A stretch of DNA of 36,827 bases, from the NCBI GenBank assembly GCA_947446585.1, contig CANFGZ010000004.1:1-36827 (forward strand). The letters are read 5' to 3'. Positions within the stretch are counted from its first letter, which is position 1, and the number at the start of each line of letters is the position of its first letter. This DNA comes from Chitinophagaceae bacterium (GTDB lineage Bacteria > Bacteroidota > Bacteroidia > Chitinophagales > Chitinophagaceae). Both the position numbers and the translations under genes were made by a program. Under the pieces are notes generated by a model. It did no database searches, was not told the DNA's origin, and saw only the letters and a program-made list of their open reading frames with translations. This document shows positions 1 through 36,827 of this stretch, one piece after another.

Positions 1-699
1 GATTTTCTTTCCGGATTTTTCAATGAGACGATCAAAATACATTTGCATCCATGGCGGAATACCGCTTATGAGCGTCATATTCTCATTAATAGTTTCTTCT
101 ACAATTTTATCCAATTTTGTTTCCCAATCTTCGACACAGTTTGTTTCGAAGGAAGGCAATTGGTTGGCTCGTAAATATTTTGGTATATGGTGATTCACAA
201 TTCCACTTAATCTGCCAGTAGGAATACCCCCCACTCTTTCCAATACCGGAGATCCACTTAAAAATATCAGCTTACCATTGGCGAATTCTGTATTTCCAGA
301 TTCTGCCATGTAACAAAGCAAGGCATTGCGAGCAGTATTGATGTGATTGGGTATAGATTCTTTAGTAATTGGAATGTATTTAACGCCGCTTGTTGTTCCG
401 CTTGTTTTAGCTAAATAAATGGGGCGGCCTTTCCATAAAACATTTTGCTTACCCTCTTTTATTTTTTCTATATAAGACTTAAATCCTTCGTAATCACGAA
501 TAGGAACTTGCTTTACAAAATCTTCGTGTGATTGAATATTATTTAAATGATGATCTTTTCCGAAATCAGTTTTAATAGCAGCCTTTATTAAATTCAAAAA
601 GGTTGATTTCTGATCAGCCACAGAACTGAGCATTCCCTTCTTAATCTGCCGATGTATATAGTGAGCAAAAGGTTTTGCCAGTATTGATTTAATCTTCAT
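1..699 (-). CDS. GH3 auxin-responsive-promoter family protein (acyl-adenylate/acyl-amido synthetase-like), C-terminus cut by window edge
   Basis: The minus strand reads open from an ATG at 699 to position 1 (233 codons): MKIKSILAKPFAHYIHRQIKKGML...; ATP-binding-like motif AKTSGTTSGVKYIPIT; ...LISGIPPWMQMYFDRLIEKSGKK. It is absent from the ORF track because its stop lies outside the window. Confidence 0.85.
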   Translation of the reverse strand, partial: MKIKSILAKPFAHYIHRQIKKGMLSSVADQKSTFLNLIKAAIKTDFGKDHHLNNIQSHEDFVKQVPIRDYEGFKSYIEKIKEGKQNVLWKGRPIYLAKTSGTTSGVKYIPITKESIPNHINTARNALLCYMAESGNTEFANGKLIFLSGSPVLERVGGIPTGRLSGIVNHHIPKYLRANQLPSFETNCVEDWETKLDKIVEETINENMTLISGIPPWMQMYFDRLIEKSGKKI

Positions 700-802
700 T
701 TAATTAGTAGAGTATGCTACAAAGGTAGAGATTATATTGTTTATTCGTTGAGTTGTTGAGTTGGGTTTAAGTCAGCGTCTTGAGGTTTAATTTTCAAACT
801 TA

Positions 803-867
803 AACGTTGAACGTTAAACCTTGAACCTTAAACTTTAAAGATTAAACCTTAAACTCAATCACTCAAC
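803..867. repeat. Seven tandem heptamers (803-851), then two reverse-complement octamers (852-867)
   Basis: AACGTTG AACGTTA AACCTTG AACCTTA AACTTTA AAGATTA AACCTTA, then AACTCAAT CACTCAAC. Forward octamers GTTGAGTT x2 lie at 747-762. Confidence 0.8.
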
Positions 868-886
868 AATTTCTTACCTTCGCCCC

Positions 887-2155
887 ATGTCAAAAACCGT
901 CGCTTTACATACATTGGGATGCAAGCTGAATTTCAGCGAAACAACTGCCATTGGACGGTTACTAGAGAATGATGGATTTGAGAAGCGCGATTTTGATGAA
1001 GTAGCCGATTTATATGTAATCAATACTTGCTCAGTCACCGATAATGCAGACAAAGAATGCAGACAATTGGTAAGGCGAATACAGAAAAAAGCACCTGAAG
1101 CGTTGGTAGTCATTACGGGTTGCTATGCTCAGTTAAAGCCAACTGAAATTGCTGCTATACCAGGAGTGAATTTAGTATTGGGAGCAGCAGAAAAATTCAA
1201 TATTACCTCTCATTTAAAAGAACTTACTAAAAACGATTCGGGTAAAATTTGCAGTTGTGATATTGAAGATGTGAATGTTTTTGTTCCATCACATTCCTTA
1301 AAAGAACGCACACGTATTTTTCTTAAAGTACAAGATGGATGTGATTACAATTGCAGCTTCTGTACTATTCCGCTCGCAAGAGGAAAAAGCAGAAGTGAAA
1401 GCATTAACAATGTGCTAGAAAATGTGAAAGAAATAGCTACGGGTGGAGCAAAGGAAATTGTGCTTACTGGAATAAACTTAGGAGATTTTGGAAAAGGATT
1501 TACTGGAGGGAAAAAAAACGAAGAGAATTTTTATGATTTAATGGTTGCCCTTGATCAACAATCATCCATTGAAAGATTCAGGATATCTTCTATAGAACCT
1601 AATCTACTGAGCAATGAAATGATTGAGCTCGTAAGTGCCAGTAAAAAATTCATGCCTCATTTTCATATTCCGCTGCAAAGTGGAAATAATAAAACGTTGG
1701 CTGAAATGCGTAGAAGATACAAAAGGGAGTTATATGCAGAAAAAGTTAGCCTCATTAAATCATTGATGCCCCACGCTTGTATAGGGGTAGATGTGATTGT
1801 AGGCTTTCCTGGAGAAACGGATGAAGACTTTAAAGAAACAGCTCGATTTATAGAATCGATGGATATCTCCTATTTGCATGTATTTACTTATTCAGAAAGA
1901 GACAATACGCATGCACTTGAATTGCATCCTATCGTTCCAATGCAAATACGTCATGAAAGAAATAAAATATTGCGCAATTTGAGTTATGCCAAAATGCAAT
2001 CTTTTACCCAACAGCATATCGGACAAACGCGAAAAGTGTTATTCGAAAGCGTTAATAAGAATGGAATGATGGAAGGATACAGCGACAACTACATCAAGAT
2101 TACGGCGCCTTATAAGAAAGAATGGGAGAATGAAGTATTGGAATGGGTGATATAG
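887..2155 (+). CDS. mtaB: tRNA (N6-L-threonylcarbamoyladenosine(37)-C2)-methylthiotransferase MtaB
   Basis: 422 aa. N-terminal UPF0004-type VALHTLGCKLNFSET, radical-SAM CxxxCxxC in DGCDYNCSFCTIPLARGKSRS, MTTase motifs GINLGDFG and HIPLQSGNNKTLAEMRRRY. Confidence 0.93.
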   Translation: MSKTVALHTLGCKLNFSETTAIGRLLENDGFEKRDFDEVADLYVINTCSVTDNADKECRQLVRRIQKKAPEALVVITGCYAQLKPTEIAAIPGVNLVLGAAEKFNITSHLKELTKNDSGKICSCDIEDVNVFVPSHSLKERTRIFLKVQDGCDYNCSFCTIPLARGKSRSESINNVLENVKEIATGGAKEIVLTGINLGDFGKGFTGGKKNEENFYDLMVALDQQSSIERFRISSIEPNLLSNEMIELVSASKKFMPHFHIPLQSGNNKTLAEMRRRYKRELYAEKVSLIKSLMPHACIGVDVIVGFPGETDEDFKETARFIESMDISYLHVFTYSERDNTHALELHPIVPMQIRHERNKILRNLSYAKMQSFTQQHIGQTRKVLFESVNKNGMMEGYSDNYIKITAPYKKEWENEVLEWVI

Positions 2156-2172
2156 TACTTATCGTTCAAGTC

Positions 2173-2190
2173 GTCTGCCTAATGGCAGAC
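2173..2190. terminator. Candidate hairpin between convergent mtaB and the PHP phosphatase gene
   Basis: GTCTGCC-taat-GGCAGAC, perfect 7-bp stem with 4-nt loop. No clear U-tract, so terminator function is uncertain. Confidence 0.45.
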
Positions 2191-2213
2191 TGGTTCAAAT
2201 CGTTCAACGTGTT

Positions 2214-2241
2214 AAACCCTAAACCTTAAACCTTGAACCTT
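2214..2241. repeat. Four tandem heptamers ending on the stop codon of the PHP phosphatase gene
   Basis: AAACCCT AAACCTT AAACCTT GAACCTT; the stop codon of CDS 2241..2972 occupies 2243-2241. Confidence 0.75.
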
Positions 2242-2972
2242 TAAAAATTCCACTCTCTATGACCAAGGTGTTTTTCAAATAATTTTCTGTTGGAAGGATT
2301 TGTGAGGGCAGCGAGATGACGATCATGATGAAGATCGGTGCCTATGTAGGAGATTAAATCATTTTTTAATAAATATTCAGACACTTTTGCGGCTTCTTTA
2401 CCGTAGTATCCTGTAAGAGATAATATATTTAATTGAAGAGAGAATCCCAACTCAACCAATCGATGAAATGCTTTGTTATTCCCGTAATAATAAGGATACC
2501 TTTCGGGGTGTGCTAAAATTGGCTTATACCCTGCTGTAATAATAGCGAATGAAAACAATCCTGGATCATCGGGCATAGAAGCATAAGAAAATTCCGTGAG
2601 TACAATATTATCTTTTATAGTCAGAAGCTTTTCTTCTTTGCGAAGCAATTCTAGGAAATAACTATCCATCATATATTCGGCAGCAGCCGTTACATCAAAA
2701 GTTATCTCTTGTTTTTTCAATTCATTTTTTAATAATGATAATGCTTTATTGATTGTAGTTGAATCGTTTCGGTATAAATCTGAAATAATATGAGGAGTAG
2801 CCACTGATTTTGTAATGCCTAATTCCATCAACCCTTTAATAAGCGTAATAGAAGTCTCTAGATCAGGAGATCCGTCATCTATACCGGGAAGAATATGAGA
2901 ATGAATGTCATTGGCTATGGGGAAATAGCTACAATCTTCAGCATATTTTTTTTTAGAAAATATTGAAAGCAT
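2241..2972 (-). CDS. PHP-type tyrosine-protein phosphatase (CpsB/CapC/YwqE-like)
   Basis: DIHSHILPGIDDGSPDLETSI, TPHI, ILAHPERYPYY and GTDLHHDRH metal-ligand motifs of the CpsB/CapC family. Confidence 0.9.
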   Translation of the reverse strand: MLSIFSKKKYAEDCSYFPIANDIHSHILPGIDDGSPDLETSITLIKGLMELGITKSVATPHIISDLYRNDSTTINKALSLLKNELKKQEITFDVTAAAEYMMDSYFLELLRKEEKLLTIKDNIVLTEFSYASMPDDPGLFSFAIITAGYKPILAHPERYPYYYGNNKAFHRLVELGFSLQLNILSLTGYYGKEAAKVSEYLLKNDLISYIGTDLHHDRHLAALTNPSNRKLFEKHLGHREWNF

Positions 2973-3756
2973 TTATAAAGAATAGGTTATTGCGATTGAA
3001 GTAAGCACTTGCTTTTTGATATTGATGCAACTTACTCAGAGGCTTAAAAATAGAAACAATAAAAGGGAAAGGAATATTATTGGTTTTCATCGCCAGGTAA
3101 TCTCTTCGATTGGCTCTTATGCGCATTCTTAAATCGTTGTTGCTTTGTCCGCCTCTTCTCATTTTTACAATGAGCTTTGGAAGATAGCATGCACTTGCTT
3201 TAAACTTATACAAATACCTCGACATCAATTCATAATCTGCTGCAGAATAATAGTGATTTTCGTAGCCTCCAAACTTTTTAAAAAGATCAGATTTGAAATA
3301 AAAGGTAGGATGAGCAGGCATCCAACCGATATTGAATAAAGAACGTTTAAACTCTCTGCCCTTCCATATTCTATATACTTCTTGAGTATTTTCTTGTTCT
3401 ACATATTCAAGATCTCCATACACGCAATCAACATGATTATTTTCAAAAGATGCTACAATAGATGCAATCACATCATTTGTATCGAGCATATCATCGCTAT
3501 TCAAAATACCAATCACGTCACCCGTAGCCATCGCCATACCCTTATTGATGGCATCGTACATTCCTTTGTCTGTTTCGGAAATCCAACTAGCAATAGTTGA
3601 TTCGTATTTTTTAATAATGGAAACTGTCCCGTCTGTAGATTTGCCATCTATGATAATGTGTTCAATATCCTGATGGGTTTGATTGGCAATAGAAAGTATG
3701 CAATCTTCCAGATATTTCTCCGAATTGTATGTGGCTGTAATGATGGTTACTTTCAT
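2953..3756 (-). CDS. Glycosyltransferase family 2 (WcaE-like)
   Basis: MKVTIITATYNSEKYLEDCILSIANQTHQDIEHIIIDGKSTDGT, DKGMYDAINKGMAMATGDVIGILNSDD. Confidence 0.92.
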   Translation of the reverse strand: MKVTIITATYNSEKYLEDCILSIANQTHQDIEHIIIDGKSTDGTVSIIKKYESTIASWISETDKGMYDAINKGMAMATGDVIGILNSDDMLDTNDVIASIVASFENNHVDCVYGDLEYVEQENTQEVYRIWKGREFKRSLFNIGWMPAHPTFYFKSDLFKKFGGYENHYYSAADYELMSRYLYKFKASACYLPKLIVKMRRGGQSNNDLRMRIRANRRDYLAMKTNNIPFPFIVSIFKPLSKLHQYQKASAYFNRNNLFFINAFNIF

Positions 3757-3892
3757 CGAAAAAAATTGGATAGTTCGAATAATGCATCATCAATTTAGTT
3801 AAAATTTGTTAAAAAAACACACCGCCAGAAATAAATAATAAATAGTTCATATAGTCAAAATAGAGGAATCTGTTAAATATTATCATTAAATA

Positions 3893-4441
3893 CTATACAG
3901 ATAGTACTCTATCTCTTATTTTTACAGCTGGATTGCCACTATATATCCCAAAAGCATCCAATGAAGAAGTTGCGACCGACCCAACTGAAAGTACCGCATG
4001 AGATTTTATGGTAACTCCCCCGCAAATGGTCGTTTTAGCACCTACCCATGCTCCTTCTTCGATCAAAATGGGCTTTACCATTAAATCGAAGCTTGTTTTT
4101 TTGTAATCATGGTTTCCACATAATAAAAGCGCTCCTTGTGAAATACAAACATTGTCGCCAATAGTTACTGTAGCCAAATTATCAATCCAAACTTGTTCCC
4201 CTATCCAAACATGATTGCCAATTTCCAATAACCAGGGGTATTTAATATTCACATGTGGTTTTATTACTACGCCTTTCCCTATTCTAGCCCCAAATAATTT
4301 CAATAGAAACGTTTTAATAATATAAATAGGAAACAAACCAGATTGAAAGACTATCAGGTTTACATAATACCAAATCAATTTCTTGAGTACGTTGCCAGAA
4401 TGGTATTCTTTATTATTGTATGTAGACAAATCCACTTTCAT
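3893..4441 (-). CDS. wcaF: WcaF-type hexapeptide acetyltransferase
   Basis: Left-handed beta-helix repeats (IGNHVWIGEQVWIDNLATVTIGDNVCISQGALLLCGNHDY) with the WcaF-like N-terminus and GNPAVKIRDR end. Confidence 0.85.
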   Translation of the reverse strand: MKVDLSTYNNKEYHSGNVLKKLIWYYVNLIVFQSGLFPIYIIKTFLLKLFGARIGKGVVIKPHVNIKYPWLLEIGNHVWIGEQVWIDNLATVTIGDNVCISQGALLLCGNHDYKKTSFDLMVKPILIEEGAWVGAKTTICGGVTIKSHAVLSVGSVATSSLDAFGIYSGNPAVKIRDRVLSV

Positions 4442-4502
4442 TGTAAGATATTTAATTGAAACTTATTTAAAATAGTAATAACCTACCAATAGGTATAAAC
4501 AA

Positions 4503-5060
4503 TTATACTTCTGACTGATTAGTATGTTTGGAATTTCTATCAAAAAAATACATCATGATAAAAATAACTAAGTAAGCAAATATATTAAACCAAGTATGAT
4601 GATCGAGTCCTAATGGCATTGGCCATCCTTTATTGATTGCTACTAAAAATAACCCAATGCGAGTGGTGTTGATTACCCACAACATCAACAACCCTCCCAA
4701 TAACCAAAGTAGCTTTTTAACTAGAGGATTGGTAATTGCAATTACAAAAGCTGCCCAAAAACTCATCACCCCATATCCTGCACAACTATAAGAAACAAAT
4801 ACACCTTTGGCATTGACTACTTTTAATAAAAATCCTGGTAAAATTTCTGTTTGATATCCAAACAATGCAGCAATATAAGTTGCGCCGTAAACAAGAGAGT
4901 GTCTTAGCCAACTTACATAATCAACATACTTTTCAATGAATGGAATATAATATCCTCCAGGAGTAGCCAGGCCACTTAGAAACTTTGTTCCATAATAGAA
5001 GGCAAGGAAAAGGACTAAAAATTTTAAGAGGAAGGTATAAAATGGATTAGTGAATTTCAT
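4503..5060 (-). CDS. Exosortase/archaeosortase family protein
   Basis: 185 aa, multiple hydrophobic segments. Conserved Cys/Arg/His triad contexts: VSYSCAGYGVMSFW, WVINTTRIGLF, LDHHTWFNIFAY. Confidence 0.85.
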   Translation of the reverse strand: MKFTNPFYTFLLKFLVLFLAFYYGTKFLSGLATPGGYYIPFIEKYVDYVSWLRHSLVYGATYIAALFGYQTEILPGFLLKVVNAKGVFVSYSCAGYGVMSFWAAFVIAITNPLVKKLLWLLGGLLMLWVINTTRIGLFLVAINKGWPMPLGLDHHTWFNIFAYLVIFIMMYFFDRNSKHTNQSEV

Positions 5061-5072
5061 AGATTGAATACT

Positions 5073-5104
5073 GTTGAGACGTTGAGGCGTTTAGTTGTTG
5101 AGAT
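5073..5104. repeat. Octamer array, 4 units of GTTKAGNY
   Basis: gttgagac gttgaggc gtttagtt gttgagat, in register, just upstream of the exosortase start codon. Confidence 0.75.
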
Positions 5105-5325
5105 AAAAAACCAACCATCAAAATCATATTGCATATAGGTTCTTTTTTAAAAACAATCTTTAATTAAAATTATTATTCAACTTTTGTCTTGACACACGAG
5201 ACGTTCAAAGTTCAACGTTATATTTATTTGAAAGTTAATGATTAATGGAAAATAGAAATTATAAAATAGTATTCAACATTGAACGATTTAAAATCCGTTG
5301 AAACTTATTCGTTGAACATTAAAAC

Positions 5326-6447
5326 TTACACGACACTCCCCCACATCACGTTGTAATCCTGCTTCAACTTTTCCCTATCAATTGCCTTAGCAGCGTATTC
5401 GCCTGCACCAAGAACCCAATGTTGGTAATCATCGTTGTTCATATTTGCAAAAAACTCAATCGCATTTTGCAATTCATTTGTTTCCGGATTAACATTTAAA
5501 CCAGCGTGATGATGTTTTAAATTCAGCCAAGGAGTTCCAAAAGAAGTAATAACAGGCTTTCCTACAGACAGTGCTTCATAAATAGAGTGCCCAAAATTTT
5601 CGCTTTTACTTGGTAGTATGGCAATATGTGACCTTTCAAGAAATGGCGTCATTTCTGTTGGCTCCACTTCTCCATGATACACTACGTTTATATTAGAAGG
5701 CAATTGTTTGATTTGTTGCAAACACTCCTCCCAATAGGAATGATCTTTGATAGCGCCACAAATATGGTATTCGATGTGTGCACTAGAATGTTGTAAAGAT
5801 TTTAATACTAATAAATAATTCTTCATTGGGCTAATCAATGCAATACTCACCATAGAAAGCGAGTGCGCATTTTTTTGTAATGGAGCACTTGTAATGAGTT
5901 TGTTGGGGAAATTTCCTGCTATTATTATTCTAGCTGTTATTCCCATTTGATACTTGACGTATTGCTCTTCTATTTCATCTGTTACATGAAAGAAAGTATT
6001 TTTTTGAATATTAAGCAGATTTAATAACGATAGATATAATTTCTTCTTCCATTTCTTTTGCGATAGTGCTCCGGGGTGCATCATGCCTCTTACTGAAAGA
6101 ATCTTTTTGGGAGCTTTACAAAACAACAAAGGAATGATGTTGAATTTTAGCGAATAAATACCCACAATATAAAGTACATCAGGAGCATTGTCTTTCATTA
6201 AACTACGAATAGAAGAAAGCGTGTTCCATTTGCTAGTATACCAAACTGATGTATTGTCATTGTATTTCACCCATTGATCAATAGCTACATCTGTGAGCAC
6301 TGTTCCATCCACATCATTGTTGCTACATAGTATTTGATAAGATATATTTTCATAGTATTGATTCACCATATTAACCAATGACTGAACAGGGCCTCCTGCT
6401 CTAAATGCAGGAGCAAACCAAGGTGTTATAATGAATACTTTTATCAA
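5326..6447 (-). CDS. Glycosyltransferase family 4
   Basis: FIITPWFAPAFRAGGPVQSLVNM N-terminus; C-terminal ILPSKSENFGHSIYEALSVGKPVITSFGTPW. 4-bp overlap with the upstream gene. Confidence 0.9.
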   Translation of the reverse strand: MIKVFIITPWFAPAFRAGGPVQSLVNMVNQYYENISYQILCSNNDVDGTVLTDVAIDQWVKYNDNTSVWYTSKWNTLSSIRSLMKDNAPDVLYIVGIYSLKFNIIPLLFCKAPKKILSVRGMMHPGALSQKKWKKKLYLSLLNLLNIQKNTFFHVTDEIEEQYVKYQMGITARIIIAGNFPNKLITSAPLQKNAHSLSMVSIALISPMKNYLLVLKSLQHSSAHIEYHICGAIKDHSYWEECLQQIKQLPSNINVVYHGEVEPTEMTPFLERSHIAILPSKSENFGHSIYEALSVGKPVITSFGTPWLNLKHHHAGLNVNPETNELQNAIEFFANMNNDDYQHWVLGAGEYAAKAIDREKLKQDYNVMWGSVV

Positions 6448-7808
6448 GCCGTTTCGTATTTTTTATAAAAGGTGCTTTTCCAAATGATATGAATTAATAA
6501 AATCAGAAAGACAGATTTTATCAAATGACCTAAAATAGTTTGCAATTCACAATCTGGACGTATGGGATAATAAAAAACCAAGGGGGTGAATAATAAAATC
6601 ATGGGAAAATTCTTACTGTATTTCAAAAAGGAATTTAATACAAAAGAATACAAATATCCTAGTGCAAACATAAACACTACACCCCCAAAAATGCCAAAAT
6701 TTAAATAGGCATCGGATAAAGAGCCCAAAGCCATTGAAGTGCCAGATCTTAAATTAATTCCAGAATATTTAGTGAATATTTTTTTGTCTCCAGCTCTTAA
6801 TTTGTCTTTATATAATAAGCGAGGGAAAATAGCTGATTGAATTAATTGATACATTTCAGTTCCATTCTCGAAAGGGATGACGTTTGGCACTCTATTCATA
6901 ACGTTTGTTAAAATAAAGCCTTGATTGATACGAGTATTATTTTCAGCTAATCTTTTGAAATTAAAAAATCCTCCCTTTTGATTGCCCTTGTCATATACTT
7001 CTTGAAACGTTTCTACATTACCCTCTTCTCCAATTTTTAATGCTGAACGATAATCAGCTTTTGTCAATTGTATTATGATTGCTAAAATAAAAAACACAAA
7101 AATTACACCAAACTTGATTAATACAGATGGTTTTATTTTAATTGCATATACAGAAGCTAGCATAATAAGCCAGGTTAGTAAATCATGGAACATGCCTTCA
7201 CCAAGTGAACTAAATATAATAGAAGAAACCACTAAGATAATGGCTGATAATTTTAATTGCCTGCTACCAAATAGGATCATGAAGACTCCTACGAATTTCA
7301 ATCCTCCTAACAAATAGAAAACAAAAGCTAATTCGGAAGAGAAGAAACCTGCAATGATACTTGCGGAGAACCCAATTCCAATGAAAAAATAAGAAAGACT
7401 GGGCCTACTATCTACAAAATCTCCAAGCCGTTTTTCATTAATCACTTCTCCTTTTAGTTTTCCAGCATTGATGTGCAGCCCTGCTATAAAAGCCAATACT
7501 GCCGGAATTGCGTAATTAAAATAATCGGCTTCAGGAATTTTCATTCTGTACATAAAATACGCGTATTCATCCAATCCATTATAAGCAAAAGTAGGGCCAA
7601 GTAAAAACTGAAGACACATAAAAGACCCAAGCAAATACCTGATTGGAATTGCGGCACCCACTACAAAAAAGAAACTCATAAATTGATATAGGATAATACA
7701 TACTGCAATAAAAGAATACCAACTTATTTCTAGAAAAAGTATTCTTATTACAAAAGCAATGATAAAATATATCGCCCATTCAAATTTGGGCAATTGGATA
7801 CTACGCAT
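6444..7808 (-). CDS. Polytopic membrane protein, Wzy-like O-antigen polymerase (possibly the exosortase-associated Wzy-like family)
   Basis: 454 aa with about 10 or more hydrophobic segments and a large soluble loop. Located in the polysaccharide locus, in tandem with a GT4 and an exosortase gene. Confidence 0.7.
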   Translation of the reverse strand: MRSIQLPKFEWAIYFIIAFVIRILFLEISWYSFIAVCIILYQFMSFFFVVGAAIPIRYLLGSFMCLQFLLGPTFAYNGLDEYAYFMYRMKIPEADYFNYAIPAVLAFIAGLHINAGKLKGEVINEKRLGDFVDSRPSLSYFFIGIGFSASIIAGFFSSELAFVFYLLGGLKFVGVFMILFGSRQLKLSAIILVVSSIIFSSLGEGMFHDLLTWLIMLASVYAIKIKPSVLIKFGVIFVFFILAIIIQLTKADYRSALKIGEEGNVETFQEVYDKGNQKGGFFNFKRLAENNTRINQGFILTNVMNRVPNVIPFENGTEMYQLIQSAIFPRLLYKDKLRAGDKKIFTKYSGINLRSGTSMALGSLSDAYLNFGIFGGVVFMFALGYLYSFVLNSFLKYSKNFPMILLFTPLVFYYPIRPDCELQTILGHLIKSVFLILLIHIIWKSTFYKKYETA

Positions 7809-7884
7809 ATAAGTAATTCAATATTATTTTGTTTTTTTTAAAAGCTTAGTATTATTGTGATGCATGCTTTTACTTTGTTACTTG

Positions 7885-8090
7885 TGCCTTTTTGGTTGTC
7901 CAAAAGAGCTTAGAATCAGCAATACTCGCTATTACGGAAAAGGCTTCTAAAACTTAACAAGTTGTTTTAAAATTGTGATTTTATTAATGCCTTTTTGCTT
8001 GTCCAAAAAAGCTTAAAATCAGCAATACCCGCTATTACGGAAAATGTTTCTAAATCTTAGCAAGTTGTTTTAAAATTGTGATTTTATTAA
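7885..8090. repeat. Two tandem copies of a 103-bp repeat (7885-7987, 7988-8090), with a partial third copy starting at 8091
   Basis: Both copies run TGCCTTTTTGsTTGTCCAAAA...TTTTAAAATTGTGATTTTATTAA, with about 8 mismatches over 103 bp by eye. About 22 bp recur at 8091. Confidence 0.85.
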
Positions 8091-8092
8091 TG

Positions 8093-8411
8093 CCTTTTTG
8101 CTTGTCCAAAAAGGCAAACAAAAAGGACCCCGCCATCGATTGCCAGCCCGATGGCGGCTGGTTCCTTGATTTAGCTTTAAAACATACCGTCAACTTGAAA
8201 TCAATTTGATTTTTTGTTTATTGGCGTTTTGCCTAGCACTCGACAACCTTGGTACAATGTTTATTATTGATACCGTTCGCTTGCCAGCATAACGAACAAA
8301 AAGCGAAGCCAATGAAGGTATGTGCGCCTGCCTGCTTTTTGGAGTGGTGACCGAAGGGCAATGCCTTAAGCGAACTTGATTTTTTGCGTCCTTTTTGATC
8401 AAGCAAAAAGG
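8093..8411. repeat. 319-bp segment bounded by 22-bp near-perfect inverted repeats (MITE-like candidate)
   Basis: Left end CCTTTTTGCTTGTCCAAAAAGG (8093-8114); right end CCTTTTTGATCAAGCAAAAAGG (8390-8411). The left end's reverse complement matches the right end at 20 of 22 positions. No obvious target-site duplication. Confidence 0.55.
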
Positions 8412-8497
8412 ACAAGGGCCACCGGCGGCCCAGGAGCCGAAAGCTTTTGCAAGTATTATTTGCGATTTTCGTCGATGTTGGCACTATAAACAACTAC

Positions 8498-9721
8498 TTA
8501 ATCGAATTTAGACAAACCGATATTCATTGACAACACTGACTTCTCTATAATTTCAGCTAAATAATTTTGATTAAAAGGAGAAATTTTATTGAGAGAAACG
8601 TCTCCCATTTGTTTGACTAATGAAGGGTTATTGCAAAATTCCTGCATTTTATTAAACAAATCATTTTCAACACCCGATTTAAATACAAAACCATTTTTGC
8701 CTTGCTCAATAAGATCGGGTGCACACCCTACTTTATCACTTACTATCATAGCTTTTCCGCAAGTCATCGCTTCATTCACCGCCAATCCCCAGGTTTCACC
8801 GGGGCCTTGTGAGGGTAATACGAATACATCTGCTAAGCGATAGACAATGGGCATCATTGATTGGTTTTGGAAAGGAAGGAAGATGATGTTGAGTTGTTGA
8901 GTTGTTGAGTTGTTGAGTTGTGTAATTTTAGATAGATCAACTAAATTATCTTTAAGTATGCCGTCTCCAACGAAAATCAAATGACAATCGTGTCTTGTTT
9001 CACTCAACTGCTTGAATGCTTTGATTAATAGCTCAGGATTTTTTTTGGATTCTAATTTTCCGGCAAATAAAAAAACTAAATCATTTTCTTTAATACCTAA
9101 ATCTAATCGCCATTGAGATGCACGCTGATTATATTCTCCTGTTAAATCAACAAAACGATTATTGTCTACCACATGCGGCGCATAAATCAATTGATTTTCT
9201 TTGATGTTATATTGTTTAAAATATTGTCGATTGTTCTCCCCCACATACAATGCATAATCAATGTTTCGATAAACCCATTTTAGCACTATATTTTTAATAA
9301 TAGATTTAAAGAAAGACGGAGAATCAAGTAAAGTAGAGTCGCCTCTAAAAAATAGAGGGATTTTATTTCTAAAATATCGCAAGCACGACAAATGAGCAGA
9401 ATAGCTCCATCCATATACTAACAATGCATCAGGCTGCCAGTTTTTGATTTGCTCATTTAGATCCCGACATTGAATGCCCTTAAAATGATGAGAACCTGGA
9501 TGCTTAGATATGGTTTCTAAAAACTGATATTCATACCCTTCTAACAACGGAATATCCCATTGAATAGATTTACCAAAACCAGGATCATATTTATCTTTTA
9601 AAACCGATTCTCCCCAAGTATAAAAAACTTTAATGGAAATAATCGCTCTCTCGCTTAGTAAACGAAACAAAGGGGCGTTGTACTGAATGGGATGAGTAGT
9701 GACAATAGCTAATTTTTTCAT
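8498..9721 (-). CDS. Glycosyltransferase family 4
   Basis: KKLAIVTTHPIQYNAPLFRLL; LVFLFAGKLESKKNPELLIKAF; VFVLPSQGPGETWGLAVNEAMTCGKAMIVSDKVGCAPDLI. Confidence 0.92.
   Translation of the reverse strand: MKKLAIVTTHPIQYNAPLFRLLSERAIISIKVFYTWGESVLKDKYDPGFGKSIQWDIPLLEGYEYQFLETISKHPGSHHFKGIQCRDLNEQIKNWQPDALLVYGWSYSAHLSCLRYFRNKIPLFFRGDSTLLDSPSFFKSIIKNIVLKWVYRNIDYALYVGENNRQYFKQYNIKENQLIYAPHVVDNNRFVDLTGEYNQRASQWRLDLGIKENDLVFLFAGKLESKKNPELLIKAFKQLSETRHDCHLIFVGDGILKDNLVDLSKITQLNNSTTQQLNIIFLPFQNQSMMPIVYRLADVFVLPSQGPGETWGLAVNEAMTCGKAMIVSDKVGCAPDLIEQGKNGFVFKSGVENDLFNKMQEFCNNPSLVKQMGDVSLNKISPFNQNYLAEIIEKSVLSMNIGLSKFD
8888..8919. repeat. In-gene octamer array (GTTGAGTT)x4 inside GT4 8498..9721
   Basis: gttgagtt gttgagtt gttgagtt gttgagtt; the coding strand reads TQLNNSTTQQLNII without breaking the frame. 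Confidence 0.9.
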
Positions 9722-9820
9722 TAATTAATAATATATATTAACTCAATTTATCATTACCAATTGAAAAAAAAGCAGGATTAAATAATTTAATAATAACAAA
9801 TTTAAAATACAACATAGAAA

Positions 9821-10621
9821 TTATATACTAAACAATCCGTATTCCTTTCTGATTTTAATTGACAAGATTTTGCCTCTTATTAATTTTTTTATTATATTTT
9901 TTATATTAATTGCACTAGTCAAAAATAAAATATTTGAATAATTGTTTTTATGAACAACATAAATAACTCCCCATAATGGACAATCAATCAATAACTCATT
10001 GTGAAAATCTTTTATTCTTCCATAAGTATACCCATGGGCTTCAAAAAGATTGAAGTCCCAAAATAAATTTCTATTAAAATCAGGAATTGTAATCAAATCT
10101 TTTCTTATGATATGCGTACTCCCATTTATATTTTGAATGTCATATTTTTTTATCAATATGCATGAATTCTCTTCGTAAATAAACCCTTTTTTAATTCTCC
10201 ACCCGGGGGGTGAATTGCTTAAGTTTTCATTTACATATTTAGCAAGCTTATTACTAACCAGATCATCGCTATCAACGCCCATCAAATAATCACAACCAAG
10301 ATCAATTGCCTTCTTACATCCATAATGAATTTTCTTTCCTTTGTCAAGCATTTTTTCAGCATATTCTAATTTATAGTATTTAAGGACATAATCTAAATCC
10401 TCAATCGAATCAGCTGATACAGAGTTGAACGGAAATTTTTCAAAAAAAATATTTTCATGTTTATAGTTGATCTCTGGTAAATCATTATAAACAATTATCA
10501 ATTTGAACTTCTGATCTTTTTGCGCACAAATAGATTTAACAGTCCTACTTAACAATAAATTATCATAGTCCCAATTTTTGGAAACAGATTTAGGTTTTAC
10601 AGGAACAACAAAGCCAATCAT
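9821..10621 (-). CDS. Glycosyltransferase, GT2-like / putative rhamnosyltransferase-type
   Basis: MIGFVVPVKPKS...LLSRTVKSICAQKDQKFKLIIVYNDLP; GCDYLMGVDSDDLVSNKLAKYV. Confidence 0.72.
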   Translation of the reverse strand: MIGFVVPVKPKSVSKNWDYDNLLLSRTVKSICAQKDQKFKLIIVYNDLPEINYKHENIFFEKFPFNSVSADSIEDLDYVLKYYKLEYAEKMLDKGKKIHYGCKKAIDLGCDYLMGVDSDDLVSNKLAKYVNENLSNSPPGWRIKKGFIYEENSCILIKKYDIQNINGSTHIIRKDLITIPDFNRNLFWDFNLFEAHGYTYGRIKDFHNELLIDCPLWGVIYVVHKNNYSNILFLTSAINIKNIIKKLIRGKILSIKIRKEYGLFSI

Positions 10622-10632
10622 ATAATTATCTA

Positions 10633-11398
10633 CTAATGTTTTCTGGAAAAAAAATAATACTCGCCTGTCACTCTTTTAACAAAACTTTTATCTAGCGCGG
10701 ACATTACAGTCGTTTCACATTCAGGACTAAGATGAGGATGAAGTTCAACAATGATATTGTTCGTCTTTTTAAGCCACTTATGATAATTTTTTTTCAAAAA
10801 CCTCTTTTTCACTTCCTTCAATATCAAGTTTTAGCAAGTCCAGCACATTAATCCCAAATTGACTCATAATATCTTCTAAATTAATTGCACTAACCACATT
10901 TTCAGCTGTTTCACTGATTGACATTTCTTTTGTGATAAAGGAAGCATTGCCATCACCTTTGTCAATAATTTGAAGGATACCACTAGTATTCCAAATACCC
11001 TTGTTCAAACAGAAAATATCAGAATAATTCTTTGTATTTAAAGTTAGCAATTTAAAATTAGAACGCTCTGGCTCTATCGCAATTATTGAAGCTTTTGGAT
11101 ATTTGTTTTTAAGGTATAATGTAGATAGCCCAATGTTTGCTCCTCCATCAATAATAATTTTTGGAATTTGTTCAAAATGAACATTTAATTCTTCTCTCAT
11201 GAAAATTTGAGTAAATACTTGGGTATCATACTTGTCATTTCTAAGTCGAATATTTAAACCTGTATTTTTTATTTTCGCAGTTAAATATTTATTTCTTTTA
11301 AAAATTCTTTGAGCTATATAGCTAGTTGCATTCCAAAACCCCATTTTTTCATAATGAAGTAGGATTACTTTAAGCTTCAATAATAAGCGCTCAGTCAT
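10633..11398 (-). pseudogene. FkbM-family SAM methyltransferase split by a 1-nt frameshift in an A8/T8 homopolymer (10787-10794); appears as ORFs 10778..11398 and 10633..10827
   Basis: Frame 1 ends ...LDLLKLDIEGSEKEVFEKKLS*. Removing one A gives ...EVFEKNYHKWLKKTNNIIVELHPHLSPECETTVMSALDKSFVKRVTGEYYFFSRKH, a plausible FkbM C-terminus. Could be a true pseudogene, a phase-variable gene or a sequencing error. Confidence 0.8.
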
Positions 11399-11414
11399 AA
11401 AATATTTTATTTAA

Positions 11415-12734
11415 TTATGAATGAATAGGTTTTGAATCATGAAGTGCCACTAATAAATCGGCCAAATATGCTGTGATTTTTTTAGCAGAAAATTTCTCAA
11501 AATCTGCCATCTCAATATTGTTTGGGTTATAATCAGTTTGAAATGTTAAAAAGTCCTGCAAGAAATCGATGAAACGATGCCCAATAGAATGAACATCAGG
11601 TTCTCCATTAAAATCAAACACTAATCCTGCATTTGTACTTCTCAACACTTCTACTGCAGAACTATATTTATGCAAAACTGCCATAACAGGCTTTTTACTA
11701 AGAACTGCTTGAAAGGCTTTGGAAGGAGTATAATGTGGCTCTGTGCTACCCAATATAAAAACAGCATCAGCAATATTTAAATGGGTTAAAACGTCTAAAT
11801 AAGGAATACGTTTGGGATATTCAAATACGATTGTATTCCACAAACTGTATTTTTCAGCTAATGACTTGATGTTATAACTTTCAGGATCGTTGGGTCGGCT
11901 GCCGGTTCCAATGAAATGGAATTCTATTTTCTGTTGAGGTGTTGAGTTGTTGAGGTGTTGAGAAAGAGATTTGAATATTTCCTCTAAAAGAAGATAGGCC
12001 TTTGGTAACATGGCGCCGGCATAAACAAACTGAATCACCCCTGCTTTCTTTTGAAATAAATATGGCTGTAAATTCAATCTCTTAACAGCCTCATGATCTG
12101 ACGACTCCCCACCATAAGGCATGGCACCAAATTTACAAGTACCTTTTAAATGAGGATTTCGATCAATAACAGACCGATAATACCCCTCAGCAACTCCAGT
12201 AATAAGAGAAGCTTTTTTAACAGCAATGGGTTCTAAAAATTTAGCCAACTGAGTACTCCACCAATGTCGAGAAAAAAACTTATTAGAACCAGGGAATTGA
12301 TGCACCCAGGGATCAACATAATCAATTCCATAGCGTACACCCGTTTTTCGATGAAGGTATCGGCCTATTAAAGCCGTATAAAAAGAAGGAACAATGATAT
12401 AAACGAAATCAATCTTCTCTAATTGAATCAACTCCAGTGCTTTTTTACGTAATTGAAAAAAACCACGTAGTCCAATATCTCCAATCAGTCTCGGCTTAGT
12501 TACAGAAAAAGCATTCACTTTTTCTATTCTTTGATTATTTGGAATTAGCTTATGCAAGTTCCAATCTAAATTTTCCTCATAATACTTTTCATGTACTGTT
12601 AAAATAATAGGCTCCCAACCAAAGGAAGACAAATGTTGAGCAAACAATCTTGCTCTATGAACAGCAGCCAAGTTAGATGGTGGGTAATGAGGAGATATGA
12701 GGAGGATTTTTTTCAATTTAGTAAGGCTTCCCAT
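11415..12734 (-). CDS. Glycosyltransferase family 4-like
   Basis: KKILLISPHYPPSNLAAVHRARLFAQHLSSFGWEPIILT; FVYAGAMLPKAYLLLEEIF; HFIGTGSRPNDPES. Confidence 0.85.
   Translation of the reverse strand: MGSLTKLKKILLISPHYPPSNLAAVHRARLFAQHLSSFGWEPIILTVHEKYYEENLDWNLHKLIPNNQRIEKVNAFSVTKPRLIGDIGLRGFFQLRKKALELIQLEKIDFVYIIVPSFYTALIGRYLHRKTGVRYGIDYVDPWVHQFPGSNKFFSRHWWSTQLAKFLEPIAVKKASLITGVAEGYYRSVIDRNPHLKGTCKFGAMPYGGESSDHEAVKRLNLQPYLFQKKAGVIQFVYAGAMLPKAYLLLEEIFKSLSQHLNNSTPQQKIEFHFIGTGSRPNDPESYNIKSLAEKYSLWNTIVFEYPKRIPYLDVLTHLNIADAVFILGSTEPHYTPSKAFQAVLSKKPVMAVLHKYSSAVEVLRSTNAGLVFDFNGEPDVHSIGHRFIDFLQDFLTFQTDYNPNNIEMADFEKFSAKKITAYLADLLVALHDSKPIHS
11933..11962. repeat. In-gene octamer array (GTTGAGKT)x3.75 inside GT4 11415..12734
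   Basis: gttgaggt gttgagtt gttgaggt gttgag; the coding strand reads SLSQHLNNSTPQQK. Confidence 0.88.
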
Positions 12735-13909
12735 TTATTTATAAGTAAAACTGACTCTTTTTCCCAGCAATAGTCTTTAAATCGATTATATCGCTTTATT
12801 TTATTTTGTCTAATTGTTTCTATATCTGACAGGATTTTTTTTAATAGATGTATATTATCATCAATTGAATAAGTAAAGCATACTCCATGAGTTTGGTTGT
12901 GATTAATAATATATTTATGAGCAGAAATATTACTAGCTAAAACAAATAACCCTGATTGTAAATATGCTATAATCTTATTTGTTATTGCCAAGTCTCTATT
13001 TTCATTATTTGCAATATCCAAAGCCAATCCAATATCATAAAGGGAAAGCTCAAGGTGCAACTGTTTCTGTGTTATATTTTGATGTACAATTATGTTCTTA
13101 TATTTTGATAATTCATTTTCGAAGAAATGGTTATCAAGATGGCCGTATAAATGCAATTCCACATTTTCTAACATTTGAAATAATTCTAGAAATTCTTCAA
13201 TCCCTCTTCCTTTCTTTATGTTTTGAGAAAACCAAACAAATTTTATTTTCTCTTCCGAAGTAGAAATTGGCTCAATAAATTCATTCGAAGGAAAATAATT
13301 TAATATACTAAACCAATTTTTAGACTTATAAATCAAATCCTCTTCTATCTTATTCTTAATTAGTTCAGATCCAAAAGAAACATAATTAAATTTTGGTAAT
13401 AATTTTTTAATCAACAACAATGTAATATGTTGTAATTTCCTATTATTATATTCTCCTGGATGATAATCTTCTATATCAAATCCAGAAGGACAATTAAACT
13501 TTTTAGCTGCAAACATTGTTGGATAAATTGCACCAGGATTATGACCGATAACTAGATCTGCACGATGTACTTTCTTGATGGCATTAATCAATAAGTTGGA
13601 TCTTCTAGAAACAGACTGCGAAATTTGAGAAGTAACCAATATGTTAACTCTTCCAAATAATCTGTAGTATTTTTCTTTTAACAAATTACATAACCAAGTA
13701 ATAAATGGACGTCTTCCAGCAGGAATAAGAATAAATTCAACGTTTTTAAACCGGGAAATTAAATCATCATTATTAATCTTACTCCAATTATTAAATTCAA
13801 AACAGACTACAGTAACAGAATAATTACTTTTAATAGCTAAATCTATTTCCTTCACTAATCTTGGATTAGTAGCTAAATTAAGTGTAGATATAAATAAAAT
13901 TTCTTTCAA
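12713..13909 (-). CDS. Glycosyltransferase (GT4-like fold)
   Basis: MKEILFISTLNLATNPRLVKEIDLAIKSNYSVTVVCFE; ADLVIGHNPGAIYPTMFAAKKF; GRGIEEFLELFQMLENVELHLYG. Confidence 0.8.
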   Translation of the reverse strand: MKEILFISTLNLATNPRLVKEIDLAIKSNYSVTVVCFEFNNWSKINNDDLISRFKNVEFILIPAGRRPFITWLCNLLKEKYYRLFGRVNILVTSQISQSVSRRSNLLINAIKKVHRADLVIGHNPGAIYPTMFAAKKFNCPSGFDIEDYHPGEYNNRKLQHITLLLIKKLLPKFNYVSFGSELIKNKIEEDLIYKSKNWFSILNYFPSNEFIEPISTSEEKIKFVWFSQNIKKGRGIEEFLELFQMLENVELHLYGHLDNHFFENELSKYKNIIVHQNITQKQLHLELSLYDIGLALDIANNENRDLAITNKIIAYLQSGLFVLASNISAHKYIINHNQTHGVCFTYSIDDNIHLLKKILSDIETIRQNKIKRYNRFKDYCWEKESVLLINKWEALLN

Positions 13910-13921
13910 GAATATTCAACA

Positions 13922-14677
13922 TTAAAAATGCTTATACCAAGCCCACCCTCTTTTATCATCATCGATTTTCTTGAATGCGCAAATGCTTCCATTTATTTTA
14001 AGACTAGAATTACTTCTCAATACTGTATCATCAAAAAATTCATTGTTAATTTTTCTTCCAAAGGGAAGTATAATATAACTAATCATCCTTTTGAAATAAT
14101 CTAATACCTTTCTTGAATTAGATTCGTAAAAAGGGCCTGCGGAACCAATAGGGACATAATTTGGATAGTTAGATATGTATCTCATTAGCTTATTTAAAGG
14201 AGGCAATGCTACATCATCAAAAACCACCACACCCCCAACATTTAAAAGCCTATTAATATATAAGAACTCCATCAATACATGATCAAAAGTATGCCACCCA
14301 TCTACAAAAACGAAATCAAACCGCTTACCACTTTTCAATAAAGTTGGCAGCGTGAATTCCGAATAATCTTCAATTAAATCAAAATTAGAAAAACCACATT
14401 CTTTTAAATTCCTAATACCCATACCTTTCCATTCTAAATATTGATTAGGATCTAAAATAGTATGATGAGCATTGGGACTAATGCTACTGCAAATAACCAT
14501 TGAAGAAACACCTTCAGCACAACCTATTTCCAATGTGCTTTGTGGATTTGAATTTGAAATGATTTCTTTTATAAAAAGGGCTTCATTTTTACTAATGGCC
14601 GATGTTAAGGAATACCAATCACCATTTTCTAAAATAAAACCATTTTTTTCAAGAATCTGTGCAGTAAATGAATGCAT
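13922..14677 (-). CDS. Class I SAM-dependent methyltransferase (Methyltransf_24-like)
   Basis: STLEIGCAEGVSSMVIC SAM-binding motif; TILDPNQYLEW; RFDFVFVDGWHTFDHVLMEFLYINRLLNVGGVVVFDDV. Confidence 0.87.
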   Translation of the reverse strand: MHSFTAQILEKNGFILENGDWYSLTSAISKNEALFIKEIISNSNPQSTLEIGCAEGVSSMVICSSISPNAHHTILDPNQYLEWKGMGIRNLKECGFSNFDLIEDYSEFTLPTLLKSGKRFDFVFVDGWHTFDHVLMEFLYINRLLNVGGVVVFDDVALPPLNKLMRYISNYPNYVPIGSAGPFYESNSRKVLDYFKRMISYIILPFGRKINNEFFDDTVLRSNSSLKINGSICAFKKIDDDKRGWAWYKHF

Positions 14678-14696
14678 AAGTAAATTAATTATTTTA

Positions 14697-15692
14697 TTAG
14701 GAAATAAATCTATTGAATTTATTTTTTATGGATGGGATATTTACGAATTTATAAATAGAAACTTGTAATATTCTAGTGTATTTCCACCCAATAAAAAAAT
14801 TAAATATCTTAAAAAATAAACCACCATTAGGCTCTAAAGTTCCGTGACCGTAATAATTAATTTTGATTTCATGAGACTTTATAAGATCCTTATAAAATGG
14901 ATATAGTCTATAATATTGACTTAAGAAAATGTTTGAGATGATTCTTCTTACTCTAACTGAATCTTCAAAAGAAATCAAATTTTCGCCAATTAGACATGTT
15001 GCTAAAAAAGTAGATTCGAAAAAAGATTTTTTAGTTTGTACTGAAATACTATTTGATTGCCCAGATCTATAATACAATCTTGCGCCTTCAGAAAATTTTA
15101 CACCTTTTGAGTTTAGCAATACTCTAGTATAGAATTCTGTATCGTTAAACAAGATCAATCGTTCATCCCAAAGTCCTGATTTTTCTATTATTTTTCTGGG
15201 AACCAGCATTATACCACATTGTAACATTGGTCCGATATCGACTGTTGTCAAAAAATCAATTGGCGCCATGTCGCGCCAGTTGTCTAACTTTTTAAAATGG
15301 GCCGTTTTAGTGTCATCGTTATAAAACCTCGACCATTCACCATAAGCAATATATTCATTATAATCGATTAAAACATTCATTTGACGCTCAATCATTTCAG
15401 GATTAATTAAATCATCGGAATCCATGAATTTAATATAATCACCTGTTGAATGTCTGTATCCATTATTCAAAGCTGCATCTTGGCCCTTATTTTCTTGAGT
15501 AATAACCTTTACACCCTTTTTAATATATTTATTGGCTACTTCTAAAGTATTATCTGTAGAACCATCATTTACAACTATAATTTCTATTTCACCGTACGTT
15601 TGATTCAATAAAGATTCAAGTGTTTCAGATATTAATTTATCAGCATTATAAGCTGAAATAATTACAGAAACTAAAGGATGAATATTAAGCAA
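14697..15692 (-). CDS. Glycosyltransferase family 2
   Basis: PLVSVIISAYNADKLISETLESLLNQTYGEIEIIVVNDGSTDNT; DYIKFMDSDDLINPEMI. Confidence 0.93.
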   Translation of the reverse strand: MLNIHPLVSVIISAYNADKLISETLESLLNQTYGEIEIIVVNDGSTDNTLEVANKYIKKGVKVITQENKGQDAALNNGYRHSTGDYIKFMDSDDLINPEMIERQMNVLIDYNEYIAYGEWSRFYNDDTKTAHFKKLDNWRDMAPIDFLTTVDIGPMLQCGIMLVPRKIIEKSGLWDERLILFNDTEFYTRVLLNSKGVKFSEGARLYYRSGQSNSISVQTKKSFFESTFLATCLIGENLISFEDSVRVRRIISNIFLSQYYRLYPFYKDLIKSHEIKINYYGHGTLEPNGGLFFKIFNFFIGWKYTRILQVSIYKFVNIPSIKNKFNRFIS

Positions 15693-15693
15693 C

Positions 15694-16575
15694 TTATTTA
15701 TACTTTTTTAAATTTAAATGAAACAAACCTTGTAGAAAATCTATAAAGCTAAATGAAGCATTTTTCCATCCAATAATTACTTGTTTTAAATTTTTGGAAA
15801 ATAGCAACTGCCGATACAAATTAACTACAAACCTTCTTTTGTTTTTTTTTAATAAAAACTTCCTTTCATTTTCAGTAATTGGCAAAGGAAGACAATTCAG
15901 AGCATCTCGCATATAATTGTATCCGTAAAAGATATATGAGTCCTTGTTGTTTATTTCTTGGCCATCATGAATCCTGTAATAAATAAACTCAAATGGGTAG
16001 AGATAAATATCAGAATAACAACAAGCTTTCAAATTAAAAAACATATCATTTGCAGGGCCATATTTCACAGGATATCCTCCGATTGATTCATAAAAAGATT
16101 TTCTGATAAACGTCCCTCCCGGCCCCATATATAAAAATTGTTTTTCGAAAAAATGCTTCCTGATAGCTTTATCTCCAGGCAATGAGAATGTATCGGCAGA
16201 ATGAGGCCAATACATAGCAAAATTTAAGCATTTGACAATCTCATCACTATATAATATATTATTTATTGTGTCAGCATTTAACTTATCATCAGAATCGACA
16301 TACATAATAAATTCCCCCTTAGCCAAAGATGCAGCTTTATTTCTATTGGGATAATCACCTAAGTTTTCTTCGTTTTTAAACAGCTTAATTTTGTCATTCT
16401 TCTCAGCAAAACCTTTTGCAATAGCAAATGAATTATCAGAAGAACAATCATCTGTAATAATCAATTCCCAATTAGAATAATTATTTGCTAAGACGCTTTC
16501 TATAGCTTCAATAATAAATATCTCTCTGTTGTAAACAGTCATTAAAATACTAACAAGGGGTTTCATTAATTGCAC
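15694..16575 (-). CDS. Glycosyltransferase family 2
   Basis: PLVSILMTVYNREIFIIEAIESVLANNYSNWELIITDDCSSDNS; GEFIMYVDSDDKLN. Confidence 0.93.
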   Translation of the reverse strand: MQLMKPLVSILMTVYNREIFIIEAIESVLANNYSNWELIITDDCSSDNSFAIAKGFAEKNDKIKLFKNEENLGDYPNRNKAASLAKGEFIMYVDSDDKLNADTINNILYSDEIVKCLNFAMYWPHSADTFSLPGDKAIRKHFFEKQFLYMGPGGTFIRKSFYESIGGYPVKYGPANDMFFNLKACCYSDIYLYPFEFIYYRIHDGQEINNKDSYIFYGYNYMRDALNCLPLPITENERKFLLKKNKRRFVVNLYRQLLFSKNLKQVIIGWKNASFSFIDFLQGLFHLNLKKYK

Positions 16576-16577
16576 AA

Positions 16578-17837
16578 CTAATTTAGGGAATGAATAATAT
16601 CTCTAAAATTACCCATTAACATCTTCCAATCATATTTTTGCTCAACCAGCAACCTACCATTCTTACTTAATTTATTTGTCAACTGAACATCTTTCAATAG
16701 CATAATTATTGCTTCAGCAAAATCTTCAGGAGTATCTGCAATTACAATCGAGTTTTCATCGTAAGCAATGCCTTCAGCACCTAGTGTGGTAGAAATAACC
16801 GGACAACCAAAACTCATAGATTCTGTTATCTTTAAACGAATTCCGCTTCCACTTAACAAAGGAACAATACTTAGCAAGCTATCATGATAATATGGTGCAA
16901 CATCTTCAACTCGACCAACTAAATTTATGTTAGTGTCACCTTTCAAATAAGTAAACTGATCTAAATTTTCGCAATTACCTATAATTACAATTTCAAAATC
17001 ATTTATTCTAGACCTTAATAACGGCATAACTTTATCATAAAACCATCTAATGCCTTCAATATTAGGCAAATAATTCAAACTGCCACAAAACAGTATTTTT
17101 GGCTTTAGCTGTTGGTTATAATTGAGTGCAGGTGTTTTTAAATCCACATCAACACCAGAAGCTACTGTTGTATATAAAGTTTTAATGCCAGTATTGTTAA
17201 TTCCTCTTAAAATGCTTTCATCTTCTTTGGTTACACAAACCACACAATCTGTATAACTATCTATAGTTGACTCAATTTTATATGCATTCTTTGAATATCT
17301 AAGATATTCAATATTATTTTCAGCATCAGCTAATTTCTTCCATAATACATGGTCGACGTTATGCGCTTCATAAATAATTTTTATTTTAGATTCGTATTTC
17401 CTGACAATATTACTTAAGTAAAATAACGATTCGAGATTTTCAAAAATAACAACATCTGGACAAAATTCATTTAGTGATAGTTTGAGTGGCGTATAGAAAT
17501 TCAAGAACATTGAATTGACAGATGTTTTCCCCCCTTTGAAAAAGAGCTTAAAGAATAAATAATTTAGAACCCTTTTAGGAATTAAAAATCTAAAAAAAGG
17601 GATTTTAATATTTGCACCCCCAGCTTTAAAAAATTTAATGCCCTTAAAAATATCAGGCATATCATTTTCAAAAGTGTCGAAATCTTGATTGGTTAGAACA
17701 GCCACATCAAAATATTTGCTTAATTCCTTTGTTGCATAAAAACACCTTAAAGCCCCTCCTCCTTTAGGAGGATAAAATTCATAGGGAATTACAATCAGAA
17801 CTTTTAAAGAACTTTTACGATTCAAAGAATCAATCAT
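16578..17837 (-). CDS. Glycosyltransferase family 4
   Basis: LKVLIVIPYEFYPPKGGGALRCFYATKELSKYFDV; LSIVPLLSGSGIRLKITESMSFGCPVISTTLGAEGI. Confidence 0.92.
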   Translation of the reverse strand: MIDSLNRKSSLKVLIVIPYEFYPPKGGGALRCFYATKELSKYFDVAVLTNQDFDTFENDMPDIFKGIKFFKAGGANIKIPFFRFLIPKRVLNYLFFKLFFKGGKTSVNSMFLNFYTPLKLSLNEFCPDVVIFENLESLFYLSNIVRKYESKIKIIYEAHNVDHVLWKKLADAENNIEYLRYSKNAYKIESTIDSYTDCVVCVTKEDESILRGINNTGIKTLYTTVASGVDVDLKTPALNYNQQLKPKILFCGSLNYLPNIEGIRWFYDKVMPLLRSRINDFEIVIIGNCENLDQFTYLKGDTNINLVGRVEDVAPYYHDSLLSIVPLLSGSGIRLKITESMSFGCPVISTTLGAEGIAYDENSIVIADTPEDFAEAIIMLLKDVQLTNKLSKNGRLLVEQKYDWKMLMGNFRDIIHSLN

Positions 17838-17842
17838 TTTAA

Positions 17843-18886
17843 CTATTTTGAATTGAAAAATTTTGATGAAATGAATTCTATTATTCTTTGTACTTCTTTT
17901 GGATTACCATTATACAAGTTCGGATAATTAAGAATAAAATTATCAAAAATAGATTTGGGTGTTCTTTCTGGATTATATTCTATTTTAAAACCAAATAATT
18001 TATTTTTGAGATCTTCCTCATCATTGTAAACTGTAAAACATTCGGGCAATAATCCAGGGCCGTGAATCTTTGGATTATCATCTAATCTCCATGACATTGG
18101 CCAGCCCGAATTGGGAGTAAAAATTTGAACCCCGCAGGCCAAACATTCAGCTATAGGCATTCCGAAAGCTTCAGGGAACTGCAGAAATAAAATAGCAGAT
18201 TGCTTATACAATTTTCTAATTTCATCAATTGAATAATTACCTTCAAGTACAATGTATTTAATGTTTAATTGTTCTAAAACCTTAATTTGTTCTTGTTGAT
18301 ATTTTTCATATCCTTTTTGGGCAAAATCTACCAAAGCAATAAATTCATTTTTAGAACTGTAAGATAACCCCCAATTAGTCATCTCTAAACCAACAGACGC
18401 CCATTTATAATTGGGCATGGTTCTTATTTCAGTAACTTCTGTTACCGCTAAATGAAAGTCATACCGTTCAATCGAAGCATCCGCATTTTTATGCAATTTT
18501 TCAATCTGCGTTGGGGCATTTCCTAGATAATATACCTCATGATACAATATCGGCTTATTAATTTTTTTTCTTAATTTCTCAATATGATAATGATCCTTCC
18601 AAAACCCATTAGGTGTGCATTCGCTGATTATAATTGAATCGTAAACTTTTAATTTACGCAAAAACTTACGGTCTTTGAAAAAGTTGCAGATTTTTTTTCG
18701 TAACCAATAATGATATTTTAAAGATTTATTTGTCTCATTATATTTTTTTAAACGGGTGAGCGTATCAATATCAAAAAGGATATCTGCAATATGGCCTGCC
18801 TTTTCAATTTGAAACTTCAAAGATTCCGCCAAAATTCTAGGGCTGCGGTAGTCGGGACGTGTTAGGATTGCAAATTTATTATTCAT
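17843..18886 (-). CDS. Glycosyltransferase (GT4-like); start revised from 18907 to 18886
   Basis: An internal ATG (MNNKFAILTRPDYRSPRIL) at 18886-18884 forms an ATGA overlap with the upstream gene's TGA stop (18885-18883). C-terminal ILFLQFPEAFGMPIAECLACGVQIFTPNSGWPMSW is GT4-like. Confidence 0.78.
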   Translation of the reverse strand: MNNKFAILTRPDYRSPRILAESLKFQIEKAGHIADILFDIDTLTRLKKYNETNKSLKYHYWLRKKICNFFKDRKFLRKLKVYDSIIISECTPNGFWKDHYHIEKLRKKINKPILYHEVYYLGNAPTQIEKLHKNADASIERYDFHLAVTEVTEIRTMPNYKWASVGLEMTNWGLSYSSKNEFIALVDFAQKGYEKYQQEQIKVLEQLNIKYIVLEGNYSIDEIRKLYKQSAILFLQFPEAFGMPIAECLACGVQIFTPNSGWPMSWRLDDNPKIHGPGLLPECFTVYNDEEDLKNKLFGFKIEYNPERTPKSIFDNFILNYPNLYNGNPKEVQRIIEFISSKFFNSK

Positions 18887-19929
18887 TTCTGATAAGGTAG
18901 CAGGCACTTAGCAATAAACTTTGCACTTAATTTCATATTCAAATGCTTACGAATATCTTTTCTCTCTCGAAAAAAATTCAATAATAAATTAATATTAAGG
19001 TCTGCATTATTGTAATAATTGCGTAATAAGTATTCTTTAATGTTCTTGTTTGTATTCTGATCCGAAAAAGCATCAACAGCTTTCAAAATTAATTCTTTTG
19101 GATAAGTAACATTTTCTGTAATGATTCTTGTCTTGTAGTATTCAATTAATTCAAACCATTTATTAGAAATTTTGCTATTAAATGTAAAATAGTTTTCCAA
19201 AAACTCTAAATCTGTCGGCAGTGGTTTATTTAAAACTCTTGCAAAGCGTCTTGCCTGAATTTTACCTGCTAAATGATACTGTCTGTTCCATTTCTTTGTA
19301 GAAATTTGAGTTTCATGAAGCCTATACTTTAATAATATTTTTTGAATATTTGACATTTCAGTAAAAAATGATACTCTTTCGAATAATTCATAATCCTCTG
19401 CATATAGATAATTATTATCATAAAACAAATTATTACTTCTAAGCAAAGATGTTCTCATCATAACGGTTGGATGAGAAAATGGAGTTCCGAAGAATAAAGA
19501 AGCATTGATGTCAAAATTTGTTACGGGGAGATTTACGATGGCTGATTGTCTCCCAAAATGTTCAATCATGCTTCCACAAAATCCAATATCAGGATTCTCA
19601 TTCATGAACTTAAACTGTTCTTCAAATCTATAGGGCAATGAAATGTCATCAGCATCCATTCGTGCTATAAATTCACCTTTTGCTTCACTAATTCCCCTAT
19701 TTAACAACCCAACCAGGCCGGCATTATTCTCAAATTTGGTATACTTAATTCTGGGGTCGTTATAAGCCTTAATGACTTCATCAGAATTATCTGTGGAACC
19801 ATCATTATAAATCAAAAACTCAAAATCTGAAAAAGTCTGATTTAGAATACTATCAATACTCTCTTTGAGTTTGTTTTCCGCATTAAAAACAGGCATTATG
19901 ACAGAAATCTTAGGCATTAAATTTGCCAT
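18883..19929 (-). CDS. Glycosyltransferase family 2
   Basis: MPKISVIMPVFNAENKLKESIDSILNQTFSDFEFLIYNDGSTDNS; GEFIARMDADDISLPYRF. Confidence 0.93.
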   Translation of the reverse strand: MANLMPKISVIMPVFNAENKLKESIDSILNQTFSDFEFLIYNDGSTDNSDEVIKAYNDPRIKYTKFENNAGLVGLLNRGISEAKGEFIARMDADDISLPYRFEEQFKFMNENPDIGFCGSMIEHFGRQSAIVNLPVTNFDINASLFFGTPFSHPTVMMRTSLLRSNNLFYDNNYLYAEDYELFERVSFFTEMSNIQKILLKYRLHETQISTKKWNRQYHLAGKIQARRFARVLNKPLPTDLEFLENYFTFNSKISNKWFELIEYYKTRIITENVTYPKELILKAVDAFSDQNTNKNIKEYLLRNYYNNADLNINLLLNFFRERKDIRKHLNMKLSAKFIAKCLLPYQK

Positions 19930-19935
19930 AAAAAA

Positions 19936-20832
19936 TTAATTTACCAAATACTTATTGTAACCAAACGTAGTTTCACCATTATCCATAAGTATAAATCCAC
20001 ATTCATCTAATGTATCAACTATATTTCTTCTGCAATTGTATTCGTCGTGAATTTCAATAGCAATGAATTTAACCTTCTTTAAGACATCTTGTATTTTTTT
20101 AAAATCAGAAAATAATTCCTTTTCTGATCCTTCAATATCAATTTTAAGTATATCAATAATCTTAATATCCCCATTAATAATTAAGGTTTCAAGAGAATAA
20201 CCTTTCAGTTTTGTTACGTTATGAGTCTCCTGTACCCTAATTGCCCAATCATTTTTATCTCTGAAATCTCGTTTGATTTCAAGATAAGTATCATTAATCC
20301 ACAATCCTCCTCTTATTAAGTTTAGAACCCTTATTTTATTTTGATGAATATTATTTTTTAGAATTTTGAAATTATTTTCATCAGGCTCTATAATCAAGAA
20401 TGATGCATTAGGCAGATAATTGCTCAAATAAATTGAGAAAGCCCCTATATTACCTCCTGCATCAATCACAACCAATGATTGATCTAAACTACATTTTTCA
20501 GTAATCAGATTTACTAAAGGTCGGTATTCTTCGTTCACAAAAATCTGATCGAAAACAAGAAAGTCACTAGAAGGCGGCTTTCTTAAAGTTAAACGTAAGT
20601 ATTTATTATTAGAATATTTAAATGCTGTAAAAACAGAAGTAAATGTTGTTTTGCTTTCTTTTAATAAAAATCCATTAAAACTAATTAAATGAGAAGTTAA
20701 AAATGAATTAAGCTCATAATCCCGAACTGGGAAGGGTAATTTTAACGTCTTCAATAGTTGAAAAATTAGCAAACGGATTTTGCATAAAAAATTAACACGC
20801 TTTAAATCCTTAATTTTGTTAATTACAAACAC
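19936..20832 (-). CDS. FkbM-family SAM methyltransferase
   Basis: VVIDAGGNIGAFSIYLSNYLPNASFLIIEPDENNFKILKNN; IIDILKIDIEGSEKELFSD. Confidence 0.9.
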   Translation of the reverse strand: MFVINKIKDLKRVNFLCKIRLLIFQLLKTLKLPFPVRDYELNSFLTSHLISFNGFLLKESKTTFTSVFTAFKYSNNKYLRLTLRKPPSSDFLVFDQIFVNEEYRPLVNLITEKCSLDQSLVVIDAGGNIGAFSIYLSNYLPNASFLIIEPDENNFKILKNNIHQNKIRVLNLIRGGLWINDTYLEIKRDFRDKNDWAIRVQETHNVTKLKGYSLETLIINGDIKIIDILKIDIEGSEKELFSDFKKIQDVLKKVKFIAIEIHDEYNCRRNIVDTLDECGFILMDNGETTFGYNKYLVN

Positions 20833-20854
20833 ATTTTATTATTTTAAAAACTTA

Positions 20855-22228
20855 TTAAATCGCATTACAAAAATTCTCCCTAATCAAATCCCAACTATAC
20901 AATTCAAAAACACGTTTTTTTGCCTCTGAAGATATCTTTGCTCTCAAATCAAATTCACTTATTAAAAGATTAATTTTATCTGCAAATTCCTTTTCTTCAT
21001 CAACAATAAATAAATGTGTTGGGCTGCTAACTTGTATCCCTTCAACGCCAATACTTGTACTCACCACCGGCTTTTCCATTGCCATTGCTTCCAATATTTT
21101 TAGCCGCGTACCGCCCCCTACTCTTAATGGCACAACAACAACCCATGCCTGGTTATACACAGGGCGCATATCAATCGGAGAAGAAATAATCTCAATGTCA
21201 TCCCTGCCAATAAAATGCTTAAACGCATCTCCTGCATTAGCCCCGGCAATTATAAACTTACAAGTAGGATATACTTCTAGAACCTGAGGAAAAATTTTTT
21301 CAACAAAATATTCTACCGCATCTCTAGTTGGCCTGTATCCCATAGTTCCAGTAAACAGAAGAGATGGATATTGGGTTAATGATGAATTAGGGATAAAATA
21401 ATCAGTATCTACACCATTAGGAAAAACCATTACATTTGAATTGGGCAGATAAAACAAAATTTCATTTTTGTCGTGTTCCGAACAGGTGATTATTAAATCA
21501 CATTTAGAGAATCCATTTAATTCAACTTTTTTCATGAGTTTGGCTTGCGTTCTAATCCAAAACTTTTCAAATCTGCTTTTAGCCAGCGACTCCATTCTTT
21601 CCAATACCTTGTACTCAACATTATGAGCATTACAAATAATTTTAGCTGCGGGATAAAGGATTCTTATATCAGAAAAGAATGGCAACAACGTACTGAAATC
21701 AATCCAAATCAGATTGGATGTTTTCATATCATTATAAATTTCATCCTTTAATTCGTTATACTGTTGCAGTCTTTCAAGTGACCGGGCAGGAATAGAATAC
21801 CCCATCTTGCAAGTGAATAAAGCATATAACGCAACAACATATTTAACTGCAGAATAAAAAAATCGGGCTAATATATTTGGCCCTGAATAAGGATTGGAAA
21901 CCATATAGTCGGCAAACAGCATCAATTCACTTTTTCGAAAACTCCAGGGAGCAAGCAGCCATCTCAAATTCAATAATAAAGCACGTACTCTTCCCTTTGA
22001 GATTTTTGAAAAAGATACTGTAGAAGACCGAATGCACGACAATTGCTTTGTAAGCTGACCTGGAAGATCATCATTATTTATCGGAAATAAAATATAGGAT
22101 TTGCAATTTGTGATTTTAGATAGCGCTAGGGCAAAATTAAGTGTTCTTACACCACCACCCGTAGGAGGCTTGGGAGGGTCAGCCGAAATGAATATAGAAT
22201 TTAATATTTCTTTACTATTTTGGGACAC
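20855..22228 (-). CDS. Glycosyltransferase family 4
   Basis: IFISADPPKPPTGGGVRTLNFALALSKI; ICNAHNVEYKVLERM; VVVPLRVGGGTRLKILEAMAMEKPVVSTSIGVEGI. Confidence 0.92.
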   Translation of the reverse strand: MSQNSKEILNSIFISADPPKPPTGGGVRTLNFALALSKITNCKSYILFPINNDDLPGQLTKQLSCIRSSTVSFSKISKGRVRALLLNLRWLLAPWSFRKSELMLFADYMVSNPYSGPNILARFFYSAVKYVVALYALFTCKMGYSIPARSLERLQQYNELKDEIYNDMKTSNLIWIDFSTLLPFFSDIRILYPAAKIICNAHNVEYKVLERMESLAKSRFEKFWIRTQAKLMKKVELNGFSKCDLIITCSEHDKNEILFYLPNSNVMVFPNGVDTDYFIPNSSLTQYPSLLFTGTMGYRPTRDAVEYFVEKIFPQVLEVYPTCKFIIAGANAGDAFKHFIGRDDIEIISSPIDMRPVYNQAWVVVVPLRVGGGTRLKILEAMAMEKPVVSTSIGVEGIQVSSPTHLFIVDEEKEFADKINLLISEFDLRAKISSEAKKRVFELYSWDLIRENFCNAI

Positions 22229-22232
22229 GGGA

Positions 22233-23222
22233 TTATTTTAATAAATAAATAATTTTCTTATTAATCAGCTTTAAAATTGATTTTAAAAAATAAGACCCAA
22301 CATCTCCTCTTCTCAAAAGAAATGAGAGTCCGGAAAGCGCACTTCCTAGTTGATTGTTTAATATTTTTTTATCAATATATTTTTTAATAAAATAAGTCGA
22401 CAATTTTTGTTTAGAAATAATTTTTTTATTAAAAAGAAATTGGAAATCGATATTCAAAATATGCTTATTATAATAAATATTGTCTTTATAAAAATTAATG
22501 ATATTATTAGGCAATCCAATTGAGTTTTGAATACCAATAATTATCGAACTTCTCTCAATTAAAAAATTATCAACTAGGCTGTTACTTGTTGTTTTTGAGT
22601 TTTCATGTAATCGAAAATTAACCAAAACTTTATTTAACTTAACAAAACCTTCTTGCCCATAGCTAAGCAATAATTTAACCCACATATAACCATCCATTAT
22701 GTAGTGCAAGTCGTTCGAAACACCACCTACACTTTTAACACCTGACAATCTAAAAAATGTAGAGGGTTGAGCAACTTCACAACACTCGATTGTTTCTTCC
22801 AAAGTGTTTTTTAAAAAGGTACCCTTATGCAATGAAACATCGCCATTCATCATTATGTGATTCTCAAAACCAGATACAAATTGAACTGATTTACCTAAAT
22901 TAAATGCATCAGCAACAGCAAACAAAGTGCCGGGCTCATACCAGTCATCGCTATTCAGCCAATTAAATATTTCGCCAGTACATATTTCAAGGCCTTTATT
23001 AATAGCATGACTTTGACCTTTATCCTTTTCGCTTACCCAGTATGTGACAAACTTTTCATATTTTTTAATGATAGACAAAGTTTCATCAGTACTGCCGCCA
23101 TCAATGATAATATATTCTAGATTTGGATAGTTCTGGTTAATGACGGACTGAATTGTCTGTTCAATAAACTTTCCTTGATTAAAAGATGGAGTTACTATAG
23201 ATATTTTAGGCCAGGTAGTAAT
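22233..23222 (-). CDS. Glycosyltransferase family 2; true N-terminus lies upstream of the tracked start and lacks ATG/GTG/TTG
   Basis: In-frame upstream translation from 23222: I-T-T-W-P-K-I-S-I-V-T-P-S-F-N-Q-G-K-F-I-E-Q-T-I-Q-S-V-I-N-Q-N-Y-P-N-L-E-Y-I-I-I-D-G-G-S-T-D-E-T-(L/M)-S-I-I-K-K-Y. This is a canonical GT2 N-terminus. The frame closes at TAA (23234-23232), with only ATA/ATT codons before the conserved region. Confidence 0.75.
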   Translation of the reverse strand: MTTWPKISIVTPSFNQGKFIEQTIQSVINQNYPNLEYIIIDGGSTDETLSIIKKYEKFVTYWVSEKDKGQSHAINKGLEICTGEIFNWLNSDDWYEPGTLFAVADAFNLGKSVQFVSGFENHIMMNGDVSLHKGTFLKNTLEETIECCEVAQPSTFFRLSGVKSVGGVSNDLHYIMDGYMWVKLLLSYGQEGFVKLNKVLVNFRLHENSKTTSNSLVDNFLIERSSIIIGIQNSIGLPNNIINFYKDNIYYNKHILNIDFQFLFNKKIISKQKLSTYFIKKYIDKKILNNQLGSALSGLSFLLRRGDVGSYFLKSILKLINKKIIYLLK

Positions 23223-23288
23223 TATTATTATTTATGATTACAAAAAATTATCTTTTAAAATACTGTAAAGAATAAAAAAAAGCGGGTA

Positions 23289-24839
23289 TTAAGATTGAGA
23301 GTTAAGAAAGGATTCAACATCAAAGAAGTGTTTTTCAACATTTTTCAAATCATTTTCACTCCATTCCCACCATTTTATAGTAAGCAGCCGATTTATTGTT
23401 TGGTCATCAAATCTATTTTTTACAACTTGAATAGGACAGCCTACTGCTATTGCATAGGGCGGGATATTTTTCGAAACTACTGCACCAGCTCCTATTACGG
23501 CTCCATCACCTATTTCAACTCCGTCTAAGACAGTAACATTTGCCCCGATAAAGACATCATTCCCGATTTTGATTATTTTTCTTTCCTCTATTTTATCAAC
23601 AAAAGAAAACGAGATACCATTTTGTAATTTAGTTGAGTAAAACATAGGACTGGTAGAGATCCCATTAGTAGGATGTATTCCCCACCCGCATAAAAAGCCA
23701 GGGCCTACTGAGCAAAATTTACCAATTACTGTATTTGAAATCATGGAATTTTGAGCGATATATGTATAATCACCAATGGTAGTATCCGAAACGGAATATG
23801 GCGGATACAATTTTACTTTATCAGAAAACTTGAGATCATGTTTATGATTTATGTTCCAATTCACATTTTCATTAAATAAAATCCTAGATTCAGGAACGAG
23901 CCTGAATAAGACTGACCTAAATATTCGTTGAATTACTTTCATCAATTTTTTATAAATTTTATCAGAGAAATTTACATCTTTTGAAAAATACATTTTAAAG
24001 TTAGTATTCTCCAGCTCTTCAACTATATCTGATTTCTTTGGATGTCTTAATGGAAAAAACATTTTTCGAGCCGGATAATTCGAAAGAAAACTATTCTCAT
24101 TACTTGTATGGGTTGCATCTTCCCTGAAACCAAGATTAGAAACTAGATTTGATTTCGGCAATACAACAAGGCCATCATTTTTCCAAATGGTAAAAAACCA
24201 TTGATAATCCCAGGTCATTTTTATATTGTTGGCAATATGATTATTAATTGTGTTTTGCCAATATTGACCTATTCCAGAATTGGAAAAATTTCTTTCAATA
24301 ATTTCTTTTCGCTCGAAACTGGCTAATTGATGATACATGAAATCATATTTAACCCAGGCTCTTCTCCAGGTTGCCCAACCCCAAATAAAAGGAAACTTAG
24401 AAAAATAGTAAGAATCTGAACATTTATTTTTTGGAACGAATGAGTTCCCACTTATTTGCATGATATTATCCACGTACCGGAACTTGTTAAGCAACTCTTT
24501 GCAATAAATAAAAAAACTTTCTTCAGGTAAACAATCATCCTCAAGTATTATGCCTTCTTCAACATGCTCAAAAAACCATGTTATAGCCTCGGATACTGCT
24601 CTGCCACAACCTAAATTCTCACTTCTAAATAATGTAATCAGTTCACAATCCCAATCAATTTGTGTAGCAATAAGTCTTGTCTCTTCGCATTTTTCTTTTT
24701 CACCTGCTTTATTTAATCTTGGGCCATCTGCAGCAACAAACAATTTCTTTGGCTTTACTTTACGAATAACCTCAAATACTTGTTGAGTTGTATCTGGACG
24801 ATTAAAAACAAGAAATAATACAGGAGTCTCTAAGCTCAT
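23289..24839 (-). CDS. Bifunctional protein: N-terminal nucleotide-diphospho-sugar transferase (GNT-I/GT2-like) fused to a C-terminal CatB-like hexapeptide acetyltransferase
   Basis: N-terminal: [36 protein letters not shown]...[15 protein letters not shown]...[13 protein letters not shown]-terminal: [27 protein letters not shown]...[45 protein letters not shown]. Confidence 0.88.
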
Positions 24840-25786
24840 TTTATAAATCTATGTATAACAGGCAATTGTTTTAAAAAAAAAGGAGATTTTAGTAAAAAGG
24901 GGTACCTATAAAACTCTTTTAGCAACAATAATAATTGAGTCTTACGGCTAGGCTTTTTAATTAATAAGTTGTATTCATAAAACCGTTGCCACAAAAGAAA
25001 TATCCTCCCTTTTAATATAGATGCACCTTTTCCCCAAGTAAATAAATTATAAAATAAATCCGGCCTGTTTGCAAGAATTACATCTTCATGTTTACTACGA
25101 TTGTTATAATGCAATCCATATAAAACAACTGGATTAATTAAATCTCCTGGGCATAATTTGCAAACGGCAGCTAATTTTATACAAAAGTCAGTATCCTGAG
25201 ACAACCTAAGTCTTACATCAAAAAAACCTGTCTTTTGAAAAACGGTCTTTTTTACAGTCAATGCATTTAAAAAGAAAAAACCAGCATTTCCAACAGGACT
25301 CATATTTTCGAATAATTTATCATGAGAAATAGGCTCTTTAATAGTTAATAAATTATTTATTTTCTCAAGCCTATTTTCTCCATCATCATCTAGCGCATGA
25401 GCTAAAGAAGCACTATAAACACCTTCAATAGTATCATCAGAAAGAAATATTTCTTTATCTCTATTGAAACGACCCGGTAAATATTGATCATCCGCATCTA
25501 AAAAAGAAACATAATCAGCATTTGAATTATGAATACCTAGATTTCTTGAGGCGCTAGCACCTTGATTCCCTTTATCAGGATGTTGAAATAACTTAATCTT
25601 ATTGAACTTAATTGATAATTCTCTACAAACTTCAAGAGATTCGTCAGAAGATCCATCTTCAATCAGTATCACTTCAGATACCTCAGGTTGATTAAGAGCC
25701 GATTCGACTGCCTTTTCTAAAAAAAAAGCTGCATTATATATAGGAATAATTACGGATAGAGTAAAATTTGAATTTTTAAACATCAT
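24836..25786 (-). CDS. Glycosyltransferase family 2
   Basis: [65 protein letters not shown] overlap with the next gene. Confidence 0.93.
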
Positions 25787-27261
25787 GACTTCTTAACACG
25801 ATAATCGTTAACCATATTCCTGTATTCGCTATCAAAGAATGAACGAATTATAATTTTAATGCTGGTGATATACTTTAAAACAAATTGTCGATAAATGAAT
25901 TTTAAAAAAATATACTTATTTGAACATGTTCTTAGGTACGAAATGCAGTATTTAGAGAGTTCCGAAAGATTGAAATCTTTTACATTGTCGTCATGAATAA
26001 TAAAATCAATAATGCTTTTTAAAGATCGATTATAGGCGTTTTTAACGGAAGGTACAGAAGGGAAATGATGATAAATCTCTTTGTAAACAAAGTTGGATTT
26101 AATCAACTTGATTTTGATATCCAAAGAGCTCCAAACACCATCTTGATGAGTTCTATAACAACCTGAATTGAAATTAAGATACCTCCCTTTCCCATGCTGT
26201 AGAATATTAAAAAATAAAACAGCATCATTAACAACCTTGTAGTTATCAAAATCAATATTCAAAGATTCTCTTCTGAAAACTACTGTAAGTGTCTTCGTAA
26301 CCCAGTGATCAAAAAAGGAATCTACCGTGATGTCAAAATCGTTTTTTACTTTTAAATCAGTTGAAAGAGAAGATTTTTTTATAACACTACCCTCGCTATT
26401 AACAACATCATAATCGTGACAACAAATAGAATAATCTGAATTAGAATTTAAAAAATCAACTTGCTTTTGCAATTTATAAGGGTCAGTCCAATAATCATCC
26501 CCCTCACACATTGCAATGTATTTTCCAGTACAATTCGTTAATATATTATTTTGATTTGCAATTGCACCAATATTTGACGAATAAAAAATAAGTTTAAACT
26601 TACCTGGAAAACGTGTAGCAAAATCTAATACAATCTCTCTAGTATTATCATTTGAATAATCATCTCCCACAACAATATCATAATTGAAATTAACAGATTG
26701 ATTGAGTATACCCTCCAATGTATTTTTTATAAAAAGGGAATGATTGTAAGTCATAACGAACACACTCAATTTAAAATCTTCTTCACTCTTCGCATATAGA
26801 GCCATTCTAAAAAAATCATTTGATAAAAATTGATTTTTAAATCCGGCTTTTTGATAAATTTTAATAGCGGAAAAATTCGATTTATTTACATTTAAATAAA
26901 CACTTTGTAAGCCAAATTCATTAAAAGCAATTTCAATCATTTTTTTAGTGGCATCAAAGCCATAGCCTTTACCCCAATATTTTCTTTCTCCTATAAAAAT
27001 ATGAAATTCAGCATCGTAGGAATTGATATTTGTCAACTGAACATTGCCAATATAAGTGTTGGACTCAATATCACAAATTGCATACCTCTTCTCGTTTTTA
27101 CGATTTAAAACATTACCGATCCAATTGATTTCATCTTGAATGGATATTACCTGAGTAGGCTTAGAGCCAGTTAGTTGCCAAACTATTGGATCATTCCTCC
27201 ATTTCCAAGAGATATTTGCATCTGACTCTTCTAATAATCGTAAATAAACCTTACTCATCAA
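25783..27261 (-). CDS. Bifunctional protein: N-terminal GNAT (RimJ/RimL-like) N-acetyltransferase fused to a C-terminal GT2 glycosyltransferase
   Basis: N-terminal: VYLRLLEESDANISWKWRNDPIVW...GERKYWGKGYGFDATKKMIEIAFNEFGLQSVYLNVNKSNFSAIKIYQKAGFK. C-terminal: FKLSVFVMTYNHSLFIKNTLEGILNQSVNFNYDIVVGDDYSNDNT...GKYIAMCEGDDYWTDPYKLQKQVDFL. Confidence 0.9.
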   Translation of the reverse strand: MMSKVYLRLLEESDANISWKWRNDPIVWQLTGSKPTQVISIQDEINWIGNVLNRKNEKRYAICDIESNTYIGNVQLTNINSYDAEFHIFIGERKYWGKGYGFDATKKMIEIAFNEFGLQSVYLNVNKSNFSAIKIYQKAGFKNQFLSNDFFRMALYAKSEEDFKLSVFVMTYNHSLFIKNTLEGILNQSVNFNYDIVVGDDYSNDNTREIVLDFATRFPGKFKLIFYSSNIGAIANQNNILTNCTGKYIAMCEGDDYWTDPYKLQKQVDFLNSNSDYSICCHDYDVVNSEGSVIKKSSLSTDLKVKNDFDITVDSFFDHWVTKTLTVVFRRESLNIDFDNYKVVNDAVLFFNILQHGKGRYLNFNSGCYRTHQDGVWSSLDIKIKLIKSNFVYKEIYHHFPSVPSVKNAYNRSLKSIIDFIIHDDNVKDFNLSELSKYCISYLRTCSNKYIFLKFIYRQFVLKYITSIKIIIRSFFDSEYRNMVNDYRVKKS

Positions 27262-28198
27262 TGAGACTAATTATTTTTTTCATTTCAGTCAATCCGTAGC
27301 GATGATCTATTGGTAATGGCAATAAGTTTTCGTAAAGGTCTATTTCCAAACTGCCCTGAGGAGCATAAAAAGCGACACTTTTCCAAAAAGCAGGTATGTA
27401 AATTTTATTTTCAATCAGCTTTTTCTTTACAGAATTTTTCTTTAGCCATAATGGATAGAAATATGGCACTTGAATAGTATTTATAGGAATAACTAATTTA
27501 TTTCTAAGTTTTAAATGCTGATGCAAAAATGTGAAATTTTCAACTCTTTTGCTTTTGATATATTCATAATCAATAGAAGAAAGAATCCTTTGAGTCAATT
27601 TAGACATTAATTTTATTGGCTGATTTTCAATATTCTTTTCGTTTTCACAAAATTGATCATATCCATTTTGGGCAGAATCATCTGAACGAATTAACAAATG
27701 CTTCATTCTATCATAAGAGTAATCTTGCTCAAATTCAATATTTATATTTTCGGTACAGTATAAGTAAGCTCCGTCACTTACGCCAAAAAATTTCCTAGGG
27801 GAATAAAATGTATCTACTCCAGGAATAGAATTAGAGAAAAAAGACTGTGCATTATCTATCACTAAATTTTTACAAGATTTTGATAAGTTCTCAATAAATT
27901 CATCTTTTAACCCGAAATAATTAGTATATAAAAAAAAGGCTGTATCATTTATTTTGCCGAAATCAAACAAAGGCTCAAAATTGTGGTCAATAGAATAAAA
28001 TTCAAATTGCACAGATTGTCTTCTAATAGCCTCTAATAATACTTCGCATGTATAAAAAGGCAGAAATATTTTTTTGATTTTTTTAGCTATTAATATATAC
28101 TCTAATGCATTTCTCCCTGAATTAAGCATAATTGCATCGCTGTGATAATTATTGCTGCCTTTACATTCTAATTCAAAATAGCCGCCAATTTCTTTCAT
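27251..28198 (-). CDS. DegT/DnrJ-like PLP-fold protein, divergent
   Basis: AIMLNSGRNALEYIL; KIFLPFYTCEVLLEAIRR; LVIDNAQSFFSN; FYSPRKFFGVSDGAYLYC (candidate catalytic Lys in SPRKFFG). Confidence 0.68.
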   Translation of the reverse strand: MKEIGGYFELECKGSNNYHSDAIMLNSGRNALEYILIAKKIKKIFLPFYTCEVLLEAIRRQSVQFEFYSIDHNFEPLFDFGKINDTAFFLYTNYFGLKDEFIENLSKSCKNLVIDNAQSFFSNSIPGVDTFYSPRKFFGVSDGAYLYCTENINIEFEQDYSYDRMKHLLIRSDDSAQNGYDQFCENEKNIENQPIKLMSKLTQRILSSIDYEYIKSKRVENFTFLHQHLKLRNKLVIPINTIQVPYFYPLWLKKNSVKKKLIENKIYIPAFWKSVAFYAPQGSLEIDLYENLLPLPIDHRYGLTEMKKIISLIDE

Positions 28199-28899
28199 GC
28201 AAGGTTGTATTTATTGAGTAGAATATTTACGTCTTCTATTGAATTATTCATCAATACATCAATAATAGACAAGCCAGAAATAAATTCTCTAACCGATTGG
28301 GAATAATTTAATAATGAGGGCTCTAAAAAACACAATTCAATACCTTTACTTTTAAAAAATGACTTTTCATATAATTCCTTTCCGCCAATCGCATTGTGAT
28401 ATGATTTAGCGCTTTCCTTTAAACAAATATCTACAACCCGATGCTCTGCATTGAGAGAAGCATTTTTGTATAAAGTTGATGAATAAGTAATTTCTTTTGT
28501 TATTCCTAGATAGTCTAAAACCGAAATAACACTTGATTTAGAAACATCCGAAATAGTCGTATTGATTGACCCATTGATATTTTTTTCTATAATAGGAAAA
28601 ACCTGTTTGAAATAGGGAGCTTTTTTATAAGATTGAATAATAGTTGAAATAAATTTTTTATCCCAATTTATTGGCTTGTCTGAAACAATTGTTTCATTGA
28701 TGAGCGAATTTGAGCTTATATTTCTAACAGGTATAGTAAACAATTTCTTCTCCCCATTGCATAAAATATTATTCCTATTAATCCATCCTTGCTTAATAAA
28801 TGTTACATCATCATAAAAAACAAATTTATCAACAGAATTAATCAACTGAAAATACCCAATATAAGGGAAAATATATGGCTGCATAATAGCTAGTCTCAT
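28195..28899 (-). CDS. WbqC-family protein
   Basis: MRLAIMQPYIFPYIGYFQLINSVDKFVFYDDVTFIKQGWINRNNILCNGEKKLFTIPV is the WbqC signature N-terminus. Confidence 0.93.
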   Translation of the reverse strand: MRLAIMQPYIFPYIGYFQLINSVDKFVFYDDVTFIKQGWINRNNILCNGEKKLFTIPVRNISSNSLINETIVSDKPINWDKKFISTIIQSYKKAPYFKQVFPIIEKNINGSINTTISDVSKSSVISVLDYLGITKEITYSSTLYKNASLNAEHRVVDICLKESAKSYHNAIGGKELYEKSFFKSKGIELCFLEPSLLNYSQSVREFISGLSIIDVLMNNSIEDVNILLNKYNLA

Positions 28900-29981
28900 G
28901 CAGATAGAATTACTTCTATTATTAAATCAATTTCTTCCTTTTTTAATTGCAAATATAGAGGCAAGCAAAGTATTCGTTTAGATATATTTTCTGAAATAGG
29001 AGTCGATTGATACTCCACTATGTCTGTATAAGTATTTACAGAGGGATAAAAATATCTTCTTGGAAAAATATGTAACTCATTCAACTTTTTTTCTGTAATT
29101 AAAAGCGCTTCTTCGGTTTCAAAAATCACAGGAAAATAGGAATAATTGCACTCGCCAAATTTTATTTCTTGAAAAGAAATTTTAGAAAAATTCGATAAGG
29201 AATTCTTGTAATAAATATACTTTTCTTTACGGTCTTCTAAAACCCTATCATAGTATTTCATATTTGCTATTCCTAAAGCAGCATGAATCTCAGTAAGCTT
29301 TCCATTAAAACCATCTTCGACAATGTTTTTTTGATTGTCATGTCCAAAAAATCGAATGCGTTTCAATTTTTCATTTAATTCATATGAATCAGTAATACAA
29401 CCACCTCCTTCAGCAGTATTAAGTAATTTAGTTGCATGCAGGCTCGTTGCAGATATATCGCCCCAATTTAAAAGACTCTGCCCCTTAAATGTACTTCCAA
29501 TTGCATGTGCGGCATCATAAATAACCTTCAAATTGTGCCGTCTGGCAATTGCTTCGATGGATTCCACATCACAAGCATTTCCAAATACGTGAACAGGAAT
29601 TATTGCTACTGTTTTATCTGTAATAAGATTTTCAATTTTAGATGCATCAATGTTTAATGTTTCAGGATCAATATCACAAAATACAGGAGTGCATCCCTCC
29701 CATTTGATAGCACTAACGGTCGCTATCCATGTAAAAGGCGTTGTAATAATTTCTCCCTTTAATTCCAAAGCCTTAATAGCCATTTGGATAGCTATAGTTC
29801 CATTAGAAACAGCCACAAAATTATTTATACCTAATTTGGTAGAAATATCCCCTTCCAATTGTTGAACAAGTGGTCCATTATGAGTCAGTATTCCTCTTTC
29901 CCATACCCCTTTTAACAACTCCATATATTCTTCCAAAGGTGCTAAAGAAGACTGTGTTACATAAATAGGTTTTTTAACCAT
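28896..29981 (-). CDS. DegT/DnrJ/EryC1/StrS-family sugar aminotransferase
   Basis: NFVAVSNGTIAIQMAIKALELKGEIITTPFTWIATVSAI; VIYDAAHAIGS; ATSLHATKLLNTAEGGGCIT (catalytic Lys). Confidence 0.95.
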   Translation of the reverse strand: MVKKPIYVTQSSLAPLEEYMELLKGVWERGILTHNGPLVQQLEGDISTKLGINNFVAVSNGTIAIQMAIKALELKGEIITTPFTWIATVSAIKWEGCTPVFCDIDPETLNIDASKIENLITDKTVAIIPVHVFGNACDVESIEAIARRHNLKVIYDAAHAIGSTFKGQSLLNWGDISATSLHATKLLNTAEGGGCITDSYELNEKLKRIRFFGHDNQKNIVEDGFNGKLTEIHAALGIANMKYYDRVLEDRKEKYIYYKNSLSNFSKISFQEIKFGECNYSYFPVIFETEEALLITEKKLNELHIFPRRYFYPSVNTYTDIVEYQSTPISENISKRILCLPLYLQLKKEEIDLIIEVILSA

Positions 29982-30963
29982 TTGCTTTAGATTTTAATTC
30001 ATCAATCAAACGTGCTTGATTTTCATTTTGCTTGTACTCGATATTCTTTTTTTGACTTGTATCATCCTTGCAGCAAAGCTCATGAAAATGTAATAGCATA
30101 TTTCTGAAATGATTGTCGCTCTCAAGTTTTATAACTTGAGAGTCTTTGCCCACCTCCAAAAGAACTTCAGGAGCGTAACCTATTGGAGCAGTAAAAATTC
30201 TGTTAGTTGATAACTTCCCTTTACTTCCCCATATCTCTAAACTACATTGATAAAAATTATCAAACCCAAAAGCAATTTCTGAAAATAAATCTCCTTGAAT
30301 TTGTTTTATAAAAGCCCCCCCATAGATATCCACTCCCCTTTTGGTATCAATCGATAAAGATGATGCAGCTACTTCAATATTATTTCCAAGTAATTCTTGA
30401 GTGATTCTTATTGGATATGCACCTGCATCCAATAGCGAGCCTCCACCAAGCTCCTTTTTGTATCTTATATTTTCTGAATCAGAAAAGGGAGGAAACCCAA
30501 AACTGCTTCTTATACACCTTAATTCACCGAGTACATTGTCCTCGATAATATTTTTAATATAACGAAGCTGGCTATGAAATCTAAATTGGAAATTCTCTAC
30601 CAACGCCAATCCTTTACTTTGAGCAAGGCGATTTAAAGCTTGCACCTCAGATAAACTACAACTAAGTGATTTTTCTACTAACACGTGAAGCCCATTTTCC
30701 AATGACTTCTTTACCCATTCAAAATGCATTGCATTTGGCAATGGTATGTACACTGCATCTAATTCAGAATAATTAATGAGTTGATCATAGCTCTCAAATG
30801 TTATAGTTTTGAATTGCTCAGCCAAAAGTAACTGTTTAGCCTGATCACGGCTTGCAATACCAATAAATTCAAATTCATCCAACTCTAAAATTGCAGGGAC
30901 AATAGACTTAAGCGCAATTTGAGCCGCCCCAATAACTCCTATCTTTATTTTTTTTGTACTCAT
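29974..30963 (-). CDS. Gfo/Idh/MocA-family oxidoreductase (candidate NDP-hexose 3-ketoreductase)
   Basis: KIKIGVIGAAQIALKSIVPAILELDEFEFIGIASRD Rossmann; DAVYIPLPNAMHFEWVKKSLENGLHVLVEKSL; GGGSLLDAGAYPI. Confidence 0.92.
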   Translation of the reverse strand: MSTKKIKIGVIGAAQIALKSIVPAILELDEFEFIGIASRDQAKQLLLAEQFKTITFESYDQLINYSELDAVYIPLPNAMHFEWVKKSLENGLHVLVEKSLSCSLSEVQALNRLAQSKGLALVENFQFRFHSQLRYIKNIIEDNVLGELRCIRSSFGFPPFSDSENIRYKKELGGGSLLDAGAYPIRITQELLGNNIEVAASSLSIDTKRGVDIYGGAFIKQIQGDLFSEIAFGFDNFYQCSLEIWGSKGKLSTNRIFTAPIGYAPEVLLEVGKDSQVIKLESDNHFRNMLLHFHELCCKDDTSQKKNIEYKQNENQARLIDELKSKANG

Positions 30964-30966
30964 GAT

Positions 30967-32400
30967 CTAATCTGCGAAAGAAATTGCTGACAATAAACTC
31001 CTAGCTTGTATATTCAGATAATTATTGAACTTAATAAATGACTTGAGTTGATAAAGTGTCATCCAAATATAATTGTCAGGCAACTCAAGTGGCATTTCAT
31101 CACCTGCCATGACAATAAGATTTCTATTTTGTTCCATGTAAAACCTCCCCCCCTCTTCAGATTGAAAGGCATCATATAATATTTTACTTTTAGGAACAGT
31201 TAAAACATAGTCTAAAAAAGGTAGATTTTTAGACTCATTAGTTTTATAATTACCAGTGAGACATTGTACAGTTGGCGCTAACTCTACTATATCAAAGTTT
31301 CCGCATTCTAGTTTAGCCTGTACAACAAAGTGAATGATGCCGTCAATTTCCTTACATACAAAAGCGCAAATTCCGTCTTGCAAAGACTCAATCATGGGTT
31401 GTGTCCAATTTTGAACCTCTCTGTTTTCTATTTTAATATCTGCAGCAATAACTTTGAAAAATTTATTTTCTTCATGACCAATTTCAAATTCTCTTATTGT
31501 CCATCCCTTAACAGCTTTTAGCGGAATCCTTTCAACATCGAGCTCATAAAAACTTTTTTGCTTTGTCATGAAACTTAAAACGTCATCAAAGCTATTCAAT
31601 GATTTTCGATTTTCGAGCGTGGACTTAAGCATATTAAATCCAATATTGCTTTTATTGTGCATCATATCTAATGTCTCAGCCAAATCATCGAACTCTATAG
31701 AATATTCGCCAAATGAAATGCCAGAGATAACAGTTCTGGTATCCATATTCACAAGATTGTCAAACTTTATTAACTCTTTTATTTGACCAAGTGTTGCCCA
31801 TCTGAAATTATCATAAACAGGAATATCTTCATTTATTTTAATAATAATATTTCTATTTCTCTTTTTTAAAAACCTAGCACCTTGTTCAGACTGGAGCTGA
31901 TCTAGCAGAATTTGATGACTTTGGGCCTCTCTAAAATATTCTAAGTATAATGGAGCCTTCCCTTCGTGAGCTCTGGTATAATTACTTTTAGTGGCTTGAA
32001 GTGTAGGGGACAATTGAACAAAGTTGATATTACCGGGTTCAATCTTAGCCTGCACCAAAAAATGAAGAATACCGTCAAATTCCTTAACAATAAATCCTAG
32101 GTATCCTATTTCATTTTGATTTATAATTGGCTGTTCCCATTGATTGATGTACCCATAATTGGTTGTTATTCTGATGCCATCAATAGAAAAGAACTTCCCA
32201 GTGTAATGTTTCAACCTTCCATCACTTTCATCGATAGACCAATTTTTAAGAGCTGATAAAGGAATTTTTTGAATATTTACATACACCCTCTCCTTTTGAA
32301 GTTTTATCCAATTAAGTATATCTTCTAAACTTGAAACTTTACTATTTAAAGTAAATGAGCTTTTAAGAAATTCAATATTTTTTAAAACTATATTATTCAT
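30967..32400 (-). CDS. NDP-hexose 2,3-dehydratase family protein (EvaA/TylX3-like, two tandem homologous halves)
   Basis: Internal duplication: VNIQKIPLSALKNWSIDE...QWEQPIINQNEIGYLGFIVKEFDGILHFLVQAKIEPGNINFVQLSPTLQATKSNY versus LDVERIPLKAVKGWTIRE...NWTQPMIESLQDGICAFVCKEIDGIIHFVVQAKLECGNFDIVELAPTVQCLTGNY. Confidence 0.92.
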   Translation of the reverse strand: MNNIVLKNIEFLKSSFTLNSKVSSLEDILNWIKLQKERVYVNIQKIPLSALKNWSIDESDGRLKHYTGKFFSIDGIRITTNYGYINQWEQPIINQNEIGYLGFIVKEFDGILHFLVQAKIEPGNINFVQLSPTLQATKSNYTRAHEGKAPLYLEYFREAQSHQILLDQLQSEQGARFLKKRNRNIIIKINEDIPVYDNFRWATLGQIKELIKFDNLVNMDTRTVISGISFGEYSIEFDDLAETLDMMHNKSNIGFNMLKSTLENRKSLNSFDDVLSFMTKQKSFYELDVERIPLKAVKGWTIREFEIGHEENKFFKVIAADIKIENREVQNWTQPMIESLQDGICAFVCKEIDGIIHFVVQAKLECGNFDIVELAPTVQCLTGNYKTNESKNLPFLDYVLTVPKSKILYDAFQSEEGGRFYMEQNRNLIVMAGDEMPLELPDNYIWMTLYQLKSFIKFNNYLNIQARSLLSAISFAD

Positions 32401-32430
32401 AAATAGAAAAGCCTGAATTAAAAAGATTCA

Positions 32431-33690
32431 TTATTGCACATTAAACACAAGATTTGGTCTCACAAAACCAGGCCATTTGCCGTGCCAATCTGTTTGTGGC
32501 CTATCTTCTAAAATTTCAAGATTGACAATGTCTTGAACACTTAAAACAGGAATGGAAGAATCTGCTACAAACATTAAATTAATAGTAAATGTTCCGTCGT
32601 TTAAAAAATCTCCTGGAACACTACAGATTGCCTTTCTCAAGCCCTTTTCTAAAAATTCTGGCTTAGTTCCAACATTGAAAATACACTCGTAATTCATAGT
32701 ATTAAAATGAAGGCTCAAATTGATTTTTTTATCATCAACATAATTCCAGAAATCAATTTCAATATCTATTGGCGAATGAATATTAAGCTGATTTTTTAAT
32801 CTAAGATCACTCGAAACGATCTCTACCCGACTAATTTTTATATATTTATTCCCTAAAGCTATTTCGGGCGAATCAAATTCAACTTTAAGCTTATTCTTAT
32901 TGCCGAAATTTAGATACTTCATTATAACGCTTTCGGTATTCCCAATACAATCAATTGAACCGTTTCTCAAAAAAATACTGTTAGCACATAAATTCTTCAA
33001 GGCAGTCATATTATGACTCACAAATAGAATTGTTCTACCCTGTTTTGAACTTACATCCTTCATTTTACCAAGACATTTCTTTTGAAAATCTACATCCCCT
33101 ACGGCTAACACCTCGTCGATAATCAAAATATCAGGCTCTAGGTGAGCAGCCACCGAAAAAGCCAATCTAATATACATGCCTGAAGAATATCTCTTTACTG
33201 GTGTATCAATGTATCTTTCAATACCAGCAAAATCAACAATTTCATCAAATTTGCTTTTTATTTCATGACGGGTCATGCCAAGTATGGCCCCATTCAAAAA
33301 AATATTATCTCTTCCACTCAACTCAGGGTGAAAACCGGTTCCCACTTCCAATAATGAGGCTACCCTGCCATTGATTTTTATATTGCCTGTTGTGGGAGAA
33401 GTTGTTCTGCTTAAAATCTTTAATAAAGTACTTTTCCCTGCACCATTTCTACCAATAATACCCAATACTTCTCCTTGATTAACTTCGAAGTTGATATCTT
33501 TTAAAGCCCAAACATACTCACTACTTCCTTTGACGGTTCGGTCATTGGTGTCACCAATCTTTAAATAAGGATCTTCTTTTCCGCGCATGCGATGCCACCA
33601 ACGATTCACATCATGTGAAAGCGATCCTGTTCCTACTTCACCTAGGCGGTATTGTTTGGAGATATTTTCGACTTTAATTACTGAGGACAT
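32431..33690 (-). CDS. wzt: ABC transporter ATP-binding protein, Wzt-like with C-terminal carbohydrate-binding domain
   Basis: Walker A GIIGRNGAGKSTLLKIL; signature RYSSGMYIRLAFSVA; Walker B DILIIDEVLAVGD; about 150-residue beta-rich C-terminal extension. Confidence 0.93.
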   Translation of the reverse strand: MSSVIKVENISKQYRLGEVGTGSLSHDVNRWWHRMRGKEDPYLKIGDTNDRTVKGSSEYVWALKDINFEVNQGEVLGIIGRNGAGKSTLLKILSRTTSPTTGNIKINGRVASLLEVGTGFHPELSGRDNIFLNGAILGMTRHEIKSKFDEIVDFAGIERYIDTPVKRYSSGMYIRLAFSVAAHLEPDILIIDEVLAVGDVDFQKKCLGKMKDVSSKQGRTILFVSHNMTALKNLCANSIFLRNGSIDCIGNTESVIMKYLNFGNKNKLKVEFDSPEIALGNKYIKISRVEIVSSDLRLKNQLNIHSPIDIEIDFWNYVDDKKINLSLHFNTMNYECIFNVGTKPEFLEKGLRKAICSVPGDFLNDGTFTINLMFVADSSIPVLSVQDIVNLEILEDRPQTDWHGKWPGFVRPNLVFNVQ

Positions 33691-33691
33691 T

Positions 33692-33854
33692 ATTGAGGTG
33701 TTTAGTCGTTTAGCTGTTGAGACGTTTAGTTGTTGAATTGATTAACGATATTTGGTAGTCGGTAAATAATATTTAATTTTTTGGAGTCCGTTAAATTATT
33801 GATCTGCAAATTTATAGTGACGAATCAACGAATCAACAACTAAACAAATCAACA
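33692..33854. repeat. Two opposed octamer arrays: six GTTKAGNY-type units (33692-33739) and four units in reverse complement (33823-33854)
   Basis: attgaggt gtttagtc gtttagct gttgagac gtttagtt gttgaatt ... aatcaacg aatcaaca actaaaca aatcaaca, in register at 8-nt spacing. Confidence 0.72.
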
Positions 33855-33871
33855 AGCGAAATTTTTCGCCG

Positions 33872-34735
33872 TCACACCGTATCCATAAAACTTTTCTCAA
33901 CTCTATTAAAAATCAGCATTCCGATGAAAAGAAAAATAACTATTAATAAGGCGCTGTATGATAAATACTCTACAGAGAAACTACCCTGTCCCAATACTGC
34001 GTATCGAAATGATTCTACGATTGGAGTTAACGGATTCCAATAAATAAAGGGTTTGTATTTAGATGATTCAAAAAACGACAAAGGATATATTACCGGTGTG
34101 GCATACATCAACAACTGCACAGCAAATCCTATCAGCACAGTAAAATCACGATATTTAGTCGTTAATGAAGATATGATAATACCCACCCCCAGGCCAAGCA
34201 AAGCCATCATGACCACAAGAACAGGAATTAATAACCAGCTCCAGCCGATATAAAAATGCCCGCCTTTAATAGCAAAATATCCCATTACAAGCAACAAAAG
34301 GATTAACTGAATTCCAAACTTGACCATATTAGAAAGTACCACAGAAATGGGTAAAATAAGACGCGGAAAATATACTTTCCCAAATATGCCTGCATTGGCT
34401 ACAAAAGTATTAGAAGTGCCATTTAAACAACTGGAAAAATAATTCCAAATAGTAATGCCACTCATATAAAATACTGCTGGCTCTATACCATCAGTCGGAA
34501 TTTTTGCAATTCGATTAAATACTATCAAAAATACAATCGTAGTAAAAACAGGCTGTATAAAATGCCATAATGGCCCTAGAATGGTTTGTTTATACTGAGC
34601 AGTGAAGTCTCTTTTTACAAATAGCCAAACCAAATCCCTGTAGCGCCAAACATCAATTAGATTCAAATCAAAAAGACTTGTTTGAGGCTTGATGACGAGG
34701 TCCCAGGTATCTTGTTGTATATTTTTAGATGGCAT
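33872..34735 (-). CDS. wzm: ABC transporter permease, Wzm-like
   Basis: LIDVWRYRDLVWLFVKRDFTAQYKQTILGPLWHFIQPVFTTIVFLIVFNRIAKI (ABC-2 polysaccharide exporter permease N-terminus); VIYPLSFF; WNPLTPIVESFRYAVLG. Confidence 0.93.
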   Translation of the reverse strand: MPSKNIQQDTWDLVIKPQTSLFDLNLIDVWRYRDLVWLFVKRDFTAQYKQTILGPLWHFIQPVFTTIVFLIVFNRIAKIPTDGIEPAVFYMSGITIWNYFSSCLNGTSNTFVANAGIFGKVYFPRLILPISVVLSNMVKFGIQLILLLLVMGYFAIKGGHFYIGWSWLLIPVLVVMMALLGLGVGIIISSLTTKYRDFTVLIGFAVQLLMYATPVIYPLSFFESSKYKPFIYWNPLTPIVESFRYAVLGQGSFSVEYLSYSALLIVIFLFIGMLIFNRVEKSFMDTV

Positions 34736-34750
34736 TATTACTGATTGTTC

Positions 34751-34874
34751 GTTTAAGGTTTAAGGTTTAAGGTTTAACGTTCAAATCGTTCAACGAGAAA
34801 TATTAGTACTATAAAATCAAAGTAAAGAAATGTATTTGATGCGTTGAACCTTGAACCATTGAACCACTTAAACC
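34751..34874. repeat. Opposed heptamer arms: GTTTAAG x3, GTTTAAC, GTTCAAA, tcGTTCAACG (34751-34795) and CGTTGAACCTTGAACC...CTTAAACC (34842-34874)
   Basis: Direct reading. The 8-mer GTTCAACG is the exact reverse complement of CGTTGAAC in the other arm. Confidence 0.72.
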
Positions 34875-36040
34875 AATAAGGCTTCTTCCAACCGCCTCTT
34901 ATACTCATCATACCCAAAGCTTTCCATCAACAATTCCTCATTAGGTAGATATTTGTTTTTATCATTTAATATATTATCAATGGCAATTTCAATTTCATTG
35001 GTATCTAATGGATTCACTAAAGTTCCTAATGCGCCATTTATAAGTGCATCAACAGACCCATCCATATTTCCTGCAATAACAGGAAGACCATAATGCATCG
35101 CTTCAATGAATACAATCCCAAATCCTTCTTTTATACTAGGCATTACATATAAATCGGCTAGAGAAAAGTGTGCATCCAGCTCCTCCTCTGAAACAAATCC
35201 TGGAACCACTACAAAATCCTTTAATCCATGATGAGCAATTAATTGATCTAGATATTGTTTTTCTTGTGAATCGTATTTACCAGCTAACAAATAACGTAAT
35301 TGCGGATGCCTAGGTATTAAATTAACCATTGCTTCTATCACCCTGTCATATCCTTTATATCTTTCTTTGGATGAAATACGTGTAAGGGTAAGCATAACCT
35401 TTTGGTCATTTGTAAACCCATATTTCATTCTAATATTATCTTCATTTACAACACTACTTATATTTGGAATAAATGGATCTAAACAATTATTGATCACCTT
35501 GCATTTCAAAGGATCAATTTGTTGATTCTCCTGTAATTTCATGGAAGTAAATTGACTAACCGAAACGAATGTGTCAATGGATGTAAGCATCATTTTCTGA
35601 ATCCAACTCAACTTACCCCACACTTCTATTCCATGAGCAATCAAAATAATTTTAGCAGAAGGATTAATGAGTTTAATCATACGTCCAACCAACAACAAAT
35701 TAATATGACTAAGAACAATATGATTTTTTTTTCTTCCCATCCAAATAGCTTCTACAATAAATTTCATTTTGCTTTTGCCAAACCCTTTAAATATATCTGA
35801 AGTGAAATAACGATTGTCATCAGCATCTTCTTGCTGATCATACATTGACAATACTCGAATAGTTGCTTTTTCTTCTACCGAAAAAGAATAAATAGCCTTT
35901 CCTATAACCTTGCATACTTTCTCTATACCTCCGGTTGCGGAGAAAACTTTTAATGTAAGGAAGAGTATGTTTTTTTTGGGTTTAATAGGTTTCAGGGGTT
36001 TCAGAAGTTTAAAATGTTTTTTTAAGGGTTTTTCATTCAA
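34868..36040 (-). CDS. Glycosyltransferase family 4 with a repeat-built N-terminus
   Basis: ILFLTLKVFSATGGIEKVCKVIGKAI; VMLTLTRISSKERYKGYDRVIEAM; LADLYVMPSIKEGFGIVFIEAMHYGLPVIAGNMDGS. N-terminus MNEKPLKKHFKLLKPLKPIKPKK. Confidence 0.93.
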   Translation of the reverse strand: MNEKPLKKHFKLLKPLKPIKPKKNILFLTLKVFSATGGIEKVCKVIGKAIYSFSVEEKATIRVLSMYDQQEDADDNRYFTSDIFKGFGKSKMKFIVEAIWMGRKKNHIVLSHINLLLVGRMIKLINPSAKIILIAHGIEVWGKLSWIQKMMLTSIDTFVSVSQFTSMKLQENQQIDPLKCKVINNCLDPFIPNISSVVNEDNIRMKYGFTNDQKVMLTLTRISSKERYKGYDRVIEAMVNLIPRHPQLRYLLAGKYDSQEKQYLDQLIAHHGLKDFVVVPGFVSEEELDAHFSLADLYVMPSIKEGFGIVFIEAMHYGLPVIAGNMDGSVDALINGALGTLVNPLDTNEIEIAIDNILNDKNKYLPNEELLMESFGYDEYKRRLEEALLV

Positions 36041-36084
36041 CTTTTAAACTGATTTAACTTTTGAAACAGTTTTACAAATCCATT

Positions 36085-36112
36085 AAACTTCAAACCTTAA
36101 ACGTTAAACGTA
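36085..36112. repeat. Four tandem heptamers, intergenic
   Basis: AAACTTC AAACCTT AAACGTT AAACGTA. Confidence 0.7.
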
Positions 36113-36143
36113 TTTATAACTCCGAACTAGATTGTCAACTATA

Positions 36144-36602
36144 TTATTTATTTAGTTTTTCAAGATTGCGTTTGTCATCCTCATCTTTTGGCCTCCCAGT
36201 TTTTACTTTGTTCAAAATTAAATCTTGATAACTGATATATGATATTTCAACACCATCAACCATTTGTGAATTTCTGCGGGCATATTGATTATCATAATCG
36301 TTCGCATCTAAGCCAGGAATAGAAGTCATAAGATCTACATAAAACCCATCGTCCATCATTATTTCGCAATACCCTGCAAGTATTGGAACGCTCATTAATT
36401 CTTCCATCCGTCCATACCCCATTTTATCCAAAGCCTCCACCAATGAGTTTCTATTTTCTGCACTATCCTTTATATATACATCAATATCACTTGTAGTTCT
36501 CTTGTACCCGTAATGATTAACAGCGAATCCTCCCACCACCATAAACATAACTTTTTGCTGGTTTAAGCATTTTGCTAATCGTATAAATTCAGGTATCTGC
36601 AT
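36144..36602 (-). CDS. Nucleotidyltransferase-fold protein (AbiEii/DUF6036-like)
   Basis: VMFMVVGGFAVNHYGYKRTTSDIDVYIKD (GG...DxD nucleotidyltransferase motif); DDGFYVDLMTSIPG; DLILNKVKTGRPKDEDD. Confidence 0.8.
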   Translation of the reverse strand: MQIPEFIRLAKCLNQQKVMFMVVGGFAVNHYGYKRTTSDIDVYIKDSAENRNSLVEALDKMGYGRMEELMSVPILAGYCEIMMDDGFYVDLMTSIPGLDANDYDNQYARRNSQMVDGVEISYISYQDLILNKVKTGRPKDEDDKRNLEKLNK

Positions 36603-36603
36603 T

Positions 36604-36798
36604 TTAATTGTTATTTACTTTACGAATAACCAATCCCTTACCTTGGGGATCTCCGTGTGTTGCTCTTCCTGCCAATTTCATAGATAGTTGGCACAATTTC
36701 ACTAGATGATGAAAACGTTGTTCTGGCGGAAGGGCATAATGACGCTGCATCCTTTCGAGCTGCAAATCTTTTTTTTCAGTATAAATATTTAGTTTCAA
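36604..36798 (-). CDS. Small hypothetical protein directly upstream of the nucleotidyltransferase
   Basis: 64 aa MKLNIYTEKKDLQLERMQRHYALPPEQRFHHLVKLCQLSMKLAGRATHGDPQGKGLVIRKVNNN. Ends 1 bp before the start of the nucleotidyltransferase gene. Confidence 0.62.
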   Translation of the reverse strand: MKLNIYTEKKDLQLERMQRHYALPPEQRFHHLVKLCQLSMKLAGRATHGDPQGKGLVIRKVNNN

Positions 36799-36827
36799 TT
36801 TATATAATTCTTAGAAAATATTACCGA

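Follow-up and report, generated by a model that had tools for sequence, protein, structure and literature searches.

Short tandem units arranged as opposed pairs have been described in Geobacter metallireducens, where the Gmet_I classes 1–4 are paired sites (Aklujkar et al. 2009, PMC2700814); the unit examples in the accessible part of that paper include four octamers GTTGCTYN and five heptamers MTYCTGA. Arrays of the heptamer TAACTGA have been reported from Beggiatoaceae, Cyanobacteria, and five Bacteroidetes (PMC4679880). REP/BIME and RAYT- or TIRYT-associated repeats are, like the elements reported here, dispersed intergenic hairpins with many copies (PMC3733652).

Here we analyzed a window of 36,827 nucleotides, which is contig C4 of a MAG with 2.35 Mb in 256 contigs and in which an earlier note had pointed out a composite repeat, and compared it with relatives in Chitinophagaceae. 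The repeat belongs to a large and largely undescribed class that fills intergenic gaps in this family, and whose function, as far as the sequences suggest, may lie at transcript ends.

An ordered composite repeat in the window

The element lies between a GH3-family gene (PF03321; − strand, leftward from its start at 699) and an mtaB-like methylthiotransferase gene (UPF0004 and Radical_SAM; + strand, rightward from 887). Its left, G-rich arm (739–771, + strand), identified by direct reading, TRF, and its pairing with 852–867, reads GTTTATTC GTTGAGTT GTTGAGTT GGGTTTAAG; two copies of GTTGAGTT (747–762) are preceded by a degenerate GTTTATTC (739–746) and followed by GGGTTTAAG (763–771). The core (780–802, + strand; inverted-repeat search and fold) contains GGTTTAA/TTCAAAC stretches whose pairing partners are the inner heptamers, and the inverted repeat formed by 780–815 and 817–852 is 78% complementary. 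The inner part of the C-rich right arm (803–851, + strand; direct reading and TRF) consists of seven in-register heptamers (AACGTTG, AACGTTA, AACCTTG, AACCTTA, AACTTTA, AAGATTA, and AACCTTA). Its outer part (852–867, + strand; inverted-repeat search) consists of two reverse-complement octamers, AACTCAAT CACTCAAC, that match the octamer pair at 747–762 with 2/16 mismatches (88% complementary). TRF reported the heptamers at 799–854 (score 63) and 796–855 (score 71), and the octamers with period 8 at 747–763 (score 34).

The order of octamers, heptamers, and reverse octamers given in the earlier note is therefore present in the gap. Its description of seven AACSTTR heptamers is right as to number and register, but only 5/7 units match that motif exactly, the deviating ones being 831–837 and 838–844. 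The suggestion that the opposed octamers could fold into a long hairpin is supported by the complementarity of the arms and by the predicted fold of the gap, which reached −41.3 kcal/mol compared with −21.6 ± 3.4 kcal/mol for dinucleotide shuffles (z −5.8; 0/200 as good) and was similarly extreme on the other strand (z −5.7). Like the earlier note, we recognized no named repeat class. A search against Rfam 15 at gathering score returned zero matches across the whole window, and the window gap has no GTAG-tagged palindrome of the RAYT-associated REP/BIME type (20–40 bp palindrome, GTAG/CGTC tag). CRISPR arrays have repeats of ~23–47 bp with unique spacers of similar length, whereas the window units are 7–8 bp, head-to-tail, and without spacers.

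Putative promoter-like sites, recognized by direct reading of the sequence, are located on both sides of the element: TACCTTTG (720–727, − strand) for the leftward GH3 gene and TACCTTCG (875–882, + strand) for mtaB. The latter begins 8 bp past the right arm and is retained in L102, the closest mtaB relative. The Bacteroidetes −7 promoter consensus is TAnnTTTG.

Period-7/8 arrays are strongly enriched in the window as a whole. With a score of at least 34, 11 arrays were detected compared with 0.76 in first-order Markov simulations of the window (maximum of 4 in 100 simulations), and with a score of at least 55, four were detected compared with none simulated. A second opposed pair occupies a convergent gap (2163–2241, + strand; TRF and direct reading), with GTTCAA-type units at ~2163–2201 and TTAAACC heptamers at 2212–2241. 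The third, in a tandem gap, has a left octamer arm (GTTTAGTC, GTTGAGAC; 33692–33739, + strand; TRF) and a right octamer arm (AATCAACA; 33822–33855, + strand; TRF) that is 72–86% complementary to the left. The fourth, also in a tandem gap, has a left heptamer arm (GTTTAAG; 34751–34784, + strand; TRF) and a right arm of TTGAACC, TTGAACCAT, and TTAAACC units (34843–34879, + strand; TRF and fold). The gaps of these last two pairs also fold better than shuffles (33710–33858, z −3.4; 34745–34879, z −7.7). Further single arrays by TRF are an octamer left arm (GTTGAGAC/GTTTAGTT; 5073–5103, + strand), where the right side of the gap is degenerate, and a right-type heptamer array (TTAAACG; 36083–36111, + strand), for which a left arm was not detected. 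G-rich units precede C-rich units in the window gaps, be the genes divergent, convergent, or tandem.

Two octamer arrays (8887–8921 and 11932–11962) are in frame within two glycosyltransferase-like genes of a polysaccharide cluster; they encode the near-identical peptides QLNNSTTQQL and HLNNSTPQQ and are stop-free solely in the AC-rich orientation. A 103-bp tandem repeat (7885–8112; 2.2 copies, 93% matches) adjoins hairpin-rich intergenic sequence.

Origin of the contig and the mtaB neighborhood in relatives

Nearly all array matches of the MAG are located on C4, with the remaining contigs at about chance level. A second mtaB is present in the bin on C119 (80% protein and 75% DNA identity), with a further piece on C80. 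Because of this second mtaB and the near confinement of arrays to C4, the sequence data suggest that C4 is probably misbinned and derived from another species; a copy search in the MAG alone would thus wrongly fail the finding. The expectation of further copies, raised in the earlier note, was borne out by arrays found genome-wide in Chitinophagaceae relatives but not by the other contigs of the MAG, which hold next to none.

The named sequences closest to mtaB come from Chitinophagaceae, and several are labelled Ferruginibacter. Most of the relatives' gaps that were read contain a small ORF that runs leftward and separates GH3 from mtaB (L018, L023, L024, L025). This ORF is absent in the window and in G481 (L022), and in the window the arrays fill that gap. 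The relatives' arrays directly upstream of the mtaB promoter-like site differ widely from those of the window. Comparisons included G474, a genome assigned to the bin's genus (array-rich, 100% complete), Pinibacter aurantiacus (G484), and the related isolate 26-R-25 (G483).

Polarity of the paired arrays

Array polarity was defined by G/C skew, and the order of the two polarities was then counted. Across five Chitinophagaceae data sets, opposed pairs had a G-rich/C-poor left array and a C-rich/G-poor right array in 98 cases, compared with 2 reversed. The ratio of G-rich-first to C-rich-first pairs was 23:1 in G474, 11:0 in G473, 11:1 in the named mtaB loci (L133 and L148 left out), 42:0 in 400 kb of P. 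aurantiacus, and 11:0 in 400 kb of 26-R-25. The pattern GAGTTGAG-N(25-55)-CTCAACTC gave 50 whole-genome matches in P. aurantiacus and 20 in 26-R-25 (counts that include overlaps inside one element); in reversed order it gave 0 and 0. This polarity holds regardless of gene orientation and is common to species with unrelated repeat units. Since the rule is sharp, independent of gene orientation, and shared by such species, one common mechanism or constraint seems to underlie it. Inverted repeats with periodic arms likewise had a G-rich left arm in 73 cases versus a C-rich one in 5 (all sets), whereas aperiodic inverted repeats in P. aurantiacus lacked polarity (left arm C-rich in 24, G-rich in 21).

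The opposed-arm geometry proposed for the window therefore recurs as a rule across relatives. As for how often arrays occur with both arms, this was so in about half of the array-bearing gaps at the thresholds used (for example, 43/85 in P. aurantiacus). The earlier note also raised a possible link between periods 8 and 7, which did not recur. In the window, the octamers lie outside the heptamers; G474 contigs picked for heptamer matches have the opposite order, and in unpicked G474 contigs the two periods are hardly coupled at all.

Two other accounts of the polarity were considered and set aside. GTT is a valid polarity anchor in G474, but other species have other units, and when the mtaB loci were counted by GTT, no polarity emerged (FR 4, RF 3), where G/C skew did reveal it. 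General intergenic skew exists, yet it is weak after masking of the arrays.

Element anatomy and arm matching

In 400 kb of P. aurantiacus, an inverted-repeat search identified 115 intergenic elements; shuffled controls of up to the first 100 kb per sequence gave none. Arms with period 7, 8, 9, or 14 were present in 62 of the 115 (period 9 in one). Many arms have about four units, such as AATTTGAA, AATTGAA, AATTAAT, AGTTGAG, or AACTGAAT, with CACTAAG and GCAAAG as looser ones. Looser families (GATTTTCATGATT, CACTAAG, GCAAAG) at 190311–190441, 47126–47220, and 186631–186889 of contig C1 have units 8–10 bp apart and resemble an irregularly spaced version of the same architecture.

In P. aurantiacus, arms of the same gap matched each other at 0.775, compared with 0.359 when permuted (0/5000), and in 26-R-25 at 0.700 compared with 0.384 (0/5000). 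In P. aurantiacus, the match also exceeded that with arms of the same unit family taken from other gaps when permutation was limited to the family (0.778 versus 0.693; 0/5000). Arm matching in Pinibacter is not built in, because pairs were defined by tandem repeats and not by complementarity. G474 differs in that its arm match equals chance (0.399 versus 0.407 permuted), its polarity being retained nonetheless. The hairpin inferred for the window can therefore not be extended as a general feature, and it cannot alone be the rule or the sole reason for the geometry. In 26-R-25 and P. aurantiacus, the cores of 61/74 periodic elements are unlike any other core, and the remaining 13/74 resemble another.

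Genomic placement and turnover

Of the 51.6 kb of intergenic DNA in the 400-kb sample of P. aurantiacus, inverted-repeat elements of all kinds make up 15.4 kb (~30%), and about half of them have tandem 7–8 bp arms. The share of gaps that contain them is 66% for convergent, 47% for tandem, and 32% for divergent neighbors, and the densities are 3.4, 2.3, and 1.1 per kb of gap sequence, respectively. In convergent gaps, the elements lie a median of 1.5 bp from a gene end; in tandem gaps the median is 9 bp, measured from the 3′ end of the upstream gene, and 50/71 elements are closer to that end (distances are approximate, as ORFs were called mechanically). In 26-R-25, too, the elements sit close to gene 3′ ends. 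T-runs after the arms, as in canonical intrinsic terminators, were not found in P. aurantiacus and 26-R-25, where 3.3 of 10 positions equals background.

Near mtaB, 26-R-25 and P. aurantiacus are syntenic with 84–91% identity (about 88%). The unit family differs between the two genomes in five orthologous gaps and is retained in other gaps. Four of the swapped gaps have AATTAGG or AATTAAG versus AATTAAT elements, and one has AATTGAA versus AGTTGAG. Swapped-family gaps include L148 8076–8302, 12694–12829, and 17932–18136 versus L133 8060–8286, 12681–12850, and 17765–17900, and a further such comparison is L187 and L201 versus contig C1 of P. aurantiacus. Some swapped units agree at five of seven letters, so that arm drift may account for part of a swap, but the cores differ as well. 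Moreover, a GAACGCAGATTTTCATG-type element in 26-R-25 (L148 13431–13608) is missing from the intact orthologous site in Pinibacter (L133 13448–13451), with no clear target duplication by eye. As these two cultured relatives differ in families at the same gaps, turnover and function can be tested in the laboratory.

In L252, L258, L259, L264, L266, and L267, long hairpin inverted repeats border the genes for Y1 (IS200-like) transposases. Some of the palindromes flanking Y1 genes (GGTCGGGAGACCAGACGG type) also occur inside the heptamer-array gaps of G474.

Possible functions and origins

Our preferred, still tentative reading is that the window element is a member of a large intergenic class of paired arrays in Chitinophagaceae that acts at transcript ends. 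The element consists of two short tandem arrays of 7–8 bp units, inverted around a non-repeated core, and from either strand the first arm is G-rich/C-poor and the second C-rich/G-poor. Where the arms match, as in the window, RNA of either strand could form a long stem that pairs in several registers and that may end, block, or protect transcripts coming into the gap from either side. The geometry is strand-symmetric, and one element would therefore serve both neighboring genes. The core would be free of constraint. Template-switch correction or gene conversion, acting along with slippage, could keep the arms alike, and exchange at fixed sites would involve whole elements. Matching arms, 3′-end preference, symmetry, and free cores all fit this reading, and a function at transcript ends is what we infer as most likely. 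Against it, the arms have no following T-run, and the window gap separates divergent genes and has a promoter-like site at each flank of the element, a setting with the least need for a terminator. Above all, polarity without arm matching in G474 speaks against it. A hairpin function as such needs no polarity, because the aperiodic inverted repeats of P. aurantiacus show none, and polarity is the more general fact, because G474 keeps it with a chance-level arm match.

Polarity without matching, as in G474, fits protein-binding platforms, in which each arm would be a row of about four 7–8 bp sites and an oligomeric nucleoid or regulatory protein would bridge the core. Free cores and a fixed unit number also fit, and the accessible text on the similar paired sites of G. 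metallireducens proposes IHF/HU or global-regulator binding (PMC2700814). We nevertheless consider such platforms unlikely, given that the many unrelated units per genome (AATTTGAA, AATTAAT, AGTTGAG, AACTGAAT, CACTAAG, GCAAAG) need many specificities, and that binding alone does not demand the covariation of arms by locus within a family. Somewhat less probable still are miniature transposons moved by a transposase, with the arms as terminal inverted repeats. Dispersed families, sharp ends, same-site replacement, and the one clear empty site (L148 13431 versus L133) agree with mobility, and tyrosine transposases flanked by terminal inverted repeats are known (PMC3733652). However, the ends are common to copies and the interiors are not, since most cores (61/74) are unique; target duplication was not clear by eye, and the Y1 transposases present adjoin mostly other hairpins rather than such arms. 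We give about the same low weight to a neutral by-product without function, in which the tandem units would arise by polymerase slippage and the inverted repeat would be perfected by template switching from arm to arm. These two processes can account for units and arm matching, and heptamers are the most abundant 5–11 nt repeats in most bacterial genomes according to work cited in PMC4679880, in line with the predominance of period 7–8 and the near absence of period 6. Template switching creates and maintains hairpins, as stated in the available part of PMC8794818. Neither process accounts for the polarity (98:2; 70:0) or for the enrichment at gene 3′ ends.

Comparably doubtful is a reading in which the arrays are both made and acted on by a novel bacterial machine, which would place polar G-rich-to-C-rich array pairs around unrelated cores, draw on a genome-specific unit pool, and swap whole pairs at one site; if it were true, the arms would be set independently in some species, and polarity, not the hairpin, would be the signature. 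Telomere-like healing, by which broken ends would gain G-rich units at their 3′ ends and then join with independent arms, would yield the polarity of a head-to-head telomere fusion and agrees with the independent arms of G474 and the unique cores of G483 and G484. We regard it as very improbable, considering that G474 lacks Ku and the RVT_1 reverse transcriptase, that G484 lacks RVT_1, and that Pinibacter arms covary by locus. Least credible of all are all-frame translation stops, that is, stop-bearing units with a period not divisible by three that would end translation at gene ends. Stops are present in 87% of G-rich-strand units, and periods 7 and 8 predominate with 6 near absent, but units with shuffled letters already reach 80%, and the stop-free units GTTGGAG and GTTGGCA keep the polarity too.

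Comparison with known systems

'I-shaped' intrinsic terminators are hairpins without a U-tract. The transcript-end reading places our elements close to them, as stems near gene 3′ ends without a T-run; our elements differ in having much longer stems, loops of 20–100 nt, tandem arms, and a presence in divergent gaps too, and termination would here be a predicted activity. On U-tract-less terminators in Bacteroidetes, the searchable literature held nothing useful. REP/BIME and TIRYT-associated repeats have neither the tandem 7–8 bp arms nor the untagged (GTAG-free) sequence of the Chitinophagaceae elements. The TAACTGA arrays are similar as intergenic heptamer direct repeats with varying copy number and patchy distribution (PMC4679880). 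In contrast to our elements, they are nearly all direct repeats without an opposed arm, located mostly just upstream of start codons, and built from another unit.

In the searchable, mostly non-subscription literature, neither a name for the tandem-arm class nor a description of the polarity rule was found, and the polarity law, lineage-dependent arm matching, and same-site replacement appear undescribed there. The paired-array architecture itself has been seen before. The accessible text on the Geobacter sites makes no mention of polarity, arm matching, 3′-end bias, or same-site family replacement; those sites belong to another phylum, have other units, and are proposed there as regulator or IHF/HU sites (PMC2700814). 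The G. metallireducens paired sites are nonetheless the closest published match that we found: their 3–5 tandem units of 7–9 nt, set in opposite-strand pairs at variable distance and in multiple copies, are an arrangement that we also find in the window and its relatives.

Follow-up and report, generated by a model that had tools for sequence, protein, structure and literature searches.

How does an octamer repeat that also lies in intergenic gaps come to sit inside an intact glycosyltransferase gene, and does a unit length that is not a multiple of three turn that gene into a switch? The question is raised by the window, by which we mean the whole 36,827-nt stretch of DNA analysed here. The original prediction placed four perfect GTTGAGTT units at 8888-8919 within a GT4 gene, and they are there: TRF delimits the array as 8887-8921, with 4.4 copies, 100% matches and no mismatch. 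The 16-mer (GTTGAGTT)2 occurs four times in the window and in none of 100 dinucleotide-preserving shuffles. A second in-gene array, at 11932-11962, had been overlooked. The two arrays and their host genes are as follows.

8498..9721, minus strand: ORF of 407 aa encoding GT1, a GT4-type glycosyltransferase (Glycos_transf_1) and host of the first array
8887..8921, minus strand: octamer array within GT1, reading (AACTCAAC)4.4 on the coding strand and translated as TQLNNSTTQQLN, an insertion relative to 28 orthologues
11415..12734, minus strand: ORF with orthologues encoding GT2, a glycosyltransferase-like protein and host of the second array
11932..11962, minus strand: second in-gene octamer array, with plus-strand units GTTGAGGT/GTTGAGTT, encoding SQHLNNSTPQQ, a gain of three residues relative to 27 orthologues

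GT1 matches the Pfam family Glycos_transf_1 with an E-value of 6.8e-35 and 120.6 bits, above the curated cut-off of 26.4. TQLNNSTTQQLN corresponds to codons 267-278, the array itself being placed at codon 268 of 407. Orthologues of GT1 are present in 54 of 93 genus genomes and those of GT2 in 33 of 93. When these were aligned, the GT1 stretch spanning the array was 4-11 residues longer than in all 28 usable orthologues, which make only a short turn there (LEQELKEKFKSV-KNLHF, for example) in place of the LKDNLVDLSKITQLNNSTTQQLNIIF of the window protein. None of them encodes the array residues in other codons. Loop length at this site naturally varies by several residues among orthologues. A family-wide search found no orthologue closer than 56%, and GT1 was not found in the related genomes G285, G288 and G297; because the nearest orthologue stands at only 56%, the insertion is read in the protein and not at the DNA level.

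The array sites of both GT1 and GT2 fall in a turn that leads from the end of a helix to the next strand in the GT-B C-terminal domain. In Rossmann-like folds, helix-to-strand turns lie on the face opposite the nucleotide pocket. Structure prediction of GT1 with its window paralogues gave a mean pLDDT of 50, too weak for a fold search; read for secondary structure only, this low-confidence model has the array residues cover the end of a helix (263-272) together with the turn that precedes a strand (279-283). The alignment supports the view that GT1 gained its array residues in its own lineage, at a surface turn.

GT2 lies in the same gene cluster as GT1, a single polysaccharide locus, and both ORFs are intact. 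Its Glycos_transf_1 score, 25.8 bits, is just under the cut-off of 26.4, and it had no match in the PDB even at an E-value of 1. It is exactly three residues longer than each of 27 usable orthologues (27/27), which are mutually gap-free at the site. This net gain of 9 nt does not correspond to whole octamers, and the array therefore partly replaced older sequence. Neither in-gene array is surrounded by an RNA hairpin or an inverted repeat.

We then consider what the repeat encodes. Translation of all frames bears out the earlier claim that the AACTCAAC strand is stop-free: whichever of the three frames is read, (AACTCAAC)n yields one and the same polar octapeptide cycle, NSTTQQLN, because 8 and 3 are coprime. 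On the opposite strand, (GTTGAGTT)n, stop codons interrupt each of the three frames. Accordingly, every GTTGAGTT array found within an ORF of a named genome is in the AAC sense (15/15), some of these ORFs being short and uncertain.

Outside genes, the window holds both octamer and heptamer arrays, several of them in inverted pairs.

747..762, plus strand: two perfect octamers in tandem in a gap, forming the left arm of an inverted structure; other sequence replaces this arm in the sister genome G297
799..886, strand not assigned: heptamer array in a gap, of the CTTAAAC/GTTGAAC type and with AACTCAATCACTCAAC at its end, which folds with the 747 arm (z -3.8)
2156..2241, strand not assigned: heptamer array with a terminator-like hairpin between convergent genes (z -5.3), equal in length in G285 and G297
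5073..5103, plus strand: intergenic degenerate octamer array, equal in length in G285 (one substitution) and G297 (identical)
33699..33737, plus strand: intergenic degenerate octamer array, GTT arm
33823..33855, minus strand: inverted partner array (AAC arm) of 33699-33737
34751..34781, plus strand: intergenic heptamer array GTTTAAG, GTT arm
34844..34875, minus strand: inverted partner (TTGAACC) of 34751-34781, overlapping the end of the ORF at 34868..36040

The same octamer had been reported in three gaps. This holds in perfect form at 747-762 only, whereas 5073-5104 and 33692-33739 contain degenerate relatives (GTTGAGAC, GTTGAGGC, GTTTAGTT and GTTTAGTC). The heptamer arrays of the GTTTAAG/GTTGAAC type at 799-854, 2212-2241 and 34751-34781 had gone unremarked, as had the inverted partner arrays at 33823-33855 and 34844-34875. 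RNA folding of the window gaps gave z-scores of -3.8 and -5.3 at two of them and was weak or absent at the remainder; at the second, the gap between convergent genes at 2156-2240, a GTCTGCC/GGCAGAC hairpin adjoins the heptamer array. Separately, the long gap before the GT4 gene contains a 103-bp direct repeat at 7885-8112, in 2.2 copies that are 93% identical.

Comparison across genomes places the window arrays among degenerate 7/8-nt tandem arrays that occur mainly in Bacteroidota, are mostly intergenic and have a genome-specific unit. Their tandem units, within the range of 5-11 nt, exceed chance, and the unit is dispersed at many, mostly intergenic, sites. Arrays of at least three GTTGARNN units were found in 15 of 93 genus genomes, each with its own preferred unit (GTTGAATT in G235, GTTGAGGA and GTTGAATC in G201, GTTGAAGG in G209). 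The exact trimer (GTTGAGTT)3 was found in none of 198 family genomes; with one genome per species, it was found in at least 110 stretches, mostly from Bacteroidota with scattered members of other phyla. Phage carriage was considered as well, but the trimer was found in only three viral contigs. Arrays for which a GTT/AAC direction could be assigned lie inside called ORFs in 29 cases and near gene edges in 242, in DNA that is 84-89% coding; the arrays avoid genes. The same variant units recur at unrelated loci, which suggests copying beyond what slippage alone gives.

The window octamer was not found elsewhere in the 2.35-Mb bin (G000), and the window's heptamer occurs there only on the window's own contig (C4) and once on C187. 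The other bin contigs instead carry a heptamer GTTTGGN, with 36 three-unit matches on about 18 contigs (for example L025:9439-9492) and none on C4. The bin also holds a second MtaB, in two parts on C80 and C119 that are 91% and 80% identical to the window MtaB, a protein with one orthologue in nearly every other genus member searched, and a syntenic copy of the locus on C80, C119 and C41 with 62-78% DNA identity to the window. The window MtaB is 99% identical to that of G297 over 372 residues, positions 1-5410 share 96-98% DNA identity with G297 and G285, and GTTGAGTT-type arrays are present in G297, G285 and the next relative, G288. These sequence comparisons indicate that the contig is almost certainly mis-binned. 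Given the identity to G297 and G285, the bin's own copy of the locus and the different bin repeat, the window derives from a G297-like Chitinophagaceae species with the repeat. The original prediction made enrichment in the rest of the genome a test of the repeat family; in the bin the octamer nominally fails it, but the contig is mis-binned and its true relatives carry the repeat. A genome-specific repeat unit is thus a signature of contig ownership, and here it helped to expose a mis-binned contig.

The same observations (the second MtaB on C80/C119, the syntenic locus on C41 and the different repeat unit) could be taken to mean that the arrays are themselves an artefact of assembly or binning. 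We regard this as next to negligible in probability: mis-binning affects ownership and not sequence, arrays of 31-35 bp fit within one short read, neither ORF is disrupted, and the sister genomes' own assemblies hold the same repeat.

Comparison of sister genomes also indicates how the arrays change. In two gaps, G285 and G297 differ by exactly 8 nt. One of these gaps lies upstream of a secreted-protein gene that both genomes have, and its flanks are 99% identical; the other adjoins a shared 757-aa gene, at 96% identity, and there the difference is confined to one of the two arms. Near 5300, a heptamer site shows differences of 21 and 7 nt among the window and the sister genomes. The 5073 and 2212 arrays have equal lengths in the window, G285 and G297. 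Whole-unit copy-number change is therefore seen in gap arrays, which the comparison covers, rather than in the in-gene array; slippage is the natural reading of these changes and probably their molecular cause. Between species, no orthologous gap array differs by more than one unit and several are equal in length; units turn over slowly, on the time scale of species divergence.

The original prediction suggested that the octamers in the GT4 gene form a possible contingency switch. Extended to both host genes, such a phase-variation switch would let slippage toggle GT1 and GT2 and so vary a surface polysaccharide. An 8-nt unit shifts the frame, and a change of one or two units in either direction would end translation a little beyond the array, leaving products of 283-313 aa from GT1 and 264-289 aa from GT2; a switch is therefore possible in principle. 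The presence of arrays in two genes of a single polysaccharide locus, and the single-unit changes seen in gaps, speak for it. However, the arrays have only about four copies and lie two thirds of the way into the gene (codon 268 of 407 in GT1), the frames of GT1 and GT2 are both intact, the 5073 and 2212 gap arrays are unchanged in length between species in keeping with the slow gap turnover, and like arrays lie in housekeeping or essential enzymes (RadA, LigA and Mfd). The switch thus fares poorly, and we judge it very unlikely.

Pfam identifies several array hosts in other genomes as familiar enzymes. RadA of Candidatus Colimorpha pelethequi has exactly 8 added residues (24 nt, three octamers) relative to the solved RadA 5lkm. 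A SpoU-family rRNA methylase has extra residues at its octamer array, and LigA, the NAD-dependent DNA ligase, has a net gain of 10 residues at its array. The octapeptide is also present in Mfd; there phmmer aligns the array region without a gap, and Mfd is accordingly counted as a peptide carrier rather than as a case of demonstrated insertion. LigA is essential in bacteria generally, and the common denominator of the hosts is therefore tolerance and not switching.

A further possibility is that the loop is selected because it alters the enzyme, for example in partner binding or solubility. Its occurrence in two glycosyltransferases of one locus, both at helix-to-strand turns, would fit such a role. 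Yet the DNA repeat dictates the peptide, the same peptide appears in unrelated enzymes, and the loop was found in no orthologue, all of which make selection for it highly improbable. The added peptide is most likely near-neutral.

We therefore favour, as the likely explanation, lineage-specific degenerate short tandem repeats that have grown by slippage in gaps and that occasionally persist in genes as tolerated, stop-free loops in surface turns. The family would share a core of GTTKAR plus one or two variable bases, with a period of 7 or 8. Its arrays would lengthen and shorten by whole units, probably through replication slippage, mainly in intergenic gaps, where selection would keep most of them. 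Occasionally an array may arise in, or be copied into, a gene, either by slippage from a chance seed or by copying from another locus. Only arrays in the AAC sense would survive there, (AACTCAAC)n being stop-free and its complement having stops in all frames. The survivors would occupy surface turns, in this case the turns that lead from helix to strand in two glycosyltransferases. The earlier proposal of a repeat family that expands in gaps and is tolerated in exposed loops agrees with this, given the unit changes in gaps and the arrays in other Bacteroidota protein genes.

The arrays also show a marked polarity around genes. Where arrays of opposite direction lie no more than 250 bp apart, they are in the order GTT...AAC in 40 of 43 cases, from several genomes; the paired arms often differ in sequence. 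Just downstream of genes, GTT in the sense of the gene predominates (94 versus 40, 70%), and just upstream AAC predominates (84 versus 24, 78%). The loci counted were the window gaps, L019-L038, L134-L213 and L247-L286, picked for containing arrays, and the gene calls were mechanical (ORFs of at least 90 aa with ATG starts). The rule is identical when read from either strand and is therefore not a labelling artefact. Background trinucleotides outside the arrays, pooled, are skewed in the same direction but more weakly (54% GTT downstream, 58% AAC upstream), so that simple composition, considered as a cause, explains only part of the polarity. Tentatively, and with no great confidence, we suggest that 7/8-mer arrays with GTT after the stop and AAC before the start may act at gene boundaries, while their stop-free strand may recurrently seed frame-invariant octapeptide loops, including in essential enzymes, in many Bacteroidota.

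Such a fixed polarity of inverted pairs (40/43), together with the same variant units at unrelated loci and the replacement of the 747 arm relative to G297, would also fit a reading of the arrays as small mobile elements, resembling MITEs or Rickettsia palindromic elements and transposing as units with an enzyme supplied in trans; the Rickettsia elements are a precedent for in-frame insertion (PMC10969869). Against this, the in-gene arrays lack an inverted partner, ends and any flank outside the repeat, and the arms of a pair are often unlike in sequence. Defined ends, inverted terminal repeats and target-site duplications were looked for at the in-gene copies and not found, the repeat alone having been added. 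The gap changes are of whole units, as from slippage, and the repeat is rare in viral contigs. Transposition is thus an unlikely origin, and growth by slippage with tolerated entry into genes is still preferred.

Several known systems resemble this family in part. Haemophilus influenzae has tetranucleotide repeats that act as phase-variable coding repeats. The window arrays share with phase-variable coding repeats (PMC2651432) a tandem unit that is not a multiple of 3 in a surface-polysaccharide gene, and differ from them in having few copies, a position deep in the gene and housekeeping hosts elsewhere, frequent length change being unsupported. TAACTGA heptamer direct repeats are known from Beggiatoaceae, Cyanobacteria and five Bacteroidetes (PMC4679880). 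Like the window arrays, they are dispersed 7-nt tandem arrays, mostly intergenic, with one small set inside a purC gene, and they lie in the AAC sense just upstream of starts, with one described case reversed downstream of a stop (PMC4679880); unlike them, they are one fixed heptamer that is rarely genic, whereas the window family has an octamer in which some bases vary, its unit differs from genome to genome, and in-frame coding arrays recur. The long simple sequence repeats and the GGGAATC and GGGGA(C/T)T heptamer repeats of Xanthomonas and Nostoc likewise include genome-specific heptamer arrays, mostly intergenic and variable in length between related genomes, but they are G-rich and quadruplex-forming, which the window arrays are not, and a frame-invariant peptide is not described in the sections consulted (PMC4692102). 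Rickettsia palindromic elements (PMC10969869) and intragenic enterobacterial small mobile sequences (PMC2759123) are intergenic repeats or mobile sequences also found in frame inside unrelated genes whose proteins presumably work; these elements are about 100-170 bp long with ends, whereas the window case is a bare tandem array of 8-nt units. By the features tested, and within what these sources report, the window arrays belong with the long simple sequence and heptamer repeats of Cyanobacteria, Beggiatoaceae and Xanthomonas.

No published Bacteroidota octamer family was found in the literature searched, which does not in itself prove its absence. Within that literature, the Bacteroidota octamer, its frame-invariant peptide, its recurrent in-frame presence in housekeeping genes and the strength of the polarity rule are new. 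Since stop-free units of 7 or 8 nt give one fixed peptide in all frames, non-coding DNA can enter genes without breaking them, and the repeated cases in one phylum (RadA, LigA and the glycosyltransferases) make the tolerance of proteins to loop insertion directly measurable.

Two minor observations concern host proteins in other genomes. In the RadA of Ca. Colimorpha (L176:4056-5441), another repeat-like stretch, STNQHLNKSTPQQNSS, follows the zinc ribbon. A Bacteroidales protein (L183:37-187) has the octapeptide as part of a larger tandem repeat (YNNSTTQQLNNSTEVDKLG), the octamer array being embedded in the longer unit.

Follow-up and report, generated by a model that had tools for sequence, protein, structure and literature searches.

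The octamer array within the glycosyltransferase gene at 11415-12734 is real, and it is mostly an ordinary short tandem repeat. Very probably, a GTTGAGNN-type repeat grew by slippage or duplication in a segment which codes for a loop, and it was tolerated in a loop at the protein surface. Octamer units would have been added one by one, via slippage or tandem duplication, within the loop-coding segment of the glycosyltransferase gene; slipped-strand mispairing is the presumed molecular step. The array probably survived because a helix-to-strand loop of this kind tolerates changes in length. Survivors were limited to the CTCAAC sense and to lengths which keep the reading frame, and this by itself accounts for the shared orientation and the near-identical peptides at two unrelated sites.

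Two octamer arrays within glycosyltransferase genes

The window, i.e., the whole stretch of 36,827 nucleotides that was analysed, is the complete contig C4 of assembly G000 (2.35 Mb, 256 contigs). The following genes and in-gene arrays are at issue:

11415..12734, minus strand: GT4-like glycosyltransferase gene P0001, 439 aa, carries the array 11932-11962
11932..11962, minus strand: in-gene octamer array TGTTGAGGTGTTGAGTTGTTGAGGTGTTGAG; the coding strand reads CTCAACACCTCAACAACTCAACACCTCAACA, residues 258-268, SQHLNNSTPQQ
8498..9721, minus strand: GT4 glycosyltransferase gene P0002, 407 aa, carries the array 8887-8921
8887..8921, minus strand: second in-gene octamer array, perfect units, residues 267-279, TQLNNSTTQQLN

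Tandem Repeats Finder (TRF) reports the array 11932-11962 with a period of 8 (3.9 copies, 91% match) and with a period of 16 at 100% match. There are seven copies of the word GTTGAGNTGTTGAG in the window, where 100 dinucleotide shuffles predict 0.00. In the product, SQHLNNSTPQQ directly precedes KIEFHFIGTGS. The repeat call, the shuffles and the position of the peptide thus bear out the octamer array which the preliminary description had reported inside this gene, and the array is confirmed to lie far beyond chance.

The two enzymes match the Pfam family Glycos_transf_1 to different extents. P0002 scores 120.6 bits, a match to this C-terminal-domain profile, and P0001 scores 25.8 bits, slightly below the cut-off of 26.4. 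Homologues of P0001 across the family are 60-68% identical.

Each glycosyltransferase was aligned with 29 homologues of the same family. The array at 11932 takes the place of a variable turn which leads from the helix LEEIFK.. to the strand KIEFHFIGTG. Compared with the 29 homologues the net change is +3 residues, i.e., an overwritten turn and no clean insertion. Because the net 9 bases do not correspond to whole units, neighbouring residues must have been substituted or lost during growth. The array at 8887-8921 comes after the helix that follows the GDG motif and ahead of the strand IIFLPF; here the net change is about +9 residues. The two arrays thus occupy two successive helix-to-strand turns of the C-terminal domain, and both are absent from the homologues (29 per gene). 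This agrees with the earlier proposal of two separate events at different sites of this domain. Conservation of the peptide in homologues, which had been named as an observation that would refute two independent arrivals, was not encountered in the 29 family members of either gene.

The family profile of P0002 aligns with the structures of BshA and MshA over the array region; a search of the P0001 profile against the PDB returned no match at E 0.01. AlphaFold models computed from single sequences reach a mean pLDDT of 44-46, i.e., a low confidence, and their agreement with the loop placement is weak. In Rossmann-type folds such helix-to-strand turns lie opposite the active site. The array-bearing loop probably faces away from it, and would be exposed and neutral for the enzyme.

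Orientation and peptide as a matter of codon arithmetic

All 16 GTTGAGNN octamers were translated. In the GTTGAG sense every frame runs into a stop codon within three units, without exception among the 16; the CTCAAC sense has no stop in any frame, again for all 16. Surviving in-gene arrays of at least three units are therefore forced into the CTCAAC sense. Further, since 8 and 3 have no common factor, the exact AACTCAAC repeat yields the identical cyclic peptide, NSTTQQLN, from every frame. The variant repeat GTTGAGGT translates to TSTPQHLN. Consequently, any two in-gene arrays of at least three units share their sense and nearly the same peptide.

The preliminary description had noted the near-identity of LNNSTPQQ and LNNSTTQQ in the two enzymes, and translation confirms it. 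As a signal, however, this likeness carries no weight: it arises automatically, AACTCAAC repeats giving NSTTQQLN in any frame. The same orientation of both arrays had been taken to point to an active process or to selection. A real repeat-growth process does exist in this lineage, as demonstrated by unit-wise changes between sister genomes (see below); the orientation is no evidence for it, because with stops in all frames of the GTTGAG sense it is forced. In other genomes, 38 of 38 in-ORF arrays among the matches listed are in the stop-free CTCAAC sense, yet codons dictate this outcome and the proposed genome-wide orientation test is therefore unable to discriminate. In-gene repeats of identical orientation and peptide can be pure codon arithmetic and are not to be scored as selection.

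Similar arrays in other genes and genomes

A scan of a genome collection uncovered at least 111 stretches with octamer arrays in many phyla. Among the matches listed, 84 of 122 arrays with at least three units are outside any open reading frame of 100 residues or more. Those inside reading frames were found in genes for Mfd, a putative RadA (so named from a reading of the sequence plus its Pfam domains), a gyrase-B-type subunit, a UvrD-type helicase, a Mur ligase and two S49 peptidases. The array-bearing frames were called mechanically; ten of them were put to Pfam and all ten returned domain matches. The Mfd proteins of a Chryseobacterium metagenome-assembled genome (L018) and of Leyella stercorea (L087) belong to two bacterial orders and are only 44% identical, and both carry GTTGAGNN-type arrays in the same loop. 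Octamer arrays in Mfd, RadA and UvrD-type genes mean that there is nothing specific to glycosyltransferases in this phenomenon.

In another genus, a homologue of P0002 (G488, L216:439-1680) bears 7-8-base repeats of unrelated sequence, one in the same loop and others elsewhere in the gene; the motifs are GAATGGN, GGGGAAAC and CTCCACT. Evidently, some protein loops simply accept repeats. Where such arrays recur in housekeeping genes, as they do in several lineages, they mark loops which tolerate a change in length.

Viral contigs show no excess of the octamer, with 5 stretches compared to 4 for a composition-matched scrambled octamer. Tolerance in a loop does not explain why the GTTGAGNN word comes up in different lineages; the scrambled control was made in viral contigs.

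The origin of the contig

Judged by sequence comparison, contig C4 is misbinned into G000 and appears to derive from a close relative of G806 and G796. G000 possesses an mtaB of its own, split over C80 and C119 with 78% and 75% DNA identity to the window copy, and its own glycosyltransferase pair on C41, with 67% and 52% protein identity to the window pair. The first 5.4 kb of the window, in turn, are 96-98% identical to the sister species G806/G796: the flank matches contigs of both at 97-98% identity over 3.0-3.4 kb, and a second G806 contig matches the window at 96% identity over 2.0 kb.

The repeat motifs differ as well. The heptamer GTTTGGN gives 25 pair matches in 380 kb of G000 (L339-L357); neither the window nor 400 kb of G806 has any. 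GTTGAGNN was not found in the 380 kb sample of G000. G806, G796 and G799 bear octamer arrays on several contigs; judging from matching hit coordinates, G799 and G752 appear to be one genome. It is the combination of the own mtaB and glycosyltransferase pair of G000, the identity to the sisters and the differing motifs which leads to the assignment. Misbinning also explains why a search of the assembly detected octamer arrays on no other G000 contig; none were found either in the 35 genomes of the same genus that were sampled first. Two species of one genus thus have different 7-8-base motifs: G000 has GTTTGGN, and the window shares GTTGAGNN with its sisters. Such species-specific motifs can serve to recognise metagenome contigs that were assigned wrongly.

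Tetranucleotide composition was also considered as a proof of misbinning. It is not discriminating, the AT-rich cluster being slightly nearer to G000 than to G806.

Intergenic repeats and copy-number changes

Further arrays of the window are intergenic:

747..763, plus strand: GTTGAGTT array, two units; the region is diverged in the sister genome G806
5073..5103, plus strand: degenerate octamer array GTTGAGAC GTTGAGGC GTTTAGTT GTTGAG, equal length in G796 and G806
5290..5320, no strand assigned: heptamer tract (window 5316), in G796 longer by two units
33699..33736, plus strand: degenerate octamer array GTTKAGNN, from the TRF-period repeat scan
33823..33855, minus strand: octamer array in opposite orientation, from the repeat scan

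The array at 5073..5103 is located 12 bases upstream of the minus-strand gene 4503-5060, and the arrays 33699..33736 and 33823..33855 constitute an inverted pair within 33691-33871. The 37-kb contig has 8 octamer pair matches and thus a density far higher than the average of the sister genome, as 400 kb sampled from G806 contain 1; this comparison is to be read with the fact that the window was picked partly for its arrays. Slippage alone does not explain the high array density in the polysaccharide cluster.

Comparing G796 and G806 shows growth and loss of repeats unit by unit. At two of five orthologous octamer loci the two genomes differ by exactly one 8-base unit, the other three being unchanged, and at the heptamer tract (window 5316) the difference amounts to 14 bases. 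For the two glycosyltransferase genes themselves the sister genomes yielded no allele, and hence none that differs in its number of copies, a point which weighs against the growth reading; the sister contigs end at window 5150 and 5410, before the cluster. Almost all arrays of the sister genomes are intergenic, often less than 60 bases from a gene end. They occur in both orientations relative to the flanking genes, many within 60 bases of a start codon. At L305:3435-3541 and L306:4213-4311 inverted octamer arrays between two converging genes fold into a strong hairpin (z -6.4 and -3.6), perhaps a shared terminator.

Other peculiarities of the window were encountered along the way. A 103-base direct repeat (2.2 copies, 93% alike) occupies 7885-8112 in a non-coding part of the polysaccharide cluster. 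The FkbM-type methyltransferase gene 10778-11398 (minus strand) has a frameshift near its end beside a run of eight A, and coding resumes in another frame to about 10630 (window 10620-11398); gene decay, a homopolymer switch and a mistake in the assembly are conceivable causes. The open reading frame 25783-27261 fuses a GNAT acetyltransferase domain with a family 2 glycosyltransferase domain.

Alternative interpretations

One might regard the two genes as contingency loci in which gain or loss of units shifts the frame of the glycosyltransferase and turns a surface polysaccharide on or off, i.e., as a case of phase variation. According to computed translations, a change by one or two units in either array truncates the protein to 264-313 residues and three extra units bring back the full length; the genes sit in a polysaccharide cluster, a usual site for switching, and one-unit changes are on record at intergenic loci between the sister genomes. 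Nevertheless, we consider phase variation unlikely. Each gene has just about four units, a repeat number too low for frequent slippage. Three of the five orthologous octamer loci are unchanged between the sisters, and similar arrays reside in housekeeping genes, the silencing of which would do harm. Moreover, no off-phase allele was seen. A broader version, in which a motif-specific growth process beyond plain slippage makes GTTGAGNN arrays across Bacteroidota, concentrated in this cluster, with the two in-gene arrays as slow surface-sugar switches, is likewise doubtful.

Could a mobile or motif-specific element deposit GTTGAGNN octamers at new sites, genic and intergenic? The distribution of the arrays over many phyla, the arrays which two bacterial orders have in one and the same loop of Mfd and the differing 7-8-base motifs in two species of one genus would be compatible with such an element. 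It is quite improbable in view of the observations at the arrays themselves: by inspection, the flanks of the two in-gene arrays are alike only in the octamers, neither array has terminal inverted repeats as expected of a MITE- or REP-like element, the scrambled octamer is as frequent in viral contigs, and growth by single units is seen directly between sister genomes. Least credible, to the point of being nearly negligible, is a selected functional loop LNNSTTQQ common to both enzymes. It would account for the close likeness of the peptides in the two enzymes of the cluster, yet no open frame of the repeat can yield any other peptide, and the peptide is present also in the unrelated RadA, Mfd and UvrD-type helicase. 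Further, the site is a different one in each enzyme, and all 29 homologues per gene lack it.

Comparison with known systems

A literature search yielded no report on the GTTGAGNN-type octamer. Three known systems invite comparison. Phase-variable simple sequence repeats, e.g., the tetranucleotide repeats of Haemophilus influenzae (PMC2651432), resemble the arrays described here in that the unit is not a multiple of three, a surface-polysaccharide gene is affected and loss of a unit would result in a truncated protein. They differ in that here copies are few and no off-phase allele was seen.

The tandem repeats of Borgs within open reading frames have units divisible by three and add low-complexity peptide (PMC9879509). 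Common to both is the in-gene position and the addition of a low-complexity peptide; in contrast to Borg repeats, a unit of 8 means that only some copy numbers keep the frame.

The TAACTGA heptamer direct repeats, which are also reported from Bacteroidetes, have few copies and are mostly intergenic (MacGregor 2015, PMC4679880). One sense is stopped in all frames and the other is open, and the consequence for in-gene copies was already drawn in that study (PMC4679880). The octamer arrays share these properties: units of 7-8 bases, few copies, a mostly intergenic location, one sense all-stop and the other all-open. Of TAACTGA-type repeats a position immediately before start codons, in one orientation, would be expected; of the octamer arrays in the sister genomes many do come within 60 bases of a start codon, and both orientations occur. 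The unit is the octamer GTTGAGNN with a period of 8 instead of 7, and the two in-gene arrays of the window are placed within core enzyme domains, not at protein ends.
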